Below, piece by piece: positions 1-42,257 of a DNA stretch of 42,257 nt. The notes beneath the pieces were generated by a model, which searched no databases, was not told the origin of the DNA, and was given only the letters and a program-made list of their open reading frames with translations. Made by a program: the position numbers and the translations under genes. This stretch comes from a virus: IMG/VR virus record IMGVR_UViG_3300048806_000005, positions 1-42,257 of that record, one strand, 5' to 3'. The first letter of the stretch is position 1, and the number at the start of each line of letters is the position of its first letter.

Positions 1-88
1 GTGTTAGAACCTTGCCTATTTTGCCAATAAGTTCACCGATCTTCATAGCTCCTTTACTTGTGTCAATCAATGTGTCATAGCCTAGGCA
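1..88 (-). mobile_element. Intein 2 in terminase, N-terminal end only (window edge)
   Basis: After the nuclease motif DDSYDA the frame continues CLGYDTLIDTSKGAMKIGEL, which matches intein block A: a Cys1, then GYDTLI and a later IGEL. In an uninterrupted terminase a short Leu/Arg-Tyr-Gly-like run would be expected here. Only 29 residues and one base are in the window. The rest of the intein and the terminase C-terminus lie beyond base 1, so the presence of an endonuclease domain cannot be judged. Confidence 0.8.
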
Positions 89-2257
89 GGCGTCATAGGA
101 GTCGTCTATTGGCACGACGTAGCCCTGCTCGTCTTTGTAGGTGGACTTCTTATCAATCTGCTCTAGGTCTTTCTCATCATAGGCCAGCATCGGCAGGGTC
201 TTGATGAGCTTGCGGCAATTAGAGGTGATCTGTAACCACGGTGTGCCGTCAGGGGAGTCAGCTAACATCTGGTGGGTGATGGCCTGCCTGTTGAGTCTTG
301 CTCCGGCCACTAAGGTCTTGCCCTCTCGGATCGGTATCTTGTAGCTGGCAAAAACGTCGGCTATGGTCTTATGAGAATGCCTATGAGCGAAACAGTCGTG
401 GGGTAGTACCATCCATTTAACTGATTCTTGGCTTGTCCAAGCCGAAACTATCTTCGCCCATTCGTCGGGAGTTGTTTCACGTCTAGCGATTTCCCTGTAA
501 GTAACAATGTGTCTGATGCCGTGCTCGTTGATTGGCATTAAGGCCGTCCAGGTAGCCACAGCGGGGTGGTTATAACCCCAGTCAAATGAGATGAACTTAT
601 CGGCAAGTTCTAACTGATCTTCAGTAAGTGGTGGTATGACATGCTTTTCTTGGTTAAAGGCGGCGAACACGACACCTTCGGCTACGTCCCATGAACCCAG
701 ACGCCACGCCTTGTAACGGTTCATGTCGATATCTTTGTAAGAATCAATCAGTTTTACGTAGTCAGGGTCATTCTCCATAAGGATCGGATTGTCGTCAATA
801 GTGGCCGGTATGAAGATAGCCATTCTGCCTGTAACGCCTATGAAGCGTTTACCAGGAGGTGAGGGATCTACGAACCTAGCTCTCGTCCAGGAATTACCGC
901 TTAACCATATGCTGCCATTCTGCCGTAGGAAGAACCTGTGGTTCGGCACTCCGATACAGTAAACTTTGCCTTTATAGGGTACGTTCTTGACATGTTTCTT
1001 CTCTAGCCACCCCAAACGGCCGTGTCTGAATGTCACTTCATAGGAGAGACCCTCTCTATTTGGCCGTTGCCGATTTCTGACGACGGTATCGTACCCTAAT
1101 TTCAGGCCGAGTTCTTGCATATCATCAGCTAATTGCTTAGAGGTCGTGTAATAGGTAGAGCCGTGGCCGTCCCCGTCCATTGCCGCGCGCCAGAATACAC
1201 GCAGTTGGTCGGCTGGAAGGCTCTTGAGGTTGTCTGGTATGTATTTGGCGCGGCATTTTCCAAACCTCTTGAGGTACTCGTACCAGGACGAGGAGTACAC
1301 TGTGTACCCGTTCGCGCTTGTTGAGTAAGTAAACCCGGCTCTATCTAAAAGCGCTTGGATAGTCTCTCTATGTTGTGGTTTTAACTGGGAGATATTAAAC
1401 GCCTTGTCCCTATCAACCGTGCAACCTTCCGATAGGAACCAGCCCATAAGTTCGCAGTAGTCGTTTGTCTTAAGTACCATAGGCTGCGATAGTTTAGTCT
1501 TTCTGCCCTCGATAGGCGGCACCGTGAATGTCTCTGCCGCCTCGCCCTGCCATTTAGCGGTGTGCACAGTCCTAACCACTGAAGGGATGTCTTTATATGC
1601 GATGGGAGTAGGTGGGTGGAAGGTGCGGCCAGAGCTACTCTTTGTTTCGGTCGCACGGTATATCCGGTGTTCGGGGGTGGCGATGATAGAATGGGTTCTT
1701 CGGTTATATGACATCAACTCACCATCGAAATCGTACTCGTGAGACTGCTCGACCGGCACAAAAACCAGGAAACCCTCATCATCGGTGGAGGCCACCATCT
1801 CCCCAACGCCAACCTTGGCAATGCCCTTCCACCCAGTTGTTGTCAGCACCTCCCCCTCTTGAACGCAGTGTCCTGGGCCACCTGGATTGGCGGTGCAGAA
1901 TACTTGGGCGGGGATATCGGGGTCAACAGAGCGGCAACTAGAGATAAGGTCAGTGTAGCGTTGCTCGTTGGGGATCTGAGTTAACTCCTCGATGACAATA
2001 CGATGGAACTGCTGGCCTTGGTACTTCTGGTAGGAATCATCATCTTGCAAGTGGCCTGTAACGAACTCAGCTCCTGATGGCCATCTAACCACGGCGGGGT
2101 TAGCGGTCACAGTAGCGCCCATTGGAACGTAGAGTCTTTTAGCACGGCTAATCCAGTCAGCAAGGTCATTAGCGTTCCTACGAATAACGAGAGCTTTGTA
2201 ATAGGGTTTTGAGATGTGGTCTAGTAGCCAGATAAGCCCGGCTTCGGTTTTGCCTCC
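1..2257 (-). CDS. terL: Terminase large subunit, main part (ATPase + nuclease), with inteins; runs off left edge
   Basis: This is the motor ATPase and nuclease that packages DNA into the prohead. The frame is open from the TAA at 2258-2260 to base 1. Right after the stop it reads GGKTEAGLIWLLDHI, the second half of a P-loop. Further on are the Walker B-like HRIVIEE, the coupling motif TANPGGPGH, FDWGYNHPAV (first acidic residue of the RNase H-like nuclease) and DDSYDA (C-terminal nuclease acidic motif). A complete intein (893-1867) interrupts the protein after GGPGH, and a second starts at 86-88 after DDSYDA. With the first intein removed, the junction reads GGPGH-SWTRARFVD, as in uninterrupted terminases. 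There is no good start codon just after the stop, so this part probably depends on the upstream reading frame at 2258-2704. The identification is firm; how it is expressed is not. Confidence 0.93.
893..1867 (-). mobile_element. Intein 1 in terminase, with LAGLIDADG homing endonuclease domain
   Basis: A 325-residue self-splicing element lying in frame inside terL. It starts with Cys (codon 1865-1867), CVQEGEVLTTTGWKGI, which is block A. Block B is ATPEHRIYRA with the TxxH pattern. A two-motif LAGLIDADG endonuclease follows: CELMGWFLSEG near 1415-1453 and FWRAAMDGDG near 1166-1195. Block F reads VYCIGVPNHRFFLRQNG. It ends SGN (Asn codon 893-895) and the next extein residue is Ser. The penultimate residue is Gly rather than the common His, a known tolerated variation. 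Joining the flanks restores an unbroken terminase motif. It sits at the coupling motif right after Walker B, a typical conserved intein site. Confidence 0.93.
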
Positions 2258-2272
2258 TTATCCGCCCCGCGC
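2249..2272 (-). other. In-frame TAA in the terminase P-loop flanked by matching GGA codons
   Basis: On the coding strand the codons are GGC GGA TAA GGA GGC AAA. Plain readthrough would give GGARGG-x-GGKT, which has the wrong spacing for a Walker A motif. Removing exactly six bases (GGA TAA or TAA GGA) gives GGARGGGKT, the usual phage terminase motif. The stop overlaps TAAGGAGG, a perfect Shine-Dalgarno-like octamer. What is seen is the stop, the flanking GGA pair and the exact restoration. A +6 hop, an indel error and a scar of a lost insertion are competing inferences. Confidence 0.75.
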
Positions 2273-2704
2273 ACCACCGTAGAGTATCTCGAAGGTACTG
2301 TTCGGTAGGCGCAGGGCAAACTCCTGTGGGCCGGGGTTAGGTTTCCAGATTTTTCCGCCTTTGTGAGCTGGTTGCTTTGGTTGTTGTATGGCAGACGATA
2401 TCAGTTCGTCCATATGCTTACGGTATCTAGTTACCCGCCGGGACTGGCGTCTCTTGCAATAGACTGAACAGAACTTTGAGGCACGGAAATTAGACTCATA
2501 AGGCTTAGAACATTCAATGCACTGTTTAATAGTTGGCGGCAGTTTAGTATGCAAGCGCGGATCAATAGGAAGACGGGATCTGGCGTCACTACACTCGTCA
2601 CAATAAAGTGAAAGGTGGTGGACAGGTTCAAAGACCTTGTTGCACTTTAGGCAGTTTTTGGGGCCTTTAGTGCGCTTGTATTTAACTGGGTCAACTGGTG
2701 GCAT
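2258..2704 (-). CDS. terL: Terminase large subunit, N-terminal part, ending at TAA inside the P-loop
   Basis: 148 codons, ending FEILYGGARGG and then TAA. The same frame continues with GGKTEAG, so this is the front of the terminase and not a separate gene. Residues about 18-42 and 62-85 form two zinc-ribbon-like clusters: CLKC...CDEC, and CIEC followed 13 residues later by C-x3-C and an Arg-rich stretch. These are unusual additions to a terminase and could bind DNA. The gene lies 15 nt after the recA-like stop codon, so the two are probably co-transcribed. The ribosome site is weak. The odd point is the stop within GGARGGGKT; see the separate site entry at 2249-2272. It could be recoded, a sequencing or assembly error, or a true lesion. 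Confidence 0.85.
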   Translation of the reverse strand: MPPVDPVKYKRTKGPKNCLKCNKVFEPVHHLSLYCDECSDARSRLPIDPRLHTKLPPTIKQCIECSKPYESNFRASKFCSVYCKRRQSRRVTRYRKHMDELISSAIQQPKQPAHKGGKIWKPNPGPQEFALRLPNSTFEILYGGARGG

Positions 2705-2719
2705 TACTTATAGTATAGC

Positions 2720-3616
2720 TTAAAGTTCTGTTGGATACTTGAGGTTAAAGTCCACGGTTTCATAGGCTTTAGAGAAGCGGGACTTTACGACCGTGCAGTG
2801 AACTCGTTGGTGGTTGGCGGCTTTATCGGCTTTGTTGCTACGAAGTTCTAGGCGTATACTGGCAGCGTAACTAATGGCTTTGCCCCCTGGGGTGAACTCG
2901 GTTGGCCCCCATGAGGCCATAGTGCTTCTAAGCTGGTTGGTTAGGAGCACCGTAGTTTTTGAGTCCCGTAAGGCGGGGAGGAGCCTGCGGATGATCTGAC
3001 CCATGATTCTGGCTTTGAGACCCATGTGAGAATCACCGATCTCTCCCTCAAGTTCAGCCCGCATCGTAGTTGAGGCGATGGAGTCAACTATAATCACGTC
3101 GTAGGTGTCTTCTTCGACTGCCTTCTCTACAATCTCCCCGACTACTTCAAGCTGGTACTCCCTGACAAGTGTTACATTTTCCGGCGGATTAACCAGACCA
3201 TCCTCTGTGTCCACGTACAAGATTTTGGAATCACTTCTAGCTATCGCTGAACAAAGCGTAGTTTTTCCAGCCCCAGGAGTCCCAAATATCTCAACGATCT
3301 TTCCTCGTGGTAAGCCGCCCACCAACTTATCTATCTCCGGGACACCGCTGGACTGGAACGCCACTACGTACGCATCGGCTCCGAGTAACACCTCTACATC
3401 TATCCCTTTCGCTTTGAGCCTGTCATTGAACTCCTTCACCTCCTGCCTTCTAAGCTCAAGTTCTGGGGTATTCTCCGGGGGTACGCCAGTGCTTCTAAAG
3501 GAATCTCCTGGTTTGGCATTCTCTCTGAGTCTCCGCATCCTACAAGTCGCCCCGCACATCTTCTGACGCCCAGTTAGAGCCACCTCGTTGCACACTGGGC
3601 AGAGTCTTTCAGCCAT
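2720..3616 (-). CDS. recA: RecA-like recombinase with N-terminal zinc-finger-like motif
   Basis: 298 aa, slightly shorter than bacterial RecA (about 350). It would form filaments on single-stranded DNA for strand exchange, serving replication, repair or concatemer formation. Walker A is GTPGAGKTT (about residues 110-118), Walker B is VIIVDSI, and the loop regions include MGLKARIMGQIIRRL and NQLRSTM...EFTPGGKAISYAASIRLELR. The N-terminus is unusual: CPVC, 11 residues, C-x3-C, then an Arg-rich run, which looks like a zinc finger and resembles the one at the terminase N-terminus. The usual RecA C-terminal acidic tail is absent. Ribosome site AAGGGA precedes ATG. It is first in a leftward operon with terL, and an inverted repeat upstream (3644-3685) may be its operator. 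Confidence 0.9.
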   Translation of the reverse strand: MAERLCPVCNEVALTGRQKMCGATCRMRRLRENAKPGDSFRSTGVPPENTPELELRRQEVKEFNDRLKAKGIDVEVLLGADAYVVAFQSSGVPEIDKLVGGLPRGKIVEIFGTPGAGKTTLCSAIARSDSKILYVDTEDGLVNPPENVTLVREYQLEVVGEIVEKAVEEDTYDVIIVDSIASTTMRAELEGEIGDSHMGLKARIMGQIIRRLLPALRDSKTTVLLTNQLRSTMASWGPTEFTPGGKAISYAASIRLELRSNKADKAANHQRVHCTVVKSRFSKAYETVDFNLKYPTEL

Positions 3617-3643
3617 TTTGCAGTCCCTTGTTTATCCTTTAAC

Positions 3644-3685
3644 TGTAACATATCTTCCATCTATATAGCGTCCTAATTTGTTACA
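3644..3685. promoter_or_regulatory. Inverted repeat upstream of recA-like gene (operator candidate)
   Basis: TGTAACA at 3644-3650 and TGTTACA at 3679-3685 are perfect 7-bp inverted copies, 35 bp centre to centre. TATATAG lies between them and could be a -10 for the leftward recA-terL operon. The spacing would suit two half-sites bound by a looping or dimeric repressor. The repressor is not identified. Confidence 0.4.
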
Positions 3686-3832
3686 CTTGTGGGTAGGGGA
3701 TTGGGAATAATTATCGTGTGAAGCTGGTATAAACCCCCTCTTTTTTAAACGGTACTTATTCGCCTGCTACCCTGCCATACTGCCAGTGGTTACGGTCAAT
3801 GACAACACAATATAGTGTGCATGTATATGATA

Positions 3833-3848
3833 TGTTTCATGTGAAACA
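3833..3848. promoter_or_regulatory. parS-like site
   Basis: TGTTTCATGTGAAACA differs at one central base from the classic chromosomal parS sequence TGTTTCACGTGAAACA, which ParB binds to nucleate partition complexes. The two 7-bp arms are fully symmetric. No parA or parB homologue was recognised in the window, so a host ParB would be the partner if the site works. Confidence 0.6.
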
Positions 3849-3870
3849 GTGCTTATGGGCGCTAGTGATA

Positions 3871-3900
3871 TAGCATTATCTAGCATTATCTAGCATTATG
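3871..3900 (+). repeat. Three tandem copies of a 10-bp repeat
   Basis: TAGCATTATC, TAGCATTATC and TAGCATTATG follow each other without gaps, about one helical turn each. They begin 22 bp after the parS-like site. Phased 10-bp direct repeats could be iteron-like binding sites for an initiator or repressor, or a site of strand-slippage growth. Confidence 0.7.
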
Positions 3901-4104
3901 GCCCTCTATACGGTCACCATGCCGCGATTGTAGCCGAAGCTGTACCTAGAATACCGCTTGCTTGCCGCTTATCATACCTGATGATAGCCGCGGATAACTG
4001 CTACATAGTACCGCTTTCAGCGGCAATCTTAACCTCAATGGGCCTATAAACGACTACTATCCGCGATTCGTAACTATAGTTATACGGAATACGTCATAAA
4101 AGTA

Positions 4105-4133
4105 TTGACTCATTGTTATCTGTGTGCTAAGAT
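4105..4133 (+). promoter_or_regulatory. Sigma70-type promoter for the early plus-strand genes
   Basis: TTGACT (4105-4110), a 17-bp spacer, then TAAGAT (4128-4133). It is the first good rightward promoter after the control region and lies upstream of the small membrane peptide at 4276. An inverted repeat, ATCACT-aaca-AGTGAT (4140-4155), covers the expected start point and could be an operator. Confidence 0.7.
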
Positions 4134-4139
4134 GGATAC

Positions 4140-4155
4140 ATCACTAACAAGTGAT
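4140..4155. promoter_or_regulatory. Inverted repeat at the early transcription start (operator candidate)
   Basis: ATCACT-AACA-AGTGAT is a perfect 6-bp inverted repeat with a 4-base spacer, 7 bp past the -10 box at 4128-4133. Its place fits repression of the early promoter. The binding protein is unknown. Confidence 0.4.
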
Positions 4156-4275
4156 AGGACATAAAACGAACCGCGAGCATGCCGCCATAGCATAGCTGGC
4201 AAGCGCATAACGGCTTTAAGCGCAGCGCATGCAAGCAGTTCACGATCATAACGGCCGCATGGGAGGCGGCAATAT

Positions 4276-4341
4276 ATGCTTGAGATCATCGTGGCCATCG
4301 TGGCCGCTTATCTGATTATCACGTTATTAAACGCGTTTTAA
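4276..4341 (+). CDS. 21-residue hydrophobic peptide
   Basis: ATG with a strong GGGAGG ribosome site 9 nt upstream encodes MLEIIVAIVAAYLIITLLNA plus Phe and stop. Almost the whole peptide is one membrane-spanning helix. It is the first reading frame after the early promoter. Such tiny phage membrane peptides can act on host membrane proteins or be leader peptides. No function can be assigned, and chance cannot be ruled out at this length. Confidence 0.45.
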   Translation: MLEIIVAIVAAYLIITLLNAF

Positions 4342-4387
4342 GCCGCATTGCCGCATTAGCGCATTGTAGTTGGGAGGCTACCTTTAG

Positions 4388-4888
4388 ATGGATATATTAA
4401 AAGCATGTAAAATGGCCGGTATACTTGCCCCGCAACGCGGAACTAAGCCATCAGGTATTGGAGCGCGACATACTGCGCCAGCTAAAATTAACCAACAGCT
4501 CAGAGGTGCTAACCCGCCCCGCGTCCCGCCTACAATTCAGAGTGCTACAGCGTGTAGGTGGCCAAAACAGCTACATGCAAGTTTATAACACCGAGTCCGA
4601 GCGGGTGATCTACCACCAGGTTACAAACAACGCCACCGGCAAGGTGGTTAAGGTGAATATTCAGGCTTGCTCTTGGTGGCGTTGCGTACTTGAAACCTAC
4701 GCCGCCAGGGCCGGAGTTACGGCTACCATTAAAACAGAGATACGACGGCTACAGCGACCCCTGAGAGCAAGATGAGTACTATATCAACTTCAATGCCATA
4801 CGGGCCTTAGAACGCCTTAGAATGAGCCAAAACATAATGCTAATGCAAAGAAATGGAGTAAAACTGGGACAACCCTACGCAATAAGGG
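4388..4888 (+). pseudogene. Hypothetical early gene, apparently frame-broken
   Basis: An ATG at 4388 with GGGAGG upstream starts a 66-residue frame that soon turns unprotein-like. A second frame (TTG at 4425 to 4775, 116 residues) contains convincing coding-like sequence, for example NSYMQVYNTESERVIYHQV and KVVKVNIQACSWWRCVLETY. Near 4741-4860 the plausible coding signal moves to a third frame (YDGYSDP, a TGA, then EQDEYYINFNAIRALERLRM). The simplest reading is one early gene carrying two shifts in the same direction and one stop, from decay or sequence error. If intact, the second frame alone could be a real protein from a TTG start, but no ribosome site supports that. No family is recognised. 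Confidence 0.4.
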
Positions 4889-5233
4889 TTAAGCGTCAAA
4901 GTCGTCCGGCAACTTATCCGGCGTGTAGACGTGGAGCTGTTCGGATACATCTAAGACCTGTTGCGTTTTTTCAATGTAACCATGCTTGGAGGCAAGAATT
5001 AACCGCGTGATGTTAGCGTTATGAGTACCCTTAAGGCCGCCGGATATAAGCTGTTTGGCTTGCTCTAGCCTGATCTGCTCTACAACTTCTTCAATACCGT
5101 CATCGCCTTTTAGTAGTTTGTGGCTAATACCCAAAGTACGGCATAAGCCCTCCAGAGTCGGTACTACCTCTTCTTTGAGATATTCACCATTTAGATATGC
5201 TCTAGCCGCTAGTAGGTTGTCGGTTCTGCTCAT
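4889..5233 (-). CDS. terS: Terminase small subunit-like protein
   Basis: 114 aa from the ATG at 5233, chosen because GGAGG lies 7 nt upstream; a longer version from 5299 would add a tail without a ribosome site. The N-terminal half, ARAYLNGEYLKEEVVPTLEG then LCRTLGISHKLL, looks like the helix-turn-helix of small terminases. The C-terminal GGLKGTHNANITRLILASKH followed by GYIEKTQ matches the pattern of small-terminase families, where such a segment precedes an acidic tail. It would recognise the packaging site and stimulate TerL. It is isolated on the minus strand among early plus-strand genes, far from terL, which is unusual. Its upstream end faces the promoter at 5293-5321. Confidence 0.65.
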   Translation of the reverse strand: MSRTDNLLAARAYLNGEYLKEEVVPTLEGLCRTLGISHKLLKGDDGIEEVVEQIRLEQAKQLISGGLKGTHNANITRLILASKHGYIEKTQQVLDVSEQLHVYTPDKLPDDFDA

Positions 5234-5292
5234 AAAATAGCCTCCATGACTGATATAACCATACCAGAGATATACAGGATAGGCAATAAAGA

Positions 5293-5321
5293 TTGACAAT
5301 ATACGAGTTGTCCTGTAGTAT
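5293..5321 (+). promoter_or_regulatory. Sigma70-type promoter
   Basis: TTGACA (5293-5298), 17-bp spacer, TAGTAT (5316-5321). It lies 35 bp before the gene at 5356 and probably drives the early block that follows. Confidence 0.75.
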
Positions 5322-5355
5322 CTGTATCACAAGTAATAAATGAAAGGACAACTAT

Positions 5356-5727
5356 ATGGCGTATGCGTTTACGCCTGTTGATAGTAGCACCAAGCCGCGA
5401 CCAGAGATACCTGGCCTACATGTCGGACTCATAGGCCGGTCAGTCCGCATCTATCTAGGAACAACCACCTATGAGAGCCTGGGCAAGCCTAGCCGCGTAG
5501 CCGTAGCCGTAGATGTAGACAAGAGGGCTATTATGCTAACCCCTACCACTGACCAGAGTACTAGCTACAAGGTCAGTATGATAGGAAGCACCGTAAAGCA
5601 TAGGGCTTTGGCTGTATCACGGGCAAAAATTGGTAATTTACCCATAGGCCATTATGAGCCTATAGCGGCCAATGTATTCCAATATAAAAAAGCAAGACGA
5701 GTAACTAACAAAGAAACAAGCAAGTGA
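5356..5727 (+). CDS. Hypothetical early protein
   Basis: 123 aa, first gene after the promoter at 5293, with AAAGGA 8 nt before ATG. The middle reads like a beta-rich fold (HVGLIGRSVRIYLGTTTYES, RVAVAVDVDKRAIMLTPT) and the C-terminus is basic (KKARRVTNKETSK). No family is recognised. It overlaps the next gene by four bases (GTGA), so the two are translationally coupled and may act together. Confidence 0.7.
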   Translation: MAYAFTPVDSSTKPRPEIPGLHVGLIGRSVRIYLGTTTYESLGKPSRVAVAVDVDKRAIMLTPTTDQSTSYKVSMIGSTVKHRALAVSRAKIGNLPIGHYEPIAANVFQYKKARRVTNKETSK

Positions 5728-6077
5728 CAAAATTATATGCAAAGGAAGTAAAGCAAGGCGGCCACGTTTTTTACGAAACGTCACTACCGGCGGTAGACGT
5801 GACAGACGAGAGCATGTTTACGATTGATAGGTTCGATCCGACGACCAATCAAGGCTATCAGCGAGAAGTAAACCCGACTTACGCTCAGATGAAGGCCGCC
5901 GTGAAGTCTATCGCTAAAAATGCAGATATTGATAGCTCGTTCTGGTCAGCCAGTATGATAGGTGATAGAACAGCTCGTAACATGGTTCTTGATGGTAGCA
6001 ACTCGTATAGAAGTAACGAACTGACCGTCATGTCGTATCTGTGGGATAACTTAGACCGCACTACACTTAAGAGCTAA
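5724..6077 (+). CDS. Hypothetical early protein
   Basis: 117 aa from a GTG that overlaps the TGA of the preceding gene. No recognisable motif. The C-terminal segment is rich in Ser, Asn and Arg (DGSNSYRSNELTVMSYLWDN). Coupling to the gene before it suggests a shared early function, but none can be named. Confidence 0.65.
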   Translation: MTKLYAKEVKQGGHVFYETSLPAVDVTDESMFTIDRFDPTTNQGYQREVNPTYAQMKAAVKSIAKNADIDSSFWSASMIGDRTARNMVLDGSNSYRSNELTVMSYLWDNLDRTTLKS

Positions 6078-6108
6078 TGCTACAATACCCTTATAATGAG
6101 GGTAGCAA

Positions 6109-6540
6109 ATGCCAGTCAAGTATGGGAGAGGTTATAAGTATAAGTGTGATCGGTTGGTGAGCTTGATAATCAGGGCAAAGGGTAAATGCGAGAGGTGCGG
6201 CATAACTTGCCCTTGCCCTGACTTCCCCAATGCGCACCACAAGGCTTGTAAGCTCACAACTAGCCATATAGTCAGCCGGACGTACTCCGGAACGCGGGTA
6301 GACCCGACTAATCTTCAATGTCTGTGCTATTCATGTCACATGTATTTCACTAACTGGCCTAAAGAGTTTGCCACATGGATAGACGAGAGTGTTGGCGCTC
6401 CACATTACCAGATACTCAAGGCCAGAGCCAAGAACATTTCACATAAGATTAACTGGCGCAACGAGTACATAAAACTCATACCTATAGCCCAAGAGTTAAA
6501 CATTAAGGTTGACTTTATGCCTTACTTACCTGTAGAATAG
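6109..6540 (+). CDS. HNH-type protein, NinG-like
   Basis: 143 aa, with a GAGGG ribosome site. CERCG (about residue 27) and a following CPCP pair, SHIVSR (about 55-60), and DPTNLQCLCYSCHMYF (about 67-82) give the pattern of two Cys pairs around a His-containing core seen in NinG/Rap-like HNH proteins, which process recombination junctions in lambdoid phages. The basic N-terminus and the position among early DNA genes fit. An alternative is a free-standing HNH homing endonuclease, but it lacks the extra DNA-binding modules typical of those. Confidence 0.75.
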   Translation: MPVKYGRGYKYKCDRLVSLIIRAKGKCERCGITCPCPDFPNAHHKACKLTTSHIVSRTYSGTRVDPTNLQCLCYSCHMYFTNWPKEFATWIDESVGAPHYQILKARAKNISHKINWRNEYIKLIPIAQELNIKVDFMPYLPVE

Positions 6541-6570
6541 AGTTATCTCTACCAAGAGAAAGGACACAAT

Positions 6571-6801
6571 ATGACAAGACTATCGTCCGCCGAGGCTAAG
6601 CGTCTGGTGGCGGAATTAAACGATATTAAACAGACTTCCCTAAAAATACAGCTTAAATGCTTTGAATTAGTGCGGAAGTACTGTCAGCACCCATCAGATG
6701 AAGCAGACTTTGACCTCGATGTAGACAACGAAGGCGAGGCGTTCTTAGAGTGTAGACGTTGTACCTCTTGCGGGAAAATATTAACCGAAGGATTAGAATA
6801 A
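6571..6801 (+). CDS. Small protein with C-terminal zinc-ribbon-like end
   Basis: 76 aa with AAAGGA before ATG. The N-terminal half is helical (SSAEAKRLVAELNDIKQTSL). The C-terminus has CQHP...ECRRCTSCGKIL, so two to four Cys could bind zinc. Its TAA overlaps the ATG of the next gene. Function unknown; a DNA-associated early protein is plausible. Confidence 0.65.
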   Translation: MTRLSSAEAKRLVAELNDIKQTSLKIQLKCFELVRKYCQHPSDEADFDLDVDNEGEAFLECRRCTSCGKILTEGLE

Positions 6802-7052
6802 TGTTAGAGAAATTAGTAACCGAATACATGATCTCTTGGGAGAATGGAGAGGGCATGGCCTCGCTGGCGCGGAGAATTGGCATGCCTCACGCCACGCTAT
6901 ATGGACGCATAGAAAACTTAAGGAAAAGGGGCGTTGATCTTCCCCCACTAGAGCACAAAGGCTCAGGACTTTACAATAACCTGGACGCCGCGAGTCTGAA
7001 TAAAGTAGTCGCGGATCACAAGCTAAAGATGGCCTATGGCAAGGATAAATAA
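6801..7052 (+). CDS. Small helix-turn-helix protein
   Basis: 83 aa. The ATG at 6801 overlaps the preceding stop (TAATG), and this start was preferred over an upstream one inside the previous gene. Residues about 18-40 (ASLARRIGMPHATLYGRIEN) read as a helix-turn-helix of the type in resolvase-like or sigma-region-4-like regulators. It is followed by a basic linker. It could be a transcription regulator of the early block or an accessory of the nuclease gene that follows; the operator is not evident. Confidence 0.65.
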   Translation: MLEKLVTEYMISWENGEGMASLARRIGMPHATLYGRIENLRKRGVDLPPLEHKGSGLYNNLDAASLNKVVADHKLKMAYGKDK

Positions 7053-7053
7053 G

Positions 7054-7770
7054 ATGACGGATACGCTACTCAACTTCCAAGATATCCTTTATGAGATCGT
7101 AGAGAAACGTGGCCAATTCCGCTCCAATGCGCGAGATAGTGAGAAGTTCCATATTTCTGATAGCGGTGGTTGCTATAGAGCCAGATACATGAAACGGCTT
7201 GGTATTCAGCCGACATTCCCAATACCGCCGGGTGCATTATGCAAGATGATGGCTGGTGACGCCGCCCACGATCAGCTACAGCGCATTTTGAAGAGCTATG
7301 ACAAGCTGTTAGCCGCCGAGACGACTGTTGGCACGGATGACGTGATAGGACACTTTGACGGCATTGTGCGGCATGACGAGGCGAAGTTCCTGTTGGACTT
7401 CAAGACCATTGAGAAATGGGGCATGACTCATATCCGCAAGGACGGCCCAAAGCGTGAGCATATGCTCCAGCTATTCACTTACTGGTACTTCTTGCGCAAA
7501 GACTATAAAGACTTAGATCAAGCCAGCCTTGTGTATGTCATGCGTGAGGATTACCAGATCAAGCAATTTGACTGGCTTTGGAGCGATGATGTAGCCGCCG
7601 AGATGAGCAGAGAGTGGTCACCATTGTTAGCTTACTGGGATCGCAAAGAATTGCCGCCTTGTACTTGCACCGAGCTTTACAATGGAACTGGCCCTAAGTA
7701 TTGCCGGTTCAAGACAGACGAGATTGGCAGCTCATGTTGCGATGAGCTACTCATAAATAAAAAGCTATAA
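7054..7770 (+). CDS. PD-(D/E)XK exonuclease, Cas4/RecB-like, with probable Fe-S cluster
   Basis: 238 aa from the ATG at 7054 (AAGGAT seven bases upstream); an ATG at 7036 inside the previous gene is possible. SDSGGCYRARYMKRLG carries the first Cys. HDQLQ, GHFDGIVRHDEAKFLLDFKT and KREHMLQLFTYWYFL give the His, Asp, D-x-K and Gln-containing motifs of the RecB nuclease family. The C-terminal Cys group CTCTELYNG...YC...SCC can complete a four-Cys iron-sulfur cluster. It would resect DNA ends, working with the RecA-like and SSB-like proteins in recombination. There is no CRISPR array here, so a Cas4 adaptation role is not implied. Confidence 0.85.
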   Translation: MTDTLLNFQDILYEIVEKRGQFRSNARDSEKFHISDSGGCYRARYMKRLGIQPTFPIPPGALCKMMAGDAAHDQLQRILKSYDKLLAAETTVGTDDVIGHFDGIVRHDEAKFLLDFKTIEKWGMTHIRKDGPKREHMLQLFTYWYFLRKDYKDLDQASLVYVMREDYQIKQFDWLWSDDVAAEMSREWSPLLAYWDRKELPPCTCTELYNGTGPKYCRFKTDEIGSSCCDELLINKKL

Positions 7771-7785
7771 GCGGGGAGAAATAAG

Positions 7786-8187
7786 GTGGATACAAGAGGA
7801 ACTATAGGAATAACCATCAGCGATCTTGATAATCCTGAGAAGACAGAGTTAATGGCCGATCTAGGGCTTGCTAAACATCTGCCATACATTCCCAGAGCGC
7901 AAAAAGCTGGTAGTAGCGTTATGAAGCAAAGTGAGTGGTATGACGATCTTAACCGCTACCTCTTGCAAACACATGATGCCAGAACCGCGCTAGGGGGGAT
8001 CATCTGTGCTGTAGACAGAACAAGTGAGTCGTACATGATAAATAAAAAGGCTCCCGAAGTTGCCCATATCAGTTTTCAGCTTTGCGGCATAGCAGCCTAC
8101 CTTTTGGAGTTCGCCCCAGAGATCACTAAACTAATCGATGATCTGAAAAAATACCAAGAAGCTAATCCGATGAAAGGGACAAGCTAA
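7786..8187 (+). CDS. Hypothetical protein in recombination block
   Basis: 133 aa from GTG with GGGGAG upstream. Mostly helical, with SSVMKQSEWYDDLNRYLLQT and a hydrophobic segment HISFQLCGIAAYLLEFAPEI. No family is recognised. It ends in TAATG, coupling it to the SSB-tail gene that follows and placing it between a nuclease and a probable ssDNA-binding protein. Confidence 0.65.
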   Translation: MDTRGTIGITISDLDNPEKTELMADLGLAKHLPYIPRAQKAGSSVMKQSEWYDDLNRYLLQTHDARTALGGIICAVDRTSESYMINKKAPEVAHISFQLCGIAAYLLEFAPEITKLIDDLKKYQEANPMKGTS

Positions 8188-8660
8188 TGTTAGTAACAGT
8201 GGTCAAGTCAGAGAGGAAGTGGGAGACGCAAGACGGCATGCGCCGTGGGTATGTGCTTACAGACAGCCAGAATAACGTCTGGGAAACGATGAGTGACAAA
8301 ATGGCCGCCAGCGTTGGCCAGACGTTCGATTGCGAGGTCTACCAGAATAAGTCAGGCAAGACCTATCTTAGACAAGTCCCCAAAAATGATGGTGGCAGTG
8401 GCGTTCAGCAGACAGTCGCATCGCAGATCTACGCTACATCAACTCCAGCTCCAGCTCCCCTGCATGGTAGTTTAGATGTCCAGAACCTATCCATACTCAT
8501 CTCGCGGCTAGAAGTGGCTGTGGCAGCCCTAGAACAGCTTACAGACTACAAGCGGGGCGTCATACCGCCAAATGTCACGGACAAGCAGTTGGACGCAGCC
8601 ATTGGTGTTCTTGGTGGTGAGGTAGAGCCGAAGATCGACCTGAGTGGGATCCCCTTTTAG
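8187..8660 (+). CDS. Possible single-stranded-DNA-binding protein (SSB-like tail)
   Basis: 157 aa. The first 70 residues are beta-rich (MLVTVVKSERKWETQDGMRR, QTFDCEVYQNKSGKTYLRQV), consistent with an OB-like fold. A Pro/Ala/Thr linker and a helical segment follow, and the last residues are EPKIDLSGIPF. Bacterial and phage SSBs end in an acidic stretch plus a similar hydrophobic IPF tip that recruits partners. The acidic run is weak here. Context with the RecB-like nuclease supports the call, but the fold is an inference. Confidence 0.5.
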   Translation: MLVTVVKSERKWETQDGMRRGYVLTDSQNNVWETMSDKMAASVGQTFDCEVYQNKSGKTYLRQVPKNDGGSGVQQTVASQIYATSTPAPAPLHGSLDVQNLSILISRLEVAVAALEQLTDYKRGVIPPNVTDKQLDAAIGVLGGEVEPKIDLSGIPF

Positions 8661-8685
8661 CAAACTAACAAGAAAGGAAAAGAAG

Positions 8686-9108
8686 ATGTGCTTAGAAATC
8701 GGTAATAAAGTCAGACTACTAGCTAAGAATCTATATATAAATAGCCCAAAAAGTTTGGAAGAAATAGGAGTAGTTATAGAGACGACCTGTGGTATTCCTG
8801 GTTGGGTCAGGATTAAGTTCCCTACGTGTTCAAACACATTCAAGATCAAAGACCTGCAAATTGTTTCGGCATCAGTAAAGCAAACTAATAAAGGAGGACT
8901 CATAATGAGCCTGGTAAAAAGCATCAAAGAATTAACCCTAAGCACTGACGACCGCCTGTTGCGTAAGTACGGCGTGGTCACGGAGACCGGCGATCTAACC
9001 GAGACTGGTGAAAGCCTCTTGATACTCAAGGCGCTGGAGACCTATAAAGACGCTATCGTGGCCGACCTTAAGGCTCTTGAGGCCGCTGAGAAAAAGGTCG
9101 CTAAATAG
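8686..9108 (+). CDS. Hypothetical protein with strong internal start (possibly two products)
   Basis: 140 aa from the ATG at 8686 (AAAGGAAAAG upstream). The first part (EIGNKVRLLAKNLYINSPKS to about residue 70) looks like a small beta-barrel. Inside the gene, AGGAGG followed by ATG at 8905 is in the same frame and would give a 67-residue helical product starting MSLVKSIKELTL. A one-base change would let the first part end in TAATAA just before that ribosome site. It may be two fused genes or a gene with an internal start. No family is recognised. Confidence 0.6.
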   Translation: MCLEIGNKVRLLAKNLYINSPKSLEEIGVVIETTCGIPGWVRIKFPTCSNTFKIKDLQIVSASVKQTNKGGLIMSLVKSIKELTLSTDDRLLRKYGVVTETGDLTETGESLLILKALETYKDAIVADLKALEAAEKKVAK

Positions 9109-9326
9109 CCTATACTTAGTGTTGGCGTGGGACGAGCTTGAAAACTTGTGGGTTAGAGTGGGCGGCCTGTCCTTGGCTGGTTACCCCTAAATACCCGTTC
9201 ATCTGTCATGTCTCCTCACGGCAGACCGCACTCGCGGTTGAGTGTCCACCACGAAATGAACCCCACGCCTAGTGGAAACCACGCCTAGTGGAAACCACGC
9301 CTAGTAATTAAATAGAGGAAAAGACA
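9109..9326 (+). other. Intergenic region with tandem repeats
   Basis: 218 bases without a supported gene or tRNA. Apart from the CCACGCC repeat at 9263-9305, no promoter or terminator is clear. Confidence 0.5.
9263..9305 (+). repeat. Tandem 16-bp repeat with CCAC/GTGG arms
   Basis: CCACGCCTAGTGGAAA occurs twice and then a third time truncated after CTAGT (9263-9278, 9279-9294, 9295-9305). Each full unit has CCAC and GTGG arms five bases apart, so it could form a small hairpin or be a protein-binding half-site array. It ends 22 bp before the gene at 9327. Confidence 0.7.
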
Positions 9327-9581
9327 ATGAATATTATAGCTAAAGAAATCTTAAGCGCCTGTTGTGGCGGTGTTCTTACATCAACGGGATTCTGCCCCGA
9401 ATGTAAAGAACCAAGTGGCCCAGAGCCACCTGTAAAAGAGCTTATTGAAGATAAGTTAGAAGAACTAGGCGAGTTCTTGTCGTTACAGACGGAGACACTA
9501 GAGGGTCTACGGTCGCACCTAGATGATTACATGGCTGAAACAGATGAGACCATTAAACAGCTGGAGAGTGAACGTGGGTAA
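9327..9581 (+). CDS. Small zinc-ribbon plus coiled-coil protein
   Basis: 84 aa with AGAGGA upstream. SACCGG...GFCPECKE (about residues 10-27) forms a CC...CxxC zinc-binding pattern. The rest is an acidic amphipathic helix (KELIEDKLEELGEFLSLQTE). The last 8 bases overlap the next gene. Function unknown. Confidence 0.65.
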   Translation: MNIIAKEILSACCGGVLTSTGFCPECKEPSGPEPPVKELIEDKLEELGEFLSLQTETLEGLRSHLDDYMAETDETIKQLESERG

Positions 9582-9684
9582 CGATAATCCTGCTTTTATA
9601 TTCCTTCTGAGCATGTTCGGAGTCGTAGCCGCTTTCTTACTATGCATGATGTGGTTGCTTCTCCAGAAGCCTAGATGTGGATAA
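9574..9684 (+). CDS. 36-residue membrane peptide
   Basis: GTG start, overlapping the end of the preceding gene; GAGAG lies just upstream. It has a polar N-terminus (MGNDNP) and one membrane helix (FIFLLSMFGVVAAFLLCMMW), ending in QKPRCG. Its TAA overlaps the GTG of the next gene. Such coupling on both sides supports a real gene. Function unknown. Confidence 0.55.
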   Translation: MGNDNPAFIFLLSMFGVVAAFLLCMMWLLLQKPRCG

Positions 9685-9856
9685 AGTTAAAATCACCAAA
9701 TTCTCCCGCCACCAGCGCTACTACCGCAAGCAAAAGGCCCGAAAAGAGGGTGTGGTAATTAAGCGAGTCGATACCCTGACCCCCGTGGGTGAGATAGATA
9801 CCGGGATGAATTATGTGGGGATGGTTCACAGCCTAGATGAAGCAGTTAGTAAATAA
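9677..9856 (+). CDS. Small basic protein
   Basis: 59 aa from a GTG overlapping the previous stop. Basic N-terminal half (KITKFSRHQRYYRKQKARK) and an acidic C-terminal end. No family is recognised. Coupled to the membrane peptide before it. Confidence 0.5.
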   Translation: MDKVKITKFSRHQRYYRKQKARKEGVVIKRVDTLTPVGEIDTGMNYVGMVHSLDEAVSK

Positions 9857-9873
9857 ATTAGGAGACAAGAAAA

Positions 9874-10428
9874 ATGGCTAAAGTAACAATTCAAATTAAA
9901 TCTTACTTAGGCGACGTATTGTTTGAGGCAGAAAAGGAAGATTACACCCTGCGGCAGGCAGTGCTTGACGCTATTGCCGAGGGCAAGAGTTTGAGCCGCA
10001 CCGACCTGCGCGACGCCGACCTGAGCCGCGCCAACCTGAGGGGCACCGACCTGCGCGACGCCGACCTGAGCCGCGCCAACCTGAGGGGCGCCGACCTGAG
10101 CGGTGCCGACCTGAGCCGCGCCAACCTGAGGGGCGCCGACCTGAGTCGCGCCAAGCTGAGGGGCGCCGACCTGAGCCGCGCCAACCTGAGCGGCGCCGAC
10201 CTGAGCGGTGCCGACCTGAGCGGTGCCGACCTGAGCCGCGCCGACCTGAGCGACGCCAACCTGAGCCGCGCCAACCTGAGCGGCGCCGACCTGAGCCGCG
10301 CCGACTTTTATCAGGTGAGGTTCTACGGTAGAGGTGGGAGTACCAAGATAAACAAGAACCAGTTAAATGACTTCTTGGCAGCGCTGGGGGTGGTAGTAGT
10401 CGAAGACGCTAATAAAGGGGTGAAATAA
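9874..10428 (+). CDS. Pentapeptide-repeat protein
   Basis: 184 aa with AGGAG before ATG. After a 40-residue N-terminal segment come roughly 20 consecutive A(D/N)LSR/A(D/N)LSG/A(D/N)LRG repeats (about residues 40-146), then a 38-residue C-terminal cap. Such repeats fold as a right-handed beta-helix. Some members (Qnr, MfpA) mimic DNA and protect or inhibit gyrase; whether this one does cannot be told. The repeats are nearly identical at DNA level, so copy number is likely to vary. It overlaps the next ATG by one base. Confidence 0.85.
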
Positions 10429-10856
10429 TGAACTACACTAAAAACGGACGCTACCTACTAACACTCAGGGGCGTACAGTTCGTCGCTACTTATAATGGCA
10501 TGCTTTTCATATCCGACATTGACGGCACTAAATGTAATATCAATAACCCCGACATTACTTCCGCCACACCCCTAACTGGTATCCGAGCCGCACGGGTTGG
10601 GGATATTATCGTCGATACAGACGGGGACAAAGCCAAGATTCTAGAAATTGGCAACTCCCACACGGCTTTCCTACGCTCAGTATGGGACGCGTATGACGCG
10701 GCGGGTGATTGGCTCACATTCAAAGAAGCCGAGGAAGAGGGCTGGAAACTACAGACTGACGAAACGGTAGAAACGGTAGAAACGGTCGAGTTCGAGGGCA
10801 AGAAATACGACAAGGCTAAGGTAGCCGAGCGGCTGGCAGAGCTGGAGGAATTGTAA
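10428..10856 (+). CDS. Hypothetical protein
   Basis: 142 aa, start overlapping the preceding TAA. The N-terminal two thirds are beta-rich (GRYLLTLRGVQFVATYNGML, RVGDIIVDTDGDKAKILEIG). The C-terminus has a short ETVETVETVE repeat followed by a Lys/Glu helix (KVAERLAELEEL). No family is recognised. Confidence 0.65.
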   Translation: MNYTKNGRYLLTLRGVQFVATYNGMLFISDIDGTKCNINNPDITSATPLTGIRAARVGDIIVDTDGDKAKILEIGNSHTAFLRSVWDAYDAAGDWLTFKEAEEEGWKLQTDETVETVETVEFEGKKYDKAKVAERLAELEEL

Positions 10857-10857
10857 T

Positions 10858-11409
10858 ATGACAGGCTGTTATCCAGAACCAGGCGCTGACGAATATGAAG
10901 CCGCCCTAAATGCCGAGGGTGAAGCTATGGCGGCTATCGACGCTGAGCTAGCGGCGGAGAACCAAGATATAGCATCGAGCTTCACTTGTGCCTGTGGTAA
11001 GCACCAACCTAAACCACTTACCGAGGAAGAACACATTGAAATGATGGAGATAGTTAAACACCAAGATATAGATATTACCGTGGAGCAACGAGATAAACGC
11101 AAGACATTAGAGAAGATACTGCATATTACCGTGGAGCAACGAGATAAACGCAAGACAGTCGCTACATTACTGAGAGGCTTCTGGTTAAAGCAAGAAACGT
11201 TGTTGCGCTTTACTGAACCCCAGATTAAGGAGTGTATTGGCGAGTCTGTGGACACTATCCTCGCTTGGCACAACTCCCAACTCCTCGATGAACTAGAACG
11301 AATCGGTGAAGCATATAAGTCGGAGCCAGAACAAAGTAAAGCCAGAGAAGCCCTGTCTATGTCTTTGTGGAACCGTATTAGAGAACTCAAGGAGGTCAAT
11401 AATGGATAA
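10858..11409 (+). CDS. Hypothetical protein with duplicated ITVEQRDKRKT segment
   Basis: 183 aa. The first third is acidic and has a CACG motif (residues about 41-44). Residues about 72-101 contain ITVEQRDKRKT twice, 17 residues apart, from a 35-bp exact DNA repeat. The rest is helical. The same ITVEQ core recurs in the two microgenes downstream. The last codons overlap the ATG at 11402. Function unknown. Confidence 0.6.
   Translation: MTGCYPEPGADEYEAALNAEGEAMAAIDAELAAENQDIASSFTCACGKHQPKPLTEEEHIEMMEIVKHQDIDITVEQRDKRKTLEKILHITVEQRDKRKTVATLLRGFWLKQETLLRFTEPQIKECIGESVDTILAWHNSQLLDELERIGEAYKSEPEQSKAREALSMSLWNRIRELKEVNNG
11072..11157 (+). repeat. Two exact 35-bp copies in frame (unit 51 bp)
   Basis: Bases 11072-11106 and 11123-11157 are identical. 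The 51-bp offset is 17 codons, so the duplication keeps the frame. Its core, ATATTACCGTGGAGCAA, recurs at about 11422 and 11782. Confidence 0.85.
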
Positions 11410-11466
11410 ACCAAACGCAGATATTACCGTGGAGCAAACTGATGAACTAATTGAGAAATATAACTT
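11391..11466 (+). repeat. 76-bp direct repeat, copy 1
   Basis: Identical to 11751-11826. It includes the GGAGGTCAATAATG start signal and the first 21 codons of a microgene. The sequence diverges immediately after AACTT. Confidence 0.9.
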
Positions 11467-11488
11467 GAAGGAGGTCAATAATGACTGA
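11402..11488 (+). CDS. ITVEQ microprotein, copy 1 (28 aa)
   Basis: ATG preceded by GGAGGTCAATA. It starts MDKPNADITVEQTDELIEKY, an acidic amphipathic helix, and ends NLKEVNND. It overlaps both the preceding gene and the next ATG at 11481. A 76-bp exact copy of its start region occurs 360 bp downstream. The conserved ribosome site and repeated start support translation. Function unknown. Confidence 0.5.
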   Translation: MDKPNADITVEQTDELIEKYNLKEVNND

Positions 11489-11714
11489 TACGCCAACCGA
11501 CACTCATTTCGCCTGCGACGCGAGATTGCGCGCCAACGGTAGCAGGGCTGAGTGCTGCGACTGTGTTCCGCACGATTGCGATGAAGTAGAACGGCTTATA
11601 AATGAGGCGAGGATAAACGAGGTCGGAAGAATGAATATGGGCGATGTAGAATATCCGAGAAAACGCCTCGATGAACTTCGAACGGCTCGTACAAATAAGA
11701 TGGACGTTATTTAG
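11481..11714 (+). CDS. Small Cys-rich protein
   Basis: 77 aa, with the same GGAGGTCAATA signal before ATG. Residues about 11-35 contain C...CCDC...C, a possible metal site. The rest is charged and helical (DEVERLINEARINEVGRMNM). It lies between the two 76-bp repeats, so it could be gained or lost by recombination. Function unknown. Confidence 0.55.
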   Translation: MTDTPTDTHFACDARLRANGSRAECCDCVPHDCDEVERLINEARINEVGRMNMGDVEYPRKRLDELRTARTNKMDVI

Positions 11715-11750
11715 TGCCGTTTCGACCGTAAAAGTGGTCTTAAGTATTTG

Positions 11751-11826
11751 GGAGGTCAATAATGGATAAACCAAACGCAGATATTACCGTGGAGCAAACT
11801 GATGAACTAATTGAGAAATATAACTT
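11751..11826 (+). repeat. 76-bp direct repeat, copy 2
   Basis: Exact second copy of 11391-11466. The 360-bp segment between the two copies carries the Cys-rich gene at 11481. Confidence 0.9.
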
Positions 11827-11830
11827 TTAG
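11762..11830 (+). CDS. ITVEQ microprotein, copy 2 (22 aa)
   Basis: Same ribosome site and first 21 codons as the gene at 11402, then Phe and TAG instead of LKEVNND. Either a truncated paralogue or a leader formed by duplication. Confidence 0.4.
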   Translation: MDKPNADITVEQTDELIEKYNF

Positions 11831-11840
11831 GATGTCAATA

Positions 11841-11921
11841 ATGGATGAGCTAGTTGCGGCGGTGAACAGTTTAAGACTAGAAAGGTCATCGGCTAAAGAA
11901 AAGGAAACAGGGGATAAATAG
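11841..11921 (+). CDS. 26-residue charged microprotein
   Basis: ATG preceded by GGATGTCAATA, the fourth near-copy of the local start signal. It encodes MDELVAAVNSLRLERSSAKE and a short Lys-rich end. It is the last member of the microgene row. No function can be assigned. Confidence 0.35.
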   Translation: MDELVAAVNSLRLERSSAKEKETGDK

Positions 11922-11925
11922 TCGG

Positions 11926-11934
11926 TGGTATAAT
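11926..11934 (+). promoter_or_regulatory. Extended -10 promoter
   Basis: TGGTATAAT is a perfect extended -10 box. No -35 is evident, as is common for this type. Transcription would start near 11941, at the base of the hairpin 11945-12009, and read into the CHAP gene at 12041. Confidence 0.6.
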
Positions 11935-11944
11935 GGCAACCACA

Positions 11945-12009
11945 GGGGCGGTCGGGCGCAAGCCTAACGCACTGCCGAGGTTCCACTCCCTTACGCAGGA
12001 AGCCGCCCC
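11945..12009 (+). ncRNA. Structured leader RNA before the CHAP gene
   Basis: GGGGCGG (11945-11951) pairs perfectly with CCGCCCC (12003-12009). Inside, GGGC-GCAA-GCCT and CTGC...GCAG can form further helices, giving a compact multi-helix fold 65 nt long. It sits directly after an extended -10 box and 31 nt before the CHAP ATG. The 7-bp closing stem recalls a tRNA, but D- and T-arms are not convincing. A leader controlling the downstream gene or a small RNA are both possible. Confidence 0.45.
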
Positions 12010-12040
12010 AGTACATATATCTAAGCGATTGTGAGGCTAT

Positions 12041-12568
12041 ATGAAGATACTAATTAGAATTATGCTGGCGCTGGCTCTGGTCACGCCAAGCCCAATACTC
12101 GCAAACAAAGCCCCTGAAAAGAGGCTTATTTCATTTGAGGCAACGTATCAAGCTGTACAAAAACCGCTGGTTTTCAACACCCCTGAGCCTATAGTAGAAC
12201 CTGCTCCCATAGCCACGCCCATAGCGCCAGAGCCACTATATCAAGCTCCACTCCACGTTGCTGTGGCTCAGGTGGCTGTGGGCGGATACGAGCCAGGTTC
12301 TTGCGTTGATTATGTGTCCAAGCGGCGTCCAGACCTACCGCACCTTGGGAACGCGTCAGAATGGCTGTACAACGCTCAGGCACTAGGTCTAGCCACTGGC
12401 CAAGAGCCAAGAGCGGGAGCTGTAGGCGTGGAGGCGGGACACGTAGTCTACGTTGAGTCTGTAAACGAGGACGGGACTATAAACTTATCCGAGATGAATT
12501 GGAATTACGTGCCATTTGTAGTCCACTATCGCACTACCTCAGCTAATGAGTTCATCTACGTCTATTAA
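12041..12568 (+). CDS. Secreted CHAP-domain peptidoglycan hydrolase
   Basis: 175 aa. The N-terminus MKILIRIMLALALVTPSPIL is a signal peptide. A Pro-rich linker follows (about residues 45-75), then a CHAP domain: the catalytic Cys in GSCVDYVSKRRPDLPH, His in AGHVVYVESV, and a third polar residue in SEMNWNY. CHAP enzymes cut peptide bonds of the wall. It is on the plus strand with its own promoter, apart from the lysis cassette, so it may act during infection or lysogeny (wall remodelling, exclusion) and not at final lysis. An alternative is a second, signal-exported endolysin. Confidence 0.85.
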   Translation: MKILIRIMLALALVTPSPILANKAPEKRLISFEATYQAVQKPLVFNTPEPIVEPAPIATPIAPEPLYQAPLHVAVAQVAVGGYEPGSCVDYVSKRRPDLPHLGNASEWLYNAQALGLATGQEPRAGAVGVEAGHVVYVESVNEDGTINLSEMNWNYVPFVVHYRTTSANEFIYVY

Positions 12569-12832
12569 AACGAAAAACCCCCGAAGGGGCTTACTCGTCA
12601 TTCATAGCGAATACTTACATTGTTTTCAGCTATCGTATACGAGGCAAACCGCGGCAATTAACCGCTAAATAAGGTCATTACTCCGTACCTCAACAGGAGT
12701 GATGACGAAAAAAACAGCCGCGGCAAAACTGACGTAGAGCTAGTAACTTTTGACACTGGCGCGTCCGGCTTCGCCGCCACGCCGCCTCCGGAGAAGTGAA
12801 GGAACTGGGTGTGCTAAATATATAATCGCGAT
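12569..12832. other. Convergent intergenic region with hairpins
   Basis: 264 bases between converging genes, no gene seen. Besides the terminator at 12578-12590 it contains a strong 11-bp inverted repeat, GTCATTACTCC...GGAGTGATGAC (about 12674-12706), and a GC-rich nested hairpin with GGC-TTC-GCC at about 12767-12776. These probably stop transcription from both sides. Confidence 0.5.
12578..12590 (-). terminator. Rho-independent terminator for the lysis cassette
   Basis: Read on the minus strand: GCCCC-TTC-GGGG followed by GTTTTTCGTTTT. It would stop leftward transcripts from 12833-14384 before they enter the CHAP gene. It may also slow rightward transcripts. Confidence 0.7.
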
Positions 12833-13273
12833 TTATTTTACAACAGCCTTCGTCTTTATCCAGGAGCGACCTGCCGAGTAGGTTACTATAGCCGAGAACA
12901 AGCCCACTACGCTAGTGTCGTCCAGGTTAAGTCCAAAGTGCTTGTTCACGAAAACCACAATGGCTCCTAAAAGCACTAGCCAGAACTCGCTACTATGCAA
13001 TCCTTGCCTGTCGCTAAGATTACTAAGGGTAACCATTTTCTTATTCAAGTCCACTATCTCAGCATTGGCGGCAGTAAGAAGGCCCTGAATCTCTAGGTTA
13101 GCATCATCAAGGGCTTTATTTTGGCTAGACAAAGCCGTTATCTGCGCCTGAGCCGCCGTAAGTGCTTGCTGAGTTGATACGATCTGGCTGATATTGATAC
13201 CGTCTAATTTCTGACGCAAGCTTTCTACTGTTTCTACTGGTGGAACCGTTACACTTACTGGTTGACCTGCCAC
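12833..13273 (-). CDS. Holin-like membrane protein with coiled coil
   Basis: 146 aa. Residues about 15-90 are heptad-rich and Ala/Gln-rich (STQQALTAAQAQITALSSQN). Two membrane segments follow: EFWLVLLGAIVVFVNKHFGL and VVGLFSAIVTYSAG, with a basic tail (RSWIKTKAVVK). The C-terminal half resembles small phage holins. Its place as last gene after the endolysin supports a role in membrane permeabilisation. The long coiled-coil domain is unusual for a holin and may help oligomerisation. Confidence 0.65.
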   Translation of the reverse strand: MAGQPVSVTVPPVETVESLRQKLDGINISQIVSTQQALTAAQAQITALSSQNKALDDANLEIQGLLTAANAEIVDLNKKMVTLSNLSDRQGLHSSEFWLVLLGAIVVFVNKHFGLNLDDTSVVGLFSAIVTYSAGRSWIKTKAVVK

Positions 13274-13308
13274 TGGTGACCTCCTATATCTTTAAGCATT
13301 AGCTACTG

Positions 13309-13533
13309 TTAGTTGGACTTAAACATATGCCTAACCAGAATCACTAGCGCTATTCCAAACACCAAGATGATTACATAAGGCAGCACCAAAACAGGAGAAA
13401 TACCTGTGTTGGGAGCTTCGGCCGAACCACGAAGCACGCTACCGTAGCTAGTGGTCGTGGCTGCCGCTGTGCTAGCCCAAACAAATGCGGCTAACGCTAC
13501 GGCGGTTACCCCCGCTATTTTTATTATATTCAC
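13309..13533 (-). CDS. Small exported membrane protein in lysis cassette
   Basis: 74 aa from a GTG overlapping the endolysin stop. The N-terminus (MNIIKIAGVTAVALAAFVWA) is a signal peptide ending STAAA. A short exposed loop leads to EAPNTGIS, a membrane helix (VLVLPYVIILVFGIALVILV) and RHMFKSN. This layout (near-LPxTG motif, hydrophobic segment, basic tail) resembles a sortase sorting signal, but the first residue is Ala and not Leu. A second holin or antiholin is the simpler reading. Confidence 0.6.
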   Translation of the reverse strand: MNIIKIAGVTAVALAAFVWASTAAATTTSYGSVLRGSAEAPNTGISPVLVLPYVIILVFGIALVILVRHMFKSN

Positions 13534-13952
13534 GAGCGACCTCCTAAGTTTTTAAGTCTTAATACACCAAGCACCCAGTCATAGTTGTGATCCACGATCT
13601 CGCAGTAAGCATGGCCGTTCCAGTTCTGGTCTAGTGATGTAAAGTGGTTTACATCACCATCACCAGTGGCGATTGAAACATGTCCATTCTGGCCTATGCC
13701 ACTCCCAAAAACCACCATATCCAGTACTTGTGGCACAAACTCCGGTGTATTTGGGATTAAATCGAAATCCTGCCTAGTCTGATCCGTAGCCAGCGTGTAT
13801 ATCTCGTAGGCTCTGAGGTGCATGATGTCATCCAGAGGCACGTTGTGGTCTATACAGAACTGCGAGGCTAGATCATAACACTGGGCATAGTTACTGGGGT
13901 CGTATGCTTCTATCGTTTTACCGATGTATTGCTGTATCCAGGGGTTATTCAT
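13530..13952 (-). CDS. Endolysin, CHAP domain
   Basis: 140 aa, a single CHAP domain without a cell-wall-binding module. The catalytic Cys is in NYAQCYDLASQFCIDH (about residues 22-37), His in GQNGHVSIATGDG, followed by FTSLDQNWNG and the terminal VLGVLRLK typical of phage CHAP amidases/endopeptidases. No signal peptide, so it needs the holin. Its ATG overlaps the stop of the 23-residue frame before it (ATGA), and its stop overlaps the GTG of the small membrane gene. Confidence 0.88.
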   Translation of the reverse strand: MNNPWIQQYIGKTIEAYDPSNYAQCYDLASQFCIDHNVPLDDIMHLRAYEIYTLATDQTRQDFDLIPNTPEFVPQVLDMVVFGSGIGQNGHVSIATGDGDVNHFTSLDQNWNGHAYCEIVDHNYDWVLGVLRLKNLGGRS

Positions 13953-14020
13953 AGTACCCTACCATAAGAACTATCAGGAGTTGTCCGTCTAATTTTGGAT
14001 TTGGCCGTTTCTAGTTTCAT
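13949..14020 (-). CDS. 23-residue coupling peptide before endolysin
   Basis: ATG (14020) has AAAGGAGG upstream, the best ribosome site in this cassette, and overlaps the preceding stop. The peptide starts MKLETAKSKIRRTTPDSS and ends GRVL. Its TGA overlaps the endolysin ATG. Its main role may be to deliver ribosomes to the endolysin start. Confidence 0.5.
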   Translation of the reverse strand: MKLETAKSKIRRTTPDSSYGRVL

Positions 14021-14181
14021 TTGTCCTCCTTTATTCCTAAATGCTTCTTAACTATATCATGGTGAGCCAGCACTTGTTTGTGCCGCTTCTTGGCTCGTCT
14101 GTCGAGATTCCACATCGTAGGCACTGCCCAGATGAGATTTGAAAGAAGGTTTTGACTTAACCCGTTGAGGTAGTCCCACAT
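14017..14181 (-). CDS. 54-residue lysis-cassette protein
   Basis: Starts MWDYLNGLSQNLLSNLIWAV, a short amphipathic to hydrophobic helix, and continues with a strongly basic stretch (NLDRRAKKRHKQVLAHHD). Its TGA overlaps the ATG of the next small gene. It follows the gene at 14184 by two bases. Position and amphipathic helix suggest a membrane-associated lysis or virion accessory protein. No family is recognised. Confidence 0.55.
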   Translation of the reverse strand: MWDYLNGLSQNLLSNLIWAVPTMWNLDRRAKKRHKQVLAHHDIVKKHLGIKEDK

Positions 14182-14183
14182 TC

Positions 14184-14384
14184 TTACTTGCCTTTGGCTA
14201 ATTTCTTAGCTACTTTGTGCATAATTTTTCCAGCTACACGTTCGCCTGCCTCTTCACTGCCATACTTAGCGGCGGCCTTGGCCTGCACCGCTTTGAACCC
14301 GGTCTTGCCGGGTACATTCTTCTTACCGATGTCCCCGCCGTGGCGGGCTTTCTTATATATCTTGGATAGTGCCGTGAATGCCAT
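14184..14384 (-). CDS. Small basic Ala/Lys-rich protein
   Basis: 66 aa, GGAG upstream of ATG. Very basic, with GFKAVQAKAAAKYGSEEAGE and a Lys-rich end (KIMHKVAKKLAKGK). Similar short basic proteins are common in phage late regions, possibly DNA-associated virion proteins, but no function is established. It is the first gene of the lysis unit and is preceded by a member of the hairpin family. Confidence 0.6.
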   Translation of the reverse strand: MAFTALSKIYKKARHGGDIGKKNVPGKTGFKAVQAKAAAKYGSEEAGERVAGKIMHKVAKKLAKGK

Positions 14385-14402
14385 CGTGACTCCTTTATTA
14401 AC

Positions 14403-14429
14403 AAAAATCCCCCGCTATGGCGGAGGCCT
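14403..14429 (-). terminator. Hairpin family copy (before the 14184-14384 gene)
   Basis: On the minus strand: TATAGT, eight bases, then GGCCTCCGCC-ata-GCGGGGG-ATTTTTG. It lies 19 bases before the start codon. On the plus strand the same region carries TATACT upstream of groES. Confidence 0.6.
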
Positions 14430-14469
14430 GATATACTATAGACATTAGCATAAATTGGAAGGACATAAC

Positions 14470-14760
14470 ATGGCTCAACTTGTTCCCGTAGGGAATAATG
14501 TATTAGTGCAACTCTCTGACCGCTATAAGGGCGTAGCTTCTATTGAAAAGAAGTTTGACTCTCGTACTAGCGGCGTAATCGTAAGCGTAAGTGATGGCAT
14601 AGAGGACTGGTCTTATAATACCGGGGAACTATCACCTGAGAAAATGGTCGGCCATAAGATATACTTCGAGGAGTATGTAGACTCCGCCCGCGTCGAGCAT
14701 GAGGGTATGAGCTATGCCTTTATCGCATGGGATAAGATCAAGGGATACCTCGGTGAATAA
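14470..14760 (+). CDS. groES: GroES-like co-chaperonin
   Basis: 96 aa, the normal Cpn10 length, with GGAAGGA before ATG. It begins LVPVGNNVLVQLSD as GroES proteins do, has a mobile-loop region around residues 26-40 (KKFDSRTSGVIVSVSDG) with the G-[VI]-[IV] contact for GroEL, and later KIYFEEY...YAFIAWDKIKGYL. It forms the lid over GroEL. GroEL follows with an 8-base overlap. Phages often carry a GroES substitute (T4 gp31) to fold their capsid protein; having the GroEL partner too is less usual. Confidence 0.88.
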   Translation: MAQLVPVGNNVLVQLSDRYKGVASIEKKFDSRTSGVIVSVSDGIEDWSYNTGELSPEKMVGHKIYFEEYVDSARVEHEGMSYAFIAWDKIKGYLGE

Positions 14761-16291
14761 TAGGCTAATTACAAACCCCGAAGAAGTACAAGCTAAAATA
14801 CGCTCTGCCGCCCAACAAATGTACGACGTGGCCGTAGCCGCCTATGGCCCCAGCTCAGGTAATGTCTTGCTCGGCCAGGAATGGGGCGACCCCATTACCA
14901 GCCACGATGGTGTCACGAACCTATCCCAGATAGAATTAGAAGATGATTTCGAGAATGCCGTAGCCGCTGTCATTAAGCAAGCCGCCAAGAAGTGTAACGA
15001 GGTTGTTGGCGATGGGACTACTGCCAGCACGATACTTGCCTATCACCTATTACAGGAAGCGCAGAAGCGGGTAGCAGGTGGCATCAATCGGATGGTAGTA
15101 GCCCGTGAGTTGCAAGATTCCGCTTTTATAGCTCTAGAACACTTGGACAAACTATCTAAACCAGTGAATATGGACGGTGGTACTCTTCTGGCCATCGCTA
15201 CTATCTCATCTGGCAATAGTGCGGTTGGCTCTTTGGTCAGTCATGTGATTGAAGAGGTCGGCGTGGATGGTGGCACTACCATCGAGGACTCCCCCGCTCT
15301 GGGCGTGAGTTATGAAATCGTAGACGGCTTTCACTTCGCTAAAGGTCTGCCACACCTGGCCTTTGCTACTGACTACGCCAAGCTAGAGGCAGCCTATACC
15401 GCACCCGAAATACTCATTACCAATAAGAAGCTGTCCACCGCTACTGACATGGGTCTGATCCTAGAGAAATTAGTAGCTGGCGGCATAAAGGAGCTGGTTA
15501 TCATCGGTGAGGTCAAAGACGATGCTCTGGCTATGCTGGCTCTGAACAAGCATAAAGGTATTTTGACTGTCACTCCCGTTGAGCCGCCCGTATCCGCAGG
15601 TAACCGCGTCTTATTCCTGGAAGACATAGCTAAGGTAACAGGTAGCACAGTACTAGGAGAGGGCATGAGCGGAGCAGACTTTGATATCAGTATGCTCGGT
15701 AGCGCTCGGTCGGTGACCGTCACTCAGCTTGCCACCACCATTATCGGTGGCGAGGGTGACCATATCGAGGAATACATTGCTAAGGTTCAAGCACAGCTTG
15801 ATGAAGCCACTCATCCAGTAGATATCCAAGCTATCAAAGACAGGCTCTCTAAGCTCTCAGGGAAAGTAGCTATCATCCGCGTCGGCGGCGCTACTACCAC
15901 AGAGCAGAAAGAGACTCGCTTGCGTGTTGAAGATGCTGTCTGTGCGTCACAGGCCGCTCTTAAAGGCGGTGTAGTGCCTGGTGGCGGGGTGGCTCTGGCT
16001 ACGGTGAGTGGTACGAGTTTTGATAACGCTTACAAAGCGCTTCTGCGACAGTTGGTTCATAATGCTGGTCTTAACCCTGAGAAGATACTGAGCCTAGTCG
16101 AAAGCGCCCCATCGTGGCATGGGTTTGACTTATTAACAGTGGGGGATAAGCCTGTGGACATGTACGAGGCTGGGGTCATTGATCCGACCCTGGCTATCCG
16201 CGAAGTAGTTATTCGAGCTACCAGCGTAGCAGCCGACCTCATTAAGACGGCAGCCATTAAGGTAGTCGTAAAGGAGAAAGAAAATGGTTAG
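14753..16291 (+). CDS. groEL: GroEL chaperonin
   Basis: 512 aa from the GTG at 14753, which overlaps the groES stop; host GroEL is about 540. AYGPSSGNVLLG and SHDGVTNLSQIELED (equatorial domain), GDGTTAST (ATP phosphate contact), GGVVPGGGVALATV and the late Asp in AGVIDPTLAIR are all present, so ATPase residues appear intact. The apical-domain region is shorter than usual. The C-terminus (KVVVKEKENG) lacks the GGM tail. It would fold the capsid or other virion proteins with the adjacent GroES. The four small genes after it overlap in turn, forming one operon. Confidence 0.93.
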   Translation: MNNRLITNPEEVQAKIRSAAQQMYDVAVAAYGPSSGNVLLGQEWGDPITSHDGVTNLSQIELEDDFENAVAAVIKQAAKKCNEVVGDGTTASTILAYHLLQEAQKRVAGGINRMVVARELQDSAFIALEHLDKLSKPVNMDGGTLLAIATISSGNSAVGSLVSHVIEEVGVDGGTTIEDSPALGVSYEIVDGFHFAKGLPHLAFATDYAKLEAAYTAPEILITNKKLSTATDMGLILEKLVAGGIKELVIIGEVKDDALAMLALNKHKGILTVTPVEPPVSAGNRVLFLEDIAKVTGSTVLGEGMSGADFDISMLGSARSVTVTQLATTIIGGEGDHIEEYIAKVQAQLDEATHPVDIQAIKDRLSKLSGKVAIIRVGGATTTEQKETRLRVEDAVCASQAALKGGVVPGGGVALATVSGTSFDNAYKALLRQLVHNAGLNPEKILSLVESAPSWHGFDLLTVGDKPVDMYEAGVIDPTLAIREVVIRATSVAADLIKTAAIKVVVKEKENG

Positions 16292-16571
16292 TGTACTAGC
16301 ATTATTATTCGTGGGCTACGTAGTGGGTCGCTGGGTGTACAAGGCGCAGCATTGGGGTGATCTTATGCTTCGTGCCGTCTTGAGGCGTTACGGAGGCTCT
16401 GGTGCAGTCACACCGCAAAGCAAGGGAGCTGTTACTGACTACACGCCATATGATGACGGCTTCATATTGCCCAAGGCTGGCGGAGTAGTCCTACCCAAGA
16501 GTCCCATGAAGGCTAATTGGGAAACCAAGAAGGCTCAAGACAAAGAAATATTGGACAAGACAATTGGCTAG
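16284..16571 (+). CDS. Membrane-anchored small protein of chaperonin operon
   Basis: 95 aa, start overlapping groEL by 8 bases, with AAAGGAG upstream. One N-terminal membrane helix (VSVLALLFVGYVVGRWVY), then a polar Gly/Lys-rich domain. No family is recognised. Tight coupling to groEL suggests shared timing, not necessarily shared function. Confidence 0.6.
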   Translation: MVSVLALLFVGYVVGRWVYKAQHWGDLMLRAVLRRYGGSGAVTPQSKGAVTDYTPYDDGFILPKAGGVVLPKSPMKANWETKKAQDKEILDKTIG

Positions 16572-16791
16572 GTCTGGCTACATAGACTCCAAAGGCGTGT
16601 ACCACGACGGCCTTAGCACCGAGGCGGTTGAAGCCATTAACCCAACGTGGAAAGGCTGGGATTTACGTCGCCAGCAGGAAAAGTATGCCAAGGACATCTT
16701 GCAGCCGCGCAGACCAGATGGTAGTATCAATCCTGAATATCGTCAGGCGTATAAACATCAATTCGACAAGAAAACAGGAGATTGGAAATAG
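16564..16791 (+). CDS. Hypothetical protein of chaperonin operon
   Basis: 75 aa from a TTG that overlaps the previous stop. Polar, with YIDSKGVYHDGLSTEAVEAI and a basic C-terminus. No motif is recognised. The overlap pattern with both neighbours supports translation. Confidence 0.55.
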   Translation: MARSGYIDSKGVYHDGLSTEAVEAINPTWKGWDLRRQQEKYAKDILQPRRPDGSINPEYRQAYKHQFDKKTGDWK

Positions 16792-16958
16792 TGTCGCAAG
16801 GAAATAATCCAGGCAATCCGAAGAATAGCCCAAGTAAAACTGCTAAATACAAATGGCATACGCAGGTGTCCTTGGCTAATAAGCTACGGCGGATGCTGAA
16901 ACACCTCAAATACAATCCCAAAGACCTACAACTAAAAGCCAGACTGGAGAAACGATAA
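16791..16958 (+). CDS. Small basic protein of chaperonin operon
   Basis: 55 aa from GTG, one-base overlaps with both neighbours. Asn/Pro/Ser-rich start (SQGNNPGNPKNSPSK) and a basic helical end (ANKLRRMLKHLKYNPKDLQL). Possibly nucleic-acid-binding, by charge only. Confidence 0.5.
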   Translation: MSQGNNPGNPKNSPSKTAKYKWHTQVSLANKLRRMLKHLKYNPKDLQLKARLEKR

Positions 16959-17188
16959 TGTCTAAAAAACTGAAGGATAAAGTAGCTATTCAAAGCGAGT
17001 GGAAGACCGTAGAGCTGACTAATGAGCAGGTTTACTTTATAAACAGAATTACCGAGAACTCTACTGCTCTATTGAAAGATTACCTCGGCGTTCTGGCCGT
17101 CTCTAATGGCCTACCCGTGGGCGAGAATATTCAGTTTGATCTTGAGCCAGGCGGCAAGACCGTCAAGATGCGTGTCGCTCCTACTTAG
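16958..17188 (+). CDS. Hypothetical protein, last gene of chaperonin operon
   Basis: 76 aa. Contains a predicted helix (TNEQVYFINRITENSTALLK) and a Gly-rich beta-like end (FDLEPGGKTVKMRVAPT). Its stop overlaps the end of the convergent virion gene at 17181 by 8 bases, leaving no room for a separate terminator. Confidence 0.6.
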   Translation: MSKKLKDKVAIQSEWKTVELTNEQVYFINRITENSTALLKDYLGVLAVSNGLPVGENIQFDLEPGGKTVKMRVAPT

Positions 17189-19301
17189 CAGTAGCGGCGT
17201 TATTGTAAAACTCTTCAAGACTTGCAAGTTTAGTCTGAACAACACTGGCGGGGTCAGCAGGTTGCGGCAAAAAGCTCGAATAAGTCTTACGTTCAGCGCT
17301 TGTCATGGCCTTGCCTGTGCGAATACGCGATATAACATCCATAGCTTCGTCACGAGCATTTAGAAAGTTTGTCGTCCCTGCTAAATTACCCGATATACCC
17401 CATAGCCCTGTTCCACTAGCAGTCCGAGCCAGTAAGCTGGGGTCAGCAGCAAGCATAGCCCTCATATCCTTAATGGCGCTAAGGCCCATCAGTACATTGG
17501 CTTGATTCTGGACTGCGGCGACGCTTTTGTTGGCTGTACTCGCCTCTGACTTCATCATATTGTAGATAGCCGATAGAGCCGTGACATTCTTACCTTTGTT
17601 ATTCACGAGATCCATGAGCATCGCGGTAGAGTACCGTTGCTTCAAGTCCTCCGCTTCCTTGTCGGCTGTAGAAGTACCAGTGGTGCCTGTACCAGTGGTG
17701 CCCGTACCGCTAAGTGAGCTTAGACCGAGATCAGGAGAAGCACTTGAAGGAGTGGTAGCAGGAGTAGCTTGCGGGTGAACAACGCCTGGAGTTGCCGATC
17801 CTGCCGATAGCCCAGCTAAACCTGGAAGCATGGAAGTCCCAGCGCTAACTAAAGCCGACGTTTCTCCTGGGATAGTCTCGGTAGTCTGACCGCCAAACTT
17901 TTGCAGGATATTCCCAGTACCAATTTCTATTGCACTGGCTAATCCTTTGGCTTCTGGCACTGGAGCACTAATACCACCGACATTAGTTCTTGCTACACCA
18001 CCACTACTACCAGTTTTGCTTGCAGCGTTGAGAGCACCTTTACTTATATCTGATAGGTTATGGTACTTATCGAATAAAGGAGCCGCTGTCGATATTTGAT
18101 TACGCAAGAAGTCATTTAGGACAGTCCTGACCCCTAGATTAACCTCAGCTTCTTTGCTCAATGTAGCATCAGGAGCAAATGCCTTGTTTGGCACTGAGTC
18201 ATCAATACCCTTACGGAAGTTCCAAATATCATAGGCATCCCCAACTCCTGATTTATTGGTAGTTTTACTCTCCATATTATTGAGTACGTTTGTAAGATAT
18301 TCCTCTTGAGTATTGTTTAGCGGTATAGAGCGATCACTAAAGTATGCTCTAACAGACTCTTTGAGTGAATCCATAGTGGGCTTACTAACTTCACCATAGC
18401 TTTTAACTGCCTTGTCTATTGCCTTGCCAGTATCATTTAATTTAGGAGCTATATCCCTAGCTATCGTTGCTGGCCCCCTCCACATGGGTAAACCTTCGGA
18501 CTTAGCAAAGTTCAAGAGTTCATCTTGTCTGGCAGGAGTTATCTGCTTGCCATTGAGCGATTGGCCTATACCAAGTCCTTGCTCCCCAGCCGCCATATTT
18601 TGTCCCATATAGCTAACTCGGCTAGGCCCCGTAGCCACCTTGGTAGCTCCCTTTGACGCTAGTGCGCTTAGCCCCTTACCGACTCCCCCAGCAACACCAC
18701 CGATTAAGCCGCCCGCCAAGCCGCCCGTCAAACCACTATCTATAAGTTGCCCTGCTCCTTGTCCTTGTTCCATGCCACTCGTCACGCCACTTGTAGCGCC
18801 AAACTTTGCTCCTAGCTTCGCTCCGCGTCCTATAGTATTTAACAGCCCAAGCCCCCTGTCTGCCATGCCTAACCCATTGAGACCAGGTATCACCGTGGCT
18901 AAGTTAAGGCCAGCCTGACCAAGTGCTCCAGTGCCTTTCTCAAGAGTAGTACCTAGTGGTTCTGCTTGTTGTTGAGCGACTGTAGGCTGTACTACTCCAG
19001 GCTTTGAAAATACCTGAGCTTTACGTAACTCATCCAGAGCCGCCTGTTTGCTCTTAGCTAACGCCGTACCCTTCTCACCTTTAGCCATAGAACCCAGTGA
19101 GATACCTGCGGCTCCCAAACTATGAGTTAAATCGCCAGGTAGTCCCACTATGGTACTAGCAACAGGTTTAATTAAGCTGTTATAAAGCCAACTGCCAATA
19201 CTGCCAGAAGTAGACGGTTGAGCCATTGGAGTTGAAGTTGGTGTAGCGGATGGTGTAACCTGAGCCGCATTATTACCCCAAAAAGATGATGAAAGTGCCA
19301 T
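17181..19301 (-). CDS. Large virion-associated protein (internal or ejection protein candidate)
   Basis: 706 aa from the ATG at 19301, which has GGAGG five bases upstream. The start is Ser/Thr/Gln-rich. Residues about 30-65 include an amphipathic/hydrophobic stretch (LIKPVASTIVGLPGDLTHSL). A long Gly/Ala-rich region with GLTGGLAGGLIGGVAGGVGK (about 200) could cross a membrane. The middle is helical and a second low-complexity linker of Gly/Thr repeats lies near residue 540. Two adjacent Ala/Gln-rich genes with membrane-like segments in a short-tailed phage suggest proteins ejected with DNA. No lytic domain is recognised. Confidence 0.6.
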   Translation of the reverse strand: MALSSSFWGNNAAQVTPSATPTSTPMAQPSTSGSIGSWLYNSLIKPVASTIVGLPGDLTHSLGAAGISLGSMAKGEKGTALAKSKQAALDELRKAQVFSKPGVVQPTVAQQQAEPLGTTLEKGTGALGQAGLNLATVIPGLNGLGMADRGLGLLNTIGRGAKLGAKFGATSGVTSGMEQGQGAGQLIDSGLTGGLAGGLIGGVAGGVGKGLSALASKGATKVATGPSRVSYMGQNMAAGEQGLGIGQSLNGKQITPARQDELLNFAKSEGLPMWRGPATIARDIAPKLNDTGKAIDKAVKSYGEVSKPTMDSLKESVRAYFSDRSIPLNNTQEEYLTNVLNNMESKTTNKSGVGDAYDIWNFRKGIDDSVPNKAFAPDATLSKEAEVNLGVRTVLNDFLRNQISTAAPLFDKYHNLSDISKGALNAASKTGSSGGVARTNVGGISAPVPEAKGLASAIEIGTGNILQKFGGQTTETIPGETSALVSAGTSMLPGLAGLSAGSATPGVVHPQATPATTPSSASPDLGLSSLSGTGTTGTGTTGTSTADKEAEDLKQRYSTAMLMDLVNNKGKNVTALSAIYNMMKSEASTANKSVAAVQNQANVLMGLSAIKDMRAMLAADPSLLARTASGTGLWGISGNLAGTTNFLNARDEAMDVISRIRTGKAMTSAERKTYSSFLPQPADPASVVQTKLASLEEFYNNAATAK

Positions 19302-19302
19302 A

Positions 19303-20085
19303 TTATCCTCCAAATACCTGCGGGAAGTTTGCTTCTAACTGTTGCTGTGTCATGCCACCAGATATAGCTTGCCCAATCTGGGCGGCAAGCATCTTGTCAT
19401 TCTGGGAACCTTGAGCAAGCATATCCAGAGCGTCCTGGGCAGAATCTCCGTTCATATCTAAGTATCTTCCCATCGTGATAGGTGTGCCATTAGCGTCGGT
19501 AAAGCTATAACCACCTACCGAGTTTCGACTCATAGAGCCTTTCGTACCGCTACTGCTACCTCCTAAAAGAGCGGCAAGCGTAGCCGCATCTATACCGCTA
19601 CCACTACTGGCCGCAGAGTTAGCCGCGGTTTGGTTGGCTTCTCTCGCTTGCTCAGCGAGCTTTTGCTGGTCGGCAAGGTTACTGTATACCTGTTGTAAGC
19701 TATTAAACTTGTTCTGCGCTCCTTGCATATTCAATGACGCCATTTGCTGTGCTTGGCTTAGAGCGTTCTGGTAATCACCTGACGTGTTCTGATAAAGACC
19801 ACTAAGCTGAGTGAGCTGATCCGACATTGGTGCCCGCTCCTGAGCTACTAGCCGCTGCCTGGCCGCTTCCGATACGAGGCTACCCTGCGTCCGTCCTGTT
19901 ACAGATGGGTCTACGTTAGCCAGAGCCGTGTCTGCGCCCTGGACGGCTTGGCGTGAATTTTGTACCTTGCTGTAGAGGTCAGGTAGGTTAAACTGCGTAG
20001 ACGCCTGTCCGTATACATCTGCCCCTGACGGCATCTGGTAGCCCTGGACTGCTTGCTGTGCGGCATTAAGCTGGCTTGTATCCAT
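19303..20085 (-). CDS. Virion-associated Ala/Gln-rich protein
   Basis: 260 aa, GGAGC before ATG. Mostly helical and rich in Gln and Ala (YQNALSQAQQMASLNMQGAQ), with a Ser/Gly linker near residue 155-180 and a C-terminal helix ending GMTQQQLEANFPQVFGG. It ends one base before the larger virion gene, so the two are co-made. Possible partner in an internal ejection complex; no family is recognised. Confidence 0.6.
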   Translation of the reverse strand: MDTSQLNAAQQAVQGYQMPSGADVYGQASTQFNLPDLYSKVQNSRQAVQGADTALANVDPSVTGRTQGSLVSEAARQRLVAQERAPMSDQLTQLSGLYQNTSGDYQNALSQAQQMASLNMQGAQNKFNSLQQVYSNLADQQKLAEQAREANQTAANSAASSGSGIDAATLAALLGGSSSGTKGSMSRNSVGGYSFTDANGTPITMGRYLDMNGDSAQDALDMLAQGSQNDKMLAAQIGQAISGGMTQQQLEANFPQVFGG

Positions 20086-20103
20086 AGATAGCTCCTATTA
20101 AAC

Positions 20104-20129
20104 AAAAAGACCGCCGTGGCGGTGGCCTT
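20104..20129 (-). terminator. Hairpin family copy (before 19303-20085 gene)
   Basis: Minus strand: CTATAGACAATAAGGCC then ACCGCC-ac-GGCGGTCTTTTTG. Typical intrinsic-terminator shape, yet only 19 bases before the next start codon and after a TATAGA hexamer. Confidence 0.7.
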
Positions 20130-20171
20130 ATTGTCTATAGTGTAACCACTTTTACTAAGTTTGGCTATTGA

Positions 20172-20933
20172 TTAGATAACTCCTATGTCGGGAGTAGCAG
20201 TCCTTTGGAACAGCCTGACTTTAATCAGTATGCTAGGGTACGAGTAAGCAGCGGGAAAGTTCCCGAAGTAAGTAGGGTTAATCGTGTCGTACCGGAAATA
20301 AACATTACTAGAATCTACCCAGGCTCGTATGCAGTTGCTTATAGTGAAACCGCCAGTCACGGGCAATCTACCAAATAAGCCGATAAAAGGTAGCGGGGAG
20401 TCGGCTATAAATCCAGGAGAGGAGAAGTCGTCTCTCACATGAGCTATCAAGATAGGCGGAGTGCCTGTAAGACCGTGAGGCATATACCAAAGACTGCCGA
20501 TATTATTAGGCGAGACAGCAGGGATAGTGCCACCAGGAATGCTCACCTGGAAACCAGCCGCTTGCTTAATCAAAATATCATCAGTGTTCAGAGTAAGCTG
20601 CGTACTGGTAGCTTCGAGCACGTCAACGCCTGGAAGTGATATCTTAATACCACCGCCGTCCTTGAATAAGGTTGGATCCCAGCCCATTATCACCCTGGGT
20701 ATTTCATGCTCATCAGGTACTATAAGTCTGCCCCTGATCTTCTGGTCGCCTCTGGTGTTACCCACACTCACCCGCCGTGGTACTATCCTCTGTTGCTGGG
20801 CTACTGCGTCTATAGAGAAATCATTGATGACCGTGAAGCCATCGTCTAGTTTCTGCTCTTCTACCGGCCTTAATTCCTGATCGGCGTCATAAAAGCTATC
20901 CTGGGCGTTTGTTTCATAAAGCGGAGTCGCCAT
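20172..20933 (-). CDS. Hypothetical tail/virion protein
   Basis: 253 aa from the ATG at 20933, which overlaps the stop of the preceding gene (TAATG); a longer upstream start lies inside that gene and is unlikely. Beta-rich, with a basic RGDQKIRGRLIVPDEHEIPR segment, and a C-terminal half that looks like an all-beta domain (GGFTISNCIRAWVDSSNVYF). Coupled to the nozzle-like protein, so probably a tail component. Confidence 0.6.
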   Translation of the reverse strand: MATPLYETNAQDSFYDADQELRPVEEQKLDDGFTVINDFSIDAVAQQQRIVPRRVSVGNTRGDQKIRGRLIVPDEHEIPRVIMGWDPTLFKDGGGIKISLPGVDVLEATSTQLTLNTDDILIKQAAGFQVSIPGGTIPAVSPNNIGSLWYMPHGLTGTPPILIAHVRDDFSSPGFIADSPLPFIGLFGRLPVTGGFTISNCIRAWVDSSNVYFRYDTINPTYFGNFPAAYSYPSILIKVRLFQRTATPDIGVI

Positions 20934-22903
20934 TAAAGCGTCCCTTCCTCGAACAGCGAGTTCACTTCGGCCGTCATACCAACGATATAAGGCGTGTCTG
21001 TGCCTGTGCAAGTGCCGTCAAAGCCCCATTGGAACTCACGGCAGCGTTTGTTGATCTCTACGTAGCCAGTGGTAGCTCCCTGTGTCATCGGGGGGCCATA
21101 CTGCCAGCCACCTTGATCTAGCTGATACTTTGGAGTAATCAACACTCCTGCCGGTAATGCCCTGGTGTCCACCTTGATTCTCATTGCTTCCTTCTGCTTC
21201 CAAATCGCACCCCCATCCCAGATAAAGGACTCCCACTTAAAGCTTGGGGCTGGATCAGAGAAGTTATCTACAAGATCTACGCCGTAGTTCCACACGTCAC
21301 CCAGCTTATAAGCCCACGAGATATAAAGTGAGTCATTGTAGTTACGAATACAGCCGATCTTTAGGTCTTGCACTTGGGTGAGGTCGGTATAGCCGTGGGA
21401 GGGCACGTAAGAGAAACCATAGGAGCTTGGATAGTTCTTCTCTATAGTCCCCCAGCTTCTAACGCCGAACTGGAGTCTACTATTAGTGGTTCTGGTCGGA
21501 TAGGCGAATAAAAGGATGTTATTTCTGGTCGTCATAGCATACGGCCAGCAGGTCGTGAGATCAATCGCATCGGTATACTCAGAGTCCGTGTCTTCTATGG
21601 TACGAACCTTTATGAGAGTCTTACCGCCAGCCCAGGCGTACAAGCTACCATTGATAGTCATATAGGTAATGTTGCCATAGGTATAAATCGCTTGCGGAGG
21701 CCCCATCGGTATCTCGATATAGAAGTTATAGGTCTGAGCCGTACCGTCCCAGAAGAACAAACAGCCGTCTTGGTAGTCCGTTGTAGGCCCGCTACCATGC
21801 CTTTCGGCGGCAATTACTAAATACTCATCATTTTTAGTTAGGCCGCATACCTCGTAGCCTGGCGGGAAAGCTAGCCTATGACGCAGATATTCTAAGTTAG
21901 ACGGATCTTCCGTCAGCGGTTCCCACACAGAGAGATAACGGCCATTGCCAATGACAGTAAACTGGTTAAACCACTCAATAGGGTGCAGACCATTATTGGG
22001 TGTAGTCATCCTATAAGCATAAAGCTGAAAATATGCGGTGCTCAGATCATTTGTAGTTACGGCCTGTACAGTTCCATCGGCTACAGTGCTGGTAAGGTGG
22101 AAGTGATAAACCCTAGCGTTTGGCTTTACCAAGGCTGTTATAGGTTTTGCAAACTTAAACTCATTGAGTTGGTTGTTGGTTAAGTTGGCGTTTGCTACGG
22201 TCACGGTAGCAAGTACGTTGTTCTCAGCATCGTGAAGTGTAAGCGTCCAGTCGCCCGTACCCTTGGCTACTATAAATACTCTGATGGAGTAGAACGGTTC
22301 GATATCGGGCTGGAAGAGAGCATATTGCCCACTACTTTCCGAGATAACCGTAGGCACGGCGTAAGTTTTACCCGCTGTATTCCTAAGCACCTCGGGCGCT
22401 ATTGGATTACCCGCCGAGTCCACCAGAGCTGTAAGGCGGAAGTCCGTGGACACAGATTCCCTGAGCTTATCGAGTTTGAATATTGGGCCAGAGGAGACTG
22501 GATTGTATGTCGAGATGGTATCCTGGCTGGTCAGGTAGATGGTATCGGTGTCTTTTCTGTAGAGAAGCCCAGCCGCCCCCGCTGAGTCTAGTTGGCCCTC
22601 CACGCTCCACGCAGGTGTCTGTGGCACGGTGTTGTCCATCTTGTAGAAGAAACCCTTGTCGCCTAATGCGTAACCGTTACCGTCATCTACGTAGATAATG
22701 CGCTGCACAAGGTCGTCCACATCACTACCAGAGCAGAGTCTTGTGCCTGGGAGCACAGTCATCCACGAGGCATTCTTACGAAAGTCAATCGATGCAGAGT
22801 TAGCAAAACTAGACTCAATACCAACCTTCTTGTTGCTTGCGATACCGCCGAAAAACGTAGACTGGGATATCCTCATAGTTTTACGAGCTGTGTTGCCTGC
22901 CAT
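20933..22903 (-). CDS. Tail nozzle-like beta-propeller protein
   Basis: 656 aa. It starts with a short helix and then ISQSTFFGGIASNKKVG, SASIDFRKNASWMTVLPGTR, the kind of opening seen in short-tail nozzle or tubular-B proteins of podoviruses. Repeated short blades follow, with motifs such as YALGDKGFFYKMDN, LSVWEPLTEDPSNLEYL, YLVIAAERHGSG and MTINGSLYAWAGG. It would form the distal part of the tail tube. The call rests on overall pattern and position next to the adaptor gene. Confidence 0.6.
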   Translation of the reverse strand: MAGNTARKTMRISQSTFFGGIASNKKVGIESSFANSASIDFRKNASWMTVLPGTRLCSGSDVDDLVQRIIYVDDGNGYALGDKGFFYKMDNTVPQTPAWSVEGQLDSAGAAGLLYRKDTDTIYLTSQDTISTYNPVSSGPIFKLDKLRESVSTDFRLTALVDSAGNPIAPEVLRNTAGKTYAVPTVISESSGQYALFQPDIEPFYSIRVFIVAKGTGDWTLTLHDAENNVLATVTVANANLTNNQLNEFKFAKPITALVKPNARVYHFHLTSTVADGTVQAVTTNDLSTAYFQLYAYRMTTPNNGLHPIEWFNQFTVIGNGRYLSVWEPLTEDPSNLEYLRHRLAFPPGYEVCGLTKNDEYLVIAAERHGSGPTTDYQDGCLFFWDGTAQTYNFYIEIPMGPPQAIYTYGNITYMTINGSLYAWAGGKTLIKVRTIEDTDSEYTDAIDLTTCWPYAMTTRNNILLFAYPTRTTNSRLQFGVRSWGTIEKNYPSSYGFSYVPSHGYTDLTQVQDLKIGCIRNYNDSLYISWAYKLGDVWNYGVDLVDNFSDPAPSFKWESFIWDGGAIWKQKEAMRIKVDTRALPAGVLITPKYQLDQGGWQYGPPMTQGATTGYVEINKRCREFQWGFDGTCTGTDTPYIVGMTAEVNSLFEEGTL

Positions 22904-22932
22904 AATCGGCTCCTATTATGACTCCATTATAA

Positions 22933-23814
22933 CTAAGAAATTTGATTTGGCGGCAACATAAACAGATTTAACTTCGATTTGGTAACGGGATCTATAACGA
23001 TGCCAGTCGATTTCGCAGAATATGTTTCCTTATATTGGTGAAGCAGATCGTTGAATAGAGCCTGGTAAGTTGTCGCTACCTGCATGTCTTTACGCTTTAG
23101 GAAGTAGTTATAAGCCGCGAAGTACACCAACGCCAGGTGGTAGTCATCTGGTATCTCAGGGCATTGGCCGATGATATAGGGCCGCCCTGCTCCTGCGATG
23201 CCTTGGTAGTAGTTCTCTAGACCAATCTCGGTTGCGGAAGTGTAACTGGCTATCTTGTACCATAGGCCATCGGTTCCGTCTGTTACGGTAAAATAACGAC
23301 CGACCATCTGCGGAGTAAAGCCTGTCCCTGTGACCGTAGTTGACGTATCTGATACTGTGGCCGTCCCTGTGACATCATCCACGCTCATTTCGGCCATCCG
23401 TGGCTCATAGGCGATTGATAGGCCATTGGTTACCAGAACCGAGGGTTTCGGCCATAGGCCAATCTCATTGCGTCCCCTGACAAAATAGTAAGTTGGCACA
23501 TTTATCGTTATGGCGGGGATTACGTTCATGCCGTTCCACTGGTATTCCGATGATATCTGCTTCAAAGGATAGACTAAGCCGTTGGCTACCACCTTAATCT
23601 CTGAAACTCGCACAGCGTCTCCAGGAAGCTGATAGTATTGCTGGCCCGCTACCAGGTCGGCTACCTTCTCAGTACGTGTCCAGTAGCGTCTAGCGGCGTT
23701 CTGGAAGAGCCTAAGAGCTTGGTTAATATCGGATTTAGCGTTAAGAACGGTACTCGAATCCGAAGCACCAATAATGTCGGTTACTCTGGAAACAGCTTGG
23801 GTGAAACTCAACAT
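22933..23814 (-). CDS. Head-tail adaptor-like protein
   Basis: 293 aa from the ATG at 23814, next to the preceding stop (TAAAATG); upstream in-frame codons lie inside that gene. The N-terminal helices (INQALRLFQNAARRYWTRTE) lead to LVAGQQYYQLPGDAVRVSEI, a pattern common in phage adaptor/stopper proteins that dock on the portal. A small beta insert with Thr/Ser/Gly-rich sequence lies around residues 160-215, and the C-terminus is helical (IPDDYHLALVYFAAYNYFLK). It would join portal and nozzle. Confidence 0.65.
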   Translation of the reverse strand: MLSFTQAVSRVTDIIGASDSSTVLNAKSDINQALRLFQNAARRYWTRTEKVADLVAGQQYYQLPGDAVRVSEIKVVANGLVYPLKQISSEYQWNGMNVIPAITINVPTYYFVRGRNEIGLWPKPSVLVTNGLSIAYEPRMAEMSVDDVTGTATVSDTSTTVTGTGFTPQMVGRYFTVTDGTDGLWYKIASYTSATEIGLENYYQGIAGAGRPYIIGQCPEIPDDYHLALVYFAAYNYFLKRKDMQVATTYQALFNDLLHQYKETYSAKSTGIVIDPVTKSKLNLFMLPPNQIS

Positions 23815-23815
23815 T

Positions 23816-24694
23816 TTAAGCAGCCTCGTAGTAAAAGTTAGCGTTAAAACCATCACCCTGGCCGAATGTGAACGGTATTGTCGCACTGGTAGCGTCAAGC
23901 TTGGCGTAAGTAGCGTCAGTTTTGATTGCCCAACAGGTCATCTTGCTATTGGCGGCATCAATATAAATCGAACCAGGATAGTCGGCGCTACCAAGGTCAC
24001 CATAATCTATGGCGCCAAAGCAGATAGCTCCAGCCCTGGCGGTTACAGGACAGGTGAATACGATCTGTCCTGTAATAGCGGATGTGCTACCCATACTTAG
24101 ACTTATCTCACAAAATACTAGCTTGCCTATCTGGGCGTACTTAGACACGACAGTACCATTGCCCACTGTTACACCCGTCCAAGTAGGTGTCCACGATGAC
24201 AAAGCCCACCCTGTGCCTGCACCTGCTACGAGTTTCTCTGGAGTAACAGCTCCAGCAACTATACTAGCCGCTGTGATAGCGTTAGAAGCGACAGTACCAT
24301 CTTTGATGGTCAGGCCGTCTATGGTCACGCCATGATCTGTCGTATACTCAGAAATCGCATCCACCGTGATAGTAGGGTTAGTGACAGTAGCGGTGTTAAT
24401 GGTAGGGGATGTGAGGGTTTTGTTAGTTAGTGTCTGAGTGTCTGTAGTGCCTACGACCTCACCCGCCGGTACGGTCTTAGTCCAGGCGGAGGCTCCTGCT
24501 CCAGTGCCTACTAAGAACTTAGAGATAGTCGGGATAGAGGTTCCTATGCCAATCTTGGTTTCCACAGCTTTTATAGCGTCATTAGCATTGTCATGTAAAC
24601 TAGCATGGTCGGGGCTGGTTGTGTAATCTCCCGCCGCTGGATTCGGGAGAGTTGATGTATTATCTATAGATGTTCCTGGAAATAGTGTGCTCAT
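23816..24694 (-). CDS. Tail fibre/receptor-binding-type protein
   Basis: 292 aa. The N-terminal third contains [20 protein letters not shown], a repeat hallmark of phage tail fibre and spike proteins, preceded by an anchor-like helix ([20 protein letters not shown]). The C-terminal 120 residues form a compact beta domain ending [17 protein letters not shown], a likely receptor- or glycan-binding tip. Ends one base before the adaptor gene. Confidence 0.75.
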
Positions 24695-24743
24695 AAGTTC
24701 TCCTTATTAAGCGTCCTGCTTAATATGTCATTAGGCTTAAAAC

Positions 24744-24771
24744 AAAAGACCGCCGTGGGGCTGGCGGCCCT
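24744..24771 (-). terminator. Hairpin family copy (before tail fibre gene 23816-24694)
   Basis: Minus strand: TATAGTAGTGGATAGAGGGCC, then CCGCCAGCCCCACGGCGG and TCTTTTG. It ends 50 bases before the ATG. Confidence 0.65.
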
Positions 24772-24790
24772 CTATCCACTACTATACTGG

Positions 24791-24964
24791 CTATGGGGTG
24801 GGATGCCAACTGGCAGGAGTTCTAACCGAAGCTCTATTTAGATTTGTCAGTACAATTCCTGAGTATGTCCTAGCGGCCTCATTGTATTTGATAGTCGCAT
24901 CATTATACTTGTAACGGTTAAGATTGGCCGCCGCATTTGACTGCCATTGAGTAGTCTCTTTCAT
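24791..24964 (-). CDS. 57-residue hypothetical virion-cluster protein
   Basis: ATG at 24964 overlaps the stop of the preceding gene (TAATG). Polar, Asn/Thr-rich sequence with WQSNAAANLNRYKYNDATIK. No family is recognised. A short linker or chaperone for fibre assembly is possible. Confidence 0.55.
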   Translation of the reverse strand: MKETTQWQSNAAANLNRYKYNDATIKYNEAARTYSGIVLTNLNRASVRTPASWHPTP

Positions 24965-25251
24965 TATCCGGCTCCTAAAAGTGTTAGTCTGGGCATAAAT
25001 GTAGTACCCCAGTTACCAGTATAGAGATTTGAAATCTCAGTAGCAATCAACGCTCTGTTGAATACCGCCACGTCGTCCATGAGTGCCGAGGTAGGATAAT
25101 TTAAGGACGTACTCCAGTTAGCGAGTATGATAAAATGCGTACCGCCCGTACCACTACCGTTACCAGAGCCAGCGGCGGCGTCACCGAACGCACAGATGCA
25201 TCTACCTATCACCCGACATAACCCGTAGAGTCCTTGGCCTACAGGGACCAT
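24964..25251 (-). CDS. Partial LamG/ConA-like protein
   Basis: 95 aa from the ATG at 25251, overlapping the previous stop (ATGA). The C-terminal third, SALMDDVAVFNRALIATEIS followed by NLYTGNW, is the characteristic end of LamG/concanavalin-like lectin domains. The N-terminal half (Cys- and Gly-rich) does not look like the matching first half of the fold, which normally needs about 150 residues or more. It may be a remnant of a larger fibre domain. The last residues, RLTLLGAG, echo the LLGVG ending of the neighbouring virion protein. Confidence 0.55.
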   Translation of the reverse strand: MVPVGQGLYGLCRVIGRCICAFGDAAAGSGNGSGTGGTHFIILANWSTSLNYPTSALMDDVAVFNRALIATEISNLYTGNWGTTFMPRLTLLGAG

Positions 25252-26453
25252 CAACCGACTCCAAGCAAAAGCAGGTTGTTGTTGTTCGAGGTTGCCGACG
25301 AGGTGGTGTATAGAAAGTTAAACTGCGGACAAATTAAATCTCTACCACTAGTCCCGCCAGAAACCAATATTGTTAAATAGTCTCCGGCAGCAAAACTATC
25401 TGTATGGGTAGTGTCTTCAAATAACCCAGTTGCATTACCAGTTATAGCAAAAGTTTGAGTAACATTACTACCGTTTTTACGCAATACAAACGTAGCGGCA
25501 GCAGTAGAGTTATTATTACGGACATATACTCTGGAATGTGAAATAGTACTGGATTCCGGCATATATGTCCGGTGCAATGACTCAGTATTATAACCAGTCT
25601 CATTGTATGCGGAATAACCACCATACCCACCGGCTGTAAGTGGGAACTCCATGTATGAGTTATCAATAGCATCTATCACATTGGCATTATTAGAAGTAAA
25701 CAAACATGATAGTCTATTACTCCTTATCTGACTTCCACCAGAACCAGACACAAATTTCCAGTAAACATCATCACCTGCCGCGAGAGTGTCCGAGTGGGTG
25801 GTGTCCTCGAACAACCCTGTCGTGTTTGCCGGGATGGTCATCGTGGAATTACCAATGCCGTTATTTTTTTGAAGGGAAACAGTTGAATTGGCGGAAATAG
25901 TATTAGTTGTTATGTAGATTTGTGATTTTGATACAGTCCCTCCCTGCCTCAATACAGTTCTAGCGTTACCGGAACCTGTTTGGTCGTTTAACATACCATT
26001 CAGACCCAAATATGCGGTATAGTTGGGTGTGAATAAGTTGGAAATATAACCTATTCCAAAATATACTTCGTTACCTGAAGCGGGTGTACTCAGAGCTGTA
26101 ATCGAGGCGATTGTCAATGTACCCGTGCCAGTATAAGAATAACAATAACCCCCGGTATCACCAGTAGCAAATGTGTCAGAGTTAACTAAATCAGAAAACA
26201 CTCCCGTAGTACCGGCGGGGATACTTATGGATACCGTTCCGTCACTACCGTTTTTTCTTACTTTTAGAGTAGTACTGCTATTGGTAGTACTAGCGCTGAC
26301 ATATACTTGAACTTTAGAAATCGAAAAACCAGATCGATAAGTAGCACAGCCAGCAGCCTCTGATTGATCGTTGACACCGTTGGTAGTCCCAAAAAAAGAC
26401 GCATAGGTTGTTGCCGTTAACGCTGTTTGACCGAACCCAAGAGCCGTTATCAT
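25251..26453 (-). CDS. Virion protein with three tandem beta domains
   Basis: 400 aa. Three related segments follow one another (about residues 40-125, 160-245 and 290-380), each with a [ST]xSxxxVYV start, an LRKNGS or VRKNGS or LQKNNG strand, T-x-G-[LV]F-x-D, and a [TS]D[ST][FL]A[AT]GD turn. Such triple repeats form beta-sandwich decorations on capsids or fibres. It ends LLLLGVG, a terminal motif shared in weaker form by two neighbours. Precise location on the virion is unknown. Confidence 0.7.
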   Translation of the reverse strand: MITALGFGQTALTATTYASFFGTTNGVNDQSEAAGCATYRSGFSISKVQVYVSASTTNSSTTLKVRKNGSDGTVSISIPAGTTGVFSDLVNSDTFATGDTGGYCYSYTGTGTLTIASITALSTPASGNEVYFGIGYISNLFTPNYTAYLGLNGMLNDQTGSGNARTVLRQGGTVSKSQIYITTNTISANSTVSLQKNNGIGNSTMTIPANTTGLFEDTTHSDTLAAGDDVYWKFVSGSGGSQIRSNRLSCLFTSNNANVIDAIDNSYMEFPLTAGGYGGYSAYNETGYNTESLHRTYMPESSTISHSRVYVRNNNSTAAATFVLRKNGSNVTQTFAITGNATGLFEDTTHTDSFAAGDYLTILVSGGTSGRDLICPQFNFLYTTSSATSNNNNLLLLGVG

Positions 26454-26839
26454 TATGCCACCTCGGCGTTAGCGTCATGCTCCGCGTTTATCGCCGATAG
26501 ATCGACATTGGCATATACCTCGGTTGGGACGTCAGGGCATGATATGGTTACCTTATCGGGTCCTATATCATATTGGACACCACCAGCAATATCGCCTGTC
26601 AGAACGTCCACCATCGTCCCATTAACCTTAGCCTTAACGGTTTCTTGGTATTCATCAGGGATCGCGGCCGTGACAGTTTCCACGGCTTTATTCTTGAGTT
26701 GGTTAATGTCCAAACATTTAGCGTATGAGTCGGCCAATGTATCTGCCACATGTAACCCACAAGCCATTGACGGCTCAACAGGCGCACCATTCTCATCTAA
26801 ATACCAGTCGCAACCACATGTATCGGGTTTCCAATGCAT
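26453..26839 (-). CDS. Hypothetical virion-cluster protein
   Basis: 128 aa. Cys-containing N-terminus (DTCGCDWYLDENG, MACGLH), a helical middle (NQLKNKAVETVTAAIPDEYQ) and a beta-like acidic C-terminus. The ATG has AAAGGAG upstream, and its stop overlaps the next ATG by one base. No family is recognised. Confidence 0.6.
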   Translation of the reverse strand: MHWKPDTCGCDWYLDENGAPVEPSMACGLHVADTLADSYAKCLDINQLKNKAVETVTAAIPDEYQETVKAKVNGTMVDVLTGDIAGGVQYDIGPDKVTISCPDVPTEVYANVDLSAINAEHDANAEVA

Positions 26840-26863
26840 AGTTTTCTCCTTTCAATTGTTATT

Positions 26864-28570
26864 CTATACTTTGCTCTTGAAGCCAACCGCGCTTGCGTAA
26901 ACCGTGGTCAAGGCCGCGCTCGGGTCGAAGTTCCACGCCTTGTTGGCCGTACCCCCCAGTGGTACCGGCAGGTTGATGATCGCGCCGCCGCCTGCAGGGA
27001 TTGGAATAGTCATTTTGACGGTCGTATCGTCTTTTATCTCCACATAACCGCCAGTGGCGCTCATGTTGGTAAGAATAATGGTAGTAAGGTAGGTTTTTAT
27101 GCCCGCTCCCTGAGCCGCGATCAATGAGGTAGCTGTGCCGTCTGTATTGCTGGCATTCCCGGTTAGGATGTCCTCAAGGTTGCAGTACGGCCGGGTAATC
27201 TGTACTCCGTCCACACCCGCGAGCAGGTTGGTGCGGTCCGTGTCGGACACCAAAGTTAGCCCAGCTAACGAGGTAGTAGCCTTGGCGCCGACTTTGATCG
27301 GGTTGCCACTATCCGCTCCGTCGTGAGCGATATCACCGGCCGCCGTAACCGCGCCATCGACCGTAATCGAGTTACCGCCGTCTTGGATGTTCACCGCGGA
27401 GGCGCCAGAGGCGTTGTTGATGGTCACGTCCCCAATGTCCACTGCGTCATTAGCTGTGAGCTTACCTATAGCAGCCGAGCCGGTTTGAAGCGTGGTCTGT
27501 GTGGCGAATGTACCGGCGTTGGATACTTCGGCTTTTAAGTTGGCAGCGGTAGCGTTGTTAGCCGTGACTGTACCCGATACTGGGAGTGCCGTACCAGAGC
27601 CATCTACTTTCAAGCCGCCACCAGTACCGAGTGCGGTGGGCAGGAGAGCAATTAGAGAGGTAATACGCTGTGCTATGCGCTGGAGGCGACCATTATGCCC
27701 ACTTGAAGCTGTGTCGGTCGCTGGGGCAGTTTCAGTCACTCCACCGAGGTCTGTGATTATGGTGTCTAGTTTCGCGTCCGTGGCAAAACCAGTGATAGCT
27801 GCGGGGGGAGTCAGCGTAGTAACTTGCGCCGCTGGTAGCACGACTGGCATCGAGGCGGCCGCTAGGGCTTGGCCTTGTGCCGGTATATTATCGGTCTTTG
27901 CCTTAATTGCAGCTAAATTGCCGCCCGTTTCAAGGGCGAGTGCTGACGTGTTGAGGTTGGTTCCGGCATTGGCTGTTACAGTTCCAGCGATAGCTCCTGT
28001 GTTTACTGTGGTAGTTTGGTTAGCAATATAAGTTGTAGACGTTTTTATAGCGTCCAGATCAGTGGTGAGCCTACGTAACTTGGCGGATATCGTACCTGCC
28101 GCACCAGCAGCCACCACTACATCAGCGATAGCCCCTAGTGTTACATCCGCGCCATCCGCTACCGTTACCGCCCCGCCTCCGCTACCTCCACCTGTTACAT
28201 TTACATTTAGTGAGTTAGATGTAGAGCCGATCACGTTACCAGAACCGTCTACCAGTTGGGTTTTTTGAGAGCCATCGGACTGCTTGGTGCTCGTTGCTAG
28301 GCCAGTTGTACTCACCGAGGCATTAACGTCAAGTTTATTACCTGTCACAGTTACGGCGTTGCCACCAGAATCTACGATCTGAGTCTTCTGGTTACCGCTA
28401 GTCTGGTTAGCGGAGCTGGCGTCCCCACCACCTATCAAGGTGGCAGTACTCAAAAGGGCATGGGTGGTCGGGTCAACCGCTACTGATACCACGGTGTTGT
28501 AGTCGCTAGAGCTTACTCCAGCCAGCATAGGGTTTCTATTGTCGTCAATCGGGGCTGATCCTATAGCCAT
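26864..28570 (-). CDS. Repetitive fibre-like virion protein
   Basis: 568 aa, low complexity, Ala/Thr/Gly/Val-rich. Modules such as SDGSQKTQLVDGSGNVIGST, then NSLNVNV and TNLNTSALALETGGNLA occur, many of them shared with the protein at 29207-30262. The C-terminal domain (TTIILTNMSATGGYVEIKDD) looks like a jelly-roll tip similar to the other protein's end. Probably a capsid- or tail-attached fibre. Repeats and shared modules suggest recombination between the two genes. Confidence 0.65.
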   Translation of the reverse strand: MAIGSAPIDDNRNPMLAGVSSSDYNTVVSVAVDPTTHALLSTATLIGGGDASSANQTSGNQKTQIVDSGGNAVTVTGNKLDVNASVSTTGLATSTKQSDGSQKTQLVDGSGNVIGSTSNSLNVNVTGGGSGGGAVTVADGADVTLGAIADVVVAAGAAGTISAKLRRLTTDLDAIKTSTTYIANQTTTVNTGAIAGTVTANAGTNLNTSALALETGGNLAAIKAKTDNIPAQGQALAAASMPVVLPAAQVTTLTPPAAITGFATDAKLDTIITDLGGVTETAPATDTASSGHNGRLQRIAQRITSLIALLPTALGTGGGLKVDGSGTALPVSGTVTANNATAANLKAEVSNAGTFATQTTLQTGSAAIGKLTANDAVDIGDVTINNASGASAVNIQDGGNSITVDGAVTAAGDIAHDGADSGNPIKVGAKATTSLAGLTLVSDTDRTNLLAGVDGVQITRPYCNLEDILTGNASNTDGTATSLIAAQGAGIKTYLTTIILTNMSATGGYVEIKDDTTVKMTIPIPAGGGAIINLPVPLGGTANKAWNFDPSAALTTVYASAVGFKSKV

Positions 28571-28591
28571 AATAATCCTTTCATTAAATAC

Positions 28592-28620
28592 AAAAAGACG
28601 GCCGCTGGGCGGTCGCCTCT
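28592..28620 (-). terminator. Hairpin family copy (before 26864-28570 gene)
   Basis: Minus strand: TAATATAAGTGTAATAGAGGC, then GACCGCCCAGCGGCCGTC and TTTTTG, 21 bases before the ATG. Confidence 0.65.
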
Positions 28621-28650
28621 ATTACACTTATATTATCACCTTTTAACGGG

Positions 28651-29205
28651 TCAAACACCCATAAGTTGCATAGTGCTGGCAGATGACACTGAGGGATTAC
28701 TACCATAAACATAAAAGCACAGGTCAGTATTCGTGGCTCCTTGTGCCCACGTACTGCCAAGAAGTTCACTAAGGTTCCCTCCATGAACAGCACTGGTGCT
28801 GTCATATCCAGCCACTAAAGCTTGGCTGGTATTACCACCACTATATTCAACCGATATGCAATAATGGGCTGAGTTTGTCATTACATACCCACTACTAAAA
28901 TCAAAGTTAACCAAACCATAGTCAGCATTTGGGATCGTCTGTATATCCACCGCCGCCGAAGTTGCCAGTGGCGATCCTGTAGGTATGCTGGTGCTACCAT
29001 ACGTGCCTGAGTGAGCGTATAGATTAGCTACCACATTGCCAGTGGGGAAATTAAACCTACATAGGTAGAAAGTAGCGCGCATCAAGGCGCTACCTGTTAC
29101 AGAGCAAGTAAAGGACTGGGCTACTCCTACATAAGAATTAGCATTTATACTAACGTCACCGCTCACGTCATAGTGTGTTTCAGAATATGAGTCAATTACA
29201 ACCAT
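28651..29205 (-). CDS. Virion protein with beta-sandwich domain
   Basis: 184 aa, beta-rich throughout. SYVGVAQSFTCSVTGSALMR, ANLYAHSGTYGSTSIPTGSP and AHYCISVEYSGGNTSQALVA fit a carbohydrate-binding-like sandwich often found on phage fibres. It ends STMQLMGV, similar to LLGVG of the protein at 25251. It follows the repetitive fibre gene at 29207 by one base, so the two are coupled. Confidence 0.6.
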   Translation of the reverse strand: MVVIDSYSETHYDVSGDVSINANSYVGVAQSFTCSVTGSALMRATFYLCRFNFPTGNVVANLYAHSGTYGSTSIPTGSPLATSAAVDIQTIPNADYGLVNFDFSSGYVMTNSAHYCISVEYSGGNTSQALVAGYDSTSAVHGGNLSELLGSTWAQGATNTDLCFYVYGSNPSVSSASTMQLMGV

Positions 29206-29206
29206 A

Positions 29207-30262
29207 CTAAACCCTTACGAACATGGCGGTCACTTGTAAAGAAGCAACGGAAGCGCTGGAGGTGGCCGTCCAGTTAGTGTTACTGGCCGCTTGCGGATGA
29301 CCTGACTGAGCGGGGATCATAAACCCTCTGGTATCACCAGCCGGTAGAGCGAATACGAACCTAGTTGTGCCTCCTGTGCTGTCTTTAACCGTTACGTTAG
29401 TAGCGGTGGCCGAGGTATTAGCCAGAACTAGGCCGTAAAGCCTAAGTTTATGAGTAGCATCGGCCGTGGCAATAGTAGTCTCGGCTGTGCTGGAAGTGAT
29501 TGCGGTCTGCTGCATGCCAAGTACATCCACGGCCAAGATTGTAGCATCGCTTTTAATGTTCACATCCAAAGCATTAGACGTAGAGCCAATCGTATTTCCT
29601 GAGCCGTCAGAGAGTCGTGTAGCTACTTTGGCTCCGGTAACCGTACCCGCTAGGGTGGCTAAGTTACCGCCTGTCTCCAGAGCTAGGGCGCTTGTGTTAA
29701 GGTTCGTACCGGCGTTGGCTGTAACGGTAGTGGGACTGCCTGATTTGATATTTACGTCTAGGGCATTGGTGGTAGACCCAATCACGTTACCAGAACCATC
29801 TACTAATTGTGTCTTCTGGGAGCCATCGGACTGCTTGGTTGAGGTAGAAAAGCCCGTAATGGCTGCGGGAGGGGTAAGGGTTGTTATCTGAGCGGCAGTG
29901 AGCACTACGGGCAAGGAAGCAGCCGCCAAAGCCTGACCCAAAGAGGGTATTTTGCCACTAAGAGTAGACAGCGTTGATTCAGTAGCAAGCCCTGCCGTGG
30001 AAATAGTAGCGTAATCACCATTTGAGTCTGTTAGTCGGACTGCTAAGGGGTTGGAGTTGGCATAGTCTAGCACCGTAGCCACTATTGTTCCGCTAACGCC
30101 GTCTTGAATAGCTGAGCCACTGGAAGTCACGCTCACCGAGGCATTAACTAGCAGTCTACCCGTAACAGGGTCGGCAAGTATTGGAATTGTCGTAAAGTTA
30201 TCGACGTTACTTGTGCCGAGTAACGCTACTTCTCTGTTTGTGTCTCTGGGCGCTCTGGCCAT
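29207..30262 (-). CDS. Repetitive fibre-like virion protein, paralogue
   Basis: 351 aa. It shares SDGSQKTQLVDGSGNVIGST, TNLNTSALALETGGNLA and the AAITGF module with the protein at 26864-28570, in part at DNA level. N-terminus: MARAPRDTNREVALLGTSNV, an anchor-like start also found in its paralogue in weaker form. The C-terminal domain (TADATHKLRLYGLVLANTSA) is a beta sandwich. Likely a fibre or head decoration. Confidence 0.65.
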   Translation of the reverse strand: MARAPRDTNREVALLGTSNVDNFTTIPILADPVTGRLLVNASVSVTSSGSAIQDGVSGTIVATVLDYANSNPLAVRLTDSNGDYATISTAGLATESTLSTLSGKIPSLGQALAAASLPVVLTAAQITTLTPPAAITGFSTSTKQSDGSQKTQLVDGSGNVIGSTTNALDVNIKSGSPTTVTANAGTNLNTSALALETGGNLATLAGTVTGAKVATRLSDGSGNTIGSTSNALDVNIKSDATILAVDVLGMQQTAITSSTAETTIATADATHKLRLYGLVLANTSATATNVTVKDSTGGTTRFVFALPAGDTRGFMIPAQSGHPQAASNTNWTATSSASVASLQVTAMFVRV

Positions 30263-30283
30263 AGGTAAATCCTCATTAAATAC

Positions 30284-30311
30284 AAAAGACCGCCCTGGGG
30301 GCGGCGGCCTT
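30284..30311 (-). terminator. Hairpin family copy (before 29207-30262 gene), with promoter-like start
   Basis: Minus strand: GGCCGCCGCCCCCAGGGCGG then TCTTTTG. Upstream, TTGAAC, a 17-base spacer and TACTAT form a promoter-like pair, with the -35 inside the end of the gene at 30331. This is the best promoter match among the hairpin copies. Confidence 0.7.
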
Positions 30312-30330
30312 ATGTAGCTATAGTAACTGT

Positions 30331-31152
30331 TTAACGGCGGTCGTTCAATGCCAGCCTATCGCTCTCTAGTCTGAGTTTCTGATCATTCACCTGAGACTCT
30401 CTAACCCGCAGGGCGGCTTGTTCCTTTTCCAGCATCTCCCTATCATATTTGAGTTCCGATAGCAGCCGGTCGTAAACATTCTTCTTGCTGGCTTGGTCTG
30501 CTTCTAGAATAGATATATCGCTCCGCAATCTGTCTAAATCCTGTCTGTATGAAGCCGTGGTGGACTCATACACCTGAGTGGCCTGAGCCAGCTTATCCTG
30601 CACGTAGTCCAGCTCTAGATTGCCAGAGTCTTGCTCCTCGTATGCTTTTTTAATGCTCTCCCTGAGATTATAAAGGCGGCTGGTAAGCATGGTATTTTCT
30701 TTTTCTAACTTGGTAAGTTCTGTTGCCCGCTCTTTTAACCGACCATTCCACAGATCAAGCGCCTGTTCCACTTCGACCTCTTGGGCTTTTAGATATCCTT
30801 CACGTTCCTTAACCTGTCGTTGCGTCTCATTTAACTCGGCTCTAGCCATCTTGGCCTCTTGCCTAAAAGTAGCCAGTTGCTCTTTTTTCGTCTCTAAAGC
30901 TTCCCTAGCCTCATCTCGTCTAACCACAAGAGATCGCGTCTCAGCTTCTAAGAGTCCTTTTAGCGGATCTATGCGTCTTTCTAGACGGCCGATCTCATCG
31001 TCCAGAGCTTTTATGCGAGCATTCTTGAACTTCAAGTCCTCTGCGTAAACGGCCTCTTTTTCAGTAAGCTGGCGCTGTCTTAGGTCAAGGTCTTTTTCAA
31101 GCTTAGTAAGCTCCTGCTCCTTTTTCATCAAAGCAACAGTTTGATTGGCCAT
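30331..31152 (-). CDS. All-coiled-coil virion-cluster protein
   Basis: 273 aa, almost entirely heptad-patterned and charged from end to end (KKEQELTKLEKDLDLRQRQL, and many similar runs), with few breaks and no Cys. It would form a rod roughly 40 nm long if continuous. It begins two bases before the end of the neighbouring gene at 31154. Possible roles are a fibre shaft, a scaffold or a length-measuring rod. No family can be named, since coiled coils match many proteins. Confidence 0.6.
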   Translation of the reverse strand: MANQTVALMKKEQELTKLEKDLDLRQRQLTEKEAVYAEDLKFKNARIKALDDEIGRLERRIDPLKGLLEAETRSLVVRRDEAREALETKKEQLATFRQEAKMARAELNETQRQVKEREGYLKAQEVEVEQALDLWNGRLKERATELTKLEKENTMLTSRLYNLRESIKKAYEEQDSGNLELDYVQDKLAQATQVYESTTASYRQDLDRLRSDISILEADQASKKNVYDRLLSELKYDREMLEKEQAALRVRESQVNDQKLRLESDRLALNDRR

Positions 31153-31153
31153 T

Positions 31154-31621
31154 TTATTTCTTCTTTTTGACTTCCGTCATAGTTAGACCAAGGTCTTTCA
31201 TCATCTCGTCACGGGGAGTAAGGGCTGGTTTCTCTGATCCGGGATCATTGGCTTTGGCAAGCAAATCCTCTTTACCGATTACAATTTTATCTATGTACTC
31301 TTCCCACACGGAAGTAATGTTTAGCTTGCGGATGTCTCTGGCCAGAATAACCTTCTGGAAGATACGCTCTACGCCAAGAGCCGCAGGAGCGCCTTCAAGC
31401 ACCTTGCTCTCACCAGGCTCCATGTAATACCGATCAGGCTCTTCTCGCACTACATACTTTTGAGAAGTACCAGAAGAGGTAGACTGATGCTGCTCTTTAT
31501 TGATAGGTAAATAAGTCCATTCTACGGGGTTAGAATCAATATTTACGATACGAACGAACTCAGTAGGTTTGAACTTAGTTTCAAGAAGCTCACGAAATGA
31601 GCGGGGTTTCTGCGGATTCAA
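31154..31621 (-). CDS. Hypothetical virion-cluster protein
   Basis: 155 aa from a TTG with AAGGAC upstream. It contains a segment typical of phage late proteins that position other subunits (KFKPTEFVRIVNIDSNPVEW) and a helical, Lys-rich C-terminus (DLGLTMTEVKKKK). No family is recognised. Followed directly by the coiled-coil gene. Confidence 0.6.
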   Translation of the reverse strand: MNPQKPRSFRELLETKFKPTEFVRIVNIDSNPVEWTYLPINKEQHQSTSSGTSQKYVVREEPDRYYMEPGESKVLEGAPAALGVERIFQKVILARDIRKLNITSVWEEYIDKIVIGKEDLLAKANDPGSEKPALTPRDEMMKDLGLTMTEVKKKK

Positions 31622-31676
31622 GTTGTGTCCTTTCTTAATGATTGTGCTTATCTCTAGTTATACAACCTATGGACAC

Positions 31677-31708
31677 AAAAGACCACCGCTATTTTGGCGA
31701 TGGTCTTC
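31677..31708 (-). terminator. Hairpin family variant (before 31154-31621 gene)
   Basis: Minus strand: AAGACCATCGC-caaaata-GCGGTGGTCTT TTG, an 11-bp stem with a T-run. TAGTATAG lies about 50 bases upstream, farther than in the other copies, and the leader after it is longer. Confidence 0.7.
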
Positions 31709-31748
31709 TGCGAATCAACGGGCCAGGAAATAACCCACCCCTATACTA

Positions 31749-32513
31749 TCACATAGCAGCCGTGCGGCTAATTTCTACAAGGTTAGTGCCAGTGCCAACA
31801 AAGACGACGACAAAGGTCTTGGCCGTTGTCGCTCCCGTAGCAAGCGCTCCCGTCGAAATGAAGTTAGTAGTCGGGGTAATGTTATAGGTGTTCGTACCAG
31901 AAGTCGTGACTACCAAGTAAACTCGCGAACCTACAGCCGCAGAAGCAGCGTTAAGGGTGATGTTCCCAGTCGGAGTACAGGTAAAGACCTGTCCCAGGGT
32001 AGGATCGAGTGATACAGTACCAGTCGCACCGAGAGCGGTGGACGTGGAGCTACGAAGCTGTTTAGTGGCAATTACAGCTCCATTCACAGATGCTCCAGCC
32101 AAAGAGGCTGAGTTACCAATGGTGACTACACCAGAAGTAGTAGAGACGGTGTTAATGCCTACCGTGCCAGAGCCTTTAGCGTCTACCGTTAAGTTCTCGT
32201 TCGTACCAGTAGAGGTTGTACCGACCGCCACTCCGCCCGCAGCGGCCGCTCCAACAACTGTCACACCAGTAACAGCAGAAGCAGTTGCGGCGTTTACGTT
32301 AAAGATGGGATTAGTAGCTCCTGTCGGCCCGACCGCTAAGGCGTTGGCTCCAGCCGAGGTAATCGTACCAACAAGAGCCGTTACCACTGATCCGCCGATG
32401 GTGGTGTTAGCAGGTAAAGCTACCGTTGAAGCACCTGAGAAGTCTACTGGCCTATTGGTATTTAAGCCCTCTTGCTTTACTACTGCGTCATAATTCTCAA
32501 TTAGCACTGACAT
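31749..32513 (-). CDS. Repetitive virion protein (head fibre/decoration type)
   Basis: 254 aa, with GGAGG upstream. A short N-terminal anchor (VLIENYDAVVKQEGLNTNRP) is followed by Val/Ala/Thr/Gly-rich repeats with NPIFNVNAATASAVTGVTVV and VGINTVSTTSGVVTIG, as in phage head fibres and fibre shafts. A small C-terminal beta domain (VYLVVTTSGTNTYNITPTTN) may be the tip. Close to the capsid gene, which favours a head location. Confidence 0.65.
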   Translation of the reverse strand: MSVLIENYDAVVKQEGLNTNRPVDFSGASTVALPANTTIGGSVVTALVGTITSAGANALAVGPTGATNPIFNVNAATASAVTGVTVVGAAAAGGVAVGTTSTGTNENLTVDAKGSGTVGINTVSTTSGVVTIGNSASLAGASVNGAVIATKQLRSSTSTALGATGTVSLDPTLGQVFTCTPTGNITLNAASAAVGSRVYLVVTTSGTNTYNITPTTNFISTGALATGATTAKTFVVVFVGTGTNLVEISRTAAM

Positions 32514-32544
32514 AATTGTTCCTCCTTCTTTCGTGTTTATAGCC

Positions 32545-32579
32545 TATCGGACGGCTAGAGATTAACTAACCGCCCGATA
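32545..32579. other. Inverted repeat between virion genes
   Basis: TATCGGACGG (32545-32554) and CCGCCCGATA (32570-32579) pair with one mismatch around a 15-base loop. No T-run follows, so it differs from the hairpin family. It lies just after the end of the gene at 32592. Confidence 0.5.
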
Positions 32580-32591
32580 ATGCCACGGTTA

Positions 32592-33317
32592 TCAATCAAT
32601 CTTGAGGTTGATGTATCCGTACTTAGTGTCTACCGTCGCCTCTGGAGCGTAACCCAGCACCGCATCGGTAGCGGCTGAGCCAATTGCCAGTGCGCCGATG
32701 ATAGACTGCGATTGGACAGCAGGATAGCCCTTGGTGATGACACCAGCGGACAGCACACCCGCAATACCCTTAGTCTGTACCCAGCCGAAGTTAGAAGCGG
32801 GGATAGCCACAGGGGCCACACCAACGGCGCTACCCAACGTAGCGGTATTCGTGACGCCAGCCCACGGAGAAGCTATGAGGGTAACTTTCGAAGTAGCAAG
32901 CACAAGGGCCGTACGGATCGGCTCACCTAAGTGAATCGTAACAGTACCACCTGCCGAGGTAATCGTGGAGTGGCCAGCGATTTTCAAGGCTTGACCAGCA
33001 CCAGGGCCATCGTTGACTAAGAGGTAGCCACCTAAGTACTGGAGATCAGTTACGGCGGTAGTCGCAACCGTTACGTCTACGGTCTGCTCTCCTACTTTAA
33101 TCTTCGAGGTTGAAGCGAGAGCGAGGTTAGCGTGGTTAGCGGCTCTGGCAGGAGTTACCGCCAGTTTACCCGCTGCCAAACCGCTAGAGTCCGCTCCGAC
33201 GTAGCGATACTTGCGCCCGTCCTCGGTCTGGCCAATAGCACCATACTGCTCACTTTTGATAGTCTCGACGTTATTTACGTCGGACTCTGTTAATAGTCTG
33301 TATCCGGACATTGCCAT
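32592..33317 (-). CDS. Capsid decoration-like protein
   Basis: 241 aa, GGAAAAA upstream of ATG. Beta-rich, opening with YRLLTESDVNNVETIKSEQY and RKYRYVGADSSGLAAGKLAV, then several barrel-like strands (EQTVDVTVATTAVTDLQYLG, GGTVTIHLGEPIRTALVL). It follows the major capsid gene apart from an inserted HNH gene, the usual place of a decoration or minor capsid protein. No family can be named. Confidence 0.6.
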   Translation of the reverse strand: MAMSGYRLLTESDVNNVETIKSEQYGAIGQTEDGRKYRYVGADSSGLAAGKLAVTPARAANHANLALASTSKIKVGEQTVDVTVATTAVTDLQYLGGYLLVNDGPGAGQALKIAGHSTITSAGGTVTIHLGEPIRTALVLATSKVTLIASPWAGVTNTATLGSAVGVAPVAIPASNFGWVQTKGIAGVLSAGVITKGYPAVQSQSIIGALAIGSAATDAVLGYAPEATVDTKYGYINLKID

Positions 33318-33345
33318 GATATTTTTCCTTTCTTAATTTATACGC

Positions 33346-33374
33346 AAAAAAGCCGCCGCATGTGGCGGTGGCCT
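33346..33374 (-). terminator. Hairpin family copy (before 32592-33317 gene)
   Basis: Minus strand: TATTGCTATAGAGGCC, then ACCGCCACATGCGGCGGC and TTTTTTG, with a 7-bp core stem. It ends 28 bases before the ATG. Confidence 0.7.
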
Positions 33375-33418
33375 CTATAGCAATAGCATACTAAGTGTGG
33401 GCTGTTAAAGCAATAAGA

Positions 33419-33997
33419 TCACTTCTTCTTAGAAGACCAGAATCTCTCAGACCGAAGCTTAGTGACTCTCTCGGATATCTTCTTCCTAATCTCTGGGTTA
33501 GCCATATGCAATTTGGTGTGCTCACTGTTACTCAATATCTCAAGATTCTCTATTCTGTTATCACGTCTATCGCCATTGATGTGATGTACGTATTCCGACC
33601 TAGCAAGCTTCCTACCTAGATGTTGGCTCATAACATAGCGGTGTTCCTTAACATATTTACCGTTAACTCTAATAATGGCATAGCTATGCTCTTTGTCCCT
33701 ACCCGTCCAGCTCCTTCCACCCTTCCAAACGGGGCTATTCTCCCCCGTCTGGCTCTTAGCCATCTCCGACATCCTTTTTTTACCGTCCTCACCTGGAGAC
33801 CAGTGCTTCGCAGCTCGGACTTCTGATTGAGACTTCGCATGAATACCATGGCGCTTCAAGTGCCTAAAAATCGTAGTCTGGCCAACACCAAGAAGTCTGG
33901 CTACACTTAAGCCAGACTCTCCTTGGCGCACATATAACTCTTCTAACTGCTCTCTAGTGATATTGGCTATCGGTTTTCCCATATAGCCAATATACAC
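33419..33997 (-). CDS. HNH homing endonuclease with N-terminal HTH
   Basis: 192 aa from the GTG at 33997, or 187 aa from the ATG at 33982; neither has a clear ribosome site. Residues about 10-45 (QLEELYVRQGESGLSVARLL, QTTIFRHLKRHGI) form a helix-turn-helix. The HNH core reads KEHRYVMSQHLGRK...EYVHHINGDRRDNRIENLEI (about residues 115-157), the HNH_3 type found in free-standing phage homing enzymes. It sits between the capsid gene and a decoration gene, a typical landing place. A perfect 11-bp inverted repeat spans its start codons and may limit its translation. Confidence 0.88.
   Translation of the reverse strand: MYIGYMGKPIANITREQLEELYVRQGESGLSVARLLGVGQTTIFRHLKRHGIHAKSQSEVRAAKHWSPGEDGKKRMSEMAKSQTGENSPVWKGGRSWTGRDKEHSYAIIRVNGKYVKEHRYVMSQHLGRKLARSEYVHHINGDRRDNRIENLEILSNSEHTKLHMANPEIRKKISERVTKLRSERFWSSKKK
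33960..33993. repeat. 11-bp inverted repeat across the HNH start
   Basis: ATATTGGCTAT (33960-33970) and ATAGCCAATAT (33983-33993) are perfect inverted copies with a 12-base loop. In mRNA the stem would hold the ATG at 33982 in its loop and pair the bases before it. Confidence 0.65.
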
Positions 33998-34027
33998 TAG
34001 GAGCGATGTGTATACAAGTTATATATT

Positions 34028-35110
34028 CTACACCGTGCTGATCGCTTTGATAACACCATTACGTCGTGGTTGACGGTGCTTGAGCTGACCAGCTAGGAGC
34101 AGGAAGCCTAACCAACCGTATTGCTGGACTGGCATTATGAAGTCACGGAACTGGAAGGTCGAGGGGAATGGAACGTCCTTGTAGTAACCCTCAGTTACTT
34201 CAACGCTACTGGTGATGTCACGGAGTTCTACTAGCTTCAAACGATCAAACGAGATGTAATTCTCGTTCAGGAAGAAGAACAAGCCATCGGGGCACATGTC
34301 ATCTGCCGCCACCTGCAAACCACGGTAGGTAATGGCACAGAAACCAGCAAGACCTTTCAGATCGGTGTTGCCAGCTAACGAACGACCATTCGGGGTTTTA
34401 CCTGTGATGACGTTGTAGCCGCTCACATTCACCGGAGTGTACATGCTCGTAATGGTTGGGGTCAGCAAGCTTTCAAACAGAGTAAAGATCGACTTGGTAG
34501 TTAAACCGATGGTCGGGGACTCACTCTGGCTGGTAGCCGCACGAACAGCGTCATGGGTCTGTCCTAAGAGATCGAGGCTAAGAACTCCGGCAGGAGCCGC
34601 AATTAGATAACCATTAACCCAGGGGTTAGTGGCACGAGTAATACCAGCGTAAGAAGCGGTAGCCGTACCGTCATCCACGATCAGGCCAAGACCTTCAAAG
34701 TCATTGCCAAGACCAGTGCCGTAGAACTGAGTACCAATATTTACGGCGGCGGAAATACGAGCCTCATCCATCTTAGCGGAGACCAAAGAGATCGCTTGCT
34801 TCTCGGTGTCGGCGTTCACGGAACGCTCAATACCAGGAATAACAATCGACTGCTCATATGCCTTGACGTACCAAGTCATCGAACGAGTGTTATTGGTGGC
34901 GCTAGTCGGGAACACATCCATGCCAGAGAACGATCCGCCAGTAGTGGAGTTGGCGATTTGCACAGGCTGCAACTCAGCAATACCTTTCCACGGGCTTACA
35001 AAACTCTGGAGCACACGGGCAGTGAACACATTAGAGTTGTTGATTTGGTCAACCAAAGATGGAAGAATCTCCTGGTAAGTTATGTCCGTAACTCTATTGT
35101 TGAAGATCAT
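34028..35110 (-). CDS. Major capsid protein
   Basis: 360 aa, with AAAGGAAAA upstream. TARVLQSFVSPWKGIAELQP, SMTWYVKAYEQSIVIPGIER and the C-terminal PVQQYGWLGFLLLAGQLKHR followed by QPRRNGVIKAI match the pattern of a large family of HK97-fold-like capsid proteins. It has no cleavable N-terminal delta domain, so a separate scaffold (36308) fits. It forms the shell lattice, and it is the most likely client of the phage GroEL-GroES pair. A hairpin-family leader precedes it. Confidence 0.85.
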   Translation of the reverse strand: MIFNNRVTDITYQEILPSLVDQINNSNVFTARVLQSFVSPWKGIAELQPVQIANSTTGGSFSGMDVFPTSATNNTRSMTWYVKAYEQSIVIPGIERSVNADTEKQAISLVSAKMDEARISAAVNIGTQFYGTGLGNDFEGLGLIVDDGTATASYAGITRATNPWVNGYLIAAPAGVLSLDLLGQTHDAVRAATSQSESPTIGLTTKSIFTLFESLLTPTITSMYTPVNVSGYNVITGKTPNGRSLAGNTDLKGLAGFCAITYRGLQVAADDMCPDGLFFFLNENYISFDRLKLVELRDITSSVEVTEGYYKDVPFPSTFQFRDFIMPVQQYGWLGFLLLAGQLKHRQPRRNGVIKAISTV

Positions 35111-35142
35111 GCTGATTTTCCTTTGCTTAATTATTGATACAC

Positions 35143-35170
35143 AAAAAGACCGCCCTTGGCGGGTGGCCTT
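35143..35170 (-). terminator. Hairpin family copy (before major capsid gene)
   Basis: Minus strand: GATACTTGTAATCAATAAGGCC, then ACCCGCCAAGGGCGGTC and TTTTTG, 32 bases before the capsid ATG. Confidence 0.7.
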
Positions 35171-35223
35171 ATTGATTACAAGTATCCTATTAGTTAACTG
35201 TTAGCGCAAGCGTTTCTTAGAGG

Positions 35224-36168
35224 CTAATATACAGCACCTACATTTGGCAGACCTACCCTCGGCACGACTGGGACTGCCGTAGGGGTCGGAGTGGGTGATG
35301 GCGTGTGAGTCTTGCTGGGGGTCGGAGTTTTGGTGGGGGACGGAGATGAACTTGGTGATGAGCTTACTGTCGGAGTCACGAATGCGGAAGGTGCGGAAGA
35401 CGCGGAAGGTGCGGGAGGTGCGGGAGGTGCGGGAGGTGCGGGAGATGCAGACGAGCTGGGGCTAGGACTGGGGAGAGTAGAACATACCGCTTTGTTTATA
35501 ACATTCATATCCAGAGTGACCGCCCCTGTTCTAGCCAGCACCCTGCCCTCTACGTTGGCTCCGGTGGTAACGGTAATGGACGCCTGAGCCATGATAGTGC
35601 CTTTGAAGGTTGAGTTAGTGCCAAGCGTAGCGGAACTGCCAATTTGCCAGAAGACGTTGCATGCTTGAGCGCCGTTAATGAGGCTTACAGAACTCGACGA
35701 GGCTGTGGTGAGCGAGGAGCCAGCTTGGAAAACGAATACAGAGTTTGGGTTACCCTGAGCGTCGAGAGTCAAGGTTCCGGTTAATCCAAGCGTTGAGGCG
35801 GAGTTATAGACGCCTGATACTAACGTCTGACCACCAAGGTCTGAGGTAATCGGGGAGGTCGGCCCTTGACCGGCGGCGTCATTGTAGGCGGTAGTAAGAT
35901 CATCCTGAGCATTAGACGCCACTACGTCGGTTATATGCTGTACTCCGTTAACGACACCGGGCGGGAAGCCTGTAACTGATGTACCAGGACTCAGACCCAA
36001 ATCGCCGTTAATAACGGAAGAGCCTGTATTGGTTACTGCGGCTCCGGCAAGTACAGCAAAACTATCCGCCGTACCCAGACCTACAGTGGTTGCCGCAGCT
36101 TTAACCTCGCAAGCTAGACCAATTAGCAGTACAGATACACCAATAATAGCGACCCTGTATGCTCTCAT
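35224..36168 (-). CDS. Secreted DUF3494 (ice-binding-type) protein with Pro/Ser tail
   Basis: 314 aa. N-terminal signal peptide (MRAYRVAIIGVSVLLIGLAC, cleavage probably near VKA-AA). Residues about 28-225 fit the DUF3494 beta-solenoid: LGTADSFAVLAGAAVTNTGS, VINGDLGLSPGTSVTGFPPG, LGGQTLVSGVYNSASTLGLT, NSVFVFQAGSSLTT, FWQIGSSATLGTNSTFKGTI and a final TGANVEGRVLARTGAVTLDM. The tail is Pro/Ser/Thr-rich with APP repeats and ends RVGLPNVGAVY. Family members bind ice or serve as adhesins. It lies between the scaffold group and the capsid gene, and its ATG overlaps the 47-residue gene before it. Confidence 0.88.
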   Translation of the reverse strand: MRAYRVAIIGVSVLLIGLACEVKAAATTVGLGTADSFAVLAGAAVTNTGSSVINGDLGLSPGTSVTGFPPGVVNGVQHITDVVASNAQDDLTTAYNDAAGQGPTSPITSDLGGQTLVSGVYNSASTLGLTGTLTLDAQGNPNSVFVFQAGSSLTTASSSSVSLINGAQACNVFWQIGSSATLGTNSTFKGTIMAQASITVTTGANVEGRVLARTGAVTLDMNVINKAVCSTLPSPSPSSSASPAPPAPPAPPAPSASSAPSAFVTPTVSSSPSSSPSPTKTPTPSKTHTPSPTPTPTAVPVVPRVGLPNVGAVY

Positions 36169-36308
36169 TCTAAGACAGACTTCACTTTAGCGAGCAAGTG
36201 CTCGTATTTGGTTGGAATAACGATACTGTTAAACAACAGTTCCAGTTTGGCCGCTTCCTCGGCTGTTAGCACACCTTTAACTTGTAAGATGGCAAGTGTA
36301 GGACTCAT
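36165..36308 (-). CDS. 47-residue helical protein
   Basis: ATG overlaps the scaffold gene's stop (TAATG), and its TGA overlaps the next ATG. It encodes MSPTLAILQVKGVLTAEEAA and a further helix (YEHLLAKVKSVLE). It looks like a compact two-helix protein; no family is recognised. Coupling to scaffold suggests a capsid-assembly role. Confidence 0.6.
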   Translation of the reverse strand: MSPTLAILQVKGVLTAEEAAKLELLFNSIVIPTKYEHLLAKVKSVLE

Positions 36309-37207
36309 TATGCTAGATACTTGTTTAAGATGTCGTTGATCTTCGTACCCGTGCGATAGGGAGTCCTGGGAGAGTCCGCTGAGTTACCTGTCGTACCCAC
36401 TTTACCTGCTGTTTGCTTACGCTCATTAGAGAGTGATTTGTCCACCGTAGGTTTAACGCCTTTATCCTTAATGATCTGCTTGGCCTCATAAAGGTCAAAA
36501 GCATCACTGTAGCTTATCTTGGTTCGGCGCTTTTCGTTGGTCTCATTGTAAAACTTGAGCACATCTCTAGCGAGCTTGGCATTCTCAGACGTATCCGCGT
36601 TCTTGGGGGAGAACTTCGGTAATCTGCCCTCGGCTTGGAGCCGGTCAATGTCCTCTACGATAGAGACTCGCTCAGCCTCCGTGAGTCTGGCGCTCTGGAG
36701 AGCTATCTCTTTGTCTTTGTACTGAGCCTCTAAGCGTTCAGCTAAGGTGTTCTGGGCTGCTAGTTGCTGATAGAATACGGCCGCTTCGCGGGCAGTCTTA
36801 AACTCAAAGTCAGTAGGCAGTTGTTCTGCGATCTTTACCTGAACATCACCATCCTTGCCGTGGGCTACTAAAGTGTGAAGTCCGTCCCAGATGAATGACT
36901 CTTTGGCGGGAAGGTTCTCGAAATCCAGCTCTCCAGCTTCGGTGTCGTCAGACGCTTCGGTGTCGTCAGACTCGGACTCTGTGCCGTCTTCTGACTCTTC
37001 GGTAGTCTCCTCGTCGTCTTCGGTGGCTTCCTCGTTACCTGTGGCCTCTGTGTCGGTCTGGGAGTCTTCTGCTTTTGAGTCTTCTGCTTCCACTGGGATT
37101 AGTGGGCGGATAGAGCCGTCTTGGGCGGCTATGTCTTCTGCTGTCGGAGGATTATCCACAAGGCTCTTCTCGTAGGCGGCATCAGCTACTTGTTCAATGG
37201 TTGGCAT
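36308..37207 (-). CDS. Scaffold-like protein
   Basis: 299 aa, AAAGGAC upstream. Residues about 35-95 are extremely acidic (Asp/Glu/Ser/Thr). A helical middle (KTAREAAVFYQQLAAQNTLA, ERLEAQYKDKEIALQSARLT) and a basic C-terminus (about residues 215-299) follow. An acidic-helical-basic protein just before the capsid gene is the usual picture of a phage scaffold, which guides shell assembly through its basic end. No protease was recognised. Confidence 0.7.
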   Translation of the reverse strand: MPTIEQVADAAYEKSLVDNPPTAEDIAAQDGSIRPLIPVEAEDSKAEDSQTDTEATGNEEATEDDEETTEESEDGTESESDDTEASDDTEAGELDFENLPAKESFIWDGLHTLVAHGKDGDVQVKIAEQLPTDFEFKTAREAAVFYQQLAAQNTLAERLEAQYKDKEIALQSARLTEAERVSIVEDIDRLQAEGRLPKFSPKNADTSENAKLARDVLKFYNETNEKRRTKISYSDAFDLYEAKQIIKDKGVKPTVDKSLSNERKQTAGKVGTTGNSADSPRTPYRTGTKINDILNKYLA

Positions 37208-37234
37208 ATTAGTCCTTTCTTATGGTTCTGGTGA

Positions 37235-37597
37235 TTATAGTTTAGCATAAACTTTGTTACGGCCAAGGCCACGAACTACGGTGATCTTATTGTGCGTTTG
37301 TAGGATCCATAGGTACTGTACTATCTGCTTTCTGGAGAAAGGTAATGCCCTGACTATTTCAGAGACAGTTAAGCCCTCCCTACCGACTAAAGCTAGGATG
37401 CGCCCCTGCCTGGTATTCTTTCTGGGAGTAGAGCCACCCTTAGTCCCTGCCGTACTAGCAAGTCCAGGGTCTCTGGAGAATCCACCACCGACAGAGATGC
37501 TTCCACCGATCTTACCGAGTTTGTGGTAGTAGTCCTCCCCATAGCGATTTTTAATTACTTGAACTGTTTTCAATCCACCGGCTCTCGTCCCACTCAT
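37235..37597 (-). CDS. KGG-like and winged-helix protein, first of the late unit
   Basis: 120 aa with AAGGAG upstream. The first 60 residues (KTVQVIKNRYGEDYYHKLGK, IGG and GTKGGSTPRKNTRQG) resemble the Gly-rich KGG repeat seen in small stress and phage proteins. Residues about 65-118 (RILALVGREGLTVSEIVRAL, FSRKQIVQYLWILQTHNKIT) are a winged helix that binds DNA. As the first gene behind the extended -10 promoter of the scaffold unit it could regulate late transcription. Confidence 0.7.
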   Translation of the reverse strand: MSGTRAGGLKTVQVIKNRYGEDYYHKLGKIGGSISVGGGFSRDPGLASTAGTKGGSTPRKNTRQGRILALVGREGLTVSEIVRALPFSRKQIVQYLWILQTHNKITVVRGLGRNKVYAKL

Positions 37598-37639
37598 TGA
37601 CCTTGCTCCTTTGCTTATAGCTTAATTACTTGTAACTCT

Positions 37640-37648
37640 ATTATAGCA
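37640..37648 (-). promoter_or_regulatory. Extended -10 promoter of the scaffold/capsid unit
   Basis: Minus strand TGCTATAAT is a perfect extended -10. It lies about 43 bases before the start codon at 37597. No convincing -35 is present. Confidence 0.65.
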
Positions 37649-37752
37649 TATAAATAGTAATGCTTTCGCTCTACGGCATCCTCTGCTGTTCGGTCTTTGT
37701 TATAGAAGACTTCCCTGTAACACCTTATAAGCATAAAAACAGTCGTCCCCCG

Positions 37753-37781
37753 TTGACGAATCTCCGGGGGCTTGATAGACT
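37753..37781 (+). promoter_or_regulatory. Sigma70-type promoter inside an inverted repeat
   Basis: TTGACG (37753-37758), 17-bp spacer, TAGACT (37776-37781). The -35 lies in the loop of CCCCCG (37747-37752) and CGGGGG (37765-37770). On the minus strand the same stem is followed by ACGACTGTTTTTATG and could be a terminator. It probably makes the long leader of the HNH gene at 38071. Confidence 0.55.
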
Positions 37782-37784
37782 GCA

Positions 37785-38070
37785 TGTAGTTGTAATACAG
37801 TAAGACTAGCTTATCACAAAGTCCGCTGTATTAGAACAGGCGGGCATTTTTTATGCCCAAAAGTCGAAGAGACTCTAAACCCCCCGCGTCATGGTAAGTA
37901 TGCACCATTCCACCGCTCCCGCTAGGGAGTACAACGCAACACTGAGAGTGGGAAACAGTCATACTCCTGAAGCACCTAAGGGTGTTCAGGACAGGGGATT
38001 CTAAAGGATAAGTAACCCCGGGGTTTAAGGGGGTTGTAAATAACACAACGCTTATACACAGGAGGGTTAT
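37785..38070 (+). ncRNA. Long structured leader or small RNA upstream of HNH gene
   Basis: No gene is supported here. From 5' to 3': TAATACAG...CTGTATTA (8-bp stem), GGGCAT-ttttt-ATGCCC, then a block at 37880-37997 that CCCC and GGGG tracts can close. Inside are ATGGT-aagtatgc-ACCAT, CTCCC-gct-AGGGAG, ACTG...CAGT and CCTGAAGCACC-taa-GGGTGTTCAGG. After it comes the palindrome AACCCCGGGGTT (38014-38025) and another G-run close to the HNH ribosome site, so alternative pairings with the C-tract are possible. It may be a regulatory leader or a relic of a self-splicing intron; conserved intron-core motifs were not seen. Confidence 0.5.
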
Positions 38071-38595
38071 ATGAGAGGGTGGACGCGGGCACTAGACCAA
38101 CCAACCACACAGGGCGGCCGGGTCGCCGTAAAGAGAAAGAAGCTGAAAGATCGAAAGAAAGAAGCCAGAAAAGCCAATCGCAAGGCCAGGCGTAAAGATA
38201 GCGCATGGGCTAGGGGTATCCCCTACTCAGAGTTTCTCAGTTCCCCGCATTGGCTAGACTTACGGCATGGGGCTATCACTAAATACGGCCTTACCTGCCA
38301 AATATGCGGCTCTGTGGCGGATAACTCCTCCGAGATGAACCTCCACCATTTTCAAGGGTACGGAATGAAAGGCCGGGAGACTTTATGCAACCTAGCTTGG
38401 ATATGTAGGGATTGTCACTATAATTGCCACTATGAGAGTCCCCTATTCGGCGGTGATGACGCCGTGATGAAGATACCGCTGCGACGCAAGTATCTTGAAC
38501 GGCGGTATCTCGATTTAGTGAAGGCACATAAAGCCAACAAGACCCACCGCTACCTAGACAGCCAATGCCAAGAAGCAATAGCTAGGGATAACTAA
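38071..38595 (+). CDS. HNH endonuclease
   Basis: 174 aa, AGGAGG five bases before ATG. A very basic N-terminus (VKRKKLKDRKKEARKANRKA) precedes an HNH core: CQICGS (about residue 76), LHHFQGYGMKGRETLCNLAW and CRDCHYNCHY. In many phages an HNH protein helps the terminase make packaging cuts; this one could do so, being encoded a few genes from the portal. A homing role is also possible because of the structured leader upstream. Confidence 0.82.
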   Translation: MRGWTRALDQPTTQGGRVAVKRKKLKDRKKEARKANRKARRKDSAWARGIPYSEFLSSPHWLDLRHGAITKYGLTCQICGSVADNSSEMNLHHFQGYGMKGRETLCNLAWICRDCHYNCHYESPLFGGDDAVMKIPLRRKYLERRYLDLVKAHKANKTHRYLDSQCQEAIARDN

Positions 38596-38643
38596 GCATA
38601 AGTTTATTATTAGTAGGTTACTATAAAGTAAAGGAGTGAATAG

Positions 38644-38802
38644 ATGCCAGAATACACGGATACCGCCGCCGCGGTTCCACTCCACGCACGGCGTCTTGCA
38701 TCGCCAGAAGCTAAGGAGTTCATACATAATAGCAATCTCATCAAGATCATCCGGCCGTCCACACGCTTTGACAAAGATGGCTACTATTCATGGTTCAAAT
38801 AA
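38644..38802 (+). CDS. 52-residue hypothetical protein
   Basis: ATG with AAAGGAG upstream. It has a Pro/Ala-containing start and a helical basic middle (EFIHNSNLIKIIRPSTRFDK), ending GYYSWFK. Its TAA is directly followed by the next ATG. No family is recognised. Confidence 0.55.
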   Translation: MPEYTDTAAAVPLHARRLASPEAKEFIHNSNLIKIIRPSTRFDKDGYYSWFK

Positions 38803-38991
38803 ATGGCTAGGAGAGCATCTGAATCTCGGCGCAGGTTCAAGGCAACCTCAGAGCATACAGCGCCTAGAGCGCAGCCTAATCACAAGCATAACTGGATCGC
38901 CAGAACAAAGCTAGACGACCTAGGTCGGACAATCAGCGGTTGGACATGCTCCATTTGTCATAAGGCAGACTACGTTGACTTAAGCTTTTAG
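38803..38991 (+). CDS. 62-residue protein with Cys pair
   Basis: Starts immediately after the preceding stop. An Arg/Ser-rich start is followed by HKHNWIARTKLDDLGRTISG and WTCSICHKADYVDLSF, where CSIC and the His residues could bind one metal ion. Possibly a small DNA- or protein-binding accessory of the HNH unit. Confidence 0.55.
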   Translation: MARRASESRRRFKATSEHTAPRAQPNHKHNWIARTKLDDLGRTISGWTCSICHKADYVDLSF

Positions 38992-39054
38992 ATGATTACA
39001 TAAGGCAGCTAGAGTTTCGGAGCTTCAAATTTAACTCTGACAGTATGCCAACAC

Positions 39055-39582
39055 TTAGTAGTGATACTTAGATTTATATTCTTGGTAGGCAATAGAGGCC
39101 TGCTCAGGGGTGGCATAAGTGCCTATATGTAGTTTTACCCCGTTACTTTGTATACGGGCAGCCCAACCCGTCTTTTGGTTTGCATATGTGACTCCTTTGT
39201 AACCCGACACCCCAGCAGGCCTCTCTCTTTGGTTAATAGCCTGAGTATTTCTATCCGCCCACCTACAGTTACACGGCTCGTAATCGCCATTATTATCGAT
39301 ACGATCTAATGAATAGTTGTTCGCTGGTTTTGGCCCCATATCCTCGTAGAAATTAGAAAAACTCCTAGCCCACCTGTCGCATACTTTTATCCCTCTTCCC
39401 CCATAGTCTTTCCACTGTTTTCTATTAGGGTTGAGACAACGGGTTTTCATAGCCTGCCAACTACCGTATTCAGAGATGTGTGGCTGGCGTGATCTCAAAT
39501 CTGCTCTATAGTGTGAAGGGCAGTAGAGTTTGTAGACTCTAACCCGTTCACAACCGTCTATGCTACACTGTTTGTAAGCCAT
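39055..39582 (-). CDS. Homing endonuclease, HNH-like with AP2 DNA-binding domain
   Basis: 175 aa. N-terminal [20 protein letters not shown] is a small zinc-binding motif. Residues about 39-118, with [32 protein letters not shown] and [17 protein letters not shown], match a widespread phage HNH-like nuclease family. The last 50 residues ([37 protein letters not shown]) are an AP2 DNA-binding domain. A free-standing selfish gene inserted behind the small zinc-ribbon gene. Confidence 0.88.
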
Positions 39583-39610
39583 GCGGGTATCCTCCGTGTG
39601 GTTTATTTAG

Positions 39611-39766
39611 TTATTGCTTGGGCTTTGGTTCTGCCTTTATTCTAGTGGAATACCAACAATGCGTACAAGACCAGATTTCGTACTTCTTACCGAAGATGGC
39701 CTTGAACTTAGTTAGACGAAGCTCTTTGCTGCACTTTGGGCAAATTAAATAGGCTGGGTTGTTCAT
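39611..39766 (-). CDS. 51-residue zinc-ribbon protein
   Basis: Starts two bases after the portal stop. CPKCSK (about residue 9) and CTHCWY (about residue 34) form a four-Cys zinc ribbon, with a Lys-rich end. Similar tiny ribbons are common between phage structural genes. Function unknown. Confidence 0.65.
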   Translation of the reverse strand: MNNPAYLICPKCSKELRLTKFKAIFGKKYEIWSCTHCWYSTRIKAEPKPKQ

Positions 39767-39768
39767 AC

Positions 39769-41886
39769 CTACATTGTGGGCATTGCGCCGGGTCTATTCA
39801 AGTTGCCAATAGCCTCTGGATTGGTCGGAGTAGCTATCCCAGGAGCACCAGCCAGAGCGGATAGTCCTTGCGCTCCTTGCCCGCCCTGAGCGAATGGTGA
39901 GTTAGATGGAGCCTGAGTCGGCATAGCACCGCCACCTACCTGTGATTGCTGGCCTTGTGGAGCGCCTGGAGCGCCTGTAGGCGGCATCATAGGCATAGGT
40001 GGCGCAGTTATCGACTGCACATCCATAGCCATCGTAGAGAGCAGCTGTGTGCGTCTGGCAAGGCTCTGCTTCTCGGCATCTATGTGAGCCAGCAGTGCTT
40101 GACGAGCCATCGGATCAGACATAAGGAACTTATCAGACACAAGTTGCTTAGAGTGAGCCAGTAAGTGTTCTGCCTCCACGTCGTCACGGGGCTTGGTGTC
40201 TTTACCGGCCATAATATCAATAAAGTCCACGGTAGCATCACGGTCAGCATCATAGTCTTGGTGCTGGCTTGTCATAGCACTTGGATTGAGTTTGAACTTT
40301 AGCCAGTTGTCGAAGCGCTCATGCGGGTCATCCAGACCAAGATCACTGTATAGGTCATATGGGCTGATAAGACCAAGTTGAGCAAGTTGCAAGGCTACAG
40401 CCTGGGCACGCTGTTTGTCGTGAGGCAAGAAACTACCACTGCGTACTGATACCTTAGCTCCAGACTCAATCTTGTCCGAGGTCATCTCGATGTTATCGAA
40501 CGTACCGTTAGCGGAGCTGTGGGTGAAGTAGTGCGGGTCATCATAGTAGACCTTCATCATCTGAGCCAGGTATTTGTAATACGTGTCCATAGCCCTATCG
40601 ATACAGCGTACTATGGCGTCTTGGCGCATCTGAGCTTGATTACGTTGCATAAGGTCTTGGCCAAGTGTAGCCTGACTGCCACTACTCGTTCCTGTAAACT
40701 GCGTAGGAGTACCAAGCATAGCGTGGACAGTATTGCTCATGTCACGCTTGTCTTCCAGCACGAAGCTAGGTAGAAAGTGCGGTGGAACATTGATCATAGC
40801 CTTAGAAACGTCACTACCTGCCACTACAATCTTTTGATTAGGATCACCAGTGAGATTCTCGGCGTCTTCCATCGTAAAGTAGTCGCCCGCAAACACCTGG
40901 ACACCGTTAGCAGTATCGGCGTTCTCCATGATCTGTCGGCCACGCTTATTGAGTACTTGTTGCAGATTGGCAGCTTGTTCTACGGGTGTAGTCTGATCTA
41001 TCCAGTGCGAACCGTCATTGATGAAGTTAATCGGCACAAACGGTTTTATTGGGTACGGCAAGATGTTGGATTGTGGCTTCTCATAGAGATAATTCGGATT
41101 CTTCTTCTTATCGAGAATAAGGTCACCGAAATACCACATAACGGCCTCTCCGGGCTTATTGTCTTGGTAATAGGTGAACCAGACCTCCCGATACACAACA
41201 ATATCGCCTAAATGACTGGTTTCTCCGTTTTCTCCGTCTCTGACGTCTCTGATACGAAGTTGATCGTAGATTTCTTTCTTCTTGGAAGGGAACTTTGAGA
41301 CAAGTTCTGATACCGAGGCTTTTAAGATATGGCAAATAAACTCAGGATTCTCGCCTAATGGAGCGTTCTTGTCGATGATTACATGCGCCGGATCAATTCT
41401 TAGAGGGACAATATCACCATTCGGGCCATAATTTTCGTCCCAAACGAACTTTATTAGGCCAATCCGCTTCAAAAGTAAGTCACGGGTGGTGCATTCCATC
41501 TTTTTATCGAGATTATGCTCGTTAGAGTGGCACTCAAACACCTTTTCGAGGTCACAAGCAAGCGTTCTGGACTCTATATCATCATATCGGGCGGGAGACA
41601 CGTCCGCTTGGGCTGGTTTTGCCGATACGTAGGCCACAATTGACTCTACGCCTACGAAAATCTGGTTATCTACATAAGGGATCTGGTGCTGGTAGAGTCT
41701 AGACTCCTCGATATGGCGACCAAGGTGCATTCTAACATTTTCAATACGATGCTGATAAAGGTTATGGCCTTGCGGGTCGTCCCAGTAGTTCTTGGAGTTC
41801 TCAACCCGGCGGTGAACTGACTCTAAAAGCTCCCTGTCGTCTAGCGATAGGTCTAGCGTAGGTAAAATATCAACAACACCGTCCAT
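39769..41886 (-). CDS. Portal protein
   Basis: 705 aa. The dodecameric portal is the DNA gate at one capsid vertex and docks TerL and the adaptor. RRVENSKNYWDDPQGHNLYQ and YVDNQIFVGVESIVAYVSAK mark the N-terminal domain. NFINDGSHWIDQTTPVEQAA and NLQQVLNKRGRQIMENADTA belong to the crown and wing, and GSQATLGQDLMQRNQAQMRQ to the stem region. The C-terminus is Pro/Gln/Gly-rich. The start is uncertain: the frame stays open upstream to about 41970 without a standard start, encoding coding-like sequence, while the best ribosome site (GAGGAGG, 41949-41955) is followed by an out-of-frame ATG. Confidence 0.9.
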   Translation of the reverse strand: MDGVVDILPTLDLSLDDRELLESVHRRVENSKNYWDDPQGHNLYQHRIENVRMHLGRHIEESRLYQHQIPYVDNQIFVGVESIVAYVSAKPAQADVSPARYDDIESRTLACDLEKVFECHSNEHNLDKKMECTTRDLLLKRIGLIKFVWDENYGPNGDIVPLRIDPAHVIIDKNAPLGENPEFICHILKASVSELVSKFPSKKKEIYDQLRIRDVRDGENGETSHLGDIVVYREVWFTYYQDNKPGEAVMWYFGDLILDKKKNPNYLYEKPQSNILPYPIKPFVPINFINDGSHWIDQTTPVEQAANLQQVLNKRGRQIMENADTANGVQVFAGDYFTMEDAENLTGDPNQKIVVAGSDVSKAMINVPPHFLPSFVLEDKRDMSNTVHAMLGTPTQFTGTSSGSQATLGQDLMQRNQAQMRQDAIVRCIDRAMDTYYKYLAQMMKVYYDDPHYFTHSSANGTFDNIEMTSDKIESGAKVSVRSGSFLPHDKQRAQAVALQLAQLGLISPYDLYSDLGLDDPHERFDNWLKFKLNPSAMTSQHQDYDADRDATVDFIDIMAGKDTKPRDDVEAEHLLAHSKQLVSDKFLMSDPMARQALLAHIDAEKQSLARRTQLLSTMAMDVQSITAPPMPMMPPTGAPGAPQGQQSQVGGGAMPTQAPSNSPFAQGGQGAQGLSALAGAPGIATPTNPEAIGNLNRPGAMPTM

Positions 41887-41957
41887 ATCCCGCAGGTTAT
41901 CTACGGCATTATCGCTATAGGGGACGTTAAAATAGAGAGCGATGACATCCTCCTCAT

Positions 41958-41991
41958 AAAAAGCAAATGACCACCGTTCTGGCGGTGGCCT
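41958..41991 (-). terminator. Hairpin family copy (before portal gene)
   Basis: Minus strand: TATGATTAGGGCAGGAGGCC, then CCACCG-ccagaa-CGGTGG type pairing and a T-rich CATTTGCTTTTTATG that runs into the ribosome site GAGGAGG. Confidence 0.65.
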
Positions 41992-42059
41992 CCTGCCCTA
42001 ATCATACATTCTTAGCCTTTCTTTTCCAATAATTTATACGAGCACGCTCATTAGTAAAC

Positions 42060-42088
42060 AAAAGACCGCCTGGGAGGCGGCGGCCTTT
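42060..42088 (-). terminator. Hairpin family copy (first of the portal leader)
   Basis: Minus strand: TATGATTATGGCAAAGGCC, then GCCGCCTCCCAGGCGGTC and TTTTG. It lies about 70 bases upstream of the second copy, so the portal has two hairpins in series. They share TATGATTA-T/G-GGCA before the stem. Confidence 0.7.
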
Positions 42089-42143
42089 GCCATAATCATA
42101 GCTTATTGGAACAGTATGCGGTAGATACAGTTGCACTTAGCTA

Positions 42144-42203
42144 TTATTGCGTTTTCTTCTTTTCCCAGAATCTATCTTCTAGCGACCTACGTTTATGCCC
42201 CAT
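42144..42203 (-). CDS. 19-residue basic microprotein (tentative)
   Basis: ATG with AAGGTG upstream encodes MGHKRRSLEDRFWEKKKTQ. It lies before the portal leader hairpins. Very short, so chance is possible; the ribosome site and strongly charged content are the only support. Confidence 0.3.
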   Translation of the reverse strand: MGHKRRSLEDRFWEKKKTQ

Positions 42204-42257
42204 ATCGCACCTTATTATGTAAGTACAGTGTATCACATACAGGGTTCTACATGAACA

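What the first reader, a model, noticed from the sequence alone, without database searches (positions are those of the whole stretch)
35224..36168. Secreted DUF3494 ice-binding-type protein between scaffold and capsid genes
The beta-solenoid motifs of DUF3494 are clear, with a signal peptide and a repeat-rich Pro/Ser tail. DUF3494 proteins are known from cold-adapted microbes and also as adhesion or surface modules. In a phage it could alter the host surface, help host attachment to ice or particles, or, if the signal is not used, decorate the capsid. Its position inside the head operon makes the second option worth testing.
Basis: partly seen in the sequence, partly recalled or inferred. Interest (0 to 1): 0.65.

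Follow-up and report, generated by a model that had tools for sequence, protein, structure and literature searches.

The report
Captured secreted ice-binding-type protein in phage
A phage related to viruses of the tiny bacterium Saccharibacteria carries, next to its capsid gene, a complete bacterial-type exported ice-binding-fold protein that its relatives lack; it looks like a host gene picked up as cargo and made late in infection, not a part of the virus particle, and whether it binds ice is untested.

Summary
Window 35224-36168 (-) encodes 314 aa: a Sec-type signal peptide, a full-length DUF3494/PF11999 domain (E 1.7e-68) and a Pro/Ser/Thr tail. AlphaFold gives the DUF3494 solenoid (closest solved structure 6eio, rmsd 0.8 A). 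It lies between the scaffold-like gene (plus a 47-aa ORF) and the major capsid gene.

The capsid-decoration idea is disfavoured. The domain belongs with exported proteins of Patescibacteria and Actinomycetota (up to 72% identity). It keeps their cysteine pair (C170, C229), has no start codon that would skip the signal, and follows the 47-aa ORF with an ATGA overlap. None of 31 related phage records carries the domain, and six close relatives show the same slot empty. A leader hairpin conserved before the capsid gene was left intact. Phages that seem to use DUF3494 in virions form a separate clade, without signal peptide or cysteines.

Best reading: a host-derived cargo gene, co-expressed with head genes and exported from the infected cell. 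Unlike Patescibacteria homologues it lacks the LPxTG-plus-membrane anchor, so it should be released. Head genes match a TM7 phage, so the host is probably Saccharibacteria or another Patescibacteria. Ice binding is plausible but not decidable from sequence.

The parts
35224..36168 (-). secreted DUF3494 (ice-binding-fold) protein gene, 314 aa
   Evidence: PF11999 E 1.7e-68, full profile; AlphaFold solenoid, domain pLDDT 93-98; Foldseek 6eio E 2.6e-21, rmsd 0.8; dN/dS 0.05-0.09 against bacterial homologues, dS near saturation
36094..36168 (-). signal peptide (residues 1 to about 25)
   Evidence: charged n-region, 14-17 residue hydrophobic core, A-x-A c-region read from sequence; hydropathy 2.5-2.8; no ATG/GTG/TTG in codons 2-56
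35494..36054 (-). DUF3494 / PF11999 domain (residues 39-225), includes C170
35227..35478 (-). Pro/Ser/Thr-rich tail ending ...RVGLPNVGAVY, no membrane segment
   Evidence: sequence; maximum tail hydropathy 1.08; 12 of 15 Patescibacteria-group homologues have LPxTG-like motif plus TM
36165..36308 (-). 47-aa ORF, last gene before DUF3494, ATGA overlap with its start
   Evidence: weak similarity to small ORFs in the same position in relatives (11 of 1000 shuffles as high for L140)
36308..37207 (-). scaffold-like acidic protein
   Evidence: homologues at 28-32% identity between portal and MCP in L133, L134, L137, L140, L159, L163
35150..35162 (-). terminator-like leader hairpin plus U-run, 39 nt before MCP start
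   Evidence: same kind of element before MCP in 18 of 26 group members, 0.4 expected from shuffles
34028..35110 (-). major capsid protein
   Evidence: phrog_9953 E 4.9e-54; 54% identical to TM7 phage DolZOral124_53_65
33419..33997 (-). HNH endonuclease gene directly after MCP (possible mobility factor)
   Evidence: PF13392 E 2e-11
39055..39582 (-). HNH-like gene between portal and scaffold; homologue sits in the scaffold-MCP slot in L136/L138
39769..41886 (-). portal protein
   Evidence: phrog_156 E 9.5e-18; 42% to TM7 phage

Best explanation
A bacterial gene for an exported DUF3494 protein was captured by a Saccharibacteria/Patescibacteria-type tailed phage and inserted as cargo (a 'moron') at the 3' end of the portal-scaffold transcription unit, just upstream of the capsid gene's own leader. 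Shown: the domain, its predicted fold, its bacterial exported-type ancestry, its absence from relatives, the intact flanks and ATGA overlap, and the lack of a membrane anchor. Inferred: it is translated together with the late head genes, exported by the host Sec machinery, stabilised outside the cytoplasm by a C170-C229 disulfide, and released to the cell exterior because the LPxTG-plus-membrane anchor of the Patescibacteria homologues is missing. There it most likely acts as those homologues do, binding a surface, with ice (recrystallisation inhibition around the infected or lysing cell) the leading but untested ligand.
For: PF11999 full-length match; solenoid model and 31 PDB matches at E <= 0.001, all DUF3494 ice-binding structures, best 6eio. 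Tree: groups with bacterial exported proteins (100* split) and away from 26 virion-type viral copies; 72% to L051, 70% to Doudnabacteria. Cysteines C170/C229 conserved in 80/80 and 79/80 bacterial homologues, 1/41 viral. No alternative start past the signal. Absent from 31 relative records, although the same search finds it in the window and in 38 of 380 Patescibacteria genomes. Same portal-scaffold-MCP order without insertion in L133, L134, L137, L140, L159, L163. Conserved MCP leader hairpin intact. dN/dS 0.05-0.09. Host: MCP 54%, portal 42%, terminase 33% and GroES-GroEL shared with a TM7 phage.
Against: No activity of any kind is shown. Export rests on sequence features, since no dedicated signal-peptide predictor was available. 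The donor lineage is unresolved: the window row has no starred clade inside the bacterial group. Late co-expression is inferred from gene order. The C170 statistic is inflated because one search peptide contained that cysteine; C229 and the HMM-found Patescibacteria set (22/30; 13/13 where aligned) are not affected. No prophage carrying the MCP was found in 380 Patescibacteria genomes, so the host is indirect.
Confidence: 0.7

Rival explanations
1. Virion protein: the DUF3494 domain decorates the capsid or neck; the hydrophobic N-terminus is a membrane or capsid tether rather than an export signal.
For: It lies next to the MCP gene. Other phages encode DUF3494 domains in proteins near their capsid genes (L012: three genes after a phrog_9953 capsid gene; L007: two genes after a phrog_1357 capsid gene), often fused to other domains.
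Against: Those copies form a separate clade and lack signal peptide and cysteine pair. The window protein has the full exported-type anatomy and is absent from all 31 relatives searched.
Confidence: 0.12
2. Exported cargo with a non-ice function: a surface or adhesive protein that changes attachment of the infected cell (for example to its actinobacterial partner), masks receptors, or acts as a soluble decoy against superinfection.
For: DUF3494 proteins are described as ice-binding and substrate-binding and occur in rock and other non-icy habitats, many from Actinomycetota (PMC12337378). The closest homologues include Streptomyces, Nocardiopsis and Conexibacter, not specifically cold taxa. The Pro/Ser/Thr tail is typical of cell-surface linkers.
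Against: No anchor motif survives, which weakens a role on the cell's own surface. All solved structures close to the model are ice-binding proteins, although that partly reflects what has been studied.
Confidence: 0.35
3. Passenger or artefact: a chimeric assembly, or a recently acquired and decaying gene fragment without function in the phage.
For: The C-terminal anchor is missing. Overall GC is 0.546 against a genome mean of 0.488. Only this record in its group carries the gene.
Against: ATGA overlap with the upstream ORF and intact MCP leader on the other side; GC3 of 0.479 is within the range of the phage genes; no internal stop and dN/dS 0.05-0.09. Several Actinomycetota homologues also end without a membrane segment.
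Confidence: 0.1

Closest known systems
Single-domain bacterial DUF3494 ice-binding proteins, e.g. 6eio (ice-binding protein from an Antarctic biological consortium)
   Same: One DUF3494 solenoid; 50% identity over 209 columns, rmsd 0.8 A
   Different: Phage-encoded, long Pro/Ser/Thr tail, activity untested
LPxTG-type surface DUF3494 proteins of Patescibacteria (Doudnabacteria L057/L067, Uhrbacteria L066, Magasanikbacteria L059/L082)
   Same: Signal peptide, domain at 63-70% identity, conserved cysteine pair, low-complexity linker
   Different: They end in LPxTG-like motif, membrane segment and basic residues; the phage copy stops at LPNVGAVY
Virion-type DUF3494 domains of uncultured phages (L006-L042)
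   Same: PF11999 domain in tailed-phage genomes, in two cases near the capsid gene
   Different: Different clade, no signal peptide, no cysteine pair, usually part of larger proteins
TM7 phage DolZOral124_53_65 (MG269973)
   Same: Same capsid, portal, terminase, scaffold, GroES and GroEL families
   Different: Different gene order around the MCP and no DUF3494
DUF3494 proteins of the giant virus Hyperionvirus
   Same: Virus-encoded DUF3494 fold, best 42% identity
   Different: Eukaryotic giant virus; no relation of the viruses

Membership tests
DUF3494 / PF11999 ice-binding-like family | Profile match above the curated cut-off over the whole domain | tested here: met
   230.8 bits against 28.7; positions 1-208/208
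DUF3494 / PF11999 ice-binding-like family | Discontinuous beta-solenoid braced by one long alpha-helix | tested here: met
   Model with helix 82-99 between strand blocks; Foldseek top 31 hits all DUF3494 structures
Functional ice-binding protein | Thermal hysteresis, ice shaping or recrystallisation inhibition | not testable with these tools
   Needs an assay; no consensus ice-binding-site motif exists (PMC7966756)
Exported bacterial-type DUF3494 protein | N-terminal signal peptide that cannot be skipped | tested here: met
   Hydropathy 2.8; no start codon in codons 2-56; cleavage not shown
Exported bacterial-type DUF3494 protein | Conserved cysteine pair C170/C229 | tested here: met
   80/80 and 79/80 bacterial, 1/41 viral; disulfide itself not shown
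Sortase-anchored surface protein | LPxTG-like motif followed by membrane segment and basic tail | tested here: not met
   Ends LPNVGAVY; no tail segment above 1.08 hydropathy
Phage virion-type DUF3494 protein | Belongs to the viral clade, no signal peptide, part of a larger virion protein | tested here: not met
   Placed outside the 26-member viral clade; signal peptide and cysteines present
TM7/Saccharibacteria phage group | Homologous MCP, portal, terminase and chaperonin genes | tested here: met
   54%, 42%, 33%, 34% identity

The most novel reading that the evidence does not exclude
A phage of ultra-small Patescibacteria deploys a released, host-derived ice-binding protein late in infection as an auxiliary gene, protecting the infected cell, its lysate or its progeny virions from freezing or recrystallisation damage: a cryoprotective auxiliary gene, a kind not found in the phage literature searched here.
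Probability: 0.3. Interest if true: 0.72.

Novelty: new member of a known kind. Interest (0 to 1): 0.45.

Why it matters
Ice-binding genes are known to spread by horizontal transfer among bacteria, algae and fungi, but the vehicles are unknown. A tailed phage carrying a complete exported-type copy is a concrete candidate vehicle, and it may show that phages of cold or freeze-thaw habitats carry cryoprotective cargo. The library search found no paper holding both 'DUF3494' and 'phage', and the annotated phage collection had no match. The survey also separates two phage uses of the fold: rare exported cargo, and a larger virion-type clade.

Tried and rejected
Capsid decoration was considered seriously and rejected as first choice on clade, cysteines, signal peptide and absence from relatives. 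A start that would skip the signal: no ATG/GTG/TTG in codons 2-56. Resolving the donor: a careful tree of 73 rows leaves the window unresolved among Patescibacteria and Actinomycetota. Finding the host through prophages: MCP profile against 380 Patescibacteria genomes, no match. Annotated phage genomes: no DUF3494 match. Ice-binding-site reading: not attempted further because the family has no consensus motif. Other exported-type copies on viral contigs: a second scan with a bacterial-type alignment gave one likely case, L195, with signal peptide and intact C-terminal membrane segment in a 17-kb contig; the rest lack a clear signal. Rfam over the window: nothing.

Full report
What is there. 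The ORF at 35224-36168 (-) encodes 314 aa with an ATG start. PF11999 (DUF3494, ice-binding-like) matches residues 39-225 over the whole profile, E 1.7e-68; a chance origin is excluded. The first 25 residues read as a Sec-type signal peptide (MRAYR-VAIIGVSVLLIGLACEV-KAAA), with N-terminal hydropathy of 2.8 against at most 1.7 in the viral DUF3494 proteins examined. After C229 comes a Pro/Ser/Thr-rich tail ending RVGLPNVGAVY. AlphaFold on a 32-row alignment gives mean pLDDT 84 (93-98 across the domain), a beta-solenoid with one long helix at 82-99. All 31 Foldseek matches in the PDB at E <= 0.001 are DUF3494 proteins, best 6eio with rmsd 0.8 A. Comparison with bacterial homologues gives dN/dS of 0.05-0.09, with dS near saturation.

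Surroundings. The window is a 42,257-bp IMG/VR record. Reading the minus strand: portal (39769-41886), an HNH-like gene, scaffold-like protein (36308-37207), a 47-aa ORF (36165-36308), DUF3494, major capsid protein (34028-35110, phrog_9953), an HNH gene (33419-33997), then further structural genes. The 47-aa ORF overlaps the DUF3494 start codon as ATGA. Between DUF3494 and the MCP is a terminator-like hairpin with a U-run, 39 nt before the MCP start.

Which phage. The MCP is 54% identical over its full length to TM7 phage DolZOral124_53_65, the portal 42%, the terminase 33%, and the GroES-GroEL pair is shared. This points to Saccharibacteria or another Patescibacteria as host (inference; the host of the reference phage is as written in its record). 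No MCP match was found in 380 Patescibacteria genomes.

The gene is an insertion. Scanning viral contigs with an MCP alignment gave 32 relatives. In L133, L134, L137, L140, L159 and L163 the order portal-scaffold-MCP is kept, with only 106-415 bp between scaffold and MCP and no DUF3494; in L136 and L138 an HNH gene occupies the slot. PF11999 is absent from all 31 records searched, whereas the same search finds it in the window and in 38 of 380 Patescibacteria genomes. Eighteen of 26 group members have a terminator-like hairpin before the MCP (most 35-46 nt, some 15 nt or over 100 nt away), against 0.4 expected in shuffles; near-copies inflate the count. In the window this leader is intact, so the gene went in just upstream of it. 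A weak similarity of the 47-aa ORF to small ORFs at the same place in relatives (11 of 1000 shuffles as high for L140, 33 for L133) suggests that the gene entered between this ORF and the MCP leader.

Where it came from. The closest homologues are exported proteins of Actinomycetota and Patescibacteria at about 60-72% identity. In a 111-row tree the window row falls with all bacterial exported proteins, separated by a fully supported branch from 26 viral rows. A careful 73-row tree does not resolve it further. Two cysteines, C170 and C229, are conserved in 80/80 and 79/80 bacterial homologues and in 1 of 41 viral ones. One of the search peptides contained C170, which biases that count; C229 is not biased, and the independently found Patescibacteria set has 22/30 and 13/13 where aligned. 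Paired cysteines suit a protein folded outside the cytoplasm. Codons 2-56 hold no ATG, GTG or TTG, so no usual start would give a version without the signal.

What is different in the phage copy. Thirteen of 15 homologues from the Patescibacteria group end in an LPxTG-like motif, and 12 also have a membrane segment. The phage copy ends at LPNVGAVY with no membrane segment. If exported it should be released rather than anchored (inference). Several Actinomycetota homologues also end without a membrane segment, so the end need not mean decay.

How it probably works. Shown: domain, predicted fold, exported-type ancestry, insertion, ATGA overlap, missing anchor. Inferred: late co-expression with head genes, Sec export, disulfide formation, release. 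Function outside the cell is uncertain. Ice is the leading ligand because all solved near relatives are ice-binding proteins, but papers note that the family has no conserved ice-binding-site motif (PMC7966756) and that members are described as ice-binding and substrate-binding across non-icy habitats too (PMC12337378). I put an ice-related function at roughly one half or slightly below.

The capsid idea. It is not baseless: many uncultured phages carry DUF3494 in proteins without signal peptides, sometimes near their capsid genes (L012, L007). But those form a separate clade without signal peptide or cysteine pair, and the window protein has none of their features. A second scan aimed at bacterial-type copies found one other likely exported form, L195, with an intact membrane segment, so phage-borne exported copies may be rare rather than unique.

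Literature. No held paper contains both 'DUF3494' and 'phage'; papers combining ice-binding proteins and viral contigs mention them only for bacteria or in references. The annotated phage collection has no match. In the viral structure library only the giant virus Hyperionvirus has the fold.

Verdict. Observation confirmed, interpretation partly supported. A new member of a known protein family in an unexpected carrier; moderate interest, higher if ice activity and export are shown.

Noticed in passing
L006-L042 (e.g. L012:5713-6702, L019:6028-7107, L007:5875-7080, L010:3433-9684): A distinct clade of DUF3494 domains in phage proteins without signal peptide or cysteine pair, fused to other domains and in two cases 2-3 genes after the capsid gene; the four full-length proteins of this clade tested match no PHROG. 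Looks like a virion use of the ice-binding fold.
   Followed up: partly
L198:4688-6155: The gene before a DUF3494 gene and the C-terminal part of the DUF3494 protein share one domain (FPDITGK.I.AWG...Y.TGG), as if DUF3494 had been fused to a duplicated virion protein.
   Followed up: no
window 2258-2260 and 2-2704 (-): The terminase large subunit ORF is interrupted by an in-frame TAA inside its Walker A motif (GGARGG*GGKT); the same frame continues afterwards. Sequencing error, recoding or true break not resolved.
   Followed up: partly
window 2-2122 (-): The terminase holds an apparent intein with a LAGLIDADG_3 match, and a second intein-like start (CLGYDTLIDTSKGAMKIGELIG) runs off the contig end.
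   Followed up: no
window 14455-16291 (+): Phage-encoded GroES and GroEL genes, conserved across this TM7-phage-like group, often on the strand opposite to the MCP.
   Followed up: partly
window 35150-35162 (-) and the 180 nt before MCP in L133-L162: A terminator-like hairpin with U-run, mostly 35-46 nt before the capsid start codon, in 18 of 26 group members against 0.4 expected; possible attenuator or mRNA-end element for the capsid gene.
   Followed up: partly
L195:1773-3293: A second exported-type DUF3494 on a viral contig, with signal peptide and intact C-terminal membrane segment; phage or host flank not settled.
   Followed up: partly
window 9874-10428 (+): A run of pentapeptide-type repeats (A(D/N)L(S/R)x) in a 184-aa protein, seen by eye in the ORF list.
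   Followed up: no
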